DNA from: Vitreimonas flagellata | GTDB taxonomy: Bacteria; Pseudomonadota; Alphaproteobacteria; Caulobacterales; Aquidulcibacteraceae | Assembly: GCF_004634425.1 (NCBI RefSeq) | Contig: NZ_SBJL01000001.1 | Location: 1,399,001 to 1,463,000 of the forward strand | Direction of reading: 5' to 3' | Length of the DNA: 64,000 nt | Shown: in pieces, positions 1 through 64,000 of the stretch | Position numbering within the stretch: position 1 is the stretch's first letter | How the letters are laid out: every line of letters starts with the position of its first letter | Program-made: the position numbers and the translations under genes | The notes under the pieces: generated by a model | Database searches by the model: none | What the model saw: the letters and a program-made list of their open reading frames with translations, nothing else | Told to the model about the DNA's origin: nothing

Positions 1-8
1 CATTCAGT

Positions 9-17
9 TTATCCACA
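9..17 (+). promoter_or_regulatory. Consensus DnaA box (TTATCCACA)
   Basis: Exact match to the bacterial DnaA box consensus TTATNCACA. It lies in non-coding DNA and forms a pair with the site at 232-240. A single 9-mer can occur by chance, so function is inferred only from position and pairing. Confidence 0.4.
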
Positions 18-231
18 AAGTGATTCGCACCTCTTACGCGGCGCAATTTGCGCGCGTCGCGCGTGTGTCGCGCCATTTTCCTTTACGCCGCAAACGCTTG
101 GCGAGTTTCGCACGCACATGCTCGCTTCATGCGCGAGCAGCGGCGCGTTGATTGCAAGCTTGCGCGAACCTGTTGCATCGCACGCGCGTTTCGCCTGACG
201 ACGTTTGAAACGTCTCGTTCTTTTCGCGCTC

Positions 232-240
232 TGTGGATCA
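232..240 (-). promoter_or_regulatory. DnaA-like box (TGATCCACA)
   Basis: Read on the minus strand this is TGATCCACA, one base from the DnaA consensus and the form I recall being described as the G-box in the Caulobacter origin. It lies about 58 bases before the sspB start, so it could also be a DnaA-controlled promoter element. Confidence 0.35.
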
Positions 241-297
241 ACAATTGACTGCCCGGAATGAGCCAGTAAGGGTTGCCGGAGCCAAGGAGGGGCGGCC

Positions 298-789
298 GTG
301 GCCGACGATTTGATTGGGTACGAAAACTTGATGCAGGACGCGCTGCGCTCAGTCGTGCGCGCCGCGTTGCAAGAAGCCGCGTCGCCGCGCGGCATCCCCG
401 GCAAACATCATTTCTACATCACGTTCCGCACGCATGCGCCGGGCGTGGTCATCCCGGATCCGTTGCGCGCGCGCTACCCGGACGAAATGACGATCGTGCT
501 CGAGCACCAATTCTGGGACCTCGAAGTTTACGCCGATCGCTTCCGTGTCATCCTGAAATTCTCGGGCCAGCCGCAACCGATCACCATTCCGTTCAAGGCG
601 ATCACGCGCTTCTTTGATCCGAGCGTGAAATTCGGCCTGCAATTCGAGCAGCATCACGTCGAAGACGAAGCGCGCATGGTCTCGGGCGACGACAGCGTCC
701 CCGCCCCGCGCGAAGCGCCTGTCGCCGTGGAAGCGCCGCCGAAGGGCGACACCGCCGTCGTCAGCCTCGACGCCTTCCGCAAGAAATAA
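298..789 (+). CDS. sspB: SspB-family ClpXP adaptor protein
   Basis: 163 residues, the usual length of alphaproteobacterial SspB-alpha (DUF1321-type) proteins. Known members tether ssrA-tagged substrates to the ClpXP protease in the cytoplasm. The start is GTG, preceded by AAGGAGG at 284-290 with good spacing; the protein begins MADDLIGYENLMQDALR. Residues 1-115 form the folded substrate-binding domain, with family-typical stretches such as HHFYITFRT and the ITIPFKAITRFFDPSVKF region. After an acidic and proline-rich linker the C-terminus (VVSLDAFRKK) fits the short ClpX-docking tail of this family. An intrinsic terminator follows directly. Confidence 0.93.
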   Translation: MADDLIGYENLMQDALRSVVRAALQEAASPRGIPGKHHFYITFRTHAPGVVIPDPLRARYPDEMTIVLEHQFWDLEVYADRFRVILKFSGQPQPITIPFKAITRFFDPSVKFGLQFEQHHVEDEARMVSGDDSVPAPREAPVAVEAPPKGDTAVVSLDAFRKK

Positions 790-810
790 GCAGCGCAACA
801 TTCGAGTTCT

Positions 811-837
811 AAAAGGCGCGTCGCAACGCGCCTTTTT
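811..837. terminator. Bidirectional intrinsic terminator between sspB and rusA-like gene
   Basis: Perfect 10-bp stem AAAAGGCGCG / CGCGCCTTTT with a 6-base loop (TCGCAA), followed by T on the plus strand and by a T-run on the minus strand as well. It sits between the converging sspB and rusA-like genes and can serve both. Confidence 0.88.
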
Positions 838-841
838 CGTT

Positions 842-1195
842 TCAATCGCCTCGTTTCAAGACGCGCACAGAAATCCGCTCTCGCTCGCCCAGACGCCGTT
901 CGCACAGCAGCCGCGCGATCTGGCTGTCATCGACAAACACATGCCCCTTCAGCGCGTCGAGCAACGCCTTGGCCAAATTGTCGAGATCGAGCGTCGGCGT
1001 TTCGCCGACATATTCCATGATCAGCTCGACCTCGAACTCGCCATAACGCGGCCGCAGCTGAAACTCCTTGCGGAAGAATTCATAAACCAGCGGTTTGTAA
1101 TAGCGCGCCTGCGTGGTGATGCCGTCGATCGTCAGCTCAACGCCGCCCGCAATCGTGCGCGCCCGCACTTTGCCGCGGCCGGCCCACTCGCTCAT
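842..1195 (-). CDS. RusA-family Holliday-junction resolvase-like protein
   Basis: 117 residues, matching the RusA endodeoxyribonuclease family in length. The hallmark is the acidic active-site stretch DLDNLAKALLDAL followed by FVDDSQIARL, which supplies the aspartates that bind metal and cut Holliday junctions in characterised members. The start codon overlaps the stop of the upstream 331-residue membrane protein gene (ATGA overlap), so the two are probably co-translated. RusA proteins are often prophage-borne, but no phage genes are nearby, so this looks like a resident chromosomal copy. Substrate and role here are inferred from the family. Confidence 0.8.
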   Translation of the reverse strand: MSEWAGRGKVRARTIAGGVELTIDGITTQARYYKPLVYEFFRKEFQLRPRYGEFEVELIMEYVGETPTLDLDNLAKALLDALKGHVFVDDSQIARLLCERRLGERERISVRVLKRGD

Positions 1196-2187
1196 GCGCT
1201 GGCGGCGTGCGTCGCGCGCATCGCCTCAAGCATCGCCGCACGAAACAGCGACCGCCGCTGCATCTCGCCATCCGGCGCATACGGGAAAACCCGCTGCGAC
1301 AGCCCCGCCGCCCGCAGCGCCGCCTCCGCCTCCTCCAGCCTGCCCCAAAGCGCCACAAACACGCAGCGCAACGCAGCACCTTCGGCTTGGATCGCCGCAA
1401 GCGCCCACGAGCCGCCATCGGAAAGATCAACGACAATCGCGTCGCTCGAATCGAGCACGAGGTTCAGCACCAATGGCCGCCACTGATCCGTAGCGCTGAG
1501 CGCCAAGGTCTCGCGCCGCGTCCCCATATTGGTGAGATTGAGCCCAATCCGATTACCGATCTCCAGCGCCCGCGCGCGATAATCGGCGGCGCTCTTCACC
1601 ACCATGCCTTCAACGCGACCGGCCAAGCTCACTACGTGCCCATAGGGCCGCAACTCACTGGCGATCGCGCCACGCAACGGCGCACGCGCAAGCTCAAGCT
1701 CCGCGCGCACCACGCACACTCGCGCAGGTTTCAATCGGAGCACGAGCGCACCAATCCAAAGCACCAGCGCCGCGAAGCCAATTCCCAACAGAATTGCGTT
1801 CAACATCACCGGTCCGAGCCCGGCCACGACGGCGCCCGCGAACGCCACGACCGCCAGCATCCCCAGGCCAGCGCGCAGCTGTCGCGGCCAGCCAAAGAAC
1901 AGCGCGTCGCCCCGCTCCAAGTCCTTCGCGCTCAGAAAGCTCGGCACACGCAGCCGCCACGGCTCCGCCGACAGCCGCCGCGCCCGCAGCGCCTCGGCCG
2001 CCGCCGCTCGCGCTTCGTCGCTATGGTCCGGATTGAGCGCAGCCGCCCGCAACGCGCGGTCCGACAGCCGCTCCACCTCGTCAGGGTGCGGCGAACCGGC
2101 GCGCATGGCGCTGATGGTACGCATATCCTGCAGCTGCACGCGCCAATCGCCCCCGCTATCGGCTTGATCGCTCGATTTCATCCCCAT
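1192..2187 (-). CDS. Uncharacterised membrane protein with two central helices
   Basis: 331 residues, family not recognised. The N-terminal 80 residues are charged and alanine-rich. Two adjacent hydrophobic segments follow (about residues 105-150, around [17 protein letters not shown] and a second leucine-rich helix). The C-terminal half is a soluble alpha/beta-like region containing [16 protein letters not shown]. The start could be residue 1 or 3 (two close ATGs). It is followed by the rusA-like gene with a 4-base overlap and is divergent from fumC, with a 47-base shared promoter region. The function is unknown. Confidence 0.75.
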
Positions 2188-2234
2188 ATCCCCTACCGGG
2201 ACAACGCGTCACTTTTACCCAAGGCGTATTTCCC

Positions 2235-3620
2235 ATGACCACCCGCACAGAAACAGACACTTTCGGCCCGATCGAGGTCGAGGCTGATAAATATTGGGGC
2301 GCCCAGGCGGAGCGGTCCTTGGGCAATTTCAAGATTGGCTGGGAAAAGCAGCCCGAGCCGATCATCCGCGCCTTGGGCATCGTCAAGCGCGCCGCGGCCG
2401 AAGCCAACATGGCGCTGGGCAAGCTCGATCCGAAGCTAGGTGAGCTCATCATCCGCGCTTCCAACGAAGTGATCGAAGGCAAGCTGAACGCGCACTTCCC
2501 GCTGGTCGTCTGGCAGACGGGCTCGGGCACGCAATCGAACATGAACGCCAACGAGGTGATCTCGAACCGCGCCATCGAGATCATGGGCGGCGAGATGGGC
2601 TCCAAGAAGCCGGTCCACCCGAACGACCACGTCAATATGAGCCAAAGCTCGAACGATTGCTTTCCGACCGCGATGCACATCGCCGCCGCCGAAGAGGTCG
2701 TCCATCGCCTGCTGCCGGCGCTGCAGATGCTGCACAATGCGCTGAACGACAAAGCGCAGGCCTGGAAGGACATCATCAAGATCGGCCGCACGCACACGCA
2801 GGACGCCACGCCCGTCACGCTCGGCCAAGAATTCTCCGGCTACGCCAAGCAAATCGAAAACGGCATCAAGCGCATCGAACTGACGCTGCCGATGCTGATG
2901 GAATTGGCGCAAGGCGGCACGGCCGTCGGCACCGGCCTCGCCTCGCCTGTTGGTTTTGCGGATCTCGTCGCCGATAAGATCGCGCAGATCACGGGCATGA
3001 AGTTCACGAGCGCGCCAAACAAGTTCGAAGCGCTCGCCGCGCACGACGCGATGGTGATGACGCACGGCGCGATCAACACGGTCGCGATGTCATGCTTCAA
3101 GATCGCGAATGATATTCGCTTTCTCGGTTCGGGTCCGCGCTCGGGCCTCGGGGAACTCGCGCTGCCGGAGAATGAGCCAGGTTCGTCGATCATGCCAGGC
3201 AAAGTGAATCCCACACAGTGCGAAGCGCTCACGCAGGTCTGCGCCCACATTCACGGCAACAACGCGGCGATCAGCTTCGCGGGCAGTCAGGGCCATTTCG
3301 AATTAAACGTGTTCAATCCGATGATGGCCTATAATTTCCTGCAGAGCGTGCGCTTGCTCTCTGACGCGGCGGTAAGCTTCACCGAAAATTGCGTCGTAGG
3401 CATCGAGCCGCGCTTGGACAACATCAAGAAGGGTCTCGACAACTCACTTATGTTGGTAACGCCGCTCAAAGAGAAATATGGCTACGACCGCGCCGCCAAG
3501 ATCGCGAAGACTGCGCACAAGAACGGCACGACGCTGCGCGAAGAGGCCATCAAGGACGGCATCGACGCCGCCGACTTCGACGCCATCGTGCGACCCGAGA
3601 AGATGATCTCGCCGGGTTGA
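2235..3620 (+). CDS. fumC: Class II fumarate hydratase (fumarase C)
   Basis: 461 residues, the usual size for class II fumarase, which interconverts fumarate and L-malate in the TCA cycle as a cytoplasmic homotetramer. The superfamily signature [11 protein letters not shown] is present at about residue 317, together with the substrate-binding stretches [28 protein letters not shown] and [17 protein letters not shown]. Adenylosuccinate lyase and argininosuccinate lyase share the fold, but these stretches are specific to FumC. A small hairpin (3654-3670) lies downstream. Confidence 0.97.
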
Positions 3621-3996
3621 GCCAAACCGCTGCAACAAAATGGATATTTCACTCGCCCCGCAGCGGGGCGACCCATTTCAGGACATTCGACAAAATTTGG
3701 CGTCAAGTTGAACCATCTGTGATCGCGCCACGTACGATAGAGCACAAATGTCGCAGAGCCGTAATGGAGGAGTGAAACCTACATTCCGTTCGTCGCAAAC
3801 GCAGTGTGCGTTTAGGCTTTGCTAGCGACTTTCAGTCAGTTGCTTGCCAAGCACTTCTCTCTTGTGGTTTTAGCGCGCCGCGCTGCTCACGAGAGAAGCG
3901 AACCCACTGCGAATTCTTTCGCAAACATAAGGAAAGAGGGCTTAGTTCGGAAGCGGTAGCACTTGCCGTCTGACGGCATCGGCTTACATCGAAGCT
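3621..3996. other. Intergenic region after fumC
   Basis: No convincing gene. A short GC hairpin (CGCCCC/GGGGCG, 3654-3670, 5-base loop) lies about 35 bases past the fumC stop and may be a weak terminator, although no T-run follows. The rest should contain the promoter for the DUF4169/RHH pair; I could not pick out a reliable -35/-10. Confidence 0.4.
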
Positions 3997-4185
3997 ATGG
4001 CTGAAATTGTGAACCTCCGGCGCGCGCGCAAAGCCAAGGCGCGCGTAAATGCTGAAGCCGACGCGAACGCTAATCGCGTTCAATTCGGCCGCACCAAAGC
4101 GGAGAGGCAATTGACCAAAGCGGAGAAGGAGGCCGCCGAACGCAAGCTCGACGGGCACAAGAGAAATGATGACATTGACGAGTAG
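3997..4185 (+). CDS. DUF4169 family small basic protein
   Basis: 62 residues, very rich in Lys, Arg and Ala. The N-terminal motif AEIVNLRRARKAKAR and the later FGRTKAER and KLDGHKR are typical of DUF4169, a small family of unknown function in Alphaproteobacteria. It overlaps the following ribbon-helix-helix gene by 20 bases, so the two are translationally coupled. The fumC, DUF4169, RHH and sspB neighbourhood recurs in alphaproteobacterial genomes as I know them. A nucleic-acid-associated role is plausible from composition but unproven. Confidence 0.85.
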   Translation: MAEIVNLRRARKAKARVNAEADANANRVQFGRTKAERQLTKAEKEAAERKLDGHKRNDDIDE

Positions 4186-4402
4186 TGGAGCACTGCAAAA
4201 GCGTTCGATGCGGATCGCGGGTCACCGCACTTCGTTGGCGCTGGAGCAAGAATTTTGGGCGGGCCTTGAGCGCATTGCGCGCGCGCGTACGCAGAGCCTG
4301 CCGGTGCTAATCGCCTCGATCGACGAAAAGCGCGCGAAAGACACCCCGGAAGCCTCGCTCGCCTCCGCCGTGCGCGTGTTCGTCCTCGAGCACAAACTCT
4401 AA
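4166..4402 (+). CDS. Ribbon-helix-helix domain protein
   Basis: 78 residues. The segment KRSMRIAGHRTSLALEQEFW fits the ribbon-helix-helix DNA-binding fold of the RHH_4 type: a short beta-strand followed by two helices (FWAGLERIARAR and LPVLIASIDEKRA). Family members are presumed transcriptional regulators, but no target is known. The true start may be the second Met or slightly downstream of the overlap with the DUF4169 gene. A GC-rich inverted repeat (4408-4432) separates it from the converging TIR gene. Confidence 0.82.
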   Translation: MMTLTSSGALQKRSMRIAGHRTSLALEQEFWAGLERIARARTQSLPVLIASIDEKRAKDTPEASLASAVRVFVLEHKL

Positions 4403-4429
4403 GCAGAGCGCGCGCTCAATCTGAGCGCG

Positions 4430-5461
4430 CTATTGCTGCAACGGCCGACCATAGAGAACCAGCGCGTAATAGCATGGCTGCACCGTGCAGGCGTGCATCT
4501 GGGCGCGCACGGTGAACGGCCCCGTCCATTGCGGCGCAACAGCGACCACGGGCGTCGCGTCCGTCATGTTGTCCTGCGACACGACGTTATTGTTCTGGTC
4601 GTAGAGAAAGAGGTCAAGGTCGCTGCAATCGTTGTCGCAAACGCCGATGATGCGATAATCACCACCAGCTTCGAGCGTCGCCGGCGTATCCGCGAAGGCG
4701 CCTTGTTGTAGCGAGCCGCTCACTGGCTCTGACATGCGCTGGAAGCCTTGCGAAGCGAAGCTCTGCTCGACCTGCGCCAAGCGATCCAACATCTGCTGCT
4801 GATAGTTTACGGCGGGCTGCGCCGGGACGACGGGCTGAACCGTTGTCGGATTTTCGGCGACCACCTGTGTTTCATCCGGGATCATCGAGCCGATGATGCC
4901 GAGCACGACCACGGTCGCCACCACGGCGCCGACGATCCAAACCCAAACCGGCACGCCCTTCTTTTTCTCAGACGACGCCTGCGCCGCGGGCGGCGCGCTA
5001 AAGCTTTGTGACGCAACTGGCGGCGCCGCCGCAGCGCGCGGTGGCGGTTCCGGCGCACGCGGCGTCGGCTGGCTCGCGGCAAAGCGCTTCACCGCATCGG
5101 CAAAGCGGCGCCAATTCGGATCGTCCATAGCGCCATTCCAGCTGGCGAGGTTCGCGGATTGCACTTCGCCAAACCCGAACGGCGGGTTCGAACCATCGAT
5201 CATGACCGGGATCAGCACGCCCTTGTCGCGGCCCATCCGCGCCTCTTCGCGCACCCATTGCGAGGTCGTCGAATGTTGACTCCAGAGCACGATCAGCGCT
5301 TTGCACTGCGCCAGCTTCTGCTCGATGAAATCGGCCCATGTCGTGCCCGGCGGGATTTCGTTGTCCCAGAATACGTCCACGCCATCCTGCGTGAGCGCAT
5401 TAGCGACCTGCTCGGCCCGCTCGCGATCTTCCCGCGCATACGAAAGAAAAACGTCCGCCAT
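4430..5461 (-). CDS. TIR-domain single-pass membrane protein with four-Cys C-terminal domain
   Basis: 343 residues. Residues 1-130 are a TIR_2-type domain: SYAREDRERAE, WDNEIPPGTTWADFIEQKL, ALIVLWSQHS and WVREEARMG. E73, four residues after W69, aligns with the catalytic glutamate of NAD-cleaving TIR domains such as SARM1. A proline/alanine linker (131-165) leads to one membrane helix (about 171-194, VWVWIVGAVVATVVVLGIIG). The C-terminal domain (about 222-340) contains GVCDNDC and ACTVQPC and closely matches the secreted protein at 11638-12087. Predicted topology is TIR in the cytoplasm and C-terminal domain in the periplasm. The start has a good ribosome binding site (AGGAGGGGAC). A paralogous TIR gene lies 65 bases upstream. 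NADase activity and any signalling or defence role are inferred. Confidence 0.85.
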   Translation of the reverse strand: MADVFLSYAREDRERAEQVANALTQDGVDVFWDNEIPPGTTWADFIEQKLAQCKALIVLWSQHSTTSQWVREEARMGRDKGVLIPVMIDGSNPPFGFGEVQSANLASWNGAMDDPNWRRFADAVKRFAASQPTPRAPEPPPRAAAAPPVASQSFSAPPAAQASSEKKKGVPVWVWIVGAVVATVVVLGIIGSMIPDETQVVAENPTTVQPVVPAQPAVNYQQQMLDRLAQVEQSFASQGFQRMSEPVSGSLQQGAFADTPATLEAGGDYRIIGVCDNDCSDLDLFLYDQNNNVVSQDNMTDATPVVAVAPQWTGPFTVRAQMHACTVQPCYYALVLYGRPLQQ

Positions 5462-5526
5462 GTCCCCTCCTGCAGCGACCTAGTCCTAGCAGGCGAGAAC
5501 GCGGGTTCAAACGGACACTTGAGGGG

Positions 5527-6492
5527 TCATTGCCCTTTCGGGTTTGGCCCGTACTGGTTTGCACCCGGCTTCGACGGCAGCACCAAGATCACCAGCATGC
5601 CGATGCCGGCGACAAGAAGTATCAACCCGCCCAGAGGCGGCATCGCCACCGAAAGCCCGCCGCCGACCAGGAAAGCGACGAAGAAGCCCGCCACCAGCCA
5701 ACCGCTCAAGCCCACATCATGGAAGCGCCGCGCCGCGACGCTGATCCCTGGCGCGAGCACGGCGAGATTGAGGATGGTTGAGACGGCCTGCGTGTTTGGC
5801 TGCGATGTGTACGAATTGAAGCCGAACAACACGACATCGATAATGTAGGCGACGATCGAAACGACGAACACGCCGAGCGTCCACCACCAATATTCCGCGC
5901 GCCGCGCACGGCCATTGCCGTTCACGTAGAGCCGCAGACACTTCTGGATGTAGCCGATCGGCGACAAATTCTCAGGCGCGCCACTCTCCGCCGAACTCGC
6001 GGCGGCGCGCGGATCGCTCCACGCAGGCGCGGCAGCCGGCGGCGGTGCTGACCAGGCAGCTTGCGGCTGCGGCGCGGCAGGCGGCGGCAGCGGCGCATCA
6101 GCGCCACGCGCCGTCGCATACACCGCGCGCGAGAAGCGCACCCAATCGGGATGATTTTGATCGCCGGTCCAAGCGCTCAGATCCGCGGCCTGCACTTCGC
6201 CGAAACCAAACGGCGCCGGCGTGCCGTCGAGCAGCACAGGAATGAGCTTGGCCTTTTCGCGCCCCATGCGCGCCTCTTCGCGCACCCATTGCGATTTTGT
6301 TGAATGCTGGCTCCACAGCACGATCACGGCGCGGCACTGCGTGAGTTTGCCTTCGATATAATCGGCCCAGGTTTGCCCCGGCGGAATCTCGGTGTCCCAG
6401 AAAACCTCCAGCCCCAGACCGTTCAGCCCGCGCGCGATGCGCTCGGCAAAGCCACGGTCTTCCCGAGCATAAGAGATGAAAATATCGGCCAT
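5527..6492 (-). CDS. TIR-DUF805 fusion membrane protein
   Basis: 321 residues from the ATG that begins MADIFISYARED; an in-frame ATG 8 codons upstream is less likely because the paralog begins at the same residue. Residues 1-130 are a TIR domain nearly superimposable on the downstream paralog, including IVLWSQHSTKSQWVREEARMG with the candidate catalytic E73. A proline/alanine-rich linker (about 135-185) follows. The C-terminal 130 residues are a DUF805 module: LRLYVNGNGRARRAEYWWW, then about four membrane helices, with ARRFHDVGLSGW and the closing GPNPKG. DUF805 is a widespread membrane domain of unknown function. It is probably co-transcribed with the downstream TIR gene. Confidence 0.85.
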   Translation of the reverse strand: MADIFISYAREDRGFAERIARGLNGLGLEVFWDTEIPPGQTWADYIEGKLTQCRAVIVLWSQHSTKSQWVREEARMGREKAKLIPVLLDGTPAPFGFGEVQAADLSAWTGDQNHPDWVRFSRAVYATARGADAPLPPPAAPQPQAAWSAPPPAAAPAWSDPRAAASSAESGAPENLSPIGYIQKCLRLYVNGNGRARRAEYWWWTLGVFVVSIVAYIIDVVLFGFNSYTSQPNTQAVSTILNLAVLAPGISVAARRFHDVGLSGWLVAGFFVAFLVGGGLSVAMPPLGGLILLVAGIGMLVILVLPSKPGANQYGPNPKGQ

Positions 6493-6551
6493 CGGGCGTC
6501 CCCATCTGCGAGTCATCCAAGCCTAGCCGGCTTTGATGACGGGGGACTACC

Positions 6552-6755
6552 TCATACCGTCTCGTCCAGTGCGAAACTCGGTGTTTCTGTGGGCAGCGGT
6601 AGGTCCGGCAGATCAAGCGACACCGGCTTCAACGACATTTCAAACACCGATGGGGCCACCCCAGGCGCAAACGCCATCACCGTGAGCGCCAAGACCAGCA
6701 CGCACGCGACAAACCCTGCCAAGACGCCGAAACGGGATTCACTATCGCCAGCCAC
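6552..6755 (-). CDS. Small single-pass membrane protein (hypothetical)
   Basis: 67 residues from a GTG start (VAGDSESRF) supported by a good ribosome binding site (AGGAAAGG, 11 bases upstream). A longer frame starting at 6860 would overlap the neighbouring lipoprotein gene and is unlikely. One hydrophobic helix (about residues 8-30, FGVLAGFVACVLVLALTVMAF) is followed by a short, probably periplasmic tail rich in Pro and Leu. The family is not recognised. It lies upstream of the TIR pair on the same strand, 59 bases from the TIR-DUF805 start, and might belong to that transcript. Confidence 0.55.
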   Translation of the reverse strand: MAGDSESRFGVLAGFVACVLVLALTVMAFAPGVAPSVFEMSLKPVSLDLPDLPLPTETPSFALDETV

Positions 6756-6817
6756 GAGTTTTGTTCCTTTCCTGCTGTGACAACAGCGGAGAGGAATCTC
6801 AGTTCCCACGACTGATG

Positions 6818-7264
6818 TTATAGGCCGCGGCAATAGACCAAGCTGGGCGCGGGCGCCCACGGACCGCCCGTCAACATCATGGCGCGCGCGGATTCCGCGA
6901 ATGAAATCTGGATATTGTGAGGCTCAGGCGGCGCCTGTGCATAGCAGGTCGCGGCGATCTCATAGCCGGCCTCTGTGATCCGCACGCCGCGAAACTCACA
7001 AGAGACCTCGCCCTGCGTGCTGATCCCATCCGCCTCGAAGCGCCATGCCGGGTTTGAGCAACCTTCAGCCGTCGTCGCCCACAGGCCAACATAGCGGGGC
7101 GTTTCCTCCGTCGGCGGCGGCAAAGTATGCGGCAGCGGCTGGGCCTCGCCTACATGCGCCGCCGCCGCCGGATCAGGTTCCGGCTCAGCCGGATCGGCGC
7201 ACGCAATCAATGCCACGGAAAGCGCGGCGGACGCCGCGCGTGCAAGCAAATTGGAAAGCCTCAT
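6818..7264 (-). CDS. Hypothetical lipoprotein
   Basis: 148 residues. The N-terminus (MRLSNLLARAASAALSVALIAC) is a lipoprotein signal peptide with lipobox LIAC, so the mature protein should begin at Cys and be anchored to a membrane facing the periplasm. A Pro/Ala/Glu-rich linker precedes a small domain beginning YVGLWA and containing GCSNPAWRF, with four later cysteines (SCEF, ATCYA, VYCRGL) that may form disulfides. The start three codons inside the longest frame is preferred because it begins the signal peptide. It is divergent from uvrD. The family is not recognised. Confidence 0.7.
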   Translation of the reverse strand: MRLSNLLARAASAALSVALIACADPAEPEPDPAAAAHVGEAQPLPHTLPPPTEETPRYVGLWATTAEGCSNPAWRFEADGISTQGEVSCEFRGVRITEAGYEIAATCYAQAPPEPHNIQISFAESARAMMLTGGPWAPAPSLVYCRGL

Positions 7265-7362
7265 TTCGTCCAAACCGCCTGCATAACGATCCGTTCCAGC
7301 GGCCCGCTCGCAACCTGCGATGCAGCGCCCTATGTTCTCGCTTCGTGCTAAACTGCGCGCGA

Positions 7363-9783
7363 ATGGACGAATCGATGACCGACGGCGGAGAGAACCTCCC
7401 CATTTCCCAGCGCGCGATGGCCGTGCCGCCTTATCTCGCCTCGCTCAATCCTGAGCAGCGTGCGGCGGTGGAAGCGCTCGACGGGCCTGTGCTCGTGCTT
7501 GCAGGCGCAGGCACCGGCAAAACGCGTGTGCTGACGACGCGGCTTGCGCATCTACTGCACAGCGGCCGCGCCAAGCCGTGGAGCGTGCTCGCCGTCACCT
7601 TCACCAACAAAGCCTCGCGCGAAATGCGCGAGCGCGTCGAACATCTGCTTGGCCCCGGCGCTGGCGGCCTGCCGTGGCTCGGCACCTTCCACTCGATCAG
7701 CGCGCGCATGCTGCGTACGCACGCCGAACTCGTCGGCCTCAAGAACAATTTCTCGATCATCGACACCGACGATCAGATCCGGCTCTTGAAGCAAATCATC
7801 GAAGCCGAAGGCATCGATGAAAAGCGTTGGCCCGCACGCCAGCTCGCCAACCTGCTCGATAGCTGGAAGAACCGCGGCCTCACGCCGGAGAAAGTGCCGA
7901 AAGGCGAAGCCTTCTCCTTTGGCGACGGCGCGGGCGTGAAGCTCTACGCGATCTACCAAGCGCGGCTGAAAATTCTGAATGCGTGCGATTTCGGCGATCT
8001 GCTGATGCACATGATCGACATCTTCCAGCGCCACACCGACGTGCTGGAGACGTATCACCGCAAACTCAGCCATCTCATGGTGGACGAGTATCAGGATACA
8101 AACGTCGCCCAATATCTCTGGCTGCGCCTGCTCGCCCAAGCGCGCAAAAATCTCTGCGTTGTCGGCGACGATGACCAATCGATCTATGGCTGGCGCGGCG
8201 CCGAAGTCGACAACATCCTGCGCTTCGAACACGATTTCCCTGGCGCGCGAGTCGTGCGCCTCGAACGCAATTATCGCTCCACCGGCCACATCCTTGCCGC
8301 CGCCTCGCACTTGATCGCCAACAATCGCGACCGCCTCGGCAAAACCCTCTTCACAGACGACGAAGACGGCCAACGCGTGAAAGTGCGCGGCGTTTGGGAC
8401 GGCGAAGCCGAAGCGCGCTTGATTGCCGACGACATCGAAGGCTGGCGCCAATCCAATCGCTCCTACGCCGACGCCGCCGTGCTCGTGCGCGCGGCCTGGC
8501 AGATGCGCGCTTTCGAAGAACGCTTCCTCATGCTGCGCATCCCCTACAAGGTGATCGGCGGCCCGCGCTTCTTCGAACGCGCCGAAATCCGCGACGTGCA
8601 CGCCTATCTGCGTCTCATTCGCTCGGAAGACGACGACCTCGCCTTCGAGCGCATCGTCAATCAGCCCAAGCGCGGCATCGGCGAAAGCACGGTGCAAAAG
8701 CTGCACAGTCACGCCGGCAAACCGCCTGTCCGCTTCGTCACCGACAACGGCCCGCTGTTTGACCAAGACACGGGCGAAGTCGTCACCACGCAGGACGAAG
8801 CCTCTGGCGGCGCCACGCGCTTCCGCACGCTCGTCGGGGCCGCGCGCGAAATGGTGCTCACCGACGATCTGCCGCTGAAAGCGCGCACGGCGCTGCGCAG
8901 CTTCCTCACTGATCTCGATCGCTGGCGCGAACAAGCGCGCACGATGAGCCACGTCGAACTCGCCGAAATCGTGCTCGACGAAAGCGGCTATTCCGACATG
9001 CTGCGCAACGATAAATCGCCGCAAGCGCAGACGCGGCTCGAGAACTTGAAGGAACTGGTCCAGTCGATGGCCCAATACGACACGCTCGAAGCCTATCTCG
9101 AGCACGTCGCGCTCGTGCTCGACATCGAGAGCGAAAGCGAGGGCGAGAACGTGCAACTCTCCACGCTGCACGCGGCGAAGGGCCTCGAATGGCCGCTCGT
9201 TTTCCTGCCCGGCTGGGAAGAGGAAGTGTTTCCCTCCAAGCGCGCCGTTGAAGAAAGCGGCGACAAAGGTTTGGAAGAAGAGCGCCGCCTGGCTTACGTC
9301 GGCATCACGCGCGCCCGCGAAAGCGCGCGCATCTCGTTCGTCGCCAATCGCCAAATCTACGGCCGCTGGCAGAGCGTGCTGCCGTCGCGCTTCATAGACG
9401 AGCTTCCGCCCAAGAGCGTCGATGCCGTCAGCGAAACCGGCTATGCGATGCAAGCGGGCAATGTCCGCGAAGGCGCGTCGCGCTTCGATTCATTCGCGCC
9501 TGGCGCGGGCTTCAACAGCGCCTACCAAAGCCCCGGCTGGAAACGCGCGCAGGAACGCGGCGCGTTCCAATCCAAGCCGCCCATGATCGAAGGCGAAGCC
9601 CGCCTCGTCGCGCGCTCCGGCGACGCGGATTCGCACTTCAAACGCGGCGACCGCATCTTCCACCAAAAATTCGGCTACGGCCGGATCCGCGGCGTCGAAG
9701 GCAACAAACTCACCGTGGATTTCGACAAGGCCGGAGAGAAGCGGGTGATCGATAGCTTTGTCGTTCCGGCGAGCGCTGCTTAG
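7363..9783 (+). CDS. uvrD: UvrD/PcrA-type superfamily 1 DNA helicase
   Basis: 806 residues from the ATG at 7363, chosen because the longer frame runs back across the divergent lipoprotein gene. It is an ATP-dependent 3'-5' helicase acting in nucleotide excision and mismatch repair in known members. All SF1A motifs are visible: Q motif LNPEQRAAV, Walker A AGAGTGKT (K53), Walker B DEYQDTN, motif III GDDDQSIYGWRGA, motif IV LERNYRS, motif V TLHAAKGLEWPLVFLPG, and motif VI EERRLAYVGITRA. The C-terminal 50 residues (GDRIFHQKFGYGRI) form the Tudor-like domain seen in PcrA/UvrD. An alternative start four codons downstream is possible. Confidence 0.95.
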   Translation: MDESMTDGGENLPISQRAMAVPPYLASLNPEQRAAVEALDGPVLVLAGAGTGKTRVLTTRLAHLLHSGRAKPWSVLAVTFTNKASREMRERVEHLLGPGAGGLPWLGTFHSISARMLRTHAELVGLKNNFSIIDTDDQIRLLKQIIEAEGIDEKRWPARQLANLLDSWKNRGLTPEKVPKGEAFSFGDGAGVKLYAIYQARLKILNACDFGDLLMHMIDIFQRHTDVLETYHRKLSHLMVDEYQDTNVAQYLWLRLLAQARKNLCVVGDDDQSIYGWRGAEVDNILRFEHDFPGARVVRLERNYRSTGHILAAASHLIANNRDRLGKTLFTDDEDGQRVKVRGVWDGEAEARLIADDIEGWRQSNRSYADAAVLVRAAWQMRAFEERFLMLRIPYKVIGGPRFFERAEIRDVHAYLRLIRSEDDDLAFERIVNQPKRGIGESTVQKLHSHAGKPPVRFVTDNGPLFDQDTGEVVTTQDEASGGATRFRTLVGAAREMVLTDDLPLKARTALRSFLTDLDRWREQARTMSHVELAEIVLDESGYSDMLRNDKSPQAQTRLENLKELVQSMAQYDTLEAYLEHVALVLDIESESEGENVQLSTLHAAKGLEWPLVFLPGWEEEVFPSKRAVEESGDKGLEEERRLAYVGITRARESARISFVANRQIYGRWQSVLPSRFIDELPPKSVDAVSETGYAMQAGNVREGASRFDSFAPGAGFNSAYQSPGWKRAQERGAFQSKPPMIEGEARLVARSGDADSHFKRGDRIFHQKFGYGRIRGVEGNKLTVDFDKAGEKRVIDSFVVPASAA

Positions 9784-9786
9784 CGC

Positions 9787-10113
9787 TCAATCGTCATCGC
9801 CATCATCGTCGTCATCATCATCCGATGATCGCACCGGCGCGCGCGAGGAAGCCACGCGTTGCGGCGGCGGAACTTCAGCGGCGCGCGTCTTCTGCGGGCT
9901 CTCGGCGCGCGCGAGCTGCACGCCAGCGGCGCGCACACGCGCCGGCGCATTCTCCGGCCGCGCGCTGGGCGAGCCCAGCGGCACGATCTCGGCCGCGTTG
10001 GCCTCCTCCACGATCTCGCCCGGACCCGTCACCATGTGCGCCACGCTGGCGGCGCCCACCGCAAGCAACACGGCGGTGCCCATACTGGCGGCGATGAAGC
10101 CAAACTTCTTCAT
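9787..10113 (-). CDS. Small exported or anchored protein with poly-aspartate tail
   Basis: 108 residues from the ATG beginning MKKFGFIAASMGTAVLLA, which has a GAGGGAG ribosome binding site; the longer frame adds 16 unlikely residues. The N-terminus is a signal peptide or membrane anchor (residues 5-28). The remainder is low-complexity Ala/Pro/Arg, ending in a run of ten Asp broken by one Gly (SSDDDDDDDGDDD). The family is not recognised. The acidic tail could bind divalent cations, which is speculation from composition. It converges on uvrD, with 3 bases between the stops. Confidence 0.6.
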   Translation of the reverse strand: MKKFGFIAASMGTAVLLAVGAASVAHMVTGPGEIVEEANAAEIVPLGSPSARPENAPARVRAAGVQLARAESPQKTRAAEVPPPQRVASSRAPVRSSDDDDDDDGDDD

Positions 10114-10230
10114 GATCAGCACTCCCTCGCCATCACCAAACCGGCGCGCGCCTGAACCCAAGCTGAACTGGAGCGCAGCGCTCGCCTATCAAGGTGTTCC
10201 CTTTTGCCGGCGCCGCCTCTAATCAGCGCC

Positions 10231-11085
10231 ATGCTTCTTCTCACCGCCCTCGGCACGATGACCCAAGTTCGCGCCGCCGCCGACGAACTCGACCGCCACG
10301 ATCCCTCGCCCGCCGACGCGGTCAGCTGGTTCGAGGAAGGCCCCGGCAAGTTCCGCCTCGAAGTCTATGTGCCCACCGAGCAAGACGCCGACAGCGCCTG
10401 CGCCATCATCGGCGCAGCGGCGCCCGAGCTGCACATGATCCGCGACGAGGTGAAGGCCGCCGATTGGGTGGCGATGTCGCTCGAAGGTTTGCCGGCCGTG
10501 CGCGCGGGCCGTTTCATGGTCGCTGGCGCCCACGCGCTTGCGAACGAACAGAACGGCCTCTCGAAAATTTGGATCGAAGCCTCTGAAGCTTTCGGCACCG
10601 GCCATCACGGCACGACCTGGGGCTGTCTCATGGCGCTTGAAGGCATTTTACGCAAACGCCCTGTGAAGCGTGTGCTCGATGTCGGCGCAGGCTCGGGCGT
10701 GCTCGCACTCGCCGCGGCGAAACAAGGCGCAACCGCGCTCGCCATCGAGATCGACGAACGCGCCGCCGCGATCGCTGAAATCAACGCACAGCAAAACAAG
10801 CTCGCCAATCGCGTCCAAGTCATCGCCGGCGACGGCGCGCGCTATATCGCGCAACAAAAATTCGATCTGGTGTTCGCCAACATCCTGATGCGCCCGCTCA
10901 TTCGCTTAGCGCCAAAGCTTGTGCCGACCGTCGCGCCCGGCGGCACGCTCATCCTCTCCGGCCTGCTCCGCTCACAAGCGCCGCTGGTGCGCGAAGCGTA
11001 CGCAAATCGCGGCCTCATTCTGGAGCGCCAGATTCCCAAAGAAGCGTGGCTGACGTTGGTCTGGCGCAAACCTGCACGTGCTTGA
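10231..11085 (+). CDS. prmA: Ribosomal protein L11 methyltransferase
   Basis: 284 residues from the ATG giving MLLLTALGTMTQVRAAADEL. PrmA trimethylates ribosomal protein L11 using S-adenosylmethionine. The family-specific stretch EASEAFGTGHHGTTWGCL (about residue 113) precedes the Rossmann-type SAM motif VLDVGAGSGVLALAAAK, the acidic ribose-binding AIEID, and FDLVFANIL, which matches the D/N-x-x-x-N-I motif of PrmA. The N-terminal 110 residues correspond to the L11-recognition region. A start nine codons upstream is possible. Confidence 0.93.
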   Translation: MLLLTALGTMTQVRAAADELDRHDPSPADAVSWFEEGPGKFRLEVYVPTEQDADSACAIIGAAAPELHMIRDEVKAADWVAMSLEGLPAVRAGRFMVAGAHALANEQNGLSKIWIEASEAFGTGHHGTTWGCLMALEGILRKRPVKRVLDVGAGSGVLALAAAKQGATALAIEIDERAAAIAEINAQQNKLANRVQVIAGDGARYIAQQKFDLVFANILMRPLIRLAPKLVPTVAPGGTLILSGLLRSQAPLVREAYANRGLILERQIPKEAWLTLVWRKPARA

Positions 11086-11131
11086 CGGTGTGATGCGACC
11101 GGCTAGGCTTCGACGCGGGAGGGTTGAAGCC

Positions 11132-11641
11132 ATGTTCAAACTGAAATCGTCGTTCGTCGCTTTCGCGTTTGCGATTGCCGCGCTCTGCAACGCACCGCAA
11201 GCGTTCGCACAAACCGCAACGCCGTTCGATCTGGCCCAGCTCTCTCCCGAAGTGCGCGCCTCCGTCATCACTGCGCGCGACTCCCAACGCCGTGCGCTGG
11301 TCGCGTCCGCACGCTCTGGCGGTGGCGGCGCCGGTCTCGTGCGCTTCGACGGTTCGGGCGGCGATCGCTATCAGGGCGAATGTGCGCCATGTGACGCCGA
11401 CCCCCAACGCCACGGCTATGGCGTGATGACCTGGGACGACGGTGAACTTTACGCTGGCGCGCACATGCGCGGCGGCACGGGCGGCATGAAGCACGGCTAC
11501 GGCGTTTATATTTTTGCGAACGGCAACGTGTACGAGGGCCAGTTCAGCGCTGACCAATTCAACGGTCACGCCGCTGTGTGGGATTCGAACGGCACGCTTC
11601 TCTACCAGGGCCGCTATTTGAACAATCAGCCCGCCAATTAG
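11132..11641 (+). CDS. Secreted MORN-repeat-like protein
   Basis: 169 residues from the ATG with ribosome binding site GGGAGGG; the longer frame overlaps prmA. Signal peptide at residues 1-27 (MFKLKSSFVAFAFAIAALC then QAFAQ). The mature part holds two to three MORN-like repeats with the expected Y-x-G-x-x and HGYG-x-(M/Y) pattern: DRYQGECAP...HGYGVMTW, GELYAGAHM...HGYGVYIF, and NVYEGQF. Two cysteines (CAPC) lie in the first repeat. MORN repeats commonly bind membranes or act as scaffolds; the role here is unknown. It converges with the secreted gene at 11638, overlapping by 4 bases. Confidence 0.75.
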   Translation: MFKLKSSFVAFAFAIAALCNAPQAFAQTATPFDLAQLSPEVRASVITARDSQRRALVASARSGGGGAGLVRFDGSGGDRYQGECAPCDADPQRHGYGVMTWDDGELYAGAHMRGGTGGMKHGYGVYIFANGNVYEGQFSADQFNGHAAVWDSNGTLLYQGRYLNNQPAN

Positions 11642-12087
11642 CGCGCGTACACATTCACCGCATACCAGCACGGCTGCGCGCCGCACGCGAACATCGAAAG
11701 TTCGATATCGTATTGCCCCGTCACGCGCGGACGCACTTGCACGACAGGCACTCGATCATCGAGCAAATCTTGCGCGATCACGACATTGTTCTGATCCAAC
11801 ACACGCAGATCAATGTCACGGCAGCGCGAGTCACAGACGCCAACGATGCGATAATCCTGCCCCGCCCGAAGCGTGACGGTGTAACGGCGTGAAGAGCGTT
11901 GGCTGAGCCCTCCAGCGAAAGGCCCCGCGGCGCGCGAATAGCCCTCATTGCTCAGGATCGTTTCGGCCCGCGCCAGCTGTTGGGCCAACTCGCGCGCGAA
12001 CGGGTCCGGCACCTGCGCGCTGGCCGGAGAGGCCAGCAGCACAAGCGCAGCCACAGCGCCCAGAGCCTTTTTTACCGAAAAGCGCAT
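11638..12087 (-). CDS. Secreted four-Cys domain protein, paralog of the TIR C-terminal domain
   Basis: 149 residues. Signal peptide at 1-25 (MRFSVKKALGAVAALVLLA then SPASAQ), so the protein is periplasmic. The rest is one domain: a helical start (FARELAQQLARAETIL) followed by a beta-rich region with DYRIVGVCDSRC, VLDQNNVVIAQDL, PVVQVRP and FACGAQPCWYAV. The same pattern, including four cysteines (C-x3-C and C-x4-C) and the DQNN turn, forms the C-terminus of the TIR protein at 4430-5461. The fold resembles pre-peptidase C-terminal (PPC)-type beta-sandwich domains in pattern, but that is a guess. Function unknown. Confidence 0.78.
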   Translation of the reverse strand: MRFSVKKALGAVAALVLLASPASAQVPDPFARELAQQLARAETILSNEGYSRAAGPFAGGLSQRSSRRYTVTLRAGQDYRIVGVCDSRCRDIDLRVLDQNNVVIAQDLLDDRVPVVQVRPRVTGQYDIELSMFACGAQPCWYAVNVYAR

Positions 12088-12205
12088 GCATCTCCCCGGC
12101 CGCCAGCCGGAATTTCGCGGGTTCGCCTCTTAAACCCGCCGAGTGAAAGCCCTAAACTCAACCCACTGAACCTGCCCTGAACCTGGGCCTCAAAGGACGC
12201 AAATC

Positions 12206-14017
12206 GTGTTCCAGACCTATGACGATCCGGGCGGCCCCGCCCTTGGCCGTAAGCATCTGCCGCGCTTGAGGAAAGCGCTCAAGGCCGCCGGCCTCGACGG
12301 CTTCATCGTGCCTCACGAAGACGAATGGCAGAATGAATACGTGCCGCCGGCCTATGACCGTCTGGCCTGGACCACCGGCTTCACCGGCTCCGCGGGCGCC
12401 GCGGTTGTGCTGGCCGACGAAGCCGCGGTTTTCGTCGATGGCCGCTACACGCTGCAAGTCCGCGCGCAGGTTGATGGCGCGCTCTTCGCATACCGCGATC
12501 TCGTCGATGGCGGCGTGCCTGCCTATCTGCGCGAGCGCGCGCCGAAGGGCGCCAAGATCGGCTACGACCCAAAGCTCCACAGCCCCGATAGTCTCGATCG
12601 CATCCGCGCCGCCGCCGACGCCGCTGGCGCCGAACTCGTGCCCGTCACGCAAAATCCGATCGACACGATCTGGGACGATCGCCCGCCGATCCCGATGGCG
12701 AAAGTCGAACCGCACGCGGAAACCTATTCCGGCGAAAGCGCCGCCTCGAAGCGTCAGCGCTTGGGCGAAGGCTTGAGCAAGGAAGGCGCGGACGCTGTCG
12801 TCCTCACTTCGCCGGCCTCGCTCGCCTGGCTCTTCAACATTCGCGGTGGCGACGTCGCGCGCACGCCGCTGCCGCTCGGCGAAGCTTTGCTGCGCGCCGA
12901 CGGCACAGCTGATCTCTTCATCGCGGATGAAAAAGTCTCGCCCGAATTGAAGCAGTGGCTCGGCAATCAAGTCGCGGTGAAGCCCAGCAACGAATTGCAG
13001 CCGACGCTCGCCGCTCTCGGCGGCAAGAAAGTGAAGCTCGATCCCTCCAGCGCTAGCGCTTGGTACTTCGAAGAGCTCAAATCCGCCGGCGCCGAAATCG
13101 TGCGCGGCCAAGATCCGGTCGTGCTGCCGCGCGCATGCAAGAACGCCGCTGAAGTCGAAGGCTCACGCCAAGCGCACATCCGCGACGGCGCCGCCGTCTC
13201 GCGCTATCTGCATTGGCTCGCCACCGACGGCCAAACCGGCAAGGTGCAAGAGATCGAAGCCTGCGAACGCCTCGAAGCCTTCCGCGCTGACACCGGCGCG
13301 CTGAAAGATTTGAGCTTCGACTCTATATCGGGCGCCGGGCCCAACGGCGCTATCGTCCATTATCGCGTCACCAAGAAGACCAATCGCAAGCTCGGCCGTG
13401 GTTCGCTCTTCTTGATCGATAGCGGCGGCCAATATCTCGACGGCACCACCGACATCACACGCACCGTGGCGATTGGTCGGCCGACGAAGGAAATGAAGGA
13501 TCGCTTCACCCGCGTCCTCAAAGGCCACATCGCGCTCGCGCGCGTGCGCTTCCCGAAGGGCACGACGGGTCACCAGCTCGACGCGCTCGCGCGCATGAGT
13601 TTGTGGGAAGCCGGCCTCGACTACGATCACGGCACCGGTCACGGCGTCGGCGTGTATCTCGGCGTGCACGAAGGCCCGCACCGCATCGCCAAATTCGTCA
13701 ACACGCAGCCGCTTGAGCCCGGCATGATCGTGTCGAACGAACCCGGCTATTACAAAACCGGCGCCTACGGCATCCGCATCGAAAACCTGCAAGTGGTCAC
13801 GCCCGCCGCCGACATCGACGGCGGCGAACGGCCCATGCTCGGGTTTGAGACGCTGACCCTCGCCCCGATCGCGCGCGAACTCATCGTGAAGCAAATGCTC
13901 ACGAAAGAAGAGCTCGCCTGGCTCAACGCGTATCACGCGACAGTCTGGGAAAAGATCGGCCCGCAATTGGATGGCGAAGCCAAAGCTTGGTTAGAGGCCG
14001 CGACCAAGCCGCTCTAA
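12206..14017 (+). CDS. pepP: M24B aminopeptidase P (Xaa-Pro aminopeptidase)
   Basis: 603 residues, matching the long three-domain aminopeptidase P type, a cytosolic enzyme that removes N-terminal residues before proline. Two creatinase-like N-terminal domains (about 1-310) precede the pita-bread catalytic domain. Metal ligands are all visible: first Asp in LIDSGGQYLDGTTDITRT (with the second Asp in the same stretch), His in HGTGHGVGVYLGVHEGP, Glu in IVSNEPGYY and Glu in GIRIENL. It starts at the ATG giving MFQTYDDPGGP. No signal peptide is present. A strong hairpin follows 18 bases after the stop. Confidence 0.94.
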   Translation: MFQTYDDPGGPALGRKHLPRLRKALKAAGLDGFIVPHEDEWQNEYVPPAYDRLAWTTGFTGSAGAAVVLADEAAVFVDGRYTLQVRAQVDGALFAYRDLVDGGVPAYLRERAPKGAKIGYDPKLHSPDSLDRIRAAADAAGAELVPVTQNPIDTIWDDRPPIPMAKVEPHAETYSGESAASKRQRLGEGLSKEGADAVVLTSPASLAWLFNIRGGDVARTPLPLGEALLRADGTADLFIADEKVSPELKQWLGNQVAVKPSNELQPTLAALGGKKVKLDPSSASAWYFEELKSAGAEIVRGQDPVVLPRACKNAAEVEGSRQAHIRDGAAVSRYLHWLATDGQTGKVQEIEACERLEAFRADTGALKDLSFDSISGAGPNGAIVHYRVTKKTNRKLGRGSLFLIDSGGQYLDGTTDITRTVAIGRPTKEMKDRFTRVLKGHIALARVRFPKGTTGHQLDALARMSLWEAGLDYDHGTGHGVGVYLGVHEGPHRIAKFVNTQPLEPGMIVSNEPGYYKTGAYGIRIENLQVVTPAADIDGGERPMLGFETLTLAPIARELIVKQMLTKEELAWLNAYHATVWEKIGPQLDGEAKAWLEAATKPL

Positions 14018-14034
14018 CGATTGCCGCACCACAT

Positions 14035-14072
14035 TGATTGTGTTTCCCTGCCTTGGCGGGGAGACACAATCA
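14035..14072 (+). promoter_or_regulatory. Hairpin sequestering ribosome binding site and start codon
   Basis: A 14-bp stem (left arm 14035-14048, right arm 14059-14072, one G-U pair when transcribed) closes over a 10-base loop. The right arm contains the only Shine-Dalgarno candidate (GGGGAG) and ends on the A of the ATG at 14072. It could block translation until opened, or act partly as a terminator for pepP, although no T-run follows. Confidence 0.6.
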
Positions 14073-14728
14073 TGTTCGTCGGCCATTACGCAGCAGCGTT
14101 CGCAGCCAAAGCCATCGAGCCCAAAGCGCCGATGTGGACGCTCGCAGCCGCAGCACAACTCGTCGATATCGGCTGGAGCGCCTTCATTATCGCCGGCATC
14201 GAGCGCGCCAGCGTCGATCCATCCCTGCCCGGTTCATCCCTGATCCTTGAGCACATGCCGTGGACGCACTCACTGCCGATGGCGATCGCGTGGGGCATTG
14301 GCGCAGCATTGCTCGCGAAGCTTCTCCTGCGCCAGCCGATCTGGGCCAGCGTCGTCATCGGCCTCACCGTGTTCTCACACTGGCTGCTCGATCTCATCGT
14401 GCACCGCCCCGATCTCGAACTCTGGGTCGGCGGCGAGAAAGTCGGCTTCGGGCTTTGGAATTATCCCGTCCCTGAACAAGCGATCGAGATCGGCCTGCTC
14501 GCGATCACGGGCGCGGCGTGGGTCGCGAGCCGCAAGACGCTCGGCCGCCTCGCTTGGCCCGCCATCGCTTTCATCGGCTTTCTTGTTGCACTGCAAATCG
14601 TGGCGATGCTCTCGCCACAACCCGCCGGGCCTCTCGAAGCGCAAAGCGGCGTGATGATCCTCGCCATCTATCTCGTCGTCGTGGCGCTGGCTGCGTTGAC
14701 GGAATTGTCCGCCAAGCGCACGACTTGA
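14072..14728 (+). CDS. Multi-pass membrane protein, YdjM-like (predicted metal-dependent hydrolase)
   Basis: 218 residues from the ATG giving MFVGHYAAAFAAK; this start matches family N-termini. About five to six hydrophobic helices are visible. Conserved polar residues cluster as in the YdjM/LexA-regulated membrane hydrolase family (PF04307-like): H5, PWTHSLPMA and FSHWLLDLIVHRPD supply histidines and aspartates at membrane edges. No activity is firmly established for this family to my knowledge. The start codon and ribosome binding site are enclosed in the hairpin at 14035-14072. The next gene follows 16 bases downstream. Confidence 0.78.
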   Translation: MFVGHYAAAFAAKAIEPKAPMWTLAAAAQLVDIGWSAFIIAGIERASVDPSLPGSSLILEHMPWTHSLPMAIAWGIGAALLAKLLLRQPIWASVVIGLTVFSHWLLDLIVHRPDLELWVGGEKVGFGLWNYPVPEQAIEIGLLAITGAAWVASRKTLGRLAWPAIAFIGFLVALQIVAMLSPQPAGPLEAQSGVMILAIYLVVVALAALTELSAKRTT

Positions 14729-14744
14729 TCCGGGGAGAATGCAC

Positions 14745-15170
14745 ATGACGGACGCAACAAAAACGCCGTGGCGCCTCTGGGCAATCGGTGGCGTCGCATT
14801 GCTTTGGAATGGTTTCGGCGCGTTCGATTTCGCGGCCACCTTCACCCGCTTCGAACCGTGGGTGTCGCAATTCCCCGACGCCCTGCGCGATTACATCTAC
14901 GCATTGCCGCTGTGGAATTGGATCGGCTGGGGCGTCGGCGCCTGGGGCGGCGTCATCGGCTCCGCGCTTCTGCTGATGCGCAATAAACTGGCCGTGTGGG
15001 CTTACGCGCTTTCGCTGATCGGCGCCGCCGGTTCCAACGCCATTACACTCTTGGATCCGCCACCCGCGGAGGTTGGCGCAAACCCCGTGCTCACGATTAT
15101 CATAATCGGCATCGCCGCCTTGCTGCTTGCGTACGCGATGTGGCTAAAGCGCAAAGGCGTGCTTCGTTAA
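14745..15170 (+). CDS. Four-helix membrane protein (hypothetical)
   Basis: 141 residues from MTDATKTPW; an in-frame ATG two codons upstream is also possible, and GGGGAGAA lies just before both. Four hydrophobic segments are visible, with conserved-looking aromatic and polar residues (LLWNGFGAFDFAAT, LWNWIGWGVGAWGG). The pattern of a W/N-rich first helix resembles small proteobacterial membrane proteins of unknown function. It is probably co-transcribed with the upstream YdjM-like gene (16-base gap). Function not recognised. Confidence 0.7.
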   Translation: MTDATKTPWRLWAIGGVALLWNGFGAFDFAATFTRFEPWVSQFPDALRDYIYALPLWNWIGWGVGAWGGVIGSALLLMRNKLAVWAYALSLIGAAGSNAITLLDPPPAEVGANPVLTIIIIGIAALLLAYAMWLKRKGVLR

Positions 15171-15250
15171 ACCGGCAAATGGCGTTTCGATCCCCTGGCG
15201 CGGCTGCGCTCACGTTCTAGAGTGATCGTCACAGCTCCAAGGGGGATCAC

Positions 15251-16789
15251 ATGGATCGCAACGACATTCCGCCGATCGACCAAGTCGCAACGCCAACACG
15301 CCGCAGTTTATGGGCGGGCGCGGCCGCACTCGCGCCACTCGCCTTCGCTGAAGACGCCGACGCCGCGACACCCAATCGCGCCGCCCTGCGCCGCATCGTC
15401 GATCAACAGAAAGACGAGACGATCGCGCTGCTGCAGGATTGGATTCGCAATCCCACCATCGCTGCCGAAAGCCTGAACATTCAGGAAGGCGCCGACTACA
15501 TGGCGCGCCTCGCCCGCGACGCCGGCTTCCAAACCGCCGAGATCGTCTCCACCGACGGATCGCCCGGCGTGTGGGCCGCGCTCGACGTCGGCGCGCCGAA
15601 AACGCTCGCCGTCTATTTCATGTACGACGTGAAGCAATTCAATCCGGAAGAATGGTCCTCGCCGCCTCTCGAAGCGCGGCTCGTCGATAACCCGCTTGGC
15701 CGCATTCTCGTCGGTCGCGGCGCCGTCAACCAGAAGGGCCCGGAGATCGCTTTCCTCGCCGCGTTGCGCGCGCTGCGCGCCGCCGGCCGCCAACCGCCCG
15801 TCAACATCGTGCTCATCTGCGAAGGCGAAGAAGAAATCGGCAGCCCGCACTTCCACCAAATCGTGCGCCGCCCCGACATCATGCAGCGCTTGCAATCGAG
15901 CGTGGGCGTCTTCATTCCAAGCGCCTGGCAAGACCCGAGCACAGGCAGCGTCAGCGTCAATCTCGGCGCCAAAGGCATCATCGAGTGCGAATTGATCGCC
16001 AGCGGCGAAAGCTGGGGTCGTGGGCCCACGCGCGACATCCATTCCAGCACCAAAGCGATGGTGGATTCGCCCGTCTGGCGGCTCGTGCGCGCACTCGACA
16101 CGCTCACCACCGAAGATGGCAACACGCCAGCCATCGACGGCTGGTTCGAGAACGTGCGTCCGCTCACGGCGCGCGAACGCGAACTCATCCAACAAGGTGC
16201 GCGCAATTCCAGCGAAGCCGATTGGAAGCAACGCAATGGCGTCTCGCGCTTCATTGATGACCTGCCGTGGGCGCAAGCGCTGGAGCGCCTCGCCTCGCAG
16301 CCCACCGTCAACATCGAAGGCCTCGTCGCCGGCTATACTGGCCCCGGCGGCATGACTATTCTGCCTGGACGTGGCGTGGCCAAGCTCGACTTCCGCTTGG
16401 TGCCAAACCAAACCCGCGCCGAAGCCGAAGCCAAACTCCGCGCCCACCTCGACGCACGCGGCTTCAGCGATGTGCAGGTCGTCGTCAGCGGCGGCTATGA
16501 CCCAACCGAAACCGCCGAAGACAGCGCCATCGTGCAAGCGCAGCTCGCCGTTTATCGCCGCGCTGGCGCACGCGCGACGTTGAACCCACGCCTCGCTGGC
16601 TCTTGGCCGGGCGCCGTCTTCACCGCAGCCCCCGTCAGCCTTCCTGCTGGCCAATTCGGCCTCGGCCACGGCGGCGGCGCGCATGCGCCCAACGAATATC
16701 TGCTGATCGACAGCAACAATTCCCGTGTTCAGGGCCTGACCGGCGCGGTGATGGGCTTCATCGACATCATGTACGAGCTGGCGCGTTAA
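15251..16789 (+). CDS. M20-family peptidase-like protein with altered metal ligands, Tat-type leader
   Basis: 512 residues. The N-terminus has a twin-arginine-like leader (TPTRRSLWAGAAALAPLAFA), suggesting export. The body follows the M20/M25 metallopeptidase fold, with dipeptidase-type landmarks. The zinc motif GHxDV reads FMYDVKQF, so the ligand His is replaced by Met124 while the catalytic Asp126 remains. The usual DDKG reads NQKG, replacing the bridging Asp with Asn160. The EGEEEIGS motif (Glu193-195) and the final His region (HGGGAHAPNE) are intact. A dimerisation domain sits between. It may be inactive, or bind metal differently. Confidence 0.85.
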   Translation: MDRNDIPPIDQVATPTRRSLWAGAAALAPLAFAEDADAATPNRAALRRIVDQQKDETIALLQDWIRNPTIAAESLNIQEGADYMARLARDAGFQTAEIVSTDGSPGVWAALDVGAPKTLAVYFMYDVKQFNPEEWSSPPLEARLVDNPLGRILVGRGAVNQKGPEIAFLAALRALRAAGRQPPVNIVLICEGEEEIGSPHFHQIVRRPDIMQRLQSSVGVFIPSAWQDPSTGSVSVNLGAKGIIECELIASGESWGRGPTRDIHSSTKAMVDSPVWRLVRALDTLTTEDGNTPAIDGWFENVRPLTARERELIQQGARNSSEADWKQRNGVSRFIDDLPWAQALERLASQPTVNIEGLVAGYTGPGGMTILPGRGVAKLDFRLVPNQTRAEAEAKLRAHLDARGFSDVQVVVSGGYDPTETAEDSAIVQAQLAVYRRAGARATLNPRLAGSWPGAVFTAAPVSLPAGQFGLGHGGGAHAPNEYLLIDSNNSRVQGLTGAVMGFIDIMYELAR

Positions 16790-16849
16790 AGTCGCACTGA
16801 ACCAAACAGCCTCGGCATTCGTTCAAAGAACGAAGCCGAGGTCGTCTCC

Positions 16850-19663
<2,814 letters not shown>

Positions 19664-19678
19664 CAATCTGACACCTGC

Positions 19679-20536
19679 TTAGAACACCGTGCCGAACGTG
19701 CGGCTGAGCCAGCCGCGGCGGCGCGCTTCTTCTTCCGGCACCTGCGTCACGCCGCTCTCAGTCATCAAATCGTAGGTGCGCTGGTACCAAGCATTACCCG
19801 GGAAGTTGTGACCAAGGATCGCCGCCATACGCTGCGCTTCTTCGATCATGCCGACCGAGAGGTACGCTTCGACCAAACGGTGCAGCGCCTCAGGCGTGTG
19901 CGACGTAGTTTGGAAGTTCTCGTTCTCGACCACATTGCGGAAGCGATTGATCGCCGCGAGGTGCTGGTCGCGCTCCAGATAGAAGCGGCCGACCGACATC
20001 TCTTTGCCGGCGAGCTGGTCATAGACCATGTCAATCTTCAAACGCGCGTCGCGCGCATAAGCCGTTTCCGGAAAGCGACGCACAACATCATTCAGCGCCG
20101 TAAGCGCACGCTCCGTGGTGCCCTGGTCGCGGCCCACGTCGGTGATGCGCTCAAAGTGGCAGATCGCGATCAAGTAATAGGCGTATGGCGCGCTGTCGTT
20201 GCCGGGGTGAAGCGACACGAAGCGCTGCGCGTCTTCGATCGAGGAATCATATTGCCGCGCTTGATAGTGCACGAAGGCCTCCATCAACATCGAGCGGCGC
20301 GCCCAGGATGAATACGGGTGTTGGCGCTCGACTTCCTCGAACATCGCCAGAGCGAGCGGATAACGCTGATCCTCGATCGCATCGACGCCGCGATTGTAGA
20401 GAGCGGCCACCGGCTCATCGACATATTGCACGTTCTCGCGCTCGCGATTGGCGCCGAAACCGCCGCAGGCTGTCACGCTGCCGGCCATCACGGCCATCGC
20501 GACTGCGCGAGCAATCTGCATTTGTCGAGGGGTCAT
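19679..20536 (-). CDS. bamD: Outer membrane assembly lipoprotein BamD
   Basis: 285 residues. Signal peptide with lipobox VTAC (MAGSVTACGGFG), then a TPR-type helical protein: LYNRGVDAIEDQRYPLALAMFEEVERQHPYSSWA is the classic BamD/YfiO opening. BamD is an essential component of the BAM complex that inserts beta-barrel proteins into the outer membrane. Downstream TPR units include AYYLIAICHFERI and a conserved LARFYLERDQ-like stretch (VGRFYLERDQHLAAINRF). The usual gene order lpxC-bamD-recN-ligA is kept except that recN is missing. Confidence 0.95.
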   Translation of the reverse strand: MTPRQMQIARAVAMAVMAGSVTACGGFGANRERENVQYVDEPVAALYNRGVDAIEDQRYPLALAMFEEVERQHPYSSWARRSMLMEAFVHYQARQYDSSIEDAQRFVSLHPGNDSAPYAYYLIAICHFERITDVGRDQGTTERALTALNDVVRRFPETAYARDARLKIDMVYDQLAGKEMSVGRFYLERDQHLAAINRFRNVVENENFQTTSHTPEALHRLVEAYLSVGMIEEAQRMAAILGHNFPGNAWYQRTYDLMTESGVTQVPEEEARRRGWLSRTFGTVF

Positions 20537-20649
20537 CAGCTGGCCTCTTCTGGCTTACAAATCGGCGCGCCGAACAGGCGAGCGCATCGCTGATACAGGA
20601 GGATTGGCCGGACGCAAAGCGGCTGCGGCTGTGGGACGAACAGGCGCGC

Positions 20650-21666
20650 TCAGCCGACAGCGGCAACCAGCGCCGGCTGGGCCGCGCGTACCGTTTCGGG
20701 CGCGGACTCGTATTCGAAACGCCACGCTTCCGGCGTATCGAGCAACGCGCGCACCAAACGCGCATTGAGCGCGTGGCCGGGTTGATCCGCCACAAAGCGG
20801 CCACAAATCGGCGCGCCGGCCATCGCCAGATCGCCAATCGCGTCGAGCATTTTATGGCGTACGAATTCGTCTTCGAAGCGAAGACCTTCCGGGTTCACAA
20901 CCCGGCCGGCATCCACAACCAGCGTATTTTCCATAGACGCGCCGCGGCCCAAACCAGCCGCACGCATCGCGTCGACGTCCGACATGAAGCCAAACGTACG
21001 CGCGTCCGCGATGTCGCTGAGGAAGCTCTTCGGCGAGAGTTCGATCTGACGACGTTGCACGCCAATCGCTGGATCGGCGAAGCGGATCGTCACGTCGAGA
21101 TCGAGACCGGCAAAGCCATCGGACGGCAGCAGGGCGGCGCTTTTCGCGCCCATACGCACTTCGATCGCTTCAAGAATACGGATGACGCGCTGCGGCGCAT
21201 GTTGCGTCTTGAGGCCGGCATTGAGCAGTACGGCGACGAATTGCGCCGAAGAGCCGTCCAAGATCGGCAATTCCGGGCCATCGACTTCGACAAAGAGATT
21301 GTCGACGCCCAGGCCGGCGCAAGCCGACATCAAATGCTCGATCGTGGCCAGCTCAGCGCCGGCGGCGTTGCGGATCGTGGTGCAATTGCGGGTTTCGGAC
21401 ACGAAATCGGCGTGGGCGCGGATCAAATTATCCACAGCCTTCACATCGGCGCGGACGAACACGATACCGGTATCGACCGGGGCCGGCGTCAGCGCGATGC
21501 GGACGTGCGCGCCCGAATGGACGCCAATGCCCGCACACACAGCCGGGCCTGCAATGGTTTGCTGACGACGCACCGAAACCACCTCTTCGTCCCCCCACGG
21601 AACTGGAGCGAGGCCCCCCGACCCCGTAATGGTGGTGTAAGGCGTCCTTCGCATGTGCGACAACAC
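20650..21666 (-). CDS. lpxC: UDP-3-O-acyl-N-acetylglucosamine deacetylase
   Basis: 338 residues as given; LpxC removes the acetyl group in the committed step of lipid A synthesis. Zinc ligands are visible in TIEHLMSA and HKMLDAIGDLAMAG, and the catalytic His in QPGHALN. The core starts at about residue 32 (RRQQTIAGPAVCAGIGVHSG, matching the family start), so the first 28-31 residues may be untranslated and a GTG codon (residue 29, 30 or 32) may be the true start. It lies between ftsZ and bamD, the usual alphaproteobacterial place, but a TPR protein, a membrane protein and a signal peptidase separate it from ftsZ. Confidence 0.94.
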   Translation of the reverse strand: MLSHMRRTPYTTITGSGGLAPVPWGDEEVVSVRRQQTIAGPAVCAGIGVHSGAHVRIALTPAPVDTGIVFVRADVKAVDNLIRAHADFVSETRNCTTIRNAAGAELATIEHLMSACAGLGVDNLFVEVDGPELPILDGSSAQFVAVLLNAGLKTQHAPQRVIRILEAIEVRMGAKSAALLPSDGFAGLDLDVTIRFADPAIGVQRRQIELSPKSFLSDIADARTFGFMSDVDAMRAAGLGRGASMENTLVVDAGRVVNPEGLRFEDEFVRHKMLDAIGDLAMAGAPICGRFVADQPGHALNARLVRALLDTPEAWRFEYESAPETVRAAQPALVAAVG

Positions 21667-21717
21667 ACGTTGCGTTACGGTTTGTGACTGTTAAGCGACC
21701 TGAATTACACCGTTGAA

Positions 21718-23439
21718 ATGTCAGATAAAAAATCAGTCCCGCCACACCCTCGCGATACCTACGCTTTACGGGCTGTAGCACGCGCTGGCGGGCCCGATGC
21801 GGCCAAGGCTGCGCGCCATGCGGCAGCTTTGGCGGAGCTGCGCGACCCGGAAACGGCCAAGGAAGCCCTCTCGCTCGCCATCCGGCTGGAACCGATCGAC
21901 CCAACGCCCCGCCTGGCGCTGGCCCGCCTGCACGCCGAAAGCGGCGATCTCGCCGCCGCCCGCGCCGAGGCCCAGGCCGTTTTGGCCGACGCGGTCGACC
22001 AAGCCGCTCGCGCACGCGCCGCCTTCATTCTGGGGGAACTCGCCCGCGTCGGCGGCGGCCACGACGAAGCGCGCGGCCGCTACCAAGCCGTGCTCAAGAT
22101 CGAGGACGCCCTGCTCTCGGCCAATCCGGGCGAACCCACAGCGTCGCGCTGGTACGCCCGCGCCCGCGGCCGCATCGCTGAGCTCGACGCCAGCGCCGGC
22201 GATTTCAGCGCCGCGCGCACCGGCTCCGAAGGCGCACTCGCCATGCTGCGCGCCGTCGCCGCCGCGATCGGCGAACCGCCCGTGCTCGCCGCCGACATCG
22301 CCGACGCTGAGATGCGCCTCGCCGCACTCGAACTCGATCACAATCAACCAGCCTCCGCGCGCCGCCGTCTCGGCGAAGCCATTGGCCGCTACGAAGCGCT
22401 CGCCATCACCGAAAGACACGAACCGCACTGGCGCGCTGTGCTCGCCGACGCATGGGCGTTGGCAGCCGAAGCCGATTACGTGCGCGGCGATGCGAACGCG
22501 GCGCGCGACGCGATGGAACGCGCGCTGCAAGCGCGGCTTGTGCTGGCGGCGCAGAACGAGAGCGAAGCCTGGGGACTCGCCGGCGTGTGGCGGGTGCGCG
22601 GCGCTTTACGCGCAGCGCTTGGCGACAACGACGCCGCCAGAGAATCGTTCGCCCAAGCACGCGCCATGGCGGAAACGCTCAGCACCCGCGCCGGCCGCGG
22701 CGAAGACGCCTCGCGCTTCCTGCTGCGCACCCTGCTCGCGCAAGGCGATCACGCGCTGCGCATCGGCCAACTGAACACAGCACGCGAAGCCACCGACAGC
22801 GCGCGCATACTCGCTGAAGGCTTTGCGCAGGACATCGGCGGCGCCTGGCTCGGCGAAGTCGCGGCCTGCTGGGATCGCTTGGGCGAAATCGCGCGCACAG
22901 CGGGCGCAGGCGCTGCCGCCCAAGACGCTTTCGCACGCGCCGTCGAGTTTCGCCGCTTAGCACTCGAACGCGCGCCGGACGACATGCGCTTAATCCGACG
23001 CCTCGCTGCGGCACTCGTCAAGCATGGCGACGCGCATCTCGGCGCCAACGCGCACGCCAGCGCCAAAGCCGCATTTCACGAAAGCATCGTGCTGCGCTTC
23101 AAATTGCTCGACGCTGCGCCCAACGACGCCACAGCCGCGCACGCCGTCGCCGTCGCACTCGAACGCTTCGGTCTTGCCGCCTTTGCCCAGGGCGACACCA
23201 ACGCCGCGCGCGCAGCGTGGGAAGACGAGCTCGCGCTCGCCGACCGCATCTTCGCGGAAGAGCACTCGCTTGAATCCCTGCGCTTTCGCGCCATCGTCGA
23301 AAGCCATCTCGCCAGCGCCGGCGGGCCCAACGGTGAACACCACCGCCACGCAGCACTCGAGCACCTAGATCAGCTCGCCCACGCGGGCGTCCTCACGCCG
23401 CAAGAGACCGCACTACGTAAGAGACTCTGGGGCGCGTGA
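21718..23439 (+). CDS. Tetratricopeptide-repeat protein (hypothetical)
   Basis: 573 residues, very alanine-rich, no signal peptide and no membrane helix. Many degenerate TPR-like helix pairs are visible, for example ALARLHAESGDLAAARAEA, LAAEADYVRGDANAARDAME, RVRGALRAALGDNDAARESF and RFGLAAFAQGDTNAARAAWE, so it is probably an all-helical superhelix used for protein contacts. It is divergent from lpxC across a 51-base gap. Partner and function are unknown. Confidence 0.75.
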   Translation: MSDKKSVPPHPRDTYALRAVARAGGPDAAKAARHAAALAELRDPETAKEALSLAIRLEPIDPTPRLALARLHAESGDLAAARAEAQAVLADAVDQAARARAAFILGELARVGGGHDEARGRYQAVLKIEDALLSANPGEPTASRWYARARGRIAELDASAGDFSAARTGSEGALAMLRAVAAAIGEPPVLAADIADAEMRLAALELDHNQPASARRRLGEAIGRYEALAITERHEPHWRAVLADAWALAAEADYVRGDANAARDAMERALQARLVLAAQNESEAWGLAGVWRVRGALRAALGDNDAARESFAQARAMAETLSTRAGRGEDASRFLLRTLLAQGDHALRIGQLNTAREATDSARILAEGFAQDIGGAWLGEVAACWDRLGEIARTAGAGAAAQDAFARAVEFRRLALERAPDDMRLIRRLAAALVKHGDAHLGANAHASAKAAFHESIVLRFKLLDAAPNDATAAHAVAVALERFGLAAFAQGDTNAARAAWEDELALADRIFAEEHSLESLRFRAIVESHLASAGGPNGEHHRHAALEHLDQLAHAGVLTPQETALRKRLWGA

Positions 23440-23442
23440 GCG

Positions 23443-23862
23443 CTAGGCTTTCTTGGCCAACGCCATTGGCAGGATCGGCGCTGTCGCCAAGAAGATCACC
23501 AACGCCAACACACTGGTCTGCACTGCGATCTCCAGCGGCAAGAAGCCGGCATTGACGATCGCCAGATACGTCATCACCGCGCCCGACACCCACAGCACGA
23601 ACACCAGCGCCAGCGCATGCGCGACACTCTTCTGCGCGCCATGCGCGAAGAGCCACACGAATGCGAACGCATAAACAAAGTCAGAGACAAAGCTCAGCAG
23701 CTCGCGCGTGAGCGGCGACCAAGGCGGCGCGAAATCCGGCGACAGCTGCGCGCCCACCGCATCCCACCCGGCCTCAAGCAAGAAATTGTTACCAGCCCAA
23801 CCGAGCACATTCCAAACGACGCCATAGATCAGCGCCCAAACCAGGATCGACATCGTGGACAT
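23443..23862 (-). CDS. Four-helix membrane protein (hypothetical)
   Basis: 139 residues from the ATG with ribosome binding site GGGAGG six bases upstream; the longer frame to 24048 runs across the divergent signal peptidase start and is rejected. Four hydrophobic helices are visible: SILVWALIYGVVWNVLGW, VSDFVYAFAFVWLFAHG, ALALVFVLWVSGAVMTYL, and VQTSVLALVIFLATAPI. The family is not recognised. It converges on the TPR gene with 3 bases between stops and is divergent from the signal peptidase gene. Confidence 0.7.
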   Translation of the reverse strand: MSTMSILVWALIYGVVWNVLGWAGNNFLLEAGWDAVGAQLSPDFAPPWSPLTRELLSFVSDFVYAFAFVWLFAHGAQKSVAHALALVFVLWVSGAVMTYLAIVNAGFLPLEIAVQTSVLALVIFLATAPILPMALAKKA

Positions 23863-23983
23863 GACACGCCTCCCACGCATCATGGTGGGGCGCGAAAGCC
23901 GGCGGCGATAGCGCTTTGCGACCAGCGCCAACCATCGATTGACCCCGCTCTCTGGTTGCGACTTGCCCGACGCGGGGGAAATC

Positions 23984-24967
23984 ATGACGACCGAGAGCAC
24001 ACAAACGCGCCGGGTTCGCCCATGGATCGCGGCCTTGCTGACATTCATAGGCTGGGGCTTCGGCCTTTATTACGCGCGCCAAACCAAGGCCGCGTGGCGC
24101 GTCGCCTTGCTCGGTCTCTTGATTGGGTTGATACTGGCCTCAGCGCTTGTCATCGCGTTCTTCACGCTCGACCCGCTGTCGGGCTGGTTCAATCACCCGC
24201 TTGCGCCGATGGCCGCGGACCTCATCAGCCTCGGCATCTCTTTCATCATCGCCATTTTCGTATGGCGCGCCGTCGCGCGTCAGCAATGGGTTGAGCCCGC
24301 AGGGCCGGTTCGTTTGCTCGGCTACGTCGCGATTTGGCTTGTACCGCTTCTTCTCTCACTCACGCTTGCATTTGCGATCCGCTTTGCGCTCGTGCAACCC
24401 TTCCACATCCCTGCTGGATCGATGCAGCCGACGCTTCAAATCGGCCAATACATCGTCGTGACGAAATGGAGCTATGGATACAGCCGCTTTTCCGCAGCGC
24501 CATTTCAAGACCTCTTGCCCGAAGGTCGTTTCAATCCACGCCTGCCCGAGCGCGGCGATATTGTCGTCTTCCGCCCGACGCCGGAGCCGGAGCGTGATTT
24601 CGTCAAGCGCATCGTCGGCCTGCCAGGCGATCGCATTCAGATGATCGAAGGTGTGCTGCACATCAACGGCACACCAGTCGCGCACGAACCCGCTGGCCCG
24701 CTCACAATTGATTCAGGCTACGGAGAAGAAGCCTTCGAAAGCGTTCGCGAGACGCTGCCGAACGGTGTGAGCTACGTCACCATAGATCGCGGCATGACCG
24801 AACTCGACAACACGCGCGTCTATGTCGTGCCCGAGGGCCACTATTTCATGATGGGCGACCATCGCGACAATTCAGCCGATAGTCGCGTGATGAGCGTCGT
24901 CGGCTTGGTCCCGTTCGATAACATTCTTGGCCCGGTGCGCGCAAAAAGCGGCGCGCCCGCGAATTAG
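23984..24967 (+). CDS. lepB: Signal peptidase I with extended membrane N-terminus
   Basis: 327 residues from the ATG with GGGGGAAATC before it. Type I signal peptidases cleave exported preproteins at the periplasmic face. The nucleophile S146 lies in [18 protein letters not shown], the general-base K208 in [11 protein letters not shown], and the C-terminal box in [11 protein letters not shown]. Instead of the usual one or two anchors, the N-terminus has about four hydrophobic segments (residues 13-135). This may be a second, specialised copy, since lepB in Alphaproteobacteria normally sits beside rnc and era; that cannot be decided from this window. The stop overlaps the converging ftsZ stop by 4 bases. 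Confidence 0.93.
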
Positions 24968-26307
24968 CGCGGGTTCATTTGTCGGCGGAGGAAGGCGGGG
25001 ATTTCCAGCTCTTCGTCCAATTCCGGATCGCGCACGACGTCTTCATGCGCGCGGCGCGGCTGAGCGGCCGGCGCATCGTCGTCGATGTTGAAATCGCGGA
25101 GTGACGGCGGCTCGTCGCGCGGCGCGTTCTTCTTCCAACCGAACAGGCTGAAGCCGCCGCCGCGACGCGGCTCGGGCTCCAGATCATTGGCGAAGCTCGG
25201 GCGCGTTTCTTCAAAGGTCTCGCGCGCCACCGGCTCGGGAACAGGCGACGTCGCCGCCTCCGGACGTGGCACGACCGGACGACGCGTCGGCGCTTCGTTC
25301 GCACGTCGCGCCGGTTCGATCACCGTCTGCTGCGTGACGATCGCCTCGTCATCGATGCCCGTCGCCACCACCGACACGCGGATCGAGCCTTCAAGCGTTT
25401 CATCGAAGGTCGAGCCCAGAATGATGTTCGCGTTCGGATCGACTTCGGCGCGGATCTCGTTTGCCGCCTGATCGACCTCGTACAGCGTCATGTCGAAGCC
25501 GCCGGTGATGTTGATCAGCACGCCCTTGGCGCCACGCATCGACACGATATCCAGCAGCGGATTCGCCATCGCACCGTGCGCCGCTTCCAAGGCGCGATTG
25601 GGACCACGGCCTTCGCCCGTGCCCATCATCGCCGTGCCCATTTCGGCCATCACGGTGCGGACGTCGGCGAAATCGAGGTTGATCAGGCCGGGCATGACCA
25701 TGAGATCGGTGACGCCGCGCACGCCCGAATAGAGCACTTGGTCCGCCAGCTGGAACGCCTCGGCGAACGTCGTGCGCTCGTTGGCGACGCGGAAGAGATT
25801 TTGGTTCGGAATAACGATCAGCGTATCGACGTGCTTGCGCAACTCCTGCACGCCCTGCTCGGCCAGCTGCATGCGGCGCTGACCTTCAAAGTGAAACGGC
25901 TTGGTGACGACCGCGATCGTCAGGATGCCGCGCTCGCGCGCCGTGCGCGCAATCACCGGCGCTGCACCCGTGCCCGTACCGCCGCCCATGCCGGCGGCGA
26001 CGAACACCATGTGCGCGCCTTCCAGAAACTCGATGATCTCCGGCTGGCTCTCTTGCGCCGCCGCTTGGCCCACTTCCGGCCGCGCGCCTGCGCCCAGGCC
26101 CTCAGTGATCGAATGGCCCAATTGCAAGCGGTTCGGCGTGCGCGCGCGCGTCAGCGCCTGCGCGTCCGTATTGGCCACGACGAACTCGACGCCCTGCAGA
26201 TTGGCGTCGATCATGTTGTTGATCGCGTTGCCGCCAGCGCCGCCGACCCCGAACACCACAATGCGTGGCTTCAGATCGTTGATCGTGGGCGCGCCATACT
26301 GGTTCAT
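24964..26307 (-). CDS. ftsZ: Cell division protein FtsZ
   Basis: 447 residues from the ATG giving [20 protein letters not shown], with a GGAG ribosome binding site; an upstream in-frame ATG (26355) would add 16 unlikely residues. FtsZ is the tubulin-like GTPase that forms the division ring. Visible motifs are [14 protein letters not shown], the tubulin signature [20 protein letters not shown] and the T7 loop [16 protein letters not shown] disordered linker (about 320-430) leads to the conserved C-terminal peptide [11 protein letters not shown] that contacts FtsA and other partners. It is separated from ftsA by about 2.3 kb of unrelated genes. A CtrA-like box lies 81 bases upstream. Confidence 0.97.
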
Positions 26308-26387
26308 TACCTGCTCCAAGGGCGACCGATTCTCACGATTCGCCCATGCTCGCACTTGCCCCGGTTACAGCTTTGCCGGCCAAGCGC

Positions 26388-26402
26388 TTAAGCTCTCGTT
26401 AA
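26388..26402 (-). promoter_or_regulatory. CtrA-like box upstream of ftsZ
   Basis: TTAA-GCTCTCG-TTAA, an exact match to the TTAA-N7-TTAA core of the CtrA binding consensus (the final C is G here). It lies 81 bases before the ftsZ start codon. CtrA represses ftsZ transcription in Caulobacter crescentus, so placement and motif agree; binding here is inferred. Confidence 0.65.
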
Positions 26403-26490
26403 GACTCCGAAATAGTGAGGGCGGTTTTGCGGCGCCAGTGCGGTACGTCACACAACGCGTCTGGGGAAAACGCCACGATCTCAGCACGCC

Positions 26491-26531
26491 AAAAAGCAAA
26501 ACGGCGGCGGACCCGAGGTCCACCGCCGTTT
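26491..26531 (-). terminator. Intrinsic terminator of the cold-shock gene
   Basis: On the minus strand a 14-bp GC-rich stem (AACGGCGGTGGACC pairing with GGTCCGCCGCCGTT, one G-U) with a 3-base loop TCG is followed by TTTGCTTTTT. It lies 31 bases past the cspA-like stop and insulates ftsZ from read-through. Confidence 0.9.
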
Positions 26532-26561
26532 CCATCATTCAGCGCCCGAAGCGCGAAACGA

Positions 26562-26768
26562 TTAGGCCGCCTTCAGGTTCGCAGCCGAGTCCCGACCTTG
26601 GCGATCGCGCTCGAGATCGAATGAGACCTTCTGCCCATCGTTCAGGCTCGACATGCCCGAACGCTCAACGGCGGAGATGTGTACGAACACGTCCTTGCCG
26701 CCGCCGTCCGGCGCGATGAAACCAAAACCTTTTTGCGAATTGAAAAACTTAACAGTACCGACAGCCAT
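26562..26768 (-). CDS. Cold-shock-like protein (CspA family)
   Basis: 68 residues from the ATG giving [18 protein letters not shown], with ribosome binding site GGAGG. A single OB-fold cold-shock domain with both RNA-binding motifs: KGFGFI and [12 protein letters not shown]. Members bind single-stranded nucleic acid as RNA chaperones. The 175 bases before the start contain no gene and may form the long 5' leader typical of csp mRNAs. A strong terminator follows. Confidence 0.93.
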
Positions 26769-26943
26769 TTGCCTGCCTCCATGAGAATTGCCAGCGTGGA
26801 CCTTCCACGTCAGGCGCCGATTTTTCGAGGGAAACAGCAAACATCCGGCGCGACAGCGAGGATCAGAGCGTGACGCGACGAGGATCGATGAAGACTATAT
26901 GGACGCTATCGTCCCAAAAGCCAATGCTTAAGCGGATTTCTTT

Positions 26944-27222
26944 TCAGCCATCCGCCGCTTGCGGCTTCGCCAAGGCGGTGACTTTGGCGCTGCGAATGAA
27001 GTTCTCGATGTCGCCGGATTCATGCGGCGCATCCTCGCGATCATCCACAATCGCTGCCTGATCCACGATCAAATCCTGCAAGTCTTCCGGCAAAGCATCC
27101 CATTGCAGCACCAGCGCGCCGCCAAGCCTGCGCAGCACGTGTTCCTGATCAGCGCGATATTTCACGGTTTTCGCGACGACTTGCGGCGGCTGCGGCGTGA
27201 ACGGCCTGGTCCCGCGCATCAC
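26944..27222 (-). CDS. Small conserved-looking hypothetical protein
   Basis: 92 residues with a charged, non-membrane composition, containing RADQEHVLRRLGGALVLQWDALPEDLQDLIVDQAAIVDD. The regular helix LPEDLQDLIVDQA suggests a small helical domain. The start overlaps the stop of the upstream 65-residue gene by 4 bases, so the pair is translationally coupled. The family is not recognised; the gene pair looks alphaproteobacterial in style. Confidence 0.6.
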   Translation of the reverse strand: MMRGTRPFTPQPPQVVAKTVKYRADQEHVLRRLGGALVLQWDALPEDLQDLIVDQAAIVDDREDAPHESGDIENFIRSAKVTALAKPQAADG

Positions 27223-27416
27223 AATTGCACCGTCTCAAGACGACTCTCATCCATGATGCGATCGAACGCTTCAGCGTCGTTCCTGACGCGATATTGCTGT
27301 GCACCTTTTTCGTGCGGGAGCGCGTGGACGACGCGATAGGTTCCACTGGGGGCGGAAAAGGCGCCAGAGCGCACAATAGAAACGCGTTGCCCCGCGCCAA
27401 ACTTGGTGTGCGCCAT
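27219..27416 (-). CDS. Small hypothetical protein, SH3-like
   Basis: 65 residues from the ATG giving MAHTKFGAGQRVSIV; the longer frame adds 13 residues without support. The pattern KFGAGQRVSIVRSG ... GTYRVVHALPHEKGAQQYRVRN ... AFDRIMDESRLE is that of a small beta-barrel (KOW/SH3-like) domain with a short C-terminal helix, and I have an impression of similar small rhizobial proteins. It is coupled to the following gene by a 4-base overlap. Function unknown. Confidence 0.65.
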   Translation of the reverse strand: MAHTKFGAGQRVSIVRSGAFSAPSGTYRVVHALPHEKGAQQYRVRNDAEAFDRIMDESRLETVQL

Positions 27417-27627
27417 ACCTGCATCCTTTGCGTGAAAACGAGCGAACGGCGACAAATGCGCGGACGCTGCACTGTCAACATGGGGCGCATCGGCAGAAAT
27501 ACAAGCAAAAGCTGCGAAATGAACGGCGTACGCGCGGAAACTGTGGTACGGTGTCAGCCTTCATCAGTTTGATCACGCTTTCTTGCCGCGGCCCGCGCGG
27601 CCTCGGAGCCTGTTCCCGGAGGCTCAC

Positions 27628-27843
27628 ATGACACAAACATTCGAACATTGGCGCTTAGACGCAATTTCCCACACCGATCGTCTTGTCGGCGCAGCGATGG
27701 CGAAAATGCACGATGTCAACGAGGCGCACATGATGGTGCACGGCGTCATGTGGCGCGCGATGACAGACATGCTCGCGCCAGTGTCCGGATTGCAATTGGA
27801 CACAGCGCTCGACGGCGCACTGCGCACCCGGCTTCACATCTGA
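27628..27843 (+). CDS. Small hypothetical protein
   Basis: 71 residues from the ATG giving MTQTFEHWRLDAISHTDRL; the ribosome binding site CCGGAGG lies 5-10 bases upstream, within a small hairpin. The protein is predicted helical, with a Met/His-rich middle (AKMHDVNEAHMMVHGVMWRAM). Six methionines and four histidines in 35 residues are unusual and might bind metal, but this is only compositional. The family is not recognised. Confidence 0.5.
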   Translation: MTQTFEHWRLDAISHTDRLVGAAMAKMHDVNEAHMMVHGVMWRAMTDMLAPVSGLQLDTALDGALRTRLHI

Positions 27844-27938
27844 CAACGCCGCGCCGCACCGCGAACGACTCGCATCTTTTGATCTTCGCTTGCAACGCCG
27901 TCCGCCGCGTCTAACCATCGCGACTGGCGAGAGGCGCG

Positions 27939-28616
27939 ATGTCAGACAAGAAACCACTCAATCGGCGTTCGTTCATGAGCCGCGTCGGCGGCACGCTGAT
28001 CATCGGCGGTGCGGCCGCGACAGTCACAGGCTGCGCCACCGCCACCGGCGGCGGTTATGGCGGCGGCTTCTACACTGGCCGCACCGACGCGGACTCTGGC
28101 GCCTACGCCGATCGCGCCGGTTACGGCCGCAGCGGGATCACCGATAGCGATACGAGTGATCGCGCGGGCTATGGGCGCGGCGGCAATGCGGGCGTCACCG
28201 ATCAAGACACGGGCGCATACGCCGATCCCGCAGGGCGCGGGCGCGGCTCAAGCGGCGTCACCGACAATGATTCAGGCCCATACGCCGACCCAGCCGGTCG
28301 TGGCCGCGGCGGTCGCACCGGCATGACCGACAACGATTCCGGCCCCTACGCCGATCCGGCCGGACGCGGTCGCGGCTTCGGCGGCCAAACCGGCTACACG
28401 GATAACGACAGCGGCCCCTACGCGGATCGCGCCGGTTACGGACGTGGCGGTCGCGGACAAGGCGGCGGCAGCGGCTATACTGATAACGACAGCGGCAATT
28501 ACGCTGATCGCGCGGGTTACGGCCGCGGCGGCGCGCGCGGCTACACCGGCGTCACGGATAACGACAGCGGTCCGAACGCGGACCCTGCCAATTACGGACG
28601 CGGCGGTCGTCGCTGA
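27939..28616 (+). CDS. Tat-exported lipoprotein with eight Asp/Gly-rich tandem repeats
   Basis: 225 residues. The N-terminus combines a twin-arginine motif (NRRSFMSR) with a lipobox (TVTGC, C32), so it is probably exported folded by Tat and lipidated. Residues 45-225 are eight imperfect repeats of 19-27 residues on the pattern TDNDSGPYADPAGRGRGG. Each has acidic D-x-D-x-G-like turns that could bind calcium, followed by an Arg/Gly stretch. The DNA repeats as well, so copy number may vary between strains. It sits just 3' of ftsA on the opposite strand, in the ftsA-ftsZ gap. Function unknown. Confidence 0.8.
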   Translation: MSDKKPLNRRSFMSRVGGTLIIGGAAATVTGCATATGGGYGGGFYTGRTDADSGAYADRAGYGRSGITDSDTSDRAGYGRGGNAGVTDQDTGAYADPAGRGRGSSGVTDNDSGPYADPAGRGRGGRTGMTDNDSGPYADPAGRGRGFGGQTGYTDNDSGPYADRAGYGRGGRGQGGGSGYTDNDSGNYADRAGYGRGGARGYTGVTDNDSGPNADPANYGRGGRR

Positions 28617-28625
28617 GCGACGCGC

Positions 28626-29966
28626 TTAGAAATTATCGCGCAGCCAGTTCCAGGCTTTGCCCATCGTGTCGCGCATCAGTGATGCGACATGCGACAAGCT
28701 TGGTGCGAAATGCTCTTCGACGTCGGCGAGTTGCGGATTGTCGAAGCGATGGCGCAACAGGCCGGCACTCGCCGCATAGCCCGGCCCCGCCTCGTATTGA
28801 TCGAATCCGCAAAGATCATGCGGACGGCCCAAACGCACCGGCATGCCCAGCACTTCCGCCGCCAATTCACGCACGCCAGGCATTTGCGCGCCGCCGCCAA
28901 CGAGGATCGCGCGTTGCGGACCAGCCACACCAGAGAAGCCCGCGCGCGACAATTGCTGACGCGCCAGCAACAGCATTTCCGTCAAACGCGGCGTCAGCGT
29001 ATCCACGATCACGCCACGCAGCGTCGTCGCCGCTTCCAAGCGCCCGTCCAAGCCCAGCTTCGGCGCTGACACCGCTTCACGCGGATCGCAGGCATTGCCA
29101 ACAGCGCCGAAATGTAGCTTCACACGCTCAGCCGCAGCGAACGTCGTTTGCAACTTCGCCGCCAGATCACGCGTCATGCGCACGCCGCCGCCACACGCGA
29201 CGGTTTCGGCATAGACCAAGCCTTCAGCCGCATACGCCGCCAAGCCAATCGAGCCCGCGCCGAGATCGACAACCAACGTGCCCATCTCGCGTTCTTCAGC
29301 CGTCATCACAGCAAGTGCGGCCGCTTGCGGCGCCGCTACAATCTCTTCAACGTCAGCGCCCGCCGCGCGCACGCACGATTTCAGCGCATTGATCGCTTCC
29401 GCTGGCGCCGTGACGATGCACGCTTCCACCGCCAGCATCTTGCCGCTCAGGCCATACGGATCATCGATCGGCTCGCCGTCATCGACCATATAGCGCAGCG
29501 GTTCGATGTGCAGGATCGCCAGGTTCGGCGTCGGGCTCGCTTGCAGCGCCGCATTGATCGCCGAGTCGATGTCACGGCCCGTCACCGCGCCGCTCTTCAA
29601 GCGCACGGCGCCACGCGAAATCCGCGATGCCACGCCCGGGCCTGAATACGACGCCACGACACGACGGATCGGCGCGCCGGCCATCGCCGCCGCTTCCTCG
29701 ATCGAAACTTGAATAGCGCGCGCGCAGGCGTCGAAATCCGCCGGCTTGCCGCTGGCGATCGCAGGCGCAGTCTGCACGCCAATGCCCAGCACGCGCATCG
29801 GCCGATCCGGGTGCATTTCCAGCACCGGATCGCGGCGCGCCGCCAAGCACACCGTTTTCGCCACGCCCACATCGAGCGTCGCCGCCAAAGGCGCCAAGGC
29901 TTCGCGCGGCGCTTCCTCGCGCGTGCGTGCGCTTTCGCGGACGGGGTCGTAAGCCAATGCCATCAC
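28626..29966 (-). CDS. ftsA: Cell division protein FtsA
   Basis: 446 residues. FtsA is the actin-like ATPase that tethers FtsZ to the membrane. Actin-fold landmarks are LDVGVAKTVCLAA (phosphate 1), VVDLGAGSIGLAAYA (phosphate 2) and ILVGGGAQMPGVRELA (adenosine motif). The C-terminus (MGKAWNWLRDNF) is the amphipathic membrane-targeting helix. About 30 residues of N-terminal extension precede the fold. The start overlaps the ftsQ stop by 4 bases. ftsZ does not follow directly, which is unusual. Confidence 0.95.
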   Translation of the reverse strand: MMALAYDPVRESARTREEAPREALAPLAATLDVGVAKTVCLAARRDPVLEMHPDRPMRVLGIGVQTAPAIASGKPADFDACARAIQVSIEEAAAMAGAPIRRVVASYSGPGVASRISRGAVRLKSGAVTGRDIDSAINAALQASPTPNLAILHIEPLRYMVDDGEPIDDPYGLSGKMLAVEACIVTAPAEAINALKSCVRAAGADVEEIVAAPQAAALAVMTAEEREMGTLVVDLGAGSIGLAAYAAEGLVYAETVACGGGVRMTRDLAAKLQTTFAAAERVKLHFGAVGNACDPREAVSAPKLGLDGRLEAATTLRGVIVDTLTPRLTEMLLLARQQLSRAGFSGVAGPQRAILVGGGAQMPGVRELAAEVLGMPVRLGRPHDLCGFDQYEAGPGYAASAGLLRHRFDNPQLADVEEHFAPSLSHVASLMRDTMGKAWNWLRDNF

Positions 29967-30922
29967 GCGCCTCCCAACAGAGGACGCAAACCGCCGGCCA
30001 GCACCGGATGCACGCGAATAGCGACGCGGTTCGGCACGCGCATATCGATCTGCGCCAGCGGGCGATCGAGTAATGCGTGTTCGGTTTGCAGCTCCTCGAG
30101 TTGTGCGAGCGCCTCTTCCGGGCGCTCTTCTGGCAGCGCCACAGTTGTTCCACTCGTCAGTTCGACATTCCAGCGGCGATCGCCCACGCGCACCAGCGCG
30201 CGCAAATGCGCGCGCACTTGCGGCAAGCTTTCCAGCGCCGCCAGCATTGGCGGCGACGCGGGACCGGCGCCTTGGCCGACCACGAGCGGCAAATTCGCAT
30301 GATCCGCCGCGCGCTCAGTGAGCAGACGCTCGCCGTTCGCATCGATCACGGAAATCTCGCCGTCTTCCTGCCAACGCGCATATTCTTGCCGGCGCTCGAC
30401 TTCGATCAGCATGTCGTTCGGCCACAGGCGACGGACGCGCACGCCCTGCACCCAATCCAAGCTCTCGACGCGTGTCTTCACATCGTTCGGATCGAGCGAC
30501 AGGATCGATTGGCGCCCCTCCGGCACGATCAGCGCACGCACTTCCGCCGCACGCGCTGGCGAAATCGCGGACGCGCCTTCGATCGTCGAGACCTGAATCT
30601 CGTCGACCGCAAAACCCACATTGGCGGCGGCGCCATCGGCGGCGCGCGCAAACGCTTCGCGCACGTCGAACAGCGACGAGCCCAGCCACGCAGCGCCGGC
30701 CACGCCAGCGCCCAGGAAAAACACCGCGCCCGTCAGGGCCAGCACCAGGCTCTTGCCCGACACCTTCACGTCGTCCGAGGCCAAGCCGCCGCTCAGTTTG
30801 ATCTGCGCCAGACGTGGCATCGAATTCATCGATGGCGGCGGCACGGCTTTACCACGGCGCGAACGCGGATGTTCAGCTTGCTGATTGCGCCCAGCGCGGC
30901 GCGCGCCTCTTACCGCTGGCAT
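29963..30922 (-). CDS. ftsQ: Cell division protein FtsQ
   Basis: 319 residues. Basic N-terminal cytoplasmic region, one membrane helix (about residues 58-80, [21 protein letters not shown]), a POTRA domain ([16 protein letters not shown]) and the FtsQ beta domain with the hallmark [22 protein letters not shown]-type stretch. FtsQ bridges the early and late divisome with FtsB and FtsL in the periplasm. It overlaps ddl by 13 bases and ftsA by 4, so the three form one operon. Confidence 0.93.
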
Positions 30923-31824
30923 GACGCGTCTCCCAGGATCCAGGCGACGATGTCGTCATACGACATGCCAAGGTATGCAGCTTGTTCCGGCACGAGCGAC
31001 GTCGGCGTCATGCCAGGCTGCGTGTTCACTTCCAGCAGCGCGATCACGTCACGCTTGGGATCGTAGCGGAAATCCGAGCGCGACACGCCGCGGCAGCCCA
31101 AGGCGTGGTGCGCGGCTTCCGCCGCACGCATCAATTGGTCTGCAACACGTTGCGGGATCTTTGCCGGAATTTCGTGGCGCGAACCGCCTTCGGAATATTT
31201 CGCGTCGAAATCGTACCATTCGCCGGCCGGCAGAATTTCCGTCACCGCCAGCGCGCCGCGATCATGCATCACAGCGACCGTCAGCTCTTGGCCGTCGATA
31301 AACTCTTCGACGAGCACATCGTCGCCGAACGTCCAGTCCGGATCGAGCAATTGTTCGGGCGGACGATTGGCGCCTTCGCGCACGATATAAACACCGACCG
31401 ACGAGCCCTGCGCGTTCGGCTTCACCACATACGGCAGCGGCATCGGGTGCGCCTTGGCCGCCTCATGGCGGTCCATGAGCTTGCCCTTTGCGAGCGGCAG
31501 GCCGGCCTGCGCGAACACCGCCTTCGACTTGTCCTTATCCATCGCGATCGCGGACGCGAGCACGCCCGAGTGCGTGTAAGGAAGCTTTAAGTATTCGAGC
31601 ACGCCTTGCGTGCGGCCGTCCTCGCCCCATTCGCCGTGCAGCGCATTGAACACCGCATCCGGGCGCGCAGAAGCGAGGTCGGCGATCCAGCTCGGGTTCT
31701 GCGGATCAATTTCAATGACATCATGGCCAAGCCTGCGCAGCGCCGCCGCGCACCCGGCCCCAGAGCTCAAGCTCACAGGCCGTTCAGGGCTTAGACCCCC
31801 AAGAAGAACCACCACGCGCGCCAT
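30910..31824 (-). CDS. ddl: D-alanine--D-alanine ligase
   Basis: 304 residues, ATP-grasp enzyme making the D-Ala-D-Ala dipeptide for peptidoglycan. N-terminal [18 protein letters not shown]; family signature [13 protein letters not shown]-binding [14 protein letters not shown]; metal and active-site region [18 protein letters not shown]. The LSPERPVSL start (rather than SAEREVSL) is a small variation on the family glycine-rich loop. First gene of the ddl-ftsQ-ftsA operon; its 5' leader contains a short GGTT tandem repeat (31837-31858 region). Confidence 0.95.
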
Positions 31825-32039
31825 GTTCTGCGCCCCAGGACTAACCGACCAACCAACCAGCGCCCGGATCGACGCGTTTTCGCGTTCATTCCGAGAGTGT
31901 CATAATGAAACGCCTTGGGGTTAAGGCATCATGAGGGCGGCGGCGTTAAACGCTGATTTTATTGTAAATTTCCGTTCAACTCAGTTGACGAAGATAAACC
32001 ATAAACAGCCCACGGCCATCGAGGCGCTCTATCTCAGGC

Positions 32040-32153
32040 CTCCGCACTATCGATTGGATAAAGGCGCCGCGCGTAGCGATTATACGAGCCTTCCCCTCGC
32101 ACATTCTCCTGTGTGCGAACGCGCGTCGGTCTCACCCGACGCGCGTTTTTTCT
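32040..32153 (+). ncRNA. Candidate small structured RNA
   Basis: Two adjacent stems, 32097-32118 (7 bp, 8-base loop) and 32118-32152, the latter a perfect intrinsic terminator, with no protein gene directly upstream on the plus strand. This suggests a short independent transcript starting somewhere in 31960-32060; the 5' end given is a guess. Not recognised as tmRNA, SRP RNA or 6S. It may instead be the leader or attenuator of the gene at 32276. Confidence 0.35.
32118..32152 (+). terminator. Intrinsic terminator upstream of the TIR-like gene
   Basis: Perfect 12-bp stem AACGCGCGTCGG / CCGACGCGCGTT with a 6-base loop followed by six T. Strong on the plus strand only. It has no obvious upstream plus-strand gene to terminate. 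Confidence 0.85.
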
Positions 32154-32275
32154 GACCGCGCAGTCGCGCACTGGATCGGCGCCCGGCGCCATCGAAATGG
32201 GCGCCGCTCCTCTAAGCATGCGAGCCGCGCCCCGCGCCCTTGGCGCCGCGCCGCGAACCCCGCCAGCGTCACGCT

Positions 32276-32956
32276 ATGTCAGATCCCGTCGTCATCCTCG
32301 CCCCGAACGCCAACGCCCTGAAGCACGCGCGCCGCGTCGCCGGCGACCTCTCCAAGCTCGGCTTCCAAGTCGCAGGCTGCGACGGGCGCATCACCGGCGC
32401 CGAGGTCGATCAAGCGCACAAGGTCGTGCTGCTTTGGTCCGGCGGGCAAGCGCGCGGGCCGGCTTTGCGCGCCGCCGCACGCCGCGCCAAGGCCAACGGT
32501 AAACTTGTGACCGTGCGGCTCGACGCGACGCGCCCGCCCAAAGAAGCAGGCCGCGCCCTGAAGCTGCCGCGCGGCAAGCAAACCACGCGCGCCTGGCAGC
32601 GCCTGCTCGGCCCGCAAGCGCCAACACCAACGCAAACGCCGATCCGCCCTGCGCCACGAAAATCGGAAAAGCGCACGCGCCCGATCCGCGAACGCAAAGC
32701 CGCCGCGCTCACACCGGCGCCGGCGCCAAAGCCACAAGCCATCGCCGCAGCGCCCACGCCGCGCGTCGCAGTTGCGCGACCAGCACCCGCGCCGATCAGC
32801 GAAAAGCCGAAGAAGCGAGGCATGGGCGCGTTTGGCGTGTTGGCGGCAACCCTCTGCATCAGCGCGCTCATCGCGATCGCGGCTGGCGCTGTGTTCTACG
32901 TCCGCGACGCCAGCTTCGCCGCGCTGGTCAACGCGTTTGCCGCAAGCCTCAACTAG
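32276..32956 (+). CDS. Degenerate TIR-like membrane protein
   Basis: 226 residues from the ATG giving MSDPVVILAPNANALKHARR. Residues 1-86 align with the TIR domains at 4430-6492. From VVLLWS onward the next 29 residues align without gaps with the intact TIR segment, ending in LVTVRLDATRPP versus LIPVMIDGSNPP. The invariant Trp and the catalytic Glu (W69 and E73 of the intact proteins) are Ala63 and Ala67 here, and the loop before the fourth strand is about six residues shorter. A long Pro/Ala/Lys linker leads to one membrane helix (about 189-212, VLAATLCISALIAIAAGAVFYV). Probably non-catalytic; the homology is my reading and needs profile confirmation. Confidence 0.65.
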   Translation: MSDPVVILAPNANALKHARRVAGDLSKLGFQVAGCDGRITGAEVDQAHKVVLLWSGGQARGPALRAAARRAKANGKLVTVRLDATRPPKEAGRALKLPRGKQTTRAWQRLLGPQAPTPTQTPIRPAPRKSEKRTRPIRERKAAALTPAPAPKPQAIAAAPTPRVAVARPAPAPISEKPKKRGMGAFGVLAATLCISALIAIAAGAVFYVRDASFAALVNAFAASLN

Positions 32957-33055
32957 TCTGGACCGCCGGCGCCCCCGCCCGGCACAGAGCCAAACTCGCA
33001 CACCTACGAGCTTGCGCAAACGAAGATGCCGGCGAGGGCGCCGGCGGTCCAGACT
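32955..33055. repeat. Long inverted repeat between convergent genes
   Basis: Arms 32955-32974 and 33036-33055 are perfectly complementary over 20 bp and extend inward by about nine more pairs with one bulge. The arms include most of both stop codons (TAG) of the flanking genes. It is likely a bidirectional transcription terminator, or a REP-like palindrome used as one. Loop sequence is unremarkable. Confidence 0.75.
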
Positions 33056-33983
33056 AAGCGCGCCCGATGCGCTTAATCTCCCAGTTCAACTCCACACCGT
33101 GCTTGGCCTTCACAGCCGCGCGCACGTCTTCGCCAAGACCTTCGATATCCGCCGCTGTCGCGTCGCCCGTATTGATGAGAAAATTCGCGTGCTTCTCGCT
33201 CACTTGCGCACCGCCGCGCTTGTAGCCGCGCATGCCCGCTTCATCGACAAGCTTCCAGGCCGAAAGCTTCTCGCCGTTTTCCAATTCTGGATTTTTGAAC
33301 GTCGACCCGCCCGTCTTCTCACGGATCGGCTGCGAGCCTTCGCGCCGCGCCGTGATCTCGTTCATGCGCGCTTGCACGGCTTCCGGCGTATCGCGACGAC
33401 CTTTGAACACCGCTTGCATCCAGATGATCTCGCCATCGAACGCGCTATGCCGATAGGTGAAGCCCATATCCTCCACGCTGAACGTGCGCATCTCGCCGCT
33501 GCGATCAAAGCCCCACGCAGCCTCCAAGACGTCCTTGGTCTCGGCGCCATAGCAACCTGCGTTCATCGTCAGGGCGCCGCCGATCGTTCCAGGAATGCCG
33601 GCGAAGAATTCCAATCCCGCGACCCCCGCCTTCGCCGCCGCCTTCGCCACCATGGAATCCAACGCGCCGGCGCCGGCGATGACGCGCGCCTCCGGCGCGT
33701 CGACGCTGTCAAAATCGGTGACGATCTGCGCCCATTGCCGCCCCGCCAAGCGGATCACCACGCCAGGCACGCCGCCATCGCGCACGATCACATTCGAGCC
33801 CACGCCCAGCACGGTGACGGGGATCTCTTGCGGCAGCGCCCGCAAGAACTCTGAGAGGTCGTCCTCGTCGGCCGGAATGAACAGCGCCTCGGCCGGCCCG
33901 CCGACGCGAAACCAGGTGAACGGCGCAAGGCTCTCCCCGCGCAAAATTTGTCCACGGACGGTCGGCAGGGCGAGTTCACTCAT
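33054..33983 (-). CDS. murB: UDP-N-acetylenolpyruvoylglucosamine reductase
   Basis: 309 residues. MurB is the FAD-containing enzyme that reduces the enolpyruvyl group to give UDP-MurNAc. FAD-binding region: [21 protein letters not shown] and [19 protein letters not shown]; later [19 protein letters not shown]; active-site region FKNPE with GGSTFKNPE, and [25 protein letters not shown] near the C-terminus. Residue pattern fits the alphaproteobacterial type (no extra third-domain loop). In related genomes murB follows murC directly; here about 4.3 kb of other genes intervene. Confidence 0.96.
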
Positions 33984-34083
33984 TCTTGATGGCGTATCGC
34001 AGGGATTTGAGCGCCGTCAACGCACCGGGCGCCTCGCCGCGCCCTCATGAGCGGCGCATATTCATCGCCAGAGGAGACGCCTT

Positions 34084-34458
34084 ATGAAGCGTATGGGAAT
34101 TCTACTCGCCGCCGCCTTCGCGCTTGCCGCCTGCGCCACCGGCGAAACCACCAACACCGCCGCCAGCGCGCCGGGCGGCGAACGCGATTGCTTCCGCAGC
34201 GAAGACGTCAACGGGTTCAGCGTCATCGACAATCACAATATCGGCCTGCGCGTACACGGCCGGAATTACATCCTGACAACCGCTTGGAACGCGCGTGACT
34301 TGGATTGGACGCAAGCGATCGGCATTCGCAGCCAAACAAGCTGGATCTGCACGGGCAGCGGCATCGGCGTTGACATCATCGGCGGCGAACCTCGGCGCAC
34401 ATATCCCGTGAACTCGATCGCGCGCGCGCCCAACGACGAACAACCGACGGGCAGCTGA
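34084..34458 (+). CDS. Small lipoprotein (DUF6491-like), copy 1
   Basis: 124 residues with a lipoprotein signal (MKRMGILLAAAFALAAC, lipobox LAAC). The mature domain has the pattern RDCFRSEDVNGFSVID ... GLRVHGRNYILTT ... WICTGSGIGVDIIGG, closely shared with the next gene; two cysteines (DCF and ICTG) are conserved in both. This resembles DUF6491. One base separates it from the second copy, so the two are an operon born by tandem duplication. Function unknown. Confidence 0.78.
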   Translation: MKRMGILLAAAFALAACATGETTNTAASAPGGERDCFRSEDVNGFSVIDNHNIGLRVHGRNYILTTAWNARDLDWTQAIGIRSQTSWICTGSGIGVDIIGGEPRRTYPVNSIARAPNDEQPTGS

Positions 34459-34459
34459 C

Positions 34460-34846
34460 ATGCGCGCCCTTATTGTGTTGGCTTGCGCGTTGGCGCTAGG
34501 CGCGTGCGCGTCTACCGCCGCGGAGAGCGCAGACACAGCCGATCGCGATTGCTTCCGCCCGATGGACGTCAGCGGCTTCAATGTCGTCGACGCCGAGCGC
34601 CTCAAAGTGCGCGTGGGCCCGTCGCGGGAATATTTCCTGACCGTGCAGGGCGGCACGCGCGACATACGCTTCGATGAAACCTTGGGAATCGACGCAGGCC
34701 ACAGCTTCGTCTGCACCGGTAACGGTTTGGGCGTGCGCGTGATCGGCGGCGATCACGATTTTCCGCGCGCTGTTACGCGGGTCGAACGTGTGCCGCCCCC
34801 GTCAGCCGTGGCGCCAACCGCGGCGACATCCGGCAGTCCGCACTAA
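34460..34846 (+). CDS. Small lipoprotein (DUF6491-like), copy 2
   Basis: 128 residues; lipoprotein signal MRALIVLACALALGAC (lipobox LGAC). Shares RDCFRPMDVSGFNVVD, VRVGPSREYFLTV, FVCTGNGLGVRVIGG with copy 1, with the same two cysteines. The C-terminus ends in a Pro/Ala-rich tail. It overlaps the converging HAD-family gene by 4 bases. Confidence 0.78.
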   Translation: MRALIVLACALALGACASTAAESADTADRDCFRPMDVSGFNVVDAERLKVRVGPSREYFLTVQGGTRDIRFDETLGIDAGHSFVCTGNGLGVRVIGGDHDFPRAVTRVERVPPPSAVAPTAATSGSPH

Positions 34847-35712
34847 GCTTCGATTTTCAGCCCAGCGCGCAGAGCAATCCGGCCGAGCGCGCCTTTGACG
34901 ATCACGTCGAGCTGGCTCTTCGGCTGATAGTCGGCCGGCGCCACATAGCTCACGCGATCTTCCGAGATCAGGCGCGAGATTTTGTCCAGCGAACGCGGCT
35001 CGGTCCATTGATACGGATCGAGCACCGCGATCGCGCAGCCGCCCTGCTGCGTCACCATCCGCATCGATGGAATGTCGGTGTCGCCATCGCCGATGAAGAT
35101 CATGCGCTCGAACGGCAGCGCGCGCGCATCATCGTGCATCCAGCGATTGATCGATTCCGTATCCCAGACATTGTCTATGCCCTTATTGATGCGGAACAGG
35201 AATTGCGTCTTGGTCGTGTAATTGATCGCCACGCTCGGCCATTTCGCTTCGCCGTTCTTATCGTAGAGAAAGCGAGAGGCGAACACGTTGCGAAAGCGCG
35301 GAAACAGCGGGCAGCCTTCAATCATCTCGTAAATGCCGGATGAGACGACGTAATGATCGAGCTGCAGCCCCAGATCATCCGCGAACGCATCGACGCGATC
35401 GAACCAATGATCGAGGCCATCGAAGAAATCCGGATCGGCGCCTGTCTCTTGCAATTGCTTTCGCGTGACCGGATGCCCCGCCGCGCGCGCACGATCGAGC
35501 ATCAAATGCATATAGACGAGGATCTCGTCGGCATCCTCGGCTTTGGCGAGGCGCTTCACCTCGAGCCAAAAGTCCGGATGCTTCATGCCGGCGATATCGG
35601 GAATGAAGCTGCGCTCCTGCAGATTGCCGCGCGCGAGCGTGCCGTCGAAATCATAGACGATCGCCGCGCGAAGCGGTTCACGGATGCGCTTGCGTGATGC
35701 GGTGTCAGCCAT
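34843..35712 (-). CDS. HAD-superfamily phosphatase-like protein
   Basis: 289 residues from the ATG giving MADTASRKRIREPLRAAIVYDFDGTLARG. HAD motif I is YDFDGTLA with both catalytic Asp; the motif II candidate is VVSSGI; motif IV acidic pair GDGDTDIPSM. A long cap region lies between (about residues 50-140). The phosphoserine-phosphatase-like arrangement suggests a small phosphometabolite substrate, but none can be named. The upstream in-frame ATG (35784) adds 24 residues of unlikely sequence. Confidence 0.85.
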   Translation of the reverse strand: MADTASRKRIREPLRAAIVYDFDGTLARGNLQERSFIPDIAGMKHPDFWLEVKRLAKAEDADEILVYMHLMLDRARAAGHPVTRKQLQETGADPDFFDGLDHWFDRVDAFADDLGLQLDHYVVSSGIYEMIEGCPLFPRFRNVFASRFLYDKNGEAKWPSVAINYTTKTQFLFRINKGIDNVWDTESINRWMHDDARALPFERMIFIGDGDTDIPSMRMVTQQGGCAIAVLDPYQWTEPRSLDKISRLISEDRVSYVAPADYQPKSQLDVIVKGALGRIALRAGLKIEA

Positions 35713-35747
35713 CCTACCGGGCTGCGCAGAGTCGGGGAAATCGTCAA

Positions 35748-36002
35748 ATGTTTCGGCGCCGAGTCGCCTGCACGACGCACTCATGTCAGGAACTCGCGAC
35801 GGCCAATCCCTTGAAAGCGCTCCAGCGATTGGATCGATGGCTCATTGAGCGCCGGCTGCGTTGGACGACCGGCTTCATGCTATTTGCGATATTAGCCGTC
35901 TTAGGCGCCGCCTCGTTGGCTATCGAAGGCGGCCATGCAGTCCTCGTTCTCGCACCTGCCTTTCTCGCCTTTGCGCACCGTTACATCAGGCCGAACGTGT
36001 AG
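35748..36002 (+). CDS. Small two-helix membrane protein (hypothetical)
   Basis: 84 residues from an ATG preceded by GGGGAAA; a TTG at 35811 giving a 63-residue protein is an alternative. Two hydrophobic segments (TGFMLFAILAVLGAASLAI and GHAVLVLAPAFLAFAHRYI) are preceded by a basic amphipathic stretch LQRLDRWLIERRLRW. Third-codon positions are GC-rich, as in real genes here. The family is not recognised. Confidence 0.45.
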   Translation: MFRRRVACTTHSCQELATANPLKALQRLDRWLIERRLRWTTGFMLFAILAVLGAASLAIEGGHAVLVLAPAFLAFAHRYIRPNV

Positions 36003-36075
36003 CCAGCACGGGCGACCTTCATCTCCCGTTCAGCGCGCGAAACACTACACTCCCCTGCTAACTCGGAGACCTTCT

Positions 36076-36549
36076 GTGCACCTTCTCGCTCAAGCCAAAC
36101 TCGGCCTCGCCGCGGCGCTCTTTTCTCTCGCCGCCTGCGCCAGCGCGCCCGCGCCGGCCTCAAGCGAAATTCGCCAGATCGTCTCGACCACGTCGTTCGG
36201 CATGTGCGTCGGCTATTGCACGACGCGGCTCGAAATCTCGGAAGGCCAAGCCGTGCTGATCCGCGATGGGCGCGGCGGACGTGGCGGCGCCCAACTGCCC
36301 GACCAGCGCTTTACCGCCACACTCACGCCCGCCGAATGGCAAGAACTGCAACGCCTCGCCGCCGCCACCGATCTGAGCGGCCTACCCGCCACAATCGGCT
36401 GCCCCGATTGCGCCGACGGCGGCGCGGAATCACTCAGCATCAACGGCGCAGCGCCCACCACTTTCGACTTCGGCGCCACAATCAACCAAGCTCAGCCATT
36501 ACTCCAACGCGTCCGCGCCCTGCGCGAACGGCTGACGCCGGCGCAGTGA
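36076..36549 (+). CDS. Hypothetical lipoprotein (resembles DUF6438)
   Basis: 157 residues from a GTG start (CGGAGACC upstream); the longer frame to 35935 has no signal peptide at its start. Lipoprotein signal ends LFSLAAC. The mature domain opens TSFGMCVGYCTTRLEISEGQAVLIRDG, which recalls the GxCPxYxxxIxxDG opening of DUF6438 proteins, and contains a second Cys pair GCPDC. Function unknown. It converges with the transporter gene, 3 bases apart. Confidence 0.7.
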   Translation: MHLLAQAKLGLAAALFSLAACASAPAPASSEIRQIVSTTSFGMCVGYCTTRLEISEGQAVLIRDGRGGRGGAQLPDQRFTATLTPAEWQELQRLAAATDLSGLPATIGCPDCADGGAESLSINGAAPTTFDFGATINQAQPLLQRVRALRERLTPAQ

Positions 36550-36552
36550 GGA

Positions 36553-38295
36553 TCACCCCGCGAAACCCAGCTCAATCATCTTGGCCGCCACGAAAATCAC
36601 GAGCACCGCCAAAGGCGCGCCAACGCGCCCATAATCCATGAAGCGATAGCCGCCCGGCCCCATCACTAAGAGATTATTCTGGTGGCCGATCGGCGTCAGA
36701 AAGTCAGACGACGCGCCAATCAGCACCGCGATCAACAGCGCATCCGGCGACACGCCGATCGCCTGCGCCACCGACACCGCGATCTGGCCCATGATGATCG
36801 CGGTGGCGACATTGTTGAGGAAGATCGACAGCAGCATCGTCGCCGCCACCATCGCCACCGCCGCCCAGAATAAGGGCGCGCCATCCAGCAGCTGCGCGAG
36901 CTCTCCAGCAAAAATCAGCGCCGCCCCGGACGACTGAAAGCTCTCGCCAACCGGGATCATAGCGCCGATCAGCACAATGATCGACCAATCCACGGACGAA
37001 TAGATTTCCTTCGGCGGCAGAAAGCCCAGCGCCGCGATCAAGGCCGCCGCCGCGCCAAACGAAAATGCCGTCGGCATGCCGATCGACACCGACGCCACGA
37101 CCGCGGCGGCGTAAATGCCGAGCGCCGTCAGAGCGCGCGGCACATTGATCCGCGCGGTAGCGCGGCGCGCAACCTCAAGCAAACGCGCATAGCGCGCATA
37201 AATCGCGATCTGTTCGGCGGAGCCATGCATCGTCAACTGGTCGCCCGCCTCGATGCGAAGACGTTGCATCGGTTGGCGCACTTCGGCGGCGCGCCGGCCA
37301 CCCGCGATCACGACCACTTCGCCGTTCGTATCCCAGCGCACCGTATCGACCGGGCGCCCAACCAGCGGCGAGCCATTGCCCACCACAACGACAATCGTCG
37401 CCGCGTCCTCGGCCGACGACCGTTGCGCATGGAGCGAAAGGTTCAGCTTCTTGGCGGCCTCCCAAGGATCAACCGTGCCGCCAAGCAAGAGCCGATCGCG
37501 CGCCTGCAGCGGCCGTGCGGTGGTTAAATCCAGAACACGGCTCCCGCGCAGCACCGCGAGCGCCGCCACCTTTGCGCTCTTCAGCGCCTCGATCAGCGCG
37601 GCCTCCGCTACTTCGTTCATCTCCTCCTGCGAAATCGGACCGAGTTCGAAGACAGCATAGGCGTCCTTTGGCGCGGCCTCGCCGGAATCGCGGCGCGGCG
37701 CGAGCCGCCAGCCGATCAAGCAAATATACGCCACGCCCGCGATGGCGACCGCCCCGGCTACAGGCGTCATCTGAAAAAATGCGAACGGCGCGCCCAATTG
37801 ATCCTCGCGCACCGACGACAAGATCAAATTCGCCGGCGTACCGATCAGCGTCGTCATGCCGCCCAGAATGGTGGCGAACGCCATCGGCATGAGTCCCGCA
37901 CTTGGCGGCAGATTGTGCGCGCGGCACACACCGACCACCGCCGGCATGGTGATCGCGAGCGCAGCTATATTGTTCATGAACGCCGAGAGCGCAGCGCCGA
38001 TGATTAAAATTCCGCCCAGTTGCAACGGAAACGGCGCCTTCAGAGCGGCAAGCCTATCCGTCACCGCGTCGGCAACGCCGGAGAGCTCAATCGCCCGGCC
38101 GATGATCAGCACCGCGACGATCACCACCACCGACTGATCAGCGAAGCCGGAGAACGCATCCGCCGGCGCCACCAGGCCAAGCAACAGACACGACGCCAGC
38201 GCCAAAAGCGCCACAAGATCATGCCGCACACGCCCCGAAGCAAACAGCGCCAACGTCACGCCCAGAACGAGCGTGCTGAGTATGGCGGGGCTCAT
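36553..38295 (-). CDS. SLC13/DASS-family transporter with regulatory TrkA-C domains
   Basis: 580 residues from the ATG giving MSPAILSTLVLGVTLALF; the longer frame runs into murC. Roughly eleven to twelve membrane helices arranged as two halves, with the substrate/sodium-site motifs SAFMNNIAALAI (first half) and FLNNVATAII (second half), and GTPANLILSS and TPIGHQNN, as in divalent anion/Na+ symporters. A cytoplasmic insert (about 210-390) holds two RCK_C/TrkA-C-like domains (VLRGSRVLDL, VVVGNGSPLVGRPVDTV). The substrate is probably dicarboxylate, sulfate or another anion. It follows murC by 13 bases on the same strand and could be its cotranscript. Confidence 0.88.
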   Translation of the reverse strand: MSPAILSTLVLGVTLALFASGRVRHDLVALLALASCLLLGLVAPADAFSGFADQSVVVIVAVLIIGRAIELSGVADAVTDRLAALKAPFPLQLGGILIIGAALSAFMNNIAALAITMPAVVGVCRAHNLPPSAGLMPMAFATILGGMTTLIGTPANLILSSVREDQLGAPFAFFQMTPVAGAVAIAGVAYICLIGWRLAPRRDSGEAAPKDAYAVFELGPISQEEMNEVAEAALIEALKSAKVAALAVLRGSRVLDLTTARPLQARDRLLLGGTVDPWEAAKKLNLSLHAQRSSAEDAATIVVVVGNGSPLVGRPVDTVRWDTNGEVVVIAGGRRAAEVRQPMQRLRIEAGDQLTMHGSAEQIAIYARYARLLEVARRATARINVPRALTALGIYAAAVVASVSIGMPTAFSFGAAAALIAALGFLPPKEIYSSVDWSIIVLIGAMIPVGESFQSSGAALIFAGELAQLLDGAPLFWAAVAMVAATMLLSIFLNNVATAIIMGQIAVSVAQAIGVSPDALLIAVLIGASSDFLTPIGHQNNLLVMGPGGYRFMDYGRVGAPLAVLVIFVAAKMIELGFAG

Positions 38296-38308
38296 CCGCG
38301 TGGGCCTA

Positions 38309-39724
38309 TCACGCCGCCGCCGCACCCAGCTTCGCCGGCAACGCATTCGCGTACGCCGTGATATCGCCCGCACCCAAGCACACAACGATATCGCCCGGCT
38401 TCGCTTCCGCGCGCACGAATTCCGGAAGGTTATCCAAATTCGCGATGCGGCGCGCGTCGCGGTGGCCGTGGCTCTTCAAGCTGATCGCCAGCGCATCTGC
38501 GTTCACATCATCAATCGGCTGCTCGCCCGCCGCATACACATCGGCGACGCACACGATGTCCGCGTCGTTGAAGCAGGTCGAGAATTCATTGAACAGATCG
38601 CGCAGGCGCGTGTAGCGGTGCGGCTGCACGATGGCGAGCACGCGGCCCTCCGTCATCTCGCGCGCAGCAGAGAGCACCGCCGCGATCTCGACCGGGTGAT
38701 GCCCGTAATCATCGACAATACGCACTTCGTTCCAATAGCCCGTCGTGGTGAAGCGCCGTTTCACGCCGGCGAATTTCTTCAAGCCATTGCGAATGCCGCT
38801 ATCGGTCACGCCCAGTTCGCGCGCCACCGCGATCGCGGCCACCGCGTTCTGCACATTGTGCCGTCCGGCCACCGGCAGGAAGAGATCGTGCAGCGTCACC
38901 CCCGGCCCTTCGCCCTTCTTGCGCGCCACCACGTCGAACGTCGATCCATCGCGCGACGGGCGCACATTCATCGCGCACACATCGGCCTGCGGATTGAAGC
39001 CATACGAAATCACGCGCCGGTCACGCACCTTCGCCGCCAACGCCTGCACCTGCGGGTGATCGAGGCACATCACGGCAAAGCCGTAGAACGGAATATTTTC
39101 CACGAACGTCTGGTACGCCGCGTTCATCGCGTCGGCCGAGCCGTAATGATCCAGATGCTCGGGATCCATATTGGTGACGACCACCGCCGTTGCGCGCAGA
39201 CGCGTGAAGGTGCCGTCGCTTTCGTCGGCCTCCACCACCATCCACTCGCCTTCGCCCATGCGCGAATTGGCGCCGTAGGCATTGATAATGCCGCCATTGA
39301 TGACGGTGGGGTCTTTGTCACCGGCGTCGAGCAATGCGGCGATCATCGACGTCGTCGTCGTCTTGCCGTGCGTGCCGCCGATCGCGACCGTCCACTTCAA
39401 ACGCATGATCTCGGCCAGCATCTCGGCGCGGCGCACGATCGGCACGCCACGCGCGCGCGCAGCGTCAACTTCCGGATTGCCCGTCTTGATCGCTGAGGAA
39501 ATCACCACAACGCCAGCCTGCGCCGTGTTCTCGGCCTTGTGGCCGATCGAAATTTGAATGCCCTGGGCGCGCAGCCGCTCGATATTGGCGCCGTCCTTGG
39601 CGTCAGATCCCGTCACCTCGTAACCGAGGTTCTTCATCACGGCGGCAATGCCCGACATGCCAATGCCGCCGATGCCGACGAAATGAACGGGCCCAGTGTC
39701 AAACGGAATGGCGCGACGCAGCAT
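38309..39724 (-). CDS. murC: UDP-N-acetylmuramate--L-alanine ligase
   Basis: 471 residues. MurC adds L-Ala to UDP-MurNAc using ATP. N-terminal Rossmann motif [18 protein letters not shown] loop [14 protein letters not shown]; further Mur ligase landmarks [24 protein letters not shown] and [14 protein letters not shown] with the conserved histidines and Asp. It is separated from murG by about 2.5 kb of ECF sigma and other genes, unlike the usual murG-murC adjacency. Confidence 0.97.
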
Positions 39725-39786
39725 GAAATCCCCAAGCGGTATGAACCGGCATTATAGGGAGCCATCGCGGCGGCAGATAGGCGCCT

Positions 39787-40113
39787 TTAGGCGCCGGCGA
39801 ACACCGTCCGCGCCCGCGCCAGAGCCGCTTTCGGCCCTTGGATCACCACCAGCGCAAACACCGCCGATACAGCCAGCGCGCCCGCCGTGCTCAGCACCGG
39901 CATCCAAGCGCCCGCGCTCACGCTCGCGAACTGCACCAAAGCCGCCAACAGGCCCACAGCGGTAAACGCCGCCACCTGCATAATTCCGCGCGTCCAAGCT
40001 TCACGCTTCGCCGCACGTTCGCTTACGCGCGCCAGCACATCGAACCGGAACCCCGGATCGGGCGTCTTCGGCGCTTCACCAAGGAGCGCGGCAAGGGAGA
40101 GATCGTCACTCAT
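39787..40113 (-). CDS. Small membrane protein downstream of ECF sigma factor (possible anti-sigma)
   Basis: 108 residues. The N-terminal 45 residues are soluble and charged (LAALLGEAPKTPDPGFRFDVLARVSERAAKREAW), followed by two hydrophobic helices. The start overlaps the ECF sigma stop by 4 bases. A coupled membrane protein after an ECF gene is often its anti-sigma factor, but no zinc-binding HxxxCxxC motif is seen, so the assignment is by context only. Confidence 0.7.
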   Translation of the reverse strand: MSDDLSLAALLGEAPKTPDPGFRFDVLARVSERAAKREAWTRGIMQVAAFTAVGLLAALVQFASVSAGAWMPVLSTAGALAVSAVFALVVIQGPKAALARARTVFAGA

Positions 40114-40655
40114 GAGTTCGTCTCCGGCGCGAGGCCGAGCGCAGCCTGCAGCCGCGCCCGTCCACGTACAATATGGGATTTCACCGTCCCCAATGGAAGC
40201 TTCAACACCTCAGCGGCTTCCGCATGCGTAAAATCTTGGCCTAAGCACATCGCCAGCACCGCGCGCTGATCGGGCGGCAGCTCGTCCATCGCCCGACGCA
40301 GCGCTAGGCGCTCCGGTGTGTTTTGCGGCGCGTCCGTGTGACTATCCTCAAGCTCCGAATACGCGGTGTCGCGCGCCAAGCGGCGATTGTCGGCGCGGCG
40401 GCCGCGACGCCAATATTGGAACGCTACGCCGCAGATGAAGCTGCGCAAGCTGGAGCGTCCGTCATAACGGTTCAGCACTTCCCAGGTGCGCGCGAACGCG
40501 TCTTGCGCGATGTCGTCGGCATCGGCGTACGAGCCAACGAGCCTGCGCAGGAAAGCGCGTACCGCCGGCTGATGCGCGTCGACCAATCTGCCGAACGCAC
40601 GCATGTCGCCGCGACGCGCGAGCCCTAGGAGGCGCGCTTCTTCGGCCGGGTCCAT
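40110..40655 (-). CDS. ECF-type RNA polymerase sigma factor
   Basis: 181 residues with region 2 (FGRLVDAHQPAVRAFLRRLVGSYADADDIAQDAFARTW) and region 4 (LPPDQRAVLAMCLGQDFTHAEAAEVLKLPLGTVKSHIVRGRARL) and no region 3, as in extracytoplasmic-function sigma factors. It should direct RNA polymerase to a small set of promoters in response to an envelope or stress signal. It is followed by a coupled membrane protein and preceded by two small membrane proteins sharing YWWLMFP. Target promoters were not identified. Confidence 0.93.
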   Translation of the reverse strand: MDPAEEARLLGLARRGDMRAFGRLVDAHQPAVRAFLRRLVGSYADADDIAQDAFARTWEVLNRYDGRSSLRSFICGVAFQYWRRGRRADNRRLARDTAYSELEDSHTDAPQNTPERLALRRAMDELPPDQRAVLAMCLGQDFTHAEAAEVLKLPLGTVKSHIVRGRARLQAALGLAPETNS

Positions 40656-40662
40656 ATGCGGA

Positions 40663-41070
40663 TCACTTGCGGCCGAAGAGCAGGATGAGCAGCGAGCCGA
40701 GCGCGAGCACGCCCATCGTTACCGCGACGATCAGGAACGCAAAGGCGTAGTCTTCAGCCTGCACGTACCAATAGCCGACGCCAAACCCCGCCGCGAGCGC
40801 CGTGAATGTTACAGCGCTCCACGCCGTCGAGTTCTTGCCCGAACCCGTCTTGCGCACACCGTCGATCTCGTATTCGTCCTCTTCCTCGCGCATGGCGAGC
40901 TTGAGGAGCTCCGGCGGCGGCTCTTTGCCTTGGTCGATGTAGGACTTCACCAGATCCAGCGCAGTCCGTGTGCGCTTGGCGCTTTGGTTCGCGCCCTGAA
41001 ACGCCATAGCCATCCCGAAGATTGGGAACATCAGCCACCAATACGAAGCGAAGAATTCAGCGAACGTCAC
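40663..41070 (-). CDS. Small membrane protein with YWWLMFP motif, copy 1
   Basis: 135 residues from a GTG start (VTFAEFFASYWWLMFPIFG), chosen because the longer frame overlaps the upstream gene heavily. One N-terminal helix (about 4-24), a soluble middle with charged DYEIDG, and two C-terminal helices (TFTALAAGFGVGYWYVQ, AFLIVAVTMGVLALGSLLILLF). The start overlaps the stop of the 50-residue paralog-like gene by 14 bases and the end precedes the ECF gene by 7 bases, so all belong to one operon. A role in the sigma factor's signal is inferred from context. Confidence 0.7.
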   Translation of the reverse strand: MTFAEFFASYWWLMFPIFGMAMAFQGANQSAKRTRTALDLVKSYIDQGKEPPPELLKLAMREEEDEYEIDGVRKTGSGKNSTAWSAVTFTALAAGFGVGYWYVQAEDYAFAFLIVAVTMGVLALGSLLILLFGRK

Positions 41071-41209
41071 GATCAGCCCCCAATTGCGCGTTGGTCGCGC
41101 GGATCGTGCGCGACGCATTCGGCTCACCCTTGATCGCGTTAATCAGCGCGAGCGCGAACCAAGCCATCGGAAACATCAGCCACCAATAATCTCGGAACAA
41201 GTCTTCCAT
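41057..41209 (-). CDS. Very small membrane protein with YWWLMFP motif, copy 2
   Basis: 50 residues from the ATG giving MEDLFRDYWWLMFPMAWFALALINA. Its first helix (DYWWLMFPMAWF) repeats the motif found at the start of the next gene (SYWWLMFPIFGM), so a tandem duplication followed by divergence is likely. A short charged tail ends at NAQLGADRDVR. It is the first gene of the ECF operon and is divergent from the lipoprotein at 41366. Confidence 0.6.
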   Translation of the reverse strand: MEDLFRDYWWLMFPMAWFALALINAIKGEPNASRTIRATNAQLGADRDVR

Positions 41210-41365
41210 GATCCAGCCCTCCGGGCCCGACGCGGCCCTTCTGGAGCCTGTCCGCCGCTGAGCGCCCGCCCGGATGCAGACACAACAGAAATCGGCATGC
41301 AACCTTGCATTGTATTTTGTTAACCCGGCAATGCGAAAAGGAGCGTGGATCGAAAGGACTTCACG

Positions 41366-42271
41366 ATGCGCTCCCTGAAGCTGCTGGCCGGCGCCTCGGC
41401 CCTGTGCGTCGCCGCCTGCGCCTCAACGGAAGACGTCCGCGCGCTGCGCCGCCCGGTTCTGCCGCCGACGTATGTCGCCACCGCCGATCGCGGCACCCCG
41501 CTGCATGAGAACGTGGCCGTGTACGAGATCATCGGCGCGCCGGAATTCGTGCTGTTCGACGGCGGCGACGTCATCACCACGCGCCCCACCCGCGCCGACG
41601 TCGCCTCCATGCTCAATTCCTGGCTCGATGACGCCGACATGCGCGCCGACAATCTGCGCGAGGCGGATTATTTGCTGAGCGTCACTTTCGTCGATCTGCA
41701 CGGGCCCAATATGATCCCGTTCACCGACAAGAACGCCGACGCCAGCGTGCATTACGTGCTCGAGCGGCGCATGTGCCGCCAATTGCGCCAATCCAATTGC
41801 GTCGCGTTCGAGGGCACGTACGACGCGCGCCTCCAAGCTCGCATGCCAGGCGTGACGCCCGAAATGGTGCGTACTGCGATCGACGCCGGCGTCGTCGGCG
41901 CAGCGATTGCGGGCGATGCGGCTGACACGGATTACGTCGCCGCACGTTGGGAGGGCGCGGCCTACGGCGCAGCACTCGGCTTTCTCGCCGCCGCCCCCAC
42001 TGGCCGCCCCGTCGAGCATTGGGACAACGCCGACGCCCCCGGCGCCTTCGACGGCACGATGCGCCGCCAACAAGCCGTCACCGGCATGATGCGTCAGAAC
42101 TTCAATCGCTTCCTGTTCGCGTTGGAAGCCGCTGACCTCATCACCATCCGCGAAGCGGTGACGTGCGAGGATTTGAACTCAGAGAATATCGGCGTCGGCA
42201 TCATCACGGCGACCGCCACGCAAGTCGCCTACGATTGCCCCATCGGCCACACGCGGCCCGTCACGGACTAG
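41366..42271 (+). CDS. Hypothetical lipoprotein
   Basis: 301 residues from the ATG giving MRSLKLLAGASALCVAAC (lipobox VAAC), preceded by GAAAGGA. The mature protein is soluble, with no membrane helix, and contains TYVATADRGTPLHENVAVYEI, RPTRADVASMLNSWLDDADMRADNL and a C-terminal region with four further cysteines, the last two in TCED and DCPIG. The family is not recognised. It lies between murG and the ECF operon, converging on murG with a 4-base overlap. Confidence 0.75.
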   Translation: MRSLKLLAGASALCVAACASTEDVRALRRPVLPPTYVATADRGTPLHENVAVYEIIGAPEFVLFDGGDVITTRPTRADVASMLNSWLDDADMRADNLREADYLLSVTFVDLHGPNMIPFTDKNADASVHYVLERRMCRQLRQSNCVAFEGTYDARLQARMPGVTPEMVRTAIDAGVVGAAIAGDAADTDYVAARWEGAAYGAALGFLAAAPTGRPVEHWDNADAPGAFDGTMRRQQAVTGMMRQNFNRFLFALEAADLITIREAVTCEDLNSENIGVGIITATATQVAYDCPIGHTRPVTD

Positions 42272-43359
42272 GCCGCAACGCCTTCCGCCAAATCCGCCAG
42301 CGTCTTCGCCGCCTCAGGCTTCGCCGACGCCCGCGCCGCAGCCGCGCGCACCGCCAGCCCATGCGGATCAGCCAAACGCCGCTCCAGGCACGCCGCGAGC
42401 GCAGCCGGCGTGAATTCCTGCTCGGTAAAGAGATCGGCCGCGCCGACAGCCGTCAGCCCCTCCGCGTTCGCCGTCTGGTGATCGTCCGCCGCCGCCGCGA
42501 ACGGCACAAGGATCGCAGGCCGCCCCGCCACCTGCAGCTCCGTCACCGACGATGCGCCCGCGCGCGCAATCACCAAATGTGTCGCCCCCAAGCGTTGTCC
42601 CATGTCGGTGAAGAAGGGCGCGACCTCGGCGTTGATCTTGGCCTTCTGGTACACCTTCTTCGCGTCCGCCATTTGCTCATCGCGTACCTGATGCACGACA
42701 TCGAGACGCGCCTTCAGCGCATCCGGCAACAACGCAAACGCCGCCGGGATCACGTCGCCGAACACGCGCGCGCCTTGGCTGCCGCCGATGATCAGAATGT
42801 TGATCCGGCCCCCTGCGGGAATTTCCGGATACGGCCGCTCGCGCACCGCCAAGATCGGCAAGCGCACCGGATTGCCGACAACACGTTTGCGATCCGCCGC
42901 CTTCTCCGGCAGCCGATCCAAGCGCTCGAACCCACACGCAACGATCTTCGCGCTCGTCGCCATTGAACGGTTCACGCGGCCCAGGACCGAGTTTTGTTCG
43001 TGGATCAGGATCGGCGATTTGTGTGCGCGCGCCGCCATCAAAGCCGGGAACGACGGATAGCCGCCAAAGCCGGCCACCAAGGCGGGCTTGTATTCGTTGA
43101 AGCGCGCCTTCGCGGCGTTGATGCCGCGCATGATCTTGAACGCCGCCGGGATCGCCGTGATCGGGTTTGCGCTCAGCGACGCCGCCGGCACGTCTTCAAT
43201 GCGTTCCGCCGGAAAGCCTTCCGCGTACCGGCGCCCACGTGCGTCCGTCATCAGCACGACGCGCCAGCCGCGACGGAACATTTCCTCCGCGAACGCCGCA
43301 GCGGGGAACAAATGCCCGCCCGTGCCGCCGGCGGCGATGACAACGAGTTTCTTGCTCAT
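42268..43359 (-). CDS. murG: Undecaprenyl-PP-MurNAc-pentapeptide-UDPGlcNAc GlcNAc transferase
   Basis: 363 residues from the ATG giving MSKKLVVIAAGGTGGHLFPAAA. MurG converts lipid I to lipid II at the inner membrane. The three G-loops of the GT28 family are visible: GGTGGHLFPA, GFGGYPSFPALMAA and IIGGSQGARVFGD. The UDP-GlcNAc-binding region with RAGASSVTELQVAGRPAILVPFAAAADDHQTANA is typical. ftsW precedes it by 4 bases and the next dcw gene, murC, is displaced by about 2.5 kb. Confidence 0.96.
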   Translation of the reverse strand: MSKKLVVIAAGGTGGHLFPAAAFAEEMFRRGWRVVLMTDARGRRYAEGFPAERIEDVPAASLSANPITAIPAAFKIMRGINAAKARFNEYKPALVAGFGGYPSFPALMAARAHKSPILIHEQNSVLGRVNRSMATSAKIVACGFERLDRLPEKAADRKRVVGNPVRLPILAVRERPYPEIPAGGRINILIIGGSQGARVFGDVIPAAFALLPDALKARLDVVHQVRDEQMADAKKVYQKAKINAEVAPFFTDMGQRLGATHLVIARAGASSVTELQVAGRPAILVPFAAAADDHQTANAEGLTAVGAADLFTEQEFTPAALAACLERRLADPHGLAVRAAAARASAKPEAAKTLADLAEGVAA

Positions 43360-43363
43360 GGGT

Positions 43364-44503
43364 TCAATAATTTCTGCGTAGCGGCGTGAGATATGCGCCC
43401 GGTCGATCGCGGAGAAGCGAAAGGCAGAACCCAAACGCCAGCGCGGAGCCGATCATCGAGGAGCCGCCGAACGAAATGAACGGCAGGGTCATGCCCTTGG
43501 CCGGCAGCAATGACAAGTTCACCCCGATATGGATCGCGGCCTGCGCGACCAGCAGCGTGACGAGCCCCGCAGCCGCAAGTTGTTCGAACCCATCGTTCAA
43601 GCGGCTCGCACGCGAAAGCCCGCGAAATGCGAGCACGAAGAAAACCGCAATCAATCCAAGCGATGCAATCAGCCCGAACTCTTCCGCCGCCACCGCGAAT
43701 ACAAAATCTGCGTGCGCGTCCGGCAGGGAACGCTTGATCACGCCCTCGCCCGGCCCGCGACCGAATACCCCGCCCGCCGCGATCGCATCGAGCGCGCGAT
43801 TGACCTGATACGCAGCGTCGCCTTCTGGGTTGAGCCACGTGTCCACGCGTTCCCGCGCGTGCGGATAAAACGAATAGATCGCCCAGGCGCCGAGCGCCGC
43901 CAGCGCGCCGCCGCCAAGCAAATAGCGCAACGCAATCCCCGACAGCATCAGCATCGGCGCCAAGCAGATCAACAAGAGCGCCGTCTGCCCCACGTCCGGC
44001 TGCGCCAGCAATGCAGCGGCCGCGAGCGCCATCAGCCCGAGCGACACAAGCCGTCCAGGGAACTTCGGTTGCTTCATGCTTTCGCTGAGCATCCATGCCC
44101 ACACTACGATCAAGGCAGGCTTCAAGATTTCCGATGGCTGAAAAGAAAATAAGCCGAAATCAAACCAACGCTGCGCGCCTTTGATCTCCGTGCCGAACAA
44201 CGCTGCGAGCGCCGCAAGCGGCAGACACAGCGCCAGAAGAATTGTTCCCGCGCGCCGCACCTGTTTGGGTTCCAACGCGGCGGCACTCATCATCACCAGC
44301 AAGCCAAGCGCCGCATAGGCCGCCTGTCGCGCAGCGAAATAGAACGCTTCTTCGATGCGAATGCGCGCCGTCGCCGCCGGGCTCGCCGCCATCGAAAACA
44401 GGATGCCAGCCGCGAACAACACGAGCGCTATCACGATCAGCGTGCGATCATAGGTGCGCACGCGCTCCATCGCCATGCCGAAGCGATCGGCGATCGCGCT
44501 CAA
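43364..44503 (-). CDS. ftsW: Lipid II polymerase / flippase-type protein FtsW
   Basis: 379 residues if it starts at a TTG that overlaps the murD stop codon as TTGA; the next candidates are ATGs at 44476 and 44470, giving 370 or 368 residues. About ten membrane helices of the SEDS family; signature stretches are GAQRWFDFGLFSFQPSEILKPALIV and the large periplasmic region ending VFGRGPGEGVIKRSLPDAHADFVFAVAAEEFG. The conserved Asp in SLPDAHADF matches the SEDS catalytic aspartate. It polymerises lipid II with FtsI during septation. Last but one in the rsmH-to-murG run. Confidence 0.95.
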   Translation of the reverse strand: MSAIADRFGMAMERVRTYDRTLIVIALVLFAAGILFSMAASPAATARIRIEEAFYFAARQAAYAALGLLVMMSAAALEPKQVRRAGTILLALCLPLAALAALFGTEIKGAQRWFDFGLFSFQPSEILKPALIVVWAWMLSESMKQPKFPGRLVSLGLMALAAAALLAQPDVGQTALLLICLAPMLMLSGIALRYLLGGGALAALGAWAIYSFYPHARERVDTWLNPEGDAAYQVNRALDAIAAGGVFGRGPGEGVIKRSLPDAHADFVFAVAAEEFGLIASLGLIAVFFVLAFRGLSRASRLNDGFEQLAAAGLVTLLVAQAAIHIGVNLSLLPAKGMTLPFISFGGSSMIGSALAFGFCLSLLRDRPGAYLTPLRRNY

Positions 44504-45924
44504 GCCTTGCCCCCGCTGCGCTGCGGCGGCGCTTCGCTCAGCGCATTCACGTATTTGCGGAATTGATCGCCGCGATCCTCGTACGATTTGAATTGATCGA
44601 ACGACGCGCACGCGGGCGACAAGAGCACCACCGGATGCGGCTCGCCTGAGGCTTTCGCATCGTTGAATGCCAGCTTCACCGCCGCTTCCAAATTGCCCGC
44701 CATCGTCACCGGCACTTTGCCGCGCAACACGTCCGAGAACTCGCCCGCCGATTGCCCGATCAAATACGCCTTGGCCATGCGCGGAAAGAACGACGCCAAT
44801 TCGTCGATGCCGCCATCCTTGGCGACACCGCCCGCGATCCAATAGACGCGCGGATACACCGCCAGCGCCTGCGCCGCAGCATTCGCGTTCGTCGCCTTTG
44901 AATCGTTGATGAAGCGCACGCCATCGATCGACGCGACACGCTCCAAGCGATGCGGCAAGCCCGGAAACGTTGTGAACGCATGCGCGATCACGCGCGCCTC
45001 AATGCCCAACGCGCCCGCCGCCGCAAACGCCGCCGCCGCATTCTGCGCGTTGTGCTTGCCGGCCAGCGCCGGCGCCTGCGCCAGATCAGCCACGACCTCC
45101 GAGCGCCCACTTCGCGCATCGATGATCTTGCCGTTCAGCGCAGAAACACCGCGCCCCAGCACTTGGCCCGACGAAATCGGCGCCACGTGCTGCGCGCCAG
45201 CGCGCGTCAGCTCCGTGCACACGCGCGCGCAATACGCATCATCCACACCGATGATCGCCCAATCGCCGGCGCCTTGGTTCAAGAAGATGCGCTTCTTGGC
45301 TTCGACATACGCCGCCATATCGCCGTGGCGATCCAAATGATCCGGCGTCAAGTTCAGCCAGATCGCAGCGTCGAGACGCAGGCTCGACGTCAGATCGAGC
45401 TGATACGAGCTCAACTCGATCACATAATACGCGCCCGCATGCAGCGGCGGCTGATCCAGCAACGCATCGCCAATATTGCCACCGAGGCGCACGTCCTTGC
45501 CGGCTTCTTTCAGAATATGCGCAATCAAGGCCGACGTCGTCGACTTGCCGTTCGTGCCGGTGACGCCAATCAACTTCGGCCGTTGCGTCGGCGGCAGCGC
45601 GTTCACAGCGCGCGCAAACAATTCGATGTCGCCCATGATGGGCACGCCCGTCGCTTCGGCGAGCGTGACGACGCGATGCGGCTCAGGGAATGTCAGCGGC
45701 ACACCCGGCGACAGCACCAGCGCTGCAAACGTGCGCCAATCGCGGCTGTTGATGTCAGAGATGGTGACGCCTTCGGCCGCCGCCTTCGCGCGCGAGACAT
45801 CGCTATCGTCCCACGCGTGCACGCGCGCACCGCCCGCCGCCAGCGCCTTCGCCGCAGCAAGCCCCGTCCGGGCCAACCCGAACACGGCGACATCGCGTCC
45901 TTTGAATTCCGTGATCGGAATCAT
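44500..45924 (-). CDS. murD: UDP-N-acetylmuramoylalanine--D-glutamate ligase
   Basis: 474 residues. MurD adds D-Glu to UDP-MurNAc-L-Ala. N-terminal VAVFGLARTGLAAAKALAAGG, ATP loop GVTGTNGKSTTSALIA, LNLTPDHLDRHGDM and the later HNAQNAAAAFAAA and INDSKATNANAAAQAL are family signatures. It overlaps ftsW at the stop codon. A 74-base gap with a CtrA-like box separates it from mraY, the only sizeable gap in the rsmH-murG run, so a promoter may lie here. Confidence 0.96.
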   Translation of the reverse strand: MIPITEFKGRDVAVFGLARTGLAAAKALAAGGARVHAWDDSDVSRAKAAAEGVTISDINSRDWRTFAALVLSPGVPLTFPEPHRVVTLAEATGVPIMGDIELFARAVNALPPTQRPKLIGVTGTNGKSTTSALIAHILKEAGKDVRLGGNIGDALLDQPPLHAGAYYVIELSSYQLDLTSSLRLDAAIWLNLTPDHLDRHGDMAAYVEAKKRIFLNQGAGDWAIIGVDDAYCARVCTELTRAGAQHVAPISSGQVLGRGVSALNGKIIDARSGRSEVVADLAQAPALAGKHNAQNAAAAFAAAGALGIEARVIAHAFTTFPGLPHRLERVASIDGVRFINDSKATNANAAAQALAVYPRVYWIAGGVAKDGGIDELASFFPRMAKAYLIGQSAGEFSDVLRGKVPVTMAGNLEAAVKLAFNDAKASGEPHPVVLLSPACASFDQFKSYEDRGDQFRKYVNALSEAPPQRSGGKA

Positions 45925-45972
45925 TCCGATCGCCTCCAGCCCTAAAGACAGCGGTGTGCGCTGCTTCGCGGC

Positions 45973-45988
45973 GTTAACGCAAGATTAC
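45973..45988 (-). promoter_or_regulatory. CtrA-like box upstream of murD
   Basis: On the minus strand GTAA-TCTTGCG-TTAAC, eight of nine consensus positions of TTAA-N7-TTAAC. It lies 49 bases before the murD start in the mraY-murD gap, a suitable place for an internal promoter element. Confidence 0.45.
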
Positions 45989-45998
45989 CGCGCGACCA

Positions 45999-47147
45999 TC
46001 AACGCAGTTTGAGCGTCGCCAAGCCGGCCAGCGCGAAGATCGTCGAGATAATCCAGAAGCGGATCACGATCGTCGGCTCCTGCCAGCCGAGCTTTTCGAA
46101 ATGGTGGTGCACCGGCGCCATCAAGAACACGCGCTTGCCCGTGCGCTTGAACACCGCCACCTGCACCATCACCGAAAGCGTTTCGAGCACGAACAGACCG
46201 CCCACGATCGCCAGCACCACTTCGTGCTTGCTCGCCACCGCCACCGCGCCCAGCAAACCGCCCAGCGCCAACGAGCCCGTATCGCCCATGAACACGCGCG
46301 CGGGCGGCGCATTATACCAAAGAAAGCCCAGCGAGCCGCCCAGCAACGCGCCGAGGATCGTCGCCAATTCGCTGACGCCCGCGACGTGCGGAATGCCCAG
46401 ATACGCGGAATAATCGACGCGGCCGACGAGATAGCAAATCATCCCGAACGTGGCCGCCGCAATCATCACCGGAACGATCGCCAAACCATCGAGGCCGTCG
46501 GTCAGATTCACGGCGTTGCCAAAACCCGTGATCACGATCATCGCGAAGATGATGTAGAAGCCCAGAAGCTGCACGCCCCAGCCCTGCACGAACGGCAGCG
46601 CCACCGCGGTCAACGGGTCGCCCGCCATCAGCGCGTTGAAGAAGCCCTGCACGTCATGCGTTTGGCCTGGCGTTGTCGCCACCCATTCCGCCACCAGCAT
46701 GATCAGCACCGCCAGCAGCGCCGCGCCAAATTCCGCGCCCAAGCGCACCTTCGCGGAGAGTCCGCCATGATGCTGCTTCGTGACCTTCGCGAAATCGTCA
46801 ATGAAGCCGATCGTGCCGAAGCTGAGCGTCACCAACAGCACCGCCCACACGTAGGGGTTTTCGAGGTCCGCCCAGAGCAGCGAAGAAATCCCCAAGCTGA
46901 TCAGAATGATCAGCCCGCCCATCGTCGGCGTGCCCTTCTTTGTGAGCAAATGCCCTTCCGGCCCGTCGCTGCGGATCGGTTGGCCTTTTCCCTGCTTCTT
47001 GCGCAACCAGGCAATGAACGGCGCGCCAATCGCGAACGCGATCACCATCGCGGTGAACATCGCGCCGCCGGTGCGGAAGGTGATGTAATTGAAGAGGTTG
47101 AAGAATTGCGATTGATCTTCGAGTTGACCGAGAAGCTCGAGCATCAA
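45999..47147 (-). CDS. mraY: Phospho-N-acetylmuramoyl-pentapeptide transferase
   Basis: 382 residues with about ten membrane helices. MraY forms lipid I on undecaprenyl phosphate. Visible signatures are [22 protein letters not shown] (with the conserved Asp pair), [14 protein letters not shown] and [11 protein letters not shown], and the C-terminal [15 protein letters not shown] with three His. Its start overlaps the murF stop by 4 bases. Confidence 0.97.
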
Positions 47148-48541
47148 TTATCCCCACCGAGGCGCGATAGCGCTGCAACGACACGGCTCATTTTTGATCC
47201 GTTTGAGCCTTTGACGAGCACGATGTCTCCCGCCTGCAGCGATCCTGCAATCACTGGAATCAGCGCGTCCGCAGTTTCGGCATAGCCGCCGCGCAGGTTC
47301 GGCGGAAGCGCCTCCATAAGAGCGGCCATGCGCGGGCCCGCCGCGAACACAAGATCGACGCCGGCCTCCTGCAAAGGCGTTGCAAGGCCGGAATGGTAGG
47401 CGCGCTCCTCCGGTCCGAGTTCCAACATATCCCCAAGCACCGCGATCCGCCGCCCGCTTCCCGCCGGCTTGCGCGCGCCCAATGTGGAAAACGCCGCCGC
47501 CATCGAGGCGGGGTTGGCGTTGTAGGAATCATCCACCAGCAGAAAGCCGCCGAACGGCGCCTCCACGCGCGTCGCCACACCGCGCCCGTCGAACGCACGC
47601 AAATGCTCCAACGCATGCGCCGCGGCATCAAGGTCCGCGCCAATCACATCCGCCGCCGCGAGTGCAGCCAAAGAATTCAGCGCCCAGTGTGCGCCTTCGA
47701 CGCCGACACGATACCGGATCAAGCGGCCAAGAATTTCCGCCTCCGCCGTCGAACCGGTGTCATCCATGTCGAACTTGAGCAACCGCGCTTCGCACACGGA
47801 ATCGCGGCCAAAGCGGATAAGATTCGCGCCATTGCGCTCCGCCGCTTCGATCAAGCGGCTCGCATGCGGCGCTTCGTTCGGCACAAGCGCTGCGCCGCCC
47901 GGCTCCAACCCCGCGTAAATATCGCCCTTCTCGTCAGCGATCGCCTCGAGCGAACCGAGATTCTCCACATGCGCCGGTGCGATCGTTGTCACCAACGCCG
48001 CATGGGGGCGCACGATGTGCGTCAGCGGCAGAATTTCGCCGCGATGGTTCATGCCGATCTCGAACACCGCAAACCGGCTTTCCGCCGGCATCCTCGATAA
48101 TGTAAGCGGCACGCCCCAATGATTGTTGTAGCTCTTCACGCTGCGATGCGTTTGCCCGCTCGCGGAAAGACAAACCGCTAGAGCTTCCTTCGTCGATGTC
48201 TTGCCCACCGAACCCGTCACCGCCACGCGCTTTGCCGTCGAACGCTCACGCGCCGCTTCACCGAGCTTGCGCAAACCGTCCAACACGTCCGGCACAACGA
48301 GCGCCGGCCCCATGCCTTCAGCCTTGCTCGCATCCGAGATCAACGCTGCGCCCGCGCCCGACACATAAGCCTGCGCCAAGAAATCATGCCCATCGCGTAC
48401 ATCTTTCAGCGCCACGAACAGATCGCCCGGCTCCAACGTGCGCGTATCGATCGAAACACCGCCCGCGCTCCATTGATCGCCATTGATCAACCGGCCGCCC
48501 GTTGCGCGCGCCGCTTCCTGCGCCGTCCAAAGCTCACTCAT
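47144..48541 (-). CDS. murF: UDP-N-acetylmuramoyl-tripeptide--D-alanyl-D-alanine ligase
   Basis: 465 residues from the ATG giving [16 protein letters not shown], 2 bases after the murE stop; the longer frame reads back through murE and is rejected. MurF adds D-Ala-D-Ala to make the pentapeptide precursor. ATP loop [15 protein letters not shown]; Mur ligase motifs [21 protein letters not shown] and [18 protein letters not shown]-terminal [16 protein letters not shown]. Confidence 0.96.
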
Positions 48542-48543
48542 GC

Positions 48544-49986
48544 TTAGCTCTCCAACGCAGCGCGCGCGACGTCCTGATCCGAGAACGGATGCGTGACGCC
48601 TTTGATGATCTGACCCGTCTCGTGGCCCTTGCCCGCGATCATCAGCGCATCGCCCGCTTTCAACATCGCCACCGCTTCGCGGATCGCTTGCGCACGGTCG
48701 CCAATCTCGATGGCGCCTGGCGTCGCCGCCAAAATCTGTGCGCGGATCGAGGCAGGATCTTCGCTGCGCGGATTGTCGTCCGTCACGATCACAACATCGG
48801 CGTGACGCGCCGCGATCGCGCCCATCTTCGGCCGCTTGCCCGCATCGCGATCGCCGCCGCAGCCGAACACGCAAATGATCCGCCCCGGCGCATGCGGACG
48901 CGCCGCACGCAACAACACATCCAAGCCATCCGGCGTGTGCGCGTAATCGACGAACACATGCCCGCCGCTCTTGCTCTGGCCCACATGCTCCATGCGGCCC
49001 TTCACCGGCTTCAGCTTCGCCATGCCGGCAAACACCGCTTCCGGCGCCTCGCCCGTCGCCAACGCCAAGGTCGCTGCGCACACCGCGTTCAAAGCCTGAA
49101 ACTCTCCAATCAGCGGCAGCTCGACATCATATTCCTTGCCGTTCCAGGTCAGCGTCATGGATTGCGCGTTCGGGCGGGGCTGAATTTCCACGATCTTCAG
49201 CGCATGCTCGCGCGGCGCGCGCCAGCCGCACAAGATCACATCCAGCCCGCGCTTCTTCGCGCCATTCTCGAACGCGCCACCCTCCGCCGCATCGGCATTC
49301 ACGATCGCCGCGCCGCCATCCTTCACCAGCGCCCAAAGCTTCAGCTTCGCATCGCGATAGCTCGCCATATCGACGTGATAGTCTAGATGATCCTGCGTGA
49401 GGTTCGTGAACGCCGCAGCGTCAAACGTCAGCCCATCGACGCGATGCTGCTCAAGCCCATGGCTCGACGCCTCCATCGCCGCATGTGTCACGCCATCGTC
49501 CGCAAGCGCGCTCAAGGTTGCATGCACAGCGGCTGGATCGGGCGTCGTGTGCCCAAGATCAACCACGCCACTCGGCCCGATCGCGCCTAGCGTGCCCAAG
49601 CTCGCCGCGCGCTTGCCCGCATGCGTCCAAATCTGGCGCAAAAAATCGACCGTGGAGCTTTTGCCGTTCGTGCCCGTCACCGCCACGATCGTCTGCGGCC
49701 GGCGCGGATAGAAGGCCGACGCCGCAAGCGCAAACGCGTTGCGCGGATTGGCGGCGACCACATGCGCGATCCCCGGATCGGCGCCCAAATCGCCCGCCGA
49801 CAACACAGCCACAGCGCCGTTCGCCTTCGCTTGCACCACAAAATCGCGCCCGTGTGCAGCGACGCCCGCGAGTGCTGCGAACAAAAAGCCCGGCTTCACC
49901 TTGCGCGAGTCCGCGCTGAGGCCGGTTATCTCAAGTCCGGCCGCGTCCGCCGGGACGCCACCTTTGAACAATTCGCCAAGTTTCAT
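48544..49986 (-). CDS. murE: UDP-N-acetylmuramoyl-tripeptide synthetase (meso-DAP adding)
   Basis: 480 residues. MurE adds the third residue of the stem peptide. ATP loop VTGTNGKSSTVDFLRQ; substrate-binding MEASSHGLEQHRVDGL; and the DDNPR motif (VTDDNPRSEDPASI), which is diagnostic for meso-diaminopimelate rather than lysine. Additional signatures: FTNLTQDHLDYH and VFVDYAHTPDGLDVLL. It lies between ftsI (9-base gap) and murF (2-base gap). Confidence 0.96.
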   Translation of the reverse strand: MKLGELFKGGVPADAAGLEITGLSADSRKVKPGFLFAALAGVAAHGRDFVVQAKANGAVAVLSAGDLGADPGIAHVVAANPRNAFALAASAFYPRRPQTIVAVTGTNGKSSTVDFLRQIWTHAGKRAASLGTLGAIGPSGVVDLGHTTPDPAAVHATLSALADDGVTHAAMEASSHGLEQHRVDGLTFDAAAFTNLTQDHLDYHVDMASYRDAKLKLWALVKDGGAAIVNADAAEGGAFENGAKKRGLDVILCGWRAPREHALKIVEIQPRPNAQSMTLTWNGKEYDVELPLIGEFQALNAVCAATLALATGEAPEAVFAGMAKLKPVKGRMEHVGQSKSGGHVFVDYAHTPDGLDVLLRAARPHAPGRIICVFGCGGDRDAGKRPKMGAIAARHADVVIVTDDNPRSEDPASIRAQILAATPGAIEIGDRAQAIREAVAMLKAGDALMIAGKGHETGQIIKGVTHPFSDQDVARAALES

Positions 49987-49995
49987 GCCCTCTCC

Positions 49996-51630
49996 CTAGC
50001 GCGGCTGCGCTTGCGGCTCCACACGCAAACCGAGCATGGGCGCTATGCGGCGCAGGGTGCGCGCCACAGCGGGCGCGGCCACAACGCCGCCAGCCTGATC
50101 GGCCCCCGCGCCATCGAGCGCGAGCACGATCACATAACGCGGGTCATTGGCCGGAAATACGCCTGCAAAAGAGGAGAAATTGCGATCTGACGTATAGGCG
50201 CCGGTCGCGTCGCGTGTTTCCGCCGTGCCGGTTTTACCCGCCACCAGCAACCCCGGCACGTCCGCCGCCCGGCCGGTGCCTTCCGTCACCACCGCGCGCA
50301 GATAGATCAGCATCTGCCGTGTCACGTCTGTGGAGAACACCGGCGTGCGTTCCACCGGCGCATCCGGCGCGCGCGCGATCAAAGTCGGCTCCACCCGCGC
50401 GCCCTGGTTCGTGAACACCGTGTAGGCGCCAGCCAACGCCACCGGCGAGGACGCCAGCGCATAACCAAAGCCACGTCCGGCAATATCGCGACGCGCCGTC
50501 AAATTCGGCGCGATCGGTTCGCCATTGCGGCTGAGCTCAAGCCGCGCCGCGCGCGTCAGCCCCAAGCGATCGAGATAATCGCGCTGCCGCGCACCACCGA
50601 CACGCAACGCCAATTGCGCGGCCCCCAGATTGGATGATTGCGCCAGAATGCTCCACAGCGTCGCCGCACCCTCAATCGGATGCTCGTCCGTGATCGGCCG
50701 CCCGCCGACATTGAGCGGGCGATTGAGATCGAACACTTCGCCGCTCGTCGTCACCTGCTCTTGCAGCGCCATCGCCACAGTGAACGGCTTAATCGTCGAG
50801 CCCAATTCATAAACGCCGCCCGCGACACGATCCAAACGCTGCGCCTCGTTCGCACTGCCGGCTTGGTTCGGATCAAAGCGCGGCCACGACGCCAACGCAT
50901 AGGTCTCGCCCGTGCGCCCATCGAGAATGATTGCCGCCGCCCCCGTCGCGCCCACGCGACGCGCGGCGAGATCAAGCTCTTCCTCCAGCGCGTATTGCAT
51001 GCGCACGTCGAGCGAGAGACGCACGCTCCGCCCCTCCGCACCTGCCGTACGGACCTGCTCATCCATGCCGCGCTCAACGCCAGAGAGCGGATGCAGATCG
51101 ACATCGGTAAAGCCAATCGTATGCGCCGCCAGCTGGCCCTGCGGATAGACGCGGCGATTTTCGTCTTGAAACACGATGCCGCCCAAGCCCAAGGCCTGCA
51201 CTTCATCGCGCTGGTTCGGCGTCAGGCCACGGCGCAACCACACCATGTCGCGCGACGTGTCGCTCAAACGGCGGATCACCGTCTCGCGATCGAGCCCCGG
51301 AAATACATTGCGCAGCGCATCGGCCGTTTCCGCCGCATTCCACACATTGCGCGGCTCAGCCGCCAACACGTACGCGCGCACCGTCGTCGCCAGCAGCTCG
51401 CCGTTGCGATCCACGATGTCCGCACGCGGCGTCGCCGCCACCGCCACGTTGCGGCGCGGCTCCGCCAACGGATCGCCAGAGAACGCCAATTGCACCGCGC
51501 GGCCCGCAAGCAGAAGCAGCACCGCGAAAATCCCGATCGCCAACAGCCGCACACGGTTGCGCGCCGGCGCGGCCTCGCGCGGATCGAGCGCGTCAATCGC
51601 CTCGACGCTTCTATGCGCGAACGGCCTCAC
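49996..51630 (-). CDS. ftsI: Septal peptidoglycan transpeptidase FtsI (PBP3)
   Basis: 544 residues. Class B penicillin-binding protein that crosslinks septal peptidoglycan. One N-terminal membrane helix (about 28-50, LLAIGIFAVLLLLAGRAVQL), the dimerisation domain (ADIVDRNGELLATTV) and the transpeptidase domain with all three motifs: SxxK in GSTIKPFTVA, SxN in QSSNLGAA and KTG in VAGKTGTAETRD. Start overlaps ftsL by 4 bases. Confidence 0.96.
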   Translation of the reverse strand: MRPFAHRSVEAIDALDPREAAPARNRVRLLAIGIFAVLLLLAGRAVQLAFSGDPLAEPRRNVAVAATPRADIVDRNGELLATTVRAYVLAAEPRNVWNAAETADALRNVFPGLDRETVIRRLSDTSRDMVWLRRGLTPNQRDEVQALGLGGIVFQDENRRVYPQGQLAAHTIGFTDVDLHPLSGVERGMDEQVRTAGAEGRSVRLSLDVRMQYALEEELDLAARRVGATGAAAIILDGRTGETYALASWPRFDPNQAGSANEAQRLDRVAGGVYELGSTIKPFTVAMALQEQVTTSGEVFDLNRPLNVGGRPITDEHPIEGAATLWSILAQSSNLGAAQLALRVGGARQRDYLDRLGLTRAARLELSRNGEPIAPNLTARRDIAGRGFGYALASSPVALAGAYTVFTNQGARVEPTLIARAPDAPVERTPVFSTDVTRQMLIYLRAVVTEGTGRAADVPGLLVAGKTGTAETRDATGAYTSDRNFSSFAGVFPANDPRYVIVLALDGAGADQAGGVVAAPAVARTLRRIAPMLGLRVEPQAQPR

Positions 51631-51950
51631 TCCTCGGCCTTCGTCCTACGCGGCGCCGGCAGATGCCGATCCATCGCCGAAGCCGGCAACGCCGCACTTT
51701 CGCTGCCCACGCTCATGCCGAGATGATTTTCCGACATCTCTTCCACACGCGCCGGGCTTTCCAAATGCGCGATCTCAGCCCGCAGCGCGCGCAGGCTCGC
51801 TTCGGTTTCCTCAACCTGTTGTTCAAGCTGGCGCACATGGCGCTGCGTCTGCGCCGCGTCGGTCTTGGCCTTGTAAAGCCCCACCGCCAGCACAATGATT
51901 AGCACCATCGCCGCAATCTGCAGCGTGCGAACTAGTTGAGTTTTTTCCAT
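51627..51950 (-). CDS. ftsL: Cell division protein FtsL
   Basis: 107 residues: short cytoplasmic tail, one membrane helix (about 11-27, IAAMVLIIVLAVGLYKAK), then a periplasmic coiled coil (TQRHVRQLEQQVEETEASLRALRAEIAHLESPARVEEM). Size, topology and position between rsmH and ftsI identify FtsL, whose sequence is poorly conserved. It joins FtsQ and FtsB. Overlaps rsmH by 19 bases and ftsI by 4. The C-terminal 30 residues (proline/alanine-rich) are not typical of enterobacterial FtsL. Confidence 0.88.
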   Translation of the reverse strand: MEKTQLVRTLQIAAMVLIIVLAVGLYKAKTDAAQTQRHVRQLEQQVEETEASLRALRAEIAHLESPARVEEMSENHLGMSVGSESAALPASAMDRHLPAPRRTKAEE

Positions 51951-52909
51951 TCGGCCTCCGCCTTCGGCGCCAGCGCCGGCGGTTCGAGTTCATCCCACGC
52001 CGGCGCATCCGTACGCACCGCCCAGCGCAAACTGGCGGAGCGCGCACGCGGATTGCGCGCCGTCTCTTCATCACTCGGCGCCGTTGCGCGCTTGCGCTCC
52101 AACACAAAGCTTGGCGCACGCTCTGGCGGCAGGTCCGGCATGAAGCGCGAGCCGCGCCCCTGCGCATCCGCACGCGCAGCGATGAATTGCTTGACCATGC
52201 GATCTTCCAGCGAATGGAACGACACCACGACCAGGCGCCCGCCCGGCTTCAGCGCCCGCTCCGCCGCCGACAAGCCACGCGCCAATTCGCCCAGCTCATC
52301 GTTCACCAGCATACGCAAAGCTTGAAACGTCTTCGTCGCCGGGTGCGTGCGCGCACCGCGCCGTCCGCCCACCGCTTTCTCAACCAGGTCGGCCAGTTGC
52401 AGCGTGCGCGTGATCCTTCCTGCCGCACGCGCCTGCACGATCGCGCGCGCAATGCGCCGGCTCTCATCGTCTTCGCCGTAATTATAGATCAGGTCCGCGA
52501 GCGCTGCTTCGCTCATGCCGTTCACGGCGTCGGCGGCGCTGGGGCCATCCTTCTCCATGCGCATGTCGAGCTCCGCGTCCTGCTGAAACGAGAACCCGCG
52601 GTCGGCCTGGTCGAGCTGAAACGAGGAAACGCCCAGGTCGAACACCACGCCATCCACCAATTCGTCGGGCGCCAGATCACCAAACCGACCTTGCAGAAGC
52701 GTGAAGCGCTGTGCCTCCTCAGAGATTAACGCCGCCCCGCGCGCAATCGCGTCCGGATCGCGGTCATAGGCAATCACCCGGCAATCGGCGCGGCCAAGCA
52801 TCTGGCGCGAGTATCCGCCGCCGCCAAAGGTCGCGTCGACATAAACGCCCCCGTCCCGAAGGGCGAGCGCGTCCATCGCTTCTGCGAGGAGGACGGGAGC
52901 GTGACTCAT
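51932..52909 (-). CDS. rsmH: 16S rRNA (cytosine1402-N4)-methyltransferase
   Basis: 325 residues. RsmH methylates C1402 of 16S rRNA using S-adenosylmethionine. SAM motif YVDATFGGGGYSRQML, VVFDLGVSSFQLDQADRGFSF, AADAVNGMSEAALADLIY and the C-terminal VVSFHSLEDRMVKQFI are family signatures. Normally mraZ precedes it; here rnpB ends only 34 bases upstream on the same strand, so the promoter for the run must lie within or beyond rnpB. Confidence 0.97.
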   Translation of the reverse strand: MSHAPVLLAEAMDALALRDGGVYVDATFGGGGYSRQMLGRADCRVIAYDRDPDAIARGAALISEEAQRFTLLQGRFGDLAPDELVDGVVFDLGVSSFQLDQADRGFSFQQDAELDMRMEKDGPSAADAVNGMSEAALADLIYNYGEDDESRRIARAIVQARAAGRITRTLQLADLVEKAVGGRRGARTHPATKTFQALRMLVNDELGELARGLSAAERALKPGGRLVVVSFHSLEDRMVKQFIAARADAQGRGSRFMPDLPPERAPSFVLERKRATAPSDEETARNPRARSASLRWAVRTDAPAWDELEPPALAPKAEAEWKKLN

Positions 52910-52943
52910 CGCGCAAACCTAAGCCGAGTCCAGAAATCAAAAT

Positions 52944-53336
52944 ACCAGTCGGCCTGTAAGCCGGGTTCTGTTCCGCTTGCGCGGTGACGACCATTCCTCT
53001 GGACCATGCGTCGCCGCATGGTTCTCGCGACCTACCCGGATGCACGCCCACGGACGGGCTCGCACGCCTTGCGGCGCCGCTGCATCCCTATTCGGTCTTG
53101 CTCCCGGCGGGGCTTGCCGTGCCGCCTTCCTTACGGTTGGCGCGGTGGGCTCTTACCCCACCGTTTCACCCTTACCCGCCAAAGCCCGAGGGCGATTGCG
53201 GGCGGTCTGTTCTCTGTGGCGCTATCCCTAAGATTACTCTCGGCGGGAATTACCCGCCGCCGTATCCGCGTGGAGCCCGGACTTTCCTCGAACGCGCCGT
53301 TTCCAGCATGCGCCCGCGGCCGTCCGGCCGACTGGT
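52944..53336 (-). ncRNA. rnpB: RNase P RNA (bacterial type A)
   Basis: About 393 bases on the minus strand. The 5' conserved block (GAGGAAAGTCCGGGCTCC, positions near 53270-53290) and the 3' block (ACAGAACCCGGCTTACAGGCC) are exact hallmarks of bacterial RNase P RNA. The ends pair as P1: ACCAGTCGGCC with GGCCGACTGGT, 11 bp, which fixes the boundaries. The RNA is the catalytic part of RNase P, which matures tRNA 5' ends. A T-rich run (ATTTTGATTT) follows. It lies between ampD and rsmH. Confidence 0.96.
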
Positions 53337-53354
53337 GGAGCTCATGTAATGCTT

Positions 53355-54107
53355 TTACGTTACGCCCGCCAGCAGCTTGCGCGTTTCCTCGTCCAGCACG
53401 CCGTCTATCTGATGGGGGCGAAACCTACGCTGAAACGCGACCAGCGCGTTCTTTGTCGCCGCATCCATCACGCCTGTCGCCTGCACATCGTAACCAAAAA
53501 CGGCCAATTGTTGCTGCGCATGCGCGACATAGTCATCGTCCGGCAGATCAAGCGCGGCGCCTTGCGGCCAAATCGAAACGCCGGCGTCAGCCAGCTTTTT
53601 CCAAGGAAAGCGCTCGCCCGGATCGAGTTTGCGCTCCGGCGCGACATCGGAATGTCCCACGATCCGCGCGCGCCCCAGCGACCAGCGCTCCATGATCCCG
53701 CGCAGCAGCGCGATCACCGCCTGGATCTGTGCATCTGGAAATTCCGGCAGACCGAAATCGTGGCCGCCATTCACGATCTCGATGCCGATGGCGCGATGGT
53801 TCACGTCGCCCTCGCCATCCCAGCTCGACGCGCCCGCGTGCCAGGCGCGATGCTCCTCAGCGACGAGCCGATACACCGCGCCATCCTCGGCCACGACGTA
53901 ATGCGCGGAAACCTTACCGAGCGGCGCGTCGGGCGCGACGTCCTCGGCCTGCCACGGCCCTGGAAACCTGCCCGCCACGGGCGCGGGGTCGGTCAGCCGC
54001 GCAATCGCCGTCTCAGCATCCTGCATGCCCGTGTAATGCAACACCACGAGATCGATCGGGCGCGTGCGCGCGTCGAAATTGGGCGAAGGGCGATCGATGA
54101 TGTTCAA
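53355..54107 (-). CDS. ampD: N-acetylmuramoyl-L-alanine amidase, AmpD-like, with peptidoglycan-binding domain
   Basis: 250 residues without a signal peptide. Amidase_2 domain with zinc ligands in VLHYTGM, and the pair in VGHSDVAPERKLDPG (His and Asp), plus the Glu/Tyr region IGIEIVNGG. A C-terminal PG_binding_1 domain (LAVFGYDVQATGVMDAATKNALVAFQRRF) is present, as in the longer AmiD-like type. Cytosolic AmpD recycles anhydro-muropeptides, but the PG-binding domain could indicate a periplasmic role by another route. It is upstream of rnpB. Confidence 0.9.
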   Translation of the reverse strand: MNIIDRPSPNFDARTRPIDLVVLHYTGMQDAETAIARLTDPAPVAGRFPGPWQAEDVAPDAPLGKVSAHYVVAEDGAVYRLVAEEHRAWHAGASSWDGEGDVNHRAIGIEIVNGGHDFGLPEFPDAQIQAVIALLRGIMERWSLGRARIVGHSDVAPERKLDPGERFPWKKLADAGVSIWPQGAALDLPDDDYVAHAQQQLAVFGYDVQATGVMDAATKNALVAFQRRFRPHQIDGVLDEETRKLLAGVT

Positions 54108-54143
54108 AGCGCGCTCACCATAGGGCGACTCGCGCCGCTTGGC

Positions 54144-54413
54144 TTAGTTCCGCGTCGAGAAGGTTTCGACCACCCAGCCATCGGGGGTGCGTCGCGCTTC
54201 CAGCGTTTCCGGGCCTGAAGTGCGAACCGGCTTGGCGCGCGGCCAAAACCGCATCGCCACCGCCGCGCCCGCAATCATCAAGCCGACGACCAGAGCCGCA
54301 AAGAACGCAAATACGAACGCAAGCGCCGCGCCCACCGCCAAAATCAAAAGCCCCGCCGCGCGCAGGAAGGCGCTCAAAGCGTTGGAGCCAAAGTCCGTGG
54401 CGGTCGCATTCAT
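54144..54413 (-). CDS. Small two-helix membrane protein (hypothetical)
   Basis: 89 residues from the ATG giving MNATATDFGSNALSAFL, preceded by GAGGAG; an ATG three codons upstream is possible. Two adjacent helices (about 20-55, GLLILAVGAALAFVFAFFAALVVGLMIAG) are followed by a soluble tail with ETLEARRTPDGWVVETFSTR. Located 36 bases upstream of ampD on the same strand, so probably cotranscribed. Function unknown. Confidence 0.7.
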   Translation of the reverse strand: MNATATDFGSNALSAFLRAAGLLILAVGAALAFVFAFFAALVVGLMIAGAAVAMRFWPRAKPVRTSGPETLEARRTPDGWVVETFSTRN

Positions 54414-54540
54414 TCTCGGCAACTCCTCGGTAACGAATATGGACCTTCACGCTGAAGGATCAATGCGGCGCTCCTGGGGCGTGCAGGTGCGGCGCTTTTG
54501 CGACCAATGACGCTGCAAACTTCCGGCCAGCGCACACGAA

Positions 54541-54556
54541 TCAAGCCGGTCTTAAC
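54541..54556 (+). promoter_or_regulatory. CtrA-like box upstream of the chemoreceptor gene
   Basis: TCAA-GCCGGTC-TTAAC, eight of nine positions of the CtrA consensus, ending 38 bases before the ATG of the methyl-accepting protein. CtrA activates motility and chemotaxis genes in Caulobacter relatives, so the location is plausible. Confidence 0.45.
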
Positions 54557-54594
54557 CAATCGGGCCGCTTTGTCCCCAGACAAGCGGAGGGGAC

Positions 54595-56781
54595 ATGCTC
54601 AAAGAATTCCTGGGTCAGCGTCAGCTGGCGACAAAGATCACTTTGGCCGGCGCGAGCGCCGTGGCCCTGTTCATTGCGGTAGGCTCGGGCGCCGCCGCCT
54701 GGGTTGTGGAGAGCACCGCCGTCGAAGGCGCCCAGGAAACTGCCGACATCGCCGCCGGTGAAGCGGCCTCCGAGGTCGAAGCCGAATTCGAGCGCCCAAT
54801 TGGTCTCGCTGCCGCGCTGCGCGACGCCATCTCCGCCGCTCACGCCGCTGGCGTCACCGACCGCGCCGTCCACAACAACATCATGCGTGAGACCCTCATC
54901 GCGCACGAAGAGATTCTCGGCTCTTGGACGGGTTGGGAGCCCAACGCGTTCGACGGGCGCGACAGCGCCTACGCAGGCTCCACCGGCCACGACTCCACCG
55001 GCCGCTTCGTGCCCTATTGGCACCGCGCAGGCGATAACGTCGCCGTCGTGCCGCTCGAAAGCTACGAGGTGGCTGGCGATGGCGACTTCTACCAGCTTGC
55101 CTTCAATTCCGGTCAGCCTGCTTTGCTCGACCCTTATGTGTATCCCGTTGATGGCGTCGACACGCTGATGACGACGATCGCGTTGCCGATCATGCGCGGC
55201 GAGAACGCGCGCGGCGTCGCCGGCGTCGACATCGCGCTCACGAATTTGCAGGAGAGCCTCAACGAGCTCGATGTGCCGTTCAACGGCCGCCTTTCCGTGA
55301 TCTCTGGCAACGGCCTCTACATTTATCACCCGGATTCCGCGCTGCTCGGCCAAACCGCCGGCGATGTCGGCGAATTGCAGGATGGCGTGCAGCGTCTCCA
55401 CGACGAGCAACTCGGCGACGTGATGCGCATTGAGCGCGCCATTCAATTCAGCGACTTCGACATCGCTTGGCGCGTGCGCGTGGATCTGCCGGTAAGCGCG
55501 GTTATGGCCAATGCGCGCTTGATTGAAATGGTGCTGCTGTTCAGCGCGCTTGCGATGATCGCGGGTCTCGCCTTCACTTTAAAGGTTGCCGCTGGCCGCA
55601 TTGTTGGCCGCCCATTGCAGCAACTCTCCGACGACATGAGTAAGATCGCGCACGGCGATCTCAACATGCCGCCGCCGCGCGCCCCGCGCGCCGACGAGGT
55701 CGGCAAAATGCAGGAAGCCGTCGACGTCTTCCGCCAAAACGCGATCGATCGCGTTCGCCTCGAAGGCGAAGCCGCCGCACAACGCCGCCAAGCCGAAGAA
55801 GAACGCGCGCGCAATGATGCGGAGCGCCAGAAATCGGAAGCCGAACAGCGCACGGTCGTTGAGGCGCTTGCAGAAGGCTTGGCCAAGCTTGCCAAGGGTG
55901 ATCTCCGCTTTGCAGCCAACAAGCCGTTCGCCGGCCAGTACGAGCAGCTGCGCAAGGATTTCAACGCCGCCATCGCGCAATTGCGCGAAGCCATGAGCGT
56001 GATCTCGATGAATTCAGACGGCATCCGCTCTGGCGCCGGCGAAATCAGCCAAGCTGCTGACGACCTCTCGCGCCGCACCGAACAGCAAGCCGCGTCGCTT
56101 GAAGAGACGGCGGCAGCACTCGATGAAATCACCGCCACTGTCGCCCGCTCCGCCACCGGCGCCAACAAGGCCAACGAGACGGTGCATTCGGCGCGCACCA
56201 ACGCCGAACACGGCGGCAAAGTCGTGCGCGAAGCCATCGACGCAATGGGCGAGATCGAAGAATCCTCACGCCAGATCACGCAAATCATCGGCGTGATCGA
56301 CGAGATTGCGTTCCAAACCAATCTGCTTGCACTCAACGCCGGCGTCGAAGCCGCGCGTGCGGGTGAAGCCGGCCGCGGCTTCGCCGTTGTCGCGATGGAA
56401 GTCCGCGCGCTCGCTCAGCGCTCGGCGGAAGCTGCGAAAGAGATCAAGGGCCTCATCGCCCGCTCCAGCGCGCAAGTCGAAACCGGGGTCAATCGCGTCG
56501 GCGAAACCGGCAAAGCGCTGACCGGCATCGTCGCCCAAGTGGCCGAGATTTCATCGCTCGTCGGCGAAATCGCGACCTCGGCGCAAGAGCAAGCCACCGC
56601 ACTCGTGCAGATCAACGCCGCCATCAATCATATGGACCAGGCGACGCAGCAGAATGCGGCGATGGTGGAGCAAAGCACCGCCGCCTCGCACTCGCTCGCG
56701 CGCGAGGCCGACGAACTGGCGTCGCTGGTGGCGCAATTCGAATTGGGTGATCAGAACGCACGGCGCCGTTCGGCCGCGTAA
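54595..56781 (+). CDS. Methyl-accepting chemotaxis protein with Cache-type sensor domain
   Basis: 728 residues with ribosome binding site GGAGGGGAC. One N-terminal helix (about 14-40), a large periplasmic sensor (about 41-310) with the Cache-like stretches [17 protein letters not shown] and [14 protein letters not shown], a second helix (about 304-326), two HAMP-like segments ([22 protein letters not shown] and a second around [11 protein letters not shown]), and the signalling domain with the hairpin tip [22 protein letters not shown]. No CheR-tethering pentapeptide is seen at the C-terminus (ends NARRRSAA). The ligand is unknown. Confidence 0.93.
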
Positions 56782-56784
56782 GCG

Positions 56785-57477
56785 TTACTCAGCCGGTTCC
56801 GCCAGCTCTTCGCGGATCATCGCGTAGGCCGCGTTGATTGCGGCAGTCTTCTCACGCGCGATCTGCACGAATTCGGGCGGCGCGCCGCGTTGCATCATCC
56901 GATCGGGATGGTTCTCCGCAGCCGTGCGACGCCACGCATGACGCACCTCGTCCATCGTGGCGCCCGGCAGCAGACCCAGGATGGCGTACGGGTCGCCCGC
57001 CTCGGGGCCGAGATTGGTCGCCTTGATGCGGCGGAATTCCATCTCGCTGAAGCCAAAATGGTTGGCCACTTCGGCCAGGTAATTGATCTCGTTGTGCGTC
57101 ACGATCCCGTCGGCGGCGGCGATGTGGAAAAGGCCGTCGAGCACGTCTTCGAGCAGGCAGGGCCGCGCCCGGTACTTGCGGCCGATCTGCTTGGCGTAGG
57201 ACTCAAATCCTAAAACAGTTTGGTTGGCCAGCTGGAAGGCGCGGCGGAACGCAACCTCCTCGCCCGGCGGCGGGCGAAACACCTCAGCGGCGGCGAACAT
57301 CTCCGCCTCCTCCGCTTTGCCATCCACCTTGGCCATCTTCGCCGCCAGTCCGATCACGGCCGCCGTAAAGCCCACATCGTTCGGACGGGGCGCACATTCC
57401 TCCGCGAATTCAGGCGGATCGGCTTCCGGATCGAAAGCGCGCGCGGCCATATCCACGATGTTGGACCATACGGACAT
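56785..57477 (-). CDS. TerB-DnaJ domain protein (DjlA-like)
   Basis: 230 residues from the ATG giving MSVWSNIVDMAARAFDPEADPP; the longer frame overlaps the divergent fasciclin gene. Residues 35-150 form a TerB-type helical domain (VIGLAAKMAKVDGKAEEAEM, HIAAADGIVTHNEINYLAEVANHFG). The C-terminal 65 residues are a J domain (PYAILGLLPGATMDEVRHAWRRTAAENHPDRM) with the essential HPD, so it should stimulate DnaK. Unlike DjlA no clear N-terminal membrane anchor is present. A DnaK co-chaperone function is inferred. Confidence 0.87.
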   Translation of the reverse strand: MSVWSNIVDMAARAFDPEADPPEFAEECAPRPNDVGFTAAVIGLAAKMAKVDGKAEEAEMFAAAEVFRPPPGEEVAFRRAFQLANQTVLGFESYAKQIGRKYRARPCLLEDVLDGLFHIAAADGIVTHNEINYLAEVANHFGFSEMEFRRIKATNLGPEAGDPYAILGLLPGATMDEVRHAWRRTAAENHPDRMMQRGAPPEFVQIAREKTAAINAAYAMIREELAEPAE

Positions 57478-57601
57478 GCCGCCATTATCGCCGTTCAGAC
57501 CGCTTCGCGCAAAGCCCCGACTGTCGATAATGAGCGCGGCTCCGTCGCACTTGCGATCAAGCTCGCGTGAAACCGTCCCCGGCGCGCGGCGTTGAACAGG
57601 C

Positions 57602-58150
57602 ATGAAACACCAATCCGCTCTTCGCGCTCTGTTGCTCGCCAGCGTGCTGGCGTTTGCGCCTGCCGCAATGGCCCAGACCGGCGAACGCTTCCTGATCGCT
57701 GAGGTGGTGAATCCAAATCCTCAAGGTGATGTGCTCGAAGTCGCCGCCGCGACCGGCCAGTTCACGCGCTTCCTCGACGCGGTTGAAGCCGCGGGCTACG
57801 CGGAGACGTTGCGCGGCGAAGGCCCCTTCACAATTTTCGCGCCCACGGACGAAGCGTTCGCGGAGATGAACCAACGCGAAGTCGCGCGCCTGATGGACCC
57901 GCGCAATCGCGAAGAATTGCTCGCGATCTTGGCTTATCACGTTGTGCCCGGACGTGTGACGACGCAAACCCTCGGCGGCCGCACCACGCGCCCGGAATCC
58001 TCCACCGGCCACCGCGTCGAAATCGATGCAAGCGATGGCTTGCGCATCAACGACCAGCTCGTCGTCATGCAAGACATCGAAGCCTCGAACGGCGTGATCC
58101 AAGGCATCAACACGGTGCTCGCGCCGCCAACGCTGGTCGCCAGCCGCTAA
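57602..58150 (+). CDS. Secreted fasciclin (FAS1) domain protein
   Basis: 182 residues: signal peptide 1-25 (MKHQSALRALLLASVLAFA then AMAQ), then one FAS1 domain with the two conserved blocks H1 (GPFTIFAPTDEAFAEM) and H2-like (NGVIQGINTVLAPP), and YHVVPGRVTTQTL between. FAS1 proteins usually mediate adhesion or matrix contacts. Its stop overlaps the end of the converging glutaminase gene by 4 bases. Confidence 0.92.
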   Translation: MKHQSALRALLLASVLAFAPAAMAQTGERFLIAEVVNPNPQGDVLEVAAATGQFTRFLDAVEAAGYAETLRGEGPFTIFAPTDEAFAEMNQREVARLMDPRNREELLAILAYHVVPGRVTTQTLGGRTTRPESSTGHRVEIDASDGLRINDQLVVMQDIEASNGVIQGINTVLAPPTLVASR

Positions 58151-59937
58151 TGGCCGAGCGAACGAATTTCATTGTTCGCCGCACGCAAGCGCTCCGCGAA
58201 ATCGCGGCTGAGATTGGCGAAAATCGTCAGCAACAAACTCGGATGCGTATCCGAGAGCGCCATCATCTCTTCGATCGAAAACCCGTAAGCAATCACGCGC
58301 CCGTCGGCGATCACGTCGGCCGAGCGCGGGCTGCCATCGAGCAGCGCCATCTCACCTACACACCCGCCCGCGCCAATCGTCGCCACCCGCACCGTGCGCG
58401 CGCCCGGCAAAGTGAGTTGCACGCTCGCCGCGCCCTGCGCGATCACGAACAACAAGCGCCCCGCTTCGCCCTCGCGCACGAGATGCTGGCCGCCTTCAAA
58501 TACAAACGGCTTGGCCAGCGCTTCCAGCGCGCGCAAATCGCCCGCACTCAATCCCGCAAACAAATCGATGCTCTTCAGCGCAAACCGCGATGGCCCGCCA
58601 TGCGCGCCTTCCACCGCAATCAGTGCATTTTCGCAAAACTCCAGCGCCGCATCACGATCCGCGAATAGCGTGTTGGCGTGCGCATGCGGGGCCAGCGCCT
58701 CGGCCAACCTACCCTGCGCGTGCGCGAAGATCAGCGAACCTGGCTTCGCCTTCGCAAACTGCCGCCCCAACAAGGCGCACGCCGCCGCGTCCGCATCATA
58801 GACGCGACGCAGATCGACAATCAGCCAATCTGCTTTCACTTCGCCAATGCGCCGCACCAAGCGCTCCGCCGCACCAAAAAACAAAGCGCCCTGCGCCTCG
58901 ATCAACGCGATCCGCGCGCCCTCGCGCGCCAACACCTCGCGCTCCGCGCTATTGCGCGCACGCTTCGAGCGCACGGCAAGCCCCGTCGCCTCCGCACGCA
59001 CCGCAGCACTATTGTTCGGCGCGACGCGAAACGCGTGCAGACCAAAATCCGCCGCGATGCGCTTGCTTGCCGCGATCGCGCGCACCGAATTGCCGAACCG
59101 ATCGAGCGGCGGCGCATACGCGCTCATCCCCGCTTGCCCCGGTATGATCGCTGCGATGGAACCGGAGACACCGCTCTTTGCGGGGACGCCTACCTCGTAG
59201 GACCATTGGCCCGCATAATTGTACATCCCGCACGAATGCATCACGGTGAGCACGTCCGGCACGTATTCCGCATCGAGCGCGCGGTCGCCACTGATGGGAT
59301 TCACACCGCCGTTCGCCAAGGTCGCGGCCATCACCGAAAGATCGCGCGTCGTCACCAGCACCGAGCATTGGCTGAAATAGAGATCGAGAATTTCGTCCGA
59401 GTCGCCGGCGATCATTTCCGCCTGACGCATGATGGCCGCGATCACACGATTGCGTGCGCCGGTGTCGCGCTCGGAGTGAAACACGGCTTCATCGATCTTG
59501 AGCTTGCGCCCTGCAAACCGCGACAGAAGCTCAAGCACGACTTGGCGCCGCGCTTTGTAGCCTTCGCCCTTCACCAAAGCCGTCACCGCGATGGCGCCCG
59601 CATTCACCATCGGATTGAACGGGCGATTATTCACCTCATCCATCACCGTCGAATTGAACGCATCGCCCGTCGGCTCAACGCCGACATGTTTCAGCACCGC
59701 CTCGCGGCCATATTCCTGCAGCGCCAAGCCATAGAGAAATGGCTTAGACACCGATTGGATCGTGAACGGCAAATCCGCATCACCCACCGCATAGGTTTTG
59801 CCGTCAAGCGCCGTGATCGCGATCGCCAGCGCTGCCGGATCGGATTTCGCCAATTCCGGAATGTAGGTGGCGACCTCGCCGCCCTCGATGCGCCGAACCT
59901 CTTCAAGCAGATCAGCCAGATATGCGCTTAGCGGCAT
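58147..59937 (-). CDS. glsA: Glutaminase A fused to STAS and cyclic-nucleotide-binding domains
   Basis: 596 residues. Residues 1-305 are a complete GlsA-type glutaminase, a serine-dependent beta-lactamase-like enzyme that hydrolyses glutamine to glutamate and ammonia: the catalytic S-x-x-K lies in TIQSVSKPFLYGLAL, with NAGAIA and SGVSGSIAAIIPGQAG typical. About 330-435 is a STAS-like domain (WLIVDLRRVYDADAAACALLG). About 465-580 is a cNMP-binding domain (GEAGRLLFVIAQGAASVQL, GEMALLDGSPRSADV with phosphate-binding residues). Allosteric control by a cyclic nucleotide is inferred. Confidence 0.9.
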   Translation of the reverse strand: MPLSAYLADLLEEVRRIEGGEVATYIPELAKSDPAALAIAITALDGKTYAVGDADLPFTIQSVSKPFLYGLALQEYGREAVLKHVGVEPTGDAFNSTVMDEVNNRPFNPMVNAGAIAVTALVKGEGYKARRQVVLELLSRFAGRKLKIDEAVFHSERDTGARNRVIAAIMRQAEMIAGDSDEILDLYFSQCSVLVTTRDLSVMAATLANGGVNPISGDRALDAEYVPDVLTVMHSCGMYNYAGQWSYEVGVPAKSGVSGSIAAIIPGQAGMSAYAPPLDRFGNSVRAIAASKRIAADFGLHAFRVAPNNSAAVRAEATGLAVRSKRARNSAEREVLAREGARIALIEAQGALFFGAAERLVRRIGEVKADWLIVDLRRVYDADAAACALLGRQFAKAKPGSLIFAHAQGRLAEALAPHAHANTLFADRDAALEFCENALIAVEGAHGGPSRFALKSIDLFAGLSAGDLRALEALAKPFVFEGGQHLVREGEAGRLLFVIAQGAASVQLTLPGARTVRVATIGAGGCVGEMALLDGSPRSADVIADGRVIAYGFSIEEMMALSDTHPSLLLTIFANLSRDFAERLRAANNEIRSLGH

Positions 59938-60044
59938 GCCGCACGCCTCCCCGCGCGCAGGCGAACGCTAAGCCCCGCGCTGGAGTCGCGAATAGGCTGT
60001 GATTCCAGCTAAAAGTACGCTTGCCGCTATTTTGGGCGCCGCTT

Positions 60045-60965
60045 TTACGCCGAGGGCGGCAGAGCGCCGCCGCGCAACGCCGCGACCTCGGCCCGCAACG
60101 CCCGCACCTCCTCCAAGATGCGCTGCTGCACGACTGCGGCGTCCTCCTGCGCGGTGGCGATGTCGGACACTTCTTCCTGCACGTCTTCGATCTCTTCCTT
60201 GATCTCCTCTTGGGGCGCGGCCTGCACCGCTTCGACGATGACGCCGATGAAGAGATTGAGCACCGCGAACGCGGCGATGATCGTAAAGCCGATCACGTAA
60301 ATCCAGGCGTACGGATTTTGCTCCTGCAGACGCTGGATCGTGTCGCCCCAGCCATCGAATTGCGAGAGCGCAAACAGCGACAGCATCGCCACGCCCAAGT
60401 CACTGAAGCCTGGATCGCTGTGGAACAGCGTCGTACCCATCACCGCCGCGATGTAAAACACGACCGCCAAAATCGCGAACGATGCGAGAATGCCTGGCAG
60501 CGCGCTGAACAGCGCCTCCACCACGCGCCGCATCTGCGGCACCGCACTCACCAATCGGAAAACGCGTACAACGCGCAGCGTCCGCAATGCGGAAATCGCT
60601 GGGTTCACCGCGATGTAGCTCAGCCCGATGACAAAGATGTCGAACCAATTCCAGCCATTGCTGAAATAGCGACGCGGCCCTTGCGCGAAGAACTCAAGCA
60701 CAAGTTCGGCGGTGAAAATCCACAGGAAGTACATATTCCACAACTCGATCTGGTCGTGGAATTGCGATTGCTCGCCATAATGCGCGTCGTAGCCAAGGAT
60801 GGCCGCGTTCGCGACGATGCAGAGCAGGATGAACGTATCCCAGATGACGTTGCGCGTCAGCCAACGGAACAGCGGAATGCCGCCGCGGTCCTTACGCTTG
60901 GCCTTCTTGCGCGCTGGCGTTGGTGTGCTCGTGGGTGCGCCTTCTGCGCTCGCCGCATCCGTCAT
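60045..60965 (-). CDS. Single-domain voltage-gated cation channel (BacNav-like)
   Basis: 306 residues from the ATG with ribosome binding site GAGGGG. Six membrane helices: S1-S3, an S4 voltage sensor with regularly spaced Arg (LRTLRVVRVFRLVSAVPQMRR), pore helices and S6 (ILAVVF... AFAVLNLFIGVIVEAV), then a C-terminal coiled coil (about 252-298, glutamate-rich) typical of BacNav tetramers. The selectivity filter reads SQFDGWGD (201-208), where known sodium channels have TLESW, so the filter Glu is Asp204. Ion preference cannot be stated. Confidence 0.88.
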   Translation of the reverse strand: MTDAASAEGAPTSTPTPARKKAKRKDRGGIPLFRWLTRNVIWDTFILLCIVANAAILGYDAHYGEQSQFHDQIELWNMYFLWIFTAELVLEFFAQGPRRYFSNGWNWFDIFVIGLSYIAVNPAISALRTLRVVRVFRLVSAVPQMRRVVEALFSALPGILASFAILAVVFYIAAVMGTTLFHSDPGFSDLGVAMLSLFALSQFDGWGDTIQRLQEQNPYAWIYVIGFTIIAAFAVLNLFIGVIVEAVQAAPQEEIKEEIEDVQEEVSDIATAQEDAAVVQQRILEEVRALRAEVAALRGGALPPSA

Positions 60966-61054
60966 GTCGATCCCCTCGCCGCCGGCGTCCCAATTCCGGC
61001 GCGCGCGGAAACTAGCGCGCTTTGCGCTGGCGGGGAAAGTTTTTGAGGGGTCGC

Positions 61055-61738
61055 TTAGCCGACTGGAACGGCCGCTTCGTTTGCGCTGGCCGACACCTGT
61101 TGCGCCAGAGCCGCAGCATCGGCTTCCGCCTGCGCCTCGGCCGTCAGCACGTTCAGAATGAAGCCCTGCACGTTGTAGCGGCGCACGCCCCATTGGCGGG
61201 TCGGGATATTCCAGACCTGCACTTCGCTCCAATCGCCGGCGTCCGACACATCGCGCACCGGCACGTCGCGGGTGATCTCGCCCGCGTTCAGCCAATTGGC
61301 GTGATCGACGATCACCATACGCGACGACACCACTTCCGTCACAACGGCGACGTGGCCGCGTGCAGTCGTGTTGTAGCCTTCCAGCACCATCACAGCGCGC
61401 TCTTCCGGCGCTTGCGTGGTTTCATAGCGGCCAGCGGCCTGACGCCACCACGTATTGGCGTTGCCATAGATTTCGACGCCGGATTCGTTGCGCGCGAACG
61501 GCACGCATTGCAGGCGTGCACGACGGTTCGTGACGCGCGCCACCGGCTCATAAGCTTCGTCAGGCGCCCGCTCGAACGCTACCGGCTGGAGCGTGGCGTA
61601 TTCGGATGGCCCCTCGGCGACGCTCGGGTCGATGGCGAGATCCATCGACAGCGGCGTCAGCGCGTCTGCTTCGGTCGGTACGGCCACGAGACCGGCGATC
61701 GCCGCAGCGGCGACGAGAAGCGCTTTCGTATCCAGCAT
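61055..61738 (-). CDS. Exported CHAP-domain protein, copy 1
   Basis: 227 residues from the ATG giving MLDTKALLVAAAAIAGLVA; signal peptide 1-25. A CHAP (cysteine-histidine amidohydrolase/peptidase) domain with catalytic Cys in RLQCVPFARNESG, His in RGHVAVVTEV and the Asn/polar region VDHANWLNAGE. NANTWWRQAAGRYE is shared with the paralog at 61958. Such proteins usually cut peptidoglycan stem peptides. A C-terminal alanine-rich tail is present. A CtrA-like box lies about 60 bases upstream. Confidence 0.88.
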   Translation of the reverse strand: MLDTKALLVAAAAIAGLVAVPTEADALTPLSMDLAIDPSVAEGPSEYATLQPVAFERAPDEAYEPVARVTNRRARLQCVPFARNESGVEIYGNANTWWRQAAGRYETTQAPEERAVMVLEGYNTTARGHVAVVTEVVSSRMVIVDHANWLNAGEITRDVPVRDVSDAGDWSEVQVWNIPTRQWGVRRYNVQGFILNVLTAEAQAEADAAALAQQVSASANEAAVPVG

Positions 61739-61796
61739 GGCCCCAGGCCCAGGCGAGGCATTGCCCCAATCTGGGACACACAAACACGCCATTGCA

Positions 61797-61812
61797 GTTA
61801 AAGAAAGCCTAA
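61797..61812 (-). promoter_or_regulatory. CtrA-like box upstream of the CHAP gene
   Basis: On the minus strand TTAG-GCTTTCT-TTAAC, eight of nine consensus positions, 59 bases before the start of the CHAP protein gene. Further TTAA half-sites occur at 61903-61906, 61918-61921 and 61936-61939 in the same AT-rich gap. Confidence 0.4.
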
Positions 61813-61957
61813 TCGACCAGCTGAACTCTTCGCAATGTTGAGATCATATGGTGAATATTCGCCTTCTAGACTACATCTAGACATAGCCGAGGGGTAATAT
61901 TGGTTAATTCTGCGACGTTAAGACATCAGGAAAGCTTAACGCGCCGGACTGGGCCGC

Positions 61958-62545
61958 TCAGCTTCGCAATTCCGCCATCAACGTGAACGGGTGTATGAAG
62001 CCCTCGGCGACATAAACGCGACCGCCCCAATGGTTTCCGGGGATGTGCCAGACGCGCACCTGGGTCCAATCATTGTTCGGCGAGACATCAATCACCGGCA
62101 CGCCGACGCTAATCTCGCCGTTGTTCAGCCAATTGGCCTGATCAACCCGAATAATCCGGCTCGATTCCACGTGGGTCACCACCGCGACGTGGCCGCGCGT
62201 GGTCGTATTAAAGCCGCGCGTCACCAAAACAGCGCCCGGCGCCGGCGAATTGGAGCGCGGATAGCGGCCTTCGGCTTGGCGCCACCAGGTATTGGCGTCG
62301 CCGAAGATCTCGACGCCGGATTCACGGCGCGCAAACGGCACGCATTGCAGGCGGGCGTTGGCGTCAGTCACACGCGGCGGCGAATCCGGATCAAACGGCG
62401 GCCGCGGCAGGGCGGCAATGTTGCCATAGCGCCCCAGCGCGCCCGAGCTGATCGGCGCGGGCGTGGAGGCGCAGGCACTCAAAACCGCCGCCATCAGTCC
62501 AAGCGCCAGCGCCCGGACTGCCGGATGTGTCCTCAGAATCGACAT
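61958..62545 (-). CDS. CHAP-domain lipoprotein, copy 2
   Basis: 195 residues from the ATG giving MSILRTHPAVRALALGLMAAVLSAC (lipobox LSAC); the longer frame to 62683 runs into the divergent acetyltransferase gene. CHAP domain with Cys in RLQCVPFARRESG, His in RGHVAVVTHV and the polar residue region VDQANWLNNGE. Very similar to copy 1 over the domain (GVEIFGDANTWWRQAEGRYP), so the pair is a tandem duplication, one soluble and one lipid-anchored. Confidence 0.86.
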   Translation of the reverse strand: MSILRTHPAVRALALGLMAAVLSACASTPAPISSGALGRYGNIAALPRPPFDPDSPPRVTDANARLQCVPFARRESGVEIFGDANTWWRQAEGRYPRSNSPAPGAVLVTRGFNTTTRGHVAVVTHVESSRIIRVDQANWLNNGEISVGVPVIDVSPNNDWTQVRVWHIPGNHWGGRVYVAEGFIHPFTLMAELRS

Positions 62546-62654
62546 TTCGGAGGCGATCCTAACCGATAGGAGTTGGGATTGGATAAATGCGCCCCGGCGC
62601 CGCAGCGGCCGACCTTGACCCAGGGGCGCAAAGCGGGCCACCGGATTTGTCCAC

Positions 62655-63200
62655 ATGCCCGACGCCAAGACCCCCGACATCATCGTCCGGCCCTGCTTCC
62701 AGCAGGACCTGCAATACGTGCAGCTGATCTACGCCCATCATTGCCTGACCGGCACCGGCACCTTCGAAATCGAGCCGCCGTCGCTGGTAGAGATGACCGA
62801 GCGCTGGAGCAAAATCGTCGATCGCGGCTGGCCCTTCCTGGTGGCCTCCCCGCCCAGTGATTTCAGCCGCGTGCTTGGCTTTTGCTACGCCGCCCAATTC
62901 CGCGATCGCGCCGCCTATTCAAAGACATTCGAAGTCTCGATCTACGCCGCGCCGACAACAATGCGCCAAGGCGTCGGCAGCCAAATGCTTGCGCAACTCC
63001 TAACGCAACTCCGCGACGACGGCGTGCGCGAGGCGTTGGCGGTCATCGGCGATTCCCACAACGCCGCCTCCATCGGCCTGCACCAGAAGCTTGGCTTTCG
63101 CCGCGTGGGCGCGATGACTAATGTCGGCGAAAAATTCGGCCGCCTGCTCGATGTGGTCATCATGCAGCGTTCGCTGCCTGCGAAAGACGCGATTTCGTAA
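62655..63200 (+). CDS. GNAT-family N-acetyltransferase, phosphinothricin acetyltransferase-like
   Basis: 181 residues. Pattern of the Pat/Bar group of GNAT enzymes: IYAHHCLTGTGTFEIEPPS at the start, LGFCYAAQFRDRAAYSKTFEVSIYA, the acetyl-CoA loop RQGVGSQML, and SHNAASIGLHQKLGF...VGEKFGRLLDVVIMQ at the end. Such enzymes acetylate small amines (phosphinothricin, methionine sulfone or other). The actual substrate is unknown. Divergent from the CHAP lipoprotein. A small hairpin (63201-63226) follows. Confidence 0.88.
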   Translation: MPDAKTPDIIVRPCFQQDLQYVQLIYAHHCLTGTGTFEIEPPSLVEMTERWSKIVDRGWPFLVASPPSDFSRVLGFCYAAQFRDRAAYSKTFEVSIYAAPTTMRQGVGSQMLAQLLTQLRDDGVREALAVIGDSHNAASIGLHQKLGFRRVGAMTNVGEKFGRLLDVVIMQRSLPAKDAIS

Positions 63201-63236
63201 GGGCGCCGCTGCTTCTGCGGGCGCCCTCCAGCGCCA

Positions 63237-63252
63237 TTAAGAACTCGATAAC
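63237..63252 (+). promoter_or_regulatory. CtrA-like box upstream of the last gene
   Basis: TTAA-GAACTCG-ATAAC, eight of nine consensus positions of TTAA-N7-TTAAC, 41 bases before the ATG at 63294. Confidence 0.35.
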
Positions 63253-63293
63253 CAAACTAACCACATCCTTCATGTAGGTCAGGAGGGATCGCG

Positions 63294-63986
63294 ATGCTCT
63301 TACGCAAGCTCGTGGTCGTTGGGTTGGTAAGTTTCGTTAGTTTCGCGGCCAATATTGCAACCGCCGAAGATGCGGTCGGGCCGAGCGCTTCCTACGTTGG
63401 CATGAGCGGCGTCAGCTTCTCCGATCCAACGCAACCATTTGAATCCGATCGCTTCAGTTTGAGCGTTGGCGAAGCCGATGCGCAGCGGTTCAGCCTCAGC
63501 TCACAAACGCCGTCGCAGCCCTCGGATCGCGATTTGCGCCGCTACGAACTCGCACTCGTCGCCCGCGCCACCTCAGACATCGACGTGTCGTTCGCACAGA
63601 GCGAAGGCTTTGGCGTCGATGAGAACGGCGACATCTCCCGCCGGTCGCGCGGCTCCGAACTCCGCCTCGGTCGCGGCCTGCGCAATCTGCGTCAGGAAAG
63701 CCGCGAACCGCGCATGGAAGGCAGCTGGTACATCTTCGCGGCGTCGGAAGACGAAGCGCTGACGTGGCAGCCCGGCCAACGCAACGCCTTCGGCGGGTCA
63801 GGTTCCTCGTTCGGTCTGCAAGAACGCGTGGAAATCGGCGACGTCCAAGCCGGCGTGACGTACGAATCCAATGGCTGGCAGGCGTCTTTGGCGTATGTTG
63901 AGCGCGAGTTCAGCATGCGCTCGGGCTCACGTACGATTAGCCAAGACGAGGACTTCACCGGCTTCACGCTAACCATGCGCCACTAG
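63294..63986 (+). CDS. Exported outer-membrane-like protein (distantly LpxR-like)
   Basis: 230 residues with a strong ribosome binding site (AGGAGGG). Signal peptide 1-24 (MLLRKLVVVGLVSFVSFAA then TAED). The mature part alternates polar and hydrophobic residues as in beta-barrels, and the last 75 residues (WYIFAASEDEALTW, VEIGDVQAGVTYESNGWQASLAYVEREFS) recall the C-terminal strands of the lipid A 3-O-deacylase LpxR family, but no catalytic residues can be assigned, and it may be an incomplete or unrelated barrel. Confidence 0.6.
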   Translation: MLLRKLVVVGLVSFVSFAANIATAEDAVGPSASYVGMSGVSFSDPTQPFESDRFSLSVGEADAQRFSLSSQTPSQPSDRDLRRYELALVARATSDIDVSFAQSEGFGVDENGDISRRSRGSELRLGRGLRNLRQESREPRMEGSWYIFAASEDEALTWQPGQRNAFGGSGSSFGLQERVEIGDVQAGVTYESNGWQASLAYVEREFSMRSGSRTISQDEDFTGFTLTMRH

Positions 63987-64000
63987 GCGCGCTGCGTTCG

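Follow-up and report, generated by a model that had tools for sequence, protein, structure and literature searches.

The gene pair and its predicted architecture

Two adjacent genes that each encode a TIR domain lie on one strand of the window, by which we mean the whole 64,000-nucleotide stretch of the Vitreimonas flagellata genome analysed here (contig NZ_SBJL01000001.1, positions 1,399,001 to 1,463,000); their features are collected in Table 1. The upstream gene encodes P0002 (321 aa) and the second encodes P0001 (343 aa), whose start lies 65 nt past the P0002 stop. DUF805 membership of P0002 is clear from Pfam, and the four helices of that domain were placed at residues 198-223, 236-259, 265-283 and 285-304 in an AlphaFold2 model. 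The C-terminal part of P0001 matched no Pfam family above cut-off. Its helix at residues 173-190, with KKK on the TIR side and PDET on the other, is read as one membrane helix. The helix, its flanking charges and the exported-looking paralogues described below together predict a receptor-like topology for P0001, with the TIR domain cytoplasmic, one membrane helix and the four-Cys domain outside. Both models were built as monomers (26 aligned sequences for P0001, mean pLDDT 79.8; 24 for P0002, mean pLDDT 79.1), with high confidence in the TIR and four-Cys domains and low confidence in the linkers.

Table 1. Features of the locus in window coordinates
Feature	Position	Strand	Basis
P0002, first gene of the pair: TIR_2, Pro/Ala-rich linker, DUF805 (four long helices)	5527-6492	-	Pfam, model, 27 aligned rows
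P0001, second gene: TIR_2, Pro/Ala-rich linker, one predicted membrane helix, four-Cys domain	4430-5461	-	Pfam, model, 28 aligned rows
P0002 E73 codon	6274..6276	-	invariant in 27/27 rows
P0001 E73 codon	5243..5245	-	invariant in 28/28 rows
P0002 DUF805, residues 189-316	5545..5928	-	Pfam, 88.1 bits (curated cut-off 25.7)
P0001 predicted membrane helix, residues 173-190	4892..4945	-	model helix; KKK before, acidic stretch after
P0001 four-Cys domain, residues 220-343	4433..4804	-	invariant Cys, all-beta model after one helix, fold matches
GCTAG...GACTC element ahead of P0002: candidate -10 word and CcrM-type GANTC site	6510..6527	-	row conservation
P0003, a paralogue of the P0001 tail: four-Cys domain as a free protein	11638-12087	-	42% identity over 120 residues, E 3e-30
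Free MORN protein	11078-11641	+	Pfam, 46.6 bits
Small membrane-protein-like ORF	6552-6860	-	
P0006, lipoprotein-like gene	6818-7273	-	
P0005, predicted membrane protein	1192-2187	-	

TIR domains

TIR_2 was found by Pfam in both proteins (87.2 bits at residues 4-108 of P0001 and 88.0 bits in P0002, cut-off 28), and the two domains share 66% identity over 124 residues without a gap. The segment WVREEARMG is common to both. Its Glu73 aligns with the glutamate at the equivalent place of the solved TcpB and PdTIR TIR domains and, as expected of the W-x-x-x-E glutamate of NAD-cleaving TIRs, is invariant in every aligned row of either type (28/28 P0001-type, 27/27 P0002-type); both alignments include the window protein, and the P0001-type rows contain two from one MAG (G004). 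The BB-loop stretch W32-D33-I36-P37-P38-G39 is likewise invariant in both sets. Trp69 is nearly but incompletely conserved: G008 has replaced it in both proteins of the pair, and G018 in its P0001-type protein. Foldseek matches to the TIR folds include the NADases AbTir (7uxu, TMt 0.70), SARM1 and SPARTA, and also the non-enzymatic TIRs of MyD88, MAL and Toll-type proteins; the best target-normalised TM-score among them belongs to a Hydra Toll-related TIR (TMt 0.84).

The original prediction, drawn from the DNA letters, fared well on anatomy: adjacent genes with closely similar TIR domains, WVREEARMG in both with Glu73 at the catalytic-type position, and fusion of one TIR to DUF805 are all borne out, and fusion of the other to a membrane helix and an exported four-Cys domain agrees with the P0001 model, export being predicted.

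The four-Cys domain and its relatives

P0001 has cysteines at positions 53, 275, 279, 325 and 330, and the last four are invariant in all 28 P0001-type rows. The domain that holds them is modelled as a PPC/GOLD-like beta-sandwich. The best Foldseek matches of the P0001 model include secreted beta-sandwich domains, namely those of the subtilase Tk-SP (E 6.8e-7) and of KP-43 (E 1.8e-5), p24 GOLD (TMt 0.77 and 0.80) and the ColH collagen-binding domain (TMt 0.66 and 0.67); these were assigned to the four-Cys domain by fold and aligned length, from which the query range was inferred. The PPC family itself (PF04151) gave no match on P0001 and, on P0003, only 14.2 bits, below the membership cut-off of 25.9.

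P0003, a free version of the domain 6 kb from the pair, has by eye a signal-peptide-like start; many relatives have it between prmA and pepP. The genome carries five copies of the domain, counting that of P0001; of those besides P0001 and P0003, two look lipoprotein-like and one looks exported (by eye). Since the other copies look exported, the four-Cys domain of P0001 probably also lies outside the cytoplasm. Elsewhere, the domain occurs within a lipoprotein-like 386-aa protein of G007 (L078), and relatives come from a Sphingomonas and from two MAGs, one of Zixiibacteriota and one of Caulobacteraceae.

Tail to tail with P0003 stands a free MORN protein that has a signal-like start. Relatives also have both tail types, MORN and four-Cys, in fusion with a TIR domain and a membrane helix at their uvrD/RHH site.

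Conservation of the pair

An intact adjacent pair is present in 24 of 30 genomes of the genus, this one included. The original prediction had been staked on the pair being conserved together in relatives, and this count answers it in the affirmative. Two further genomes (G016, G018) have one gene cut by a contig end. Four of the 30 are without one or both genes, and the pair is therefore not essential: G012 has the P0002 type only, with no room for a P0001-type gene before fumC; G014 has a single P0001-type gene whose TIR groups with a P0002-type TIR (99/96 in a TIR tree of few columns and unsettled bootstrap); G015 shows no TIR in the stretch from uvrD through a P0006 remnant to RHH (L152); and G028, 57% complete, has no TIR adjoining RHH (L164). 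A second copy was seen on another contig of G004 (L077), a MAG with 5% contamination.

The single gene of G014 (L071 8524-9561; L122 7902-8939) carries a P0002-type TIR on a P0001-type tail. It looks as if the stretch between both TIRs had been deleted, and an assembly join is possible in this draft MAG. On its uvrD side are ORFs resembling, by eye, an ArsR regulator, an SRPBCC protein, a GST and a DUF899-like protein, and ORFs similar to this set adjoin RHH in G028 (L164).

The place of the pair is stable. The gap from P0002-type stop to P0001-type start measures 27-86 nt in 23 genus genomes and in G036, a genome of a sister genus. Among the 23 genus relatives with an intact pair, fumC lies on the P0001 side in 22 (the contig of G013 ends there), and uvrD on the opposite side in 21 (the contig of G003 ends, and in G005 it lies outside the stretch fetched). 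An extra TIR gene stands between P0001 and fumC in G021 and G025. Orthologous pairs, down to about 50% identity, share this one place across the genus, which is more than chance would give.

P0001 matches at E <= 1e-10 were found in 43 of 61 genomes (this one with 29 others from its genus, 7 from the family and 24 from the order). Of 34 named related loci, several of which are genomes already counted in the genus set, 25 have the P0001-type gene in full length, and in 22 of those 25 a full P0002-type gene adjoins it; in the remaining three that gene is cut by a contig end (L104, L119) or missing (L122). In an order-level sample of 200 genomes, the matches listed, in which full-length ones rank first, include full-length P0002 in at least 16 of 17 genus genomes and in G069 of a sister genus; the seventeenth, G007, has its match in two pieces.

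The DUF805 tails of P0002 orthologues seem to have been exchanged. Six genomes (G003, G004, G007, G024, G027 and G029) form one group by TIR (95/99) and three by DUF805 (96/90, 83/90 and 94/88), the DUF805 tree being read without two own rows (C3:82315 and C2:162453) that had been translated on the wrong strand.

The same site is used in sister genera, on the side facing uvrD in those stretches that reached this gene (in g20 it lies outside the stretch fetched). The pair stands beside RHH/DUF4169 in G036 (g8) and G069 (g21); a single TIR-membrane-helix-four-Cys protein stands there in G062 and G165 (g21); and G063 (g22), G068 and G072 (g20) have there one TIR protein that carries a hydrophobic helix and, by eye, a MORN-like tail. 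TIR-MORN proteins also occur near the locus in G010, G013, G021 and G036 and, judging by position, perhaps in G025. In L156-L163, most of whose stretches fell short of the RHH/DUF4169 site, no TIR was seen there.

Neighborhood and selection

The pair sits between fumC/DUF4169/RHH and uvrD, near prmA, ligA, bamD and ftsZ. Twenty neighbor ORFs, taken from about 0.3 kb to 32 kb in window coordinates, were compared with Pfam: 15 match housekeeping families (SspB, RusA, fumarase, DUF4169, RHH_4, UvrD, PrmA, M24 and M20 peptidases, NAD-dependent DNA ligase, BamD/YfiO, FtsZ, FtsA, FtsQ and Ddl), 5 match none, and no defense gene was recognized among the 20. Over five genome pairs, dN/dS was 0.01-0.20 for the TIR domains, 0.02-0.13 for the four-Cys domain and 0.05-0.35 for DUF805, rising to 0.61 in the linkers. 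The pair looks vertically inherited and under purifying selection, and both the synteny and the low dN/dS run counter to recent horizontal transfer. A link to a defense island, which the original prediction had named as a point to check, gains no support: the scanned neighbors are largely housekeeping genes, inheritance looks vertical and selection purifying.

Several smaller genes accompany the pair. Upstream, on its strand, lie the small membrane-protein-like ORF, which had matches at E < 0.01 at the equivalent place in 10 of 31 loci searched, and the lipoprotein-like gene P0006. P0005, a fast-changing predicted membrane protein with no Pfam family above cut-off, adjoins fumC in many relatives.

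An upstream GANTC site

Ahead of the P0002-type gene, GANTC occurs at most 45 nt from the start in 24 of 27 curated upstream rows, and at 17-28 nt in 23 of them; the rows are related, and the counts are not to be read as probabilities. One row is the G014 hybrid, and G003 offers 43 nt of upstream sequence. The central base is free (C8 A6 G6 T4 over the 24 rows). Of eight palindromic words compared as a control, GANTC scored 24/27, AGNCT 13/27 and the others 0-5; the AGNCT count arises at least partly from overlap with the AGCCT of the GCTAGCCT word. The joint GCTAG/GANTC pattern occurs 5 times in the genome, against 39 matches for the same pattern read backwards, a weak control of different make-up, and the two words were found together once in 282 kb where 1.3 were expected. 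Being rare genome-wide, with its words not enriched together, the joint element is not a word common throughout the genome.

The genome encodes GcrA (profile, 174.6 bits), and the combination of GANTC near a promoter with GcrA in the genome, as for a GcrA/CcrM-controlled promoter, is found here. According to part of PMC3667746, Caulobacter has several promoters that, like GcrA binding, depend on GANTC being methylated, and a portion of PMC4287350 describes GANTC near start sites as accompanying cell-cycle expression. The extended motif YGAKTCK, discussed in a section of PMC7987155, is not kept: the site here reads TGACTCG, and all four bases occur at the central position across rows. On this sequence evidence we propose that the pair may be under cell-cycle control.

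The comparison took in 13 genes. Upstream of fumC (window 2188-2234), GANTC lies within 60 nt in 18 of 24 rows, nearly always as GATTC (T in 16 of the 18), and is missing from the own genome; P0005, which shares the gap with fumC, has it in 7 of 13 rows. Upstream of the P0001-type gene, GCTA is found within 60 nt in 25 of 29 rows (one row, that of G012, being the other gene).

Possible function

Bacterial TIRs have mostly been studied as cytoplasmic or mobile defense effectors. The anatomy and conservation of this pair are well supported, and its occurrence at one housekeeping site suggests a permanent envelope-signaling module, not a passing phage-defense island. We tentatively propose, at somewhat less than an even chance, a core-genome inner-membrane TIR module in which envelope sensing would cluster the TIR domains and lead to NAD+ cleavage or a signal. 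The outer domain of P0001 may sense or bind an envelope component, for which the free four-Cys protein is a candidate, while DUF805 would confine the TIR of P0002 to the same patch of membrane; clustering driven by the signal would unite the TIR domains into composite sites around Glu73, and these could cleave NAD+, with depletion or an ADP-ribose-type signal as the result. Composite sites built upon self-association are described for TIR NADases in part of PMC12847820.

An enzyme and receptor of this kind is supported by the invariant Glu73, the NADase fold matches, the KKK-flanked helix and the four invariant cysteines, and its permanence by the single site in the genus, the use of that site in sister genera, the low dN/dS and the GANTC. 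Given the vertical-looking inheritance, purifying selection and conserved GANTC, an envelope response that is permanent and perhaps linked to the cell cycle is likelier than an acquired defense against one type of phage. Counted against the proposal are the loss of Trp69 in some orthologues, the MyD88-type fold matches and the four of 30 genomes lacking one or both genes. No downstream effector or ligand was identified; the sole effector search, for STALD across the genome, found none and carries little weight, its controls having been likewise silent.

A classical anti-phage role, in which membrane-anchored TIR NADases kept as core genes would stall or kill the infected cell, is rather unlikely, although it draws on the invariant Glu73, on partial matches of the TIR stretch to PADLOC and NCBIfam defense models and on the wealth of TIR genes in the lineage. 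In the own genome 24 genes account for 25 TIR_2 hits, the ranges per genome being 7-25 (30 genus genomes), 0-21 (19 others of the family) and 0-19 (32 others of the order), and the pair is accordingly one of a large repertoire and no lone curiosity. A simple hydropathy scan, with three calls set aside by eye, puts a membrane helix in about 11 of the 24 gene products, making membrane-tied TIRs a theme of this genome, and by eye we take the partner regions to be very diverse, with TPR-/Sel1-, SH3-, WD40-, kinase-, DnaB- and sulfatase-modifying-factor-like examples. The defense-model matches, however, cover the TIR stretch and not the full length of either protein in PADLOC, and reach 39.8 bits against a cut-off of 220 for NCBIfam ThcB4, again over the TIR stretch; the housekeeping neighbors, stable synteny and low dN/dS also speak against this role. 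Thoeris as such was set aside, there being no ThsA-like effector gene among the 20 scanned neighbor ORFs.

It is also possible, if doubtful, that the TIRs act as a non-enzymatic scaffold that only holds membrane proteins together, like an adaptor and without NAD chemistry. The fold matches to MyD88, MAL and Toll-type TIRs, with the highest TM-score going to the Hydra protein, and the incompletely kept Trp69 would fit a scaffold, but the invariance of Glu73 and of the BB-loop stretch in both row sets would not. That the two are independent membrane proteins, neighbors by an old tandem duplication and not cooperating, is improbable: single genes do exist (G012, G014, and the P0001 type alone in G062 and G165) and the P0001-type gene may have its own promoter, as the GCTA ahead of it hints, but both genes are intact and adjacent in 24 of the 30 genus genomes and, outside the genus, in G036 and G069, and the gaps are short in 24 relatives.

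In its boldest form, which we consider unlikely, the proposal of an envelope-signaling module would make the pair a counterpart of Toll-type receptors in working, not in descent. The outer four-Cys domain would report on the envelope, or bind the free four-Cys protein; the membrane helix and the DUF805 partner would gather two TIRs into an NAD-cleaving assembly; and CcrM methylation would switch the genes, tying the response to chromosome replication. If so, this would be housekeeping, vertically inherited TIR NAD signaling in a TIR-rich lineage. More generally, the pair combines a predicted receptor-like topology with a stable chromosomal place near envelope and division genes, and if it does signal, permanent trans-envelope sensing by bacterial TIR chemistry, beyond phage defense, becomes testable.

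Comparison with known systems

A search of open-access PMC literature, judged by titles, found nothing on TIR-DUF805 or on such a TIR pair. By eye the two TIRs are like those of group 14 in the survey of PMC7075850, as far as its relevant portion describes them: they likewise start with D-V/I-F-I/L-S-Y and D12, differ in their tails (DUF805, or membrane helix and four-Cys domain, in the pair) and are there said to be little studied and without structural information. Thoeris ThsB/ThcB4 have the TIR stretch in common with the pair. AbTir, SARM1, SPARTA and SpbK share its TIR fold and the position of the glutamate; from these NADases the pair differs in its predicted membrane receptor-like topology and core-genome location, and its activity is putative.

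PPC (PF04151) and GOLD beta-sandwich domains resemble the four-Cys domain in fold, and its other copies in the genome look exported; the four conserved cysteines and the sub-cut-off PF04151 score set it apart. Toll-like and IL-1 receptors, like P0001 as predicted, join a cytoplasmic TIR to an outer domain through one membrane helix, but in P0001 the order is reversed, with the TIR first, no LRR or Ig domain was found in it, and no descent is claimed. Set beside these systems, the kind of chemistry proposed here is not new; what is new is the architecture, the stable core-genome place, where sister genera have varied outer tails, and the conserved GANTC.
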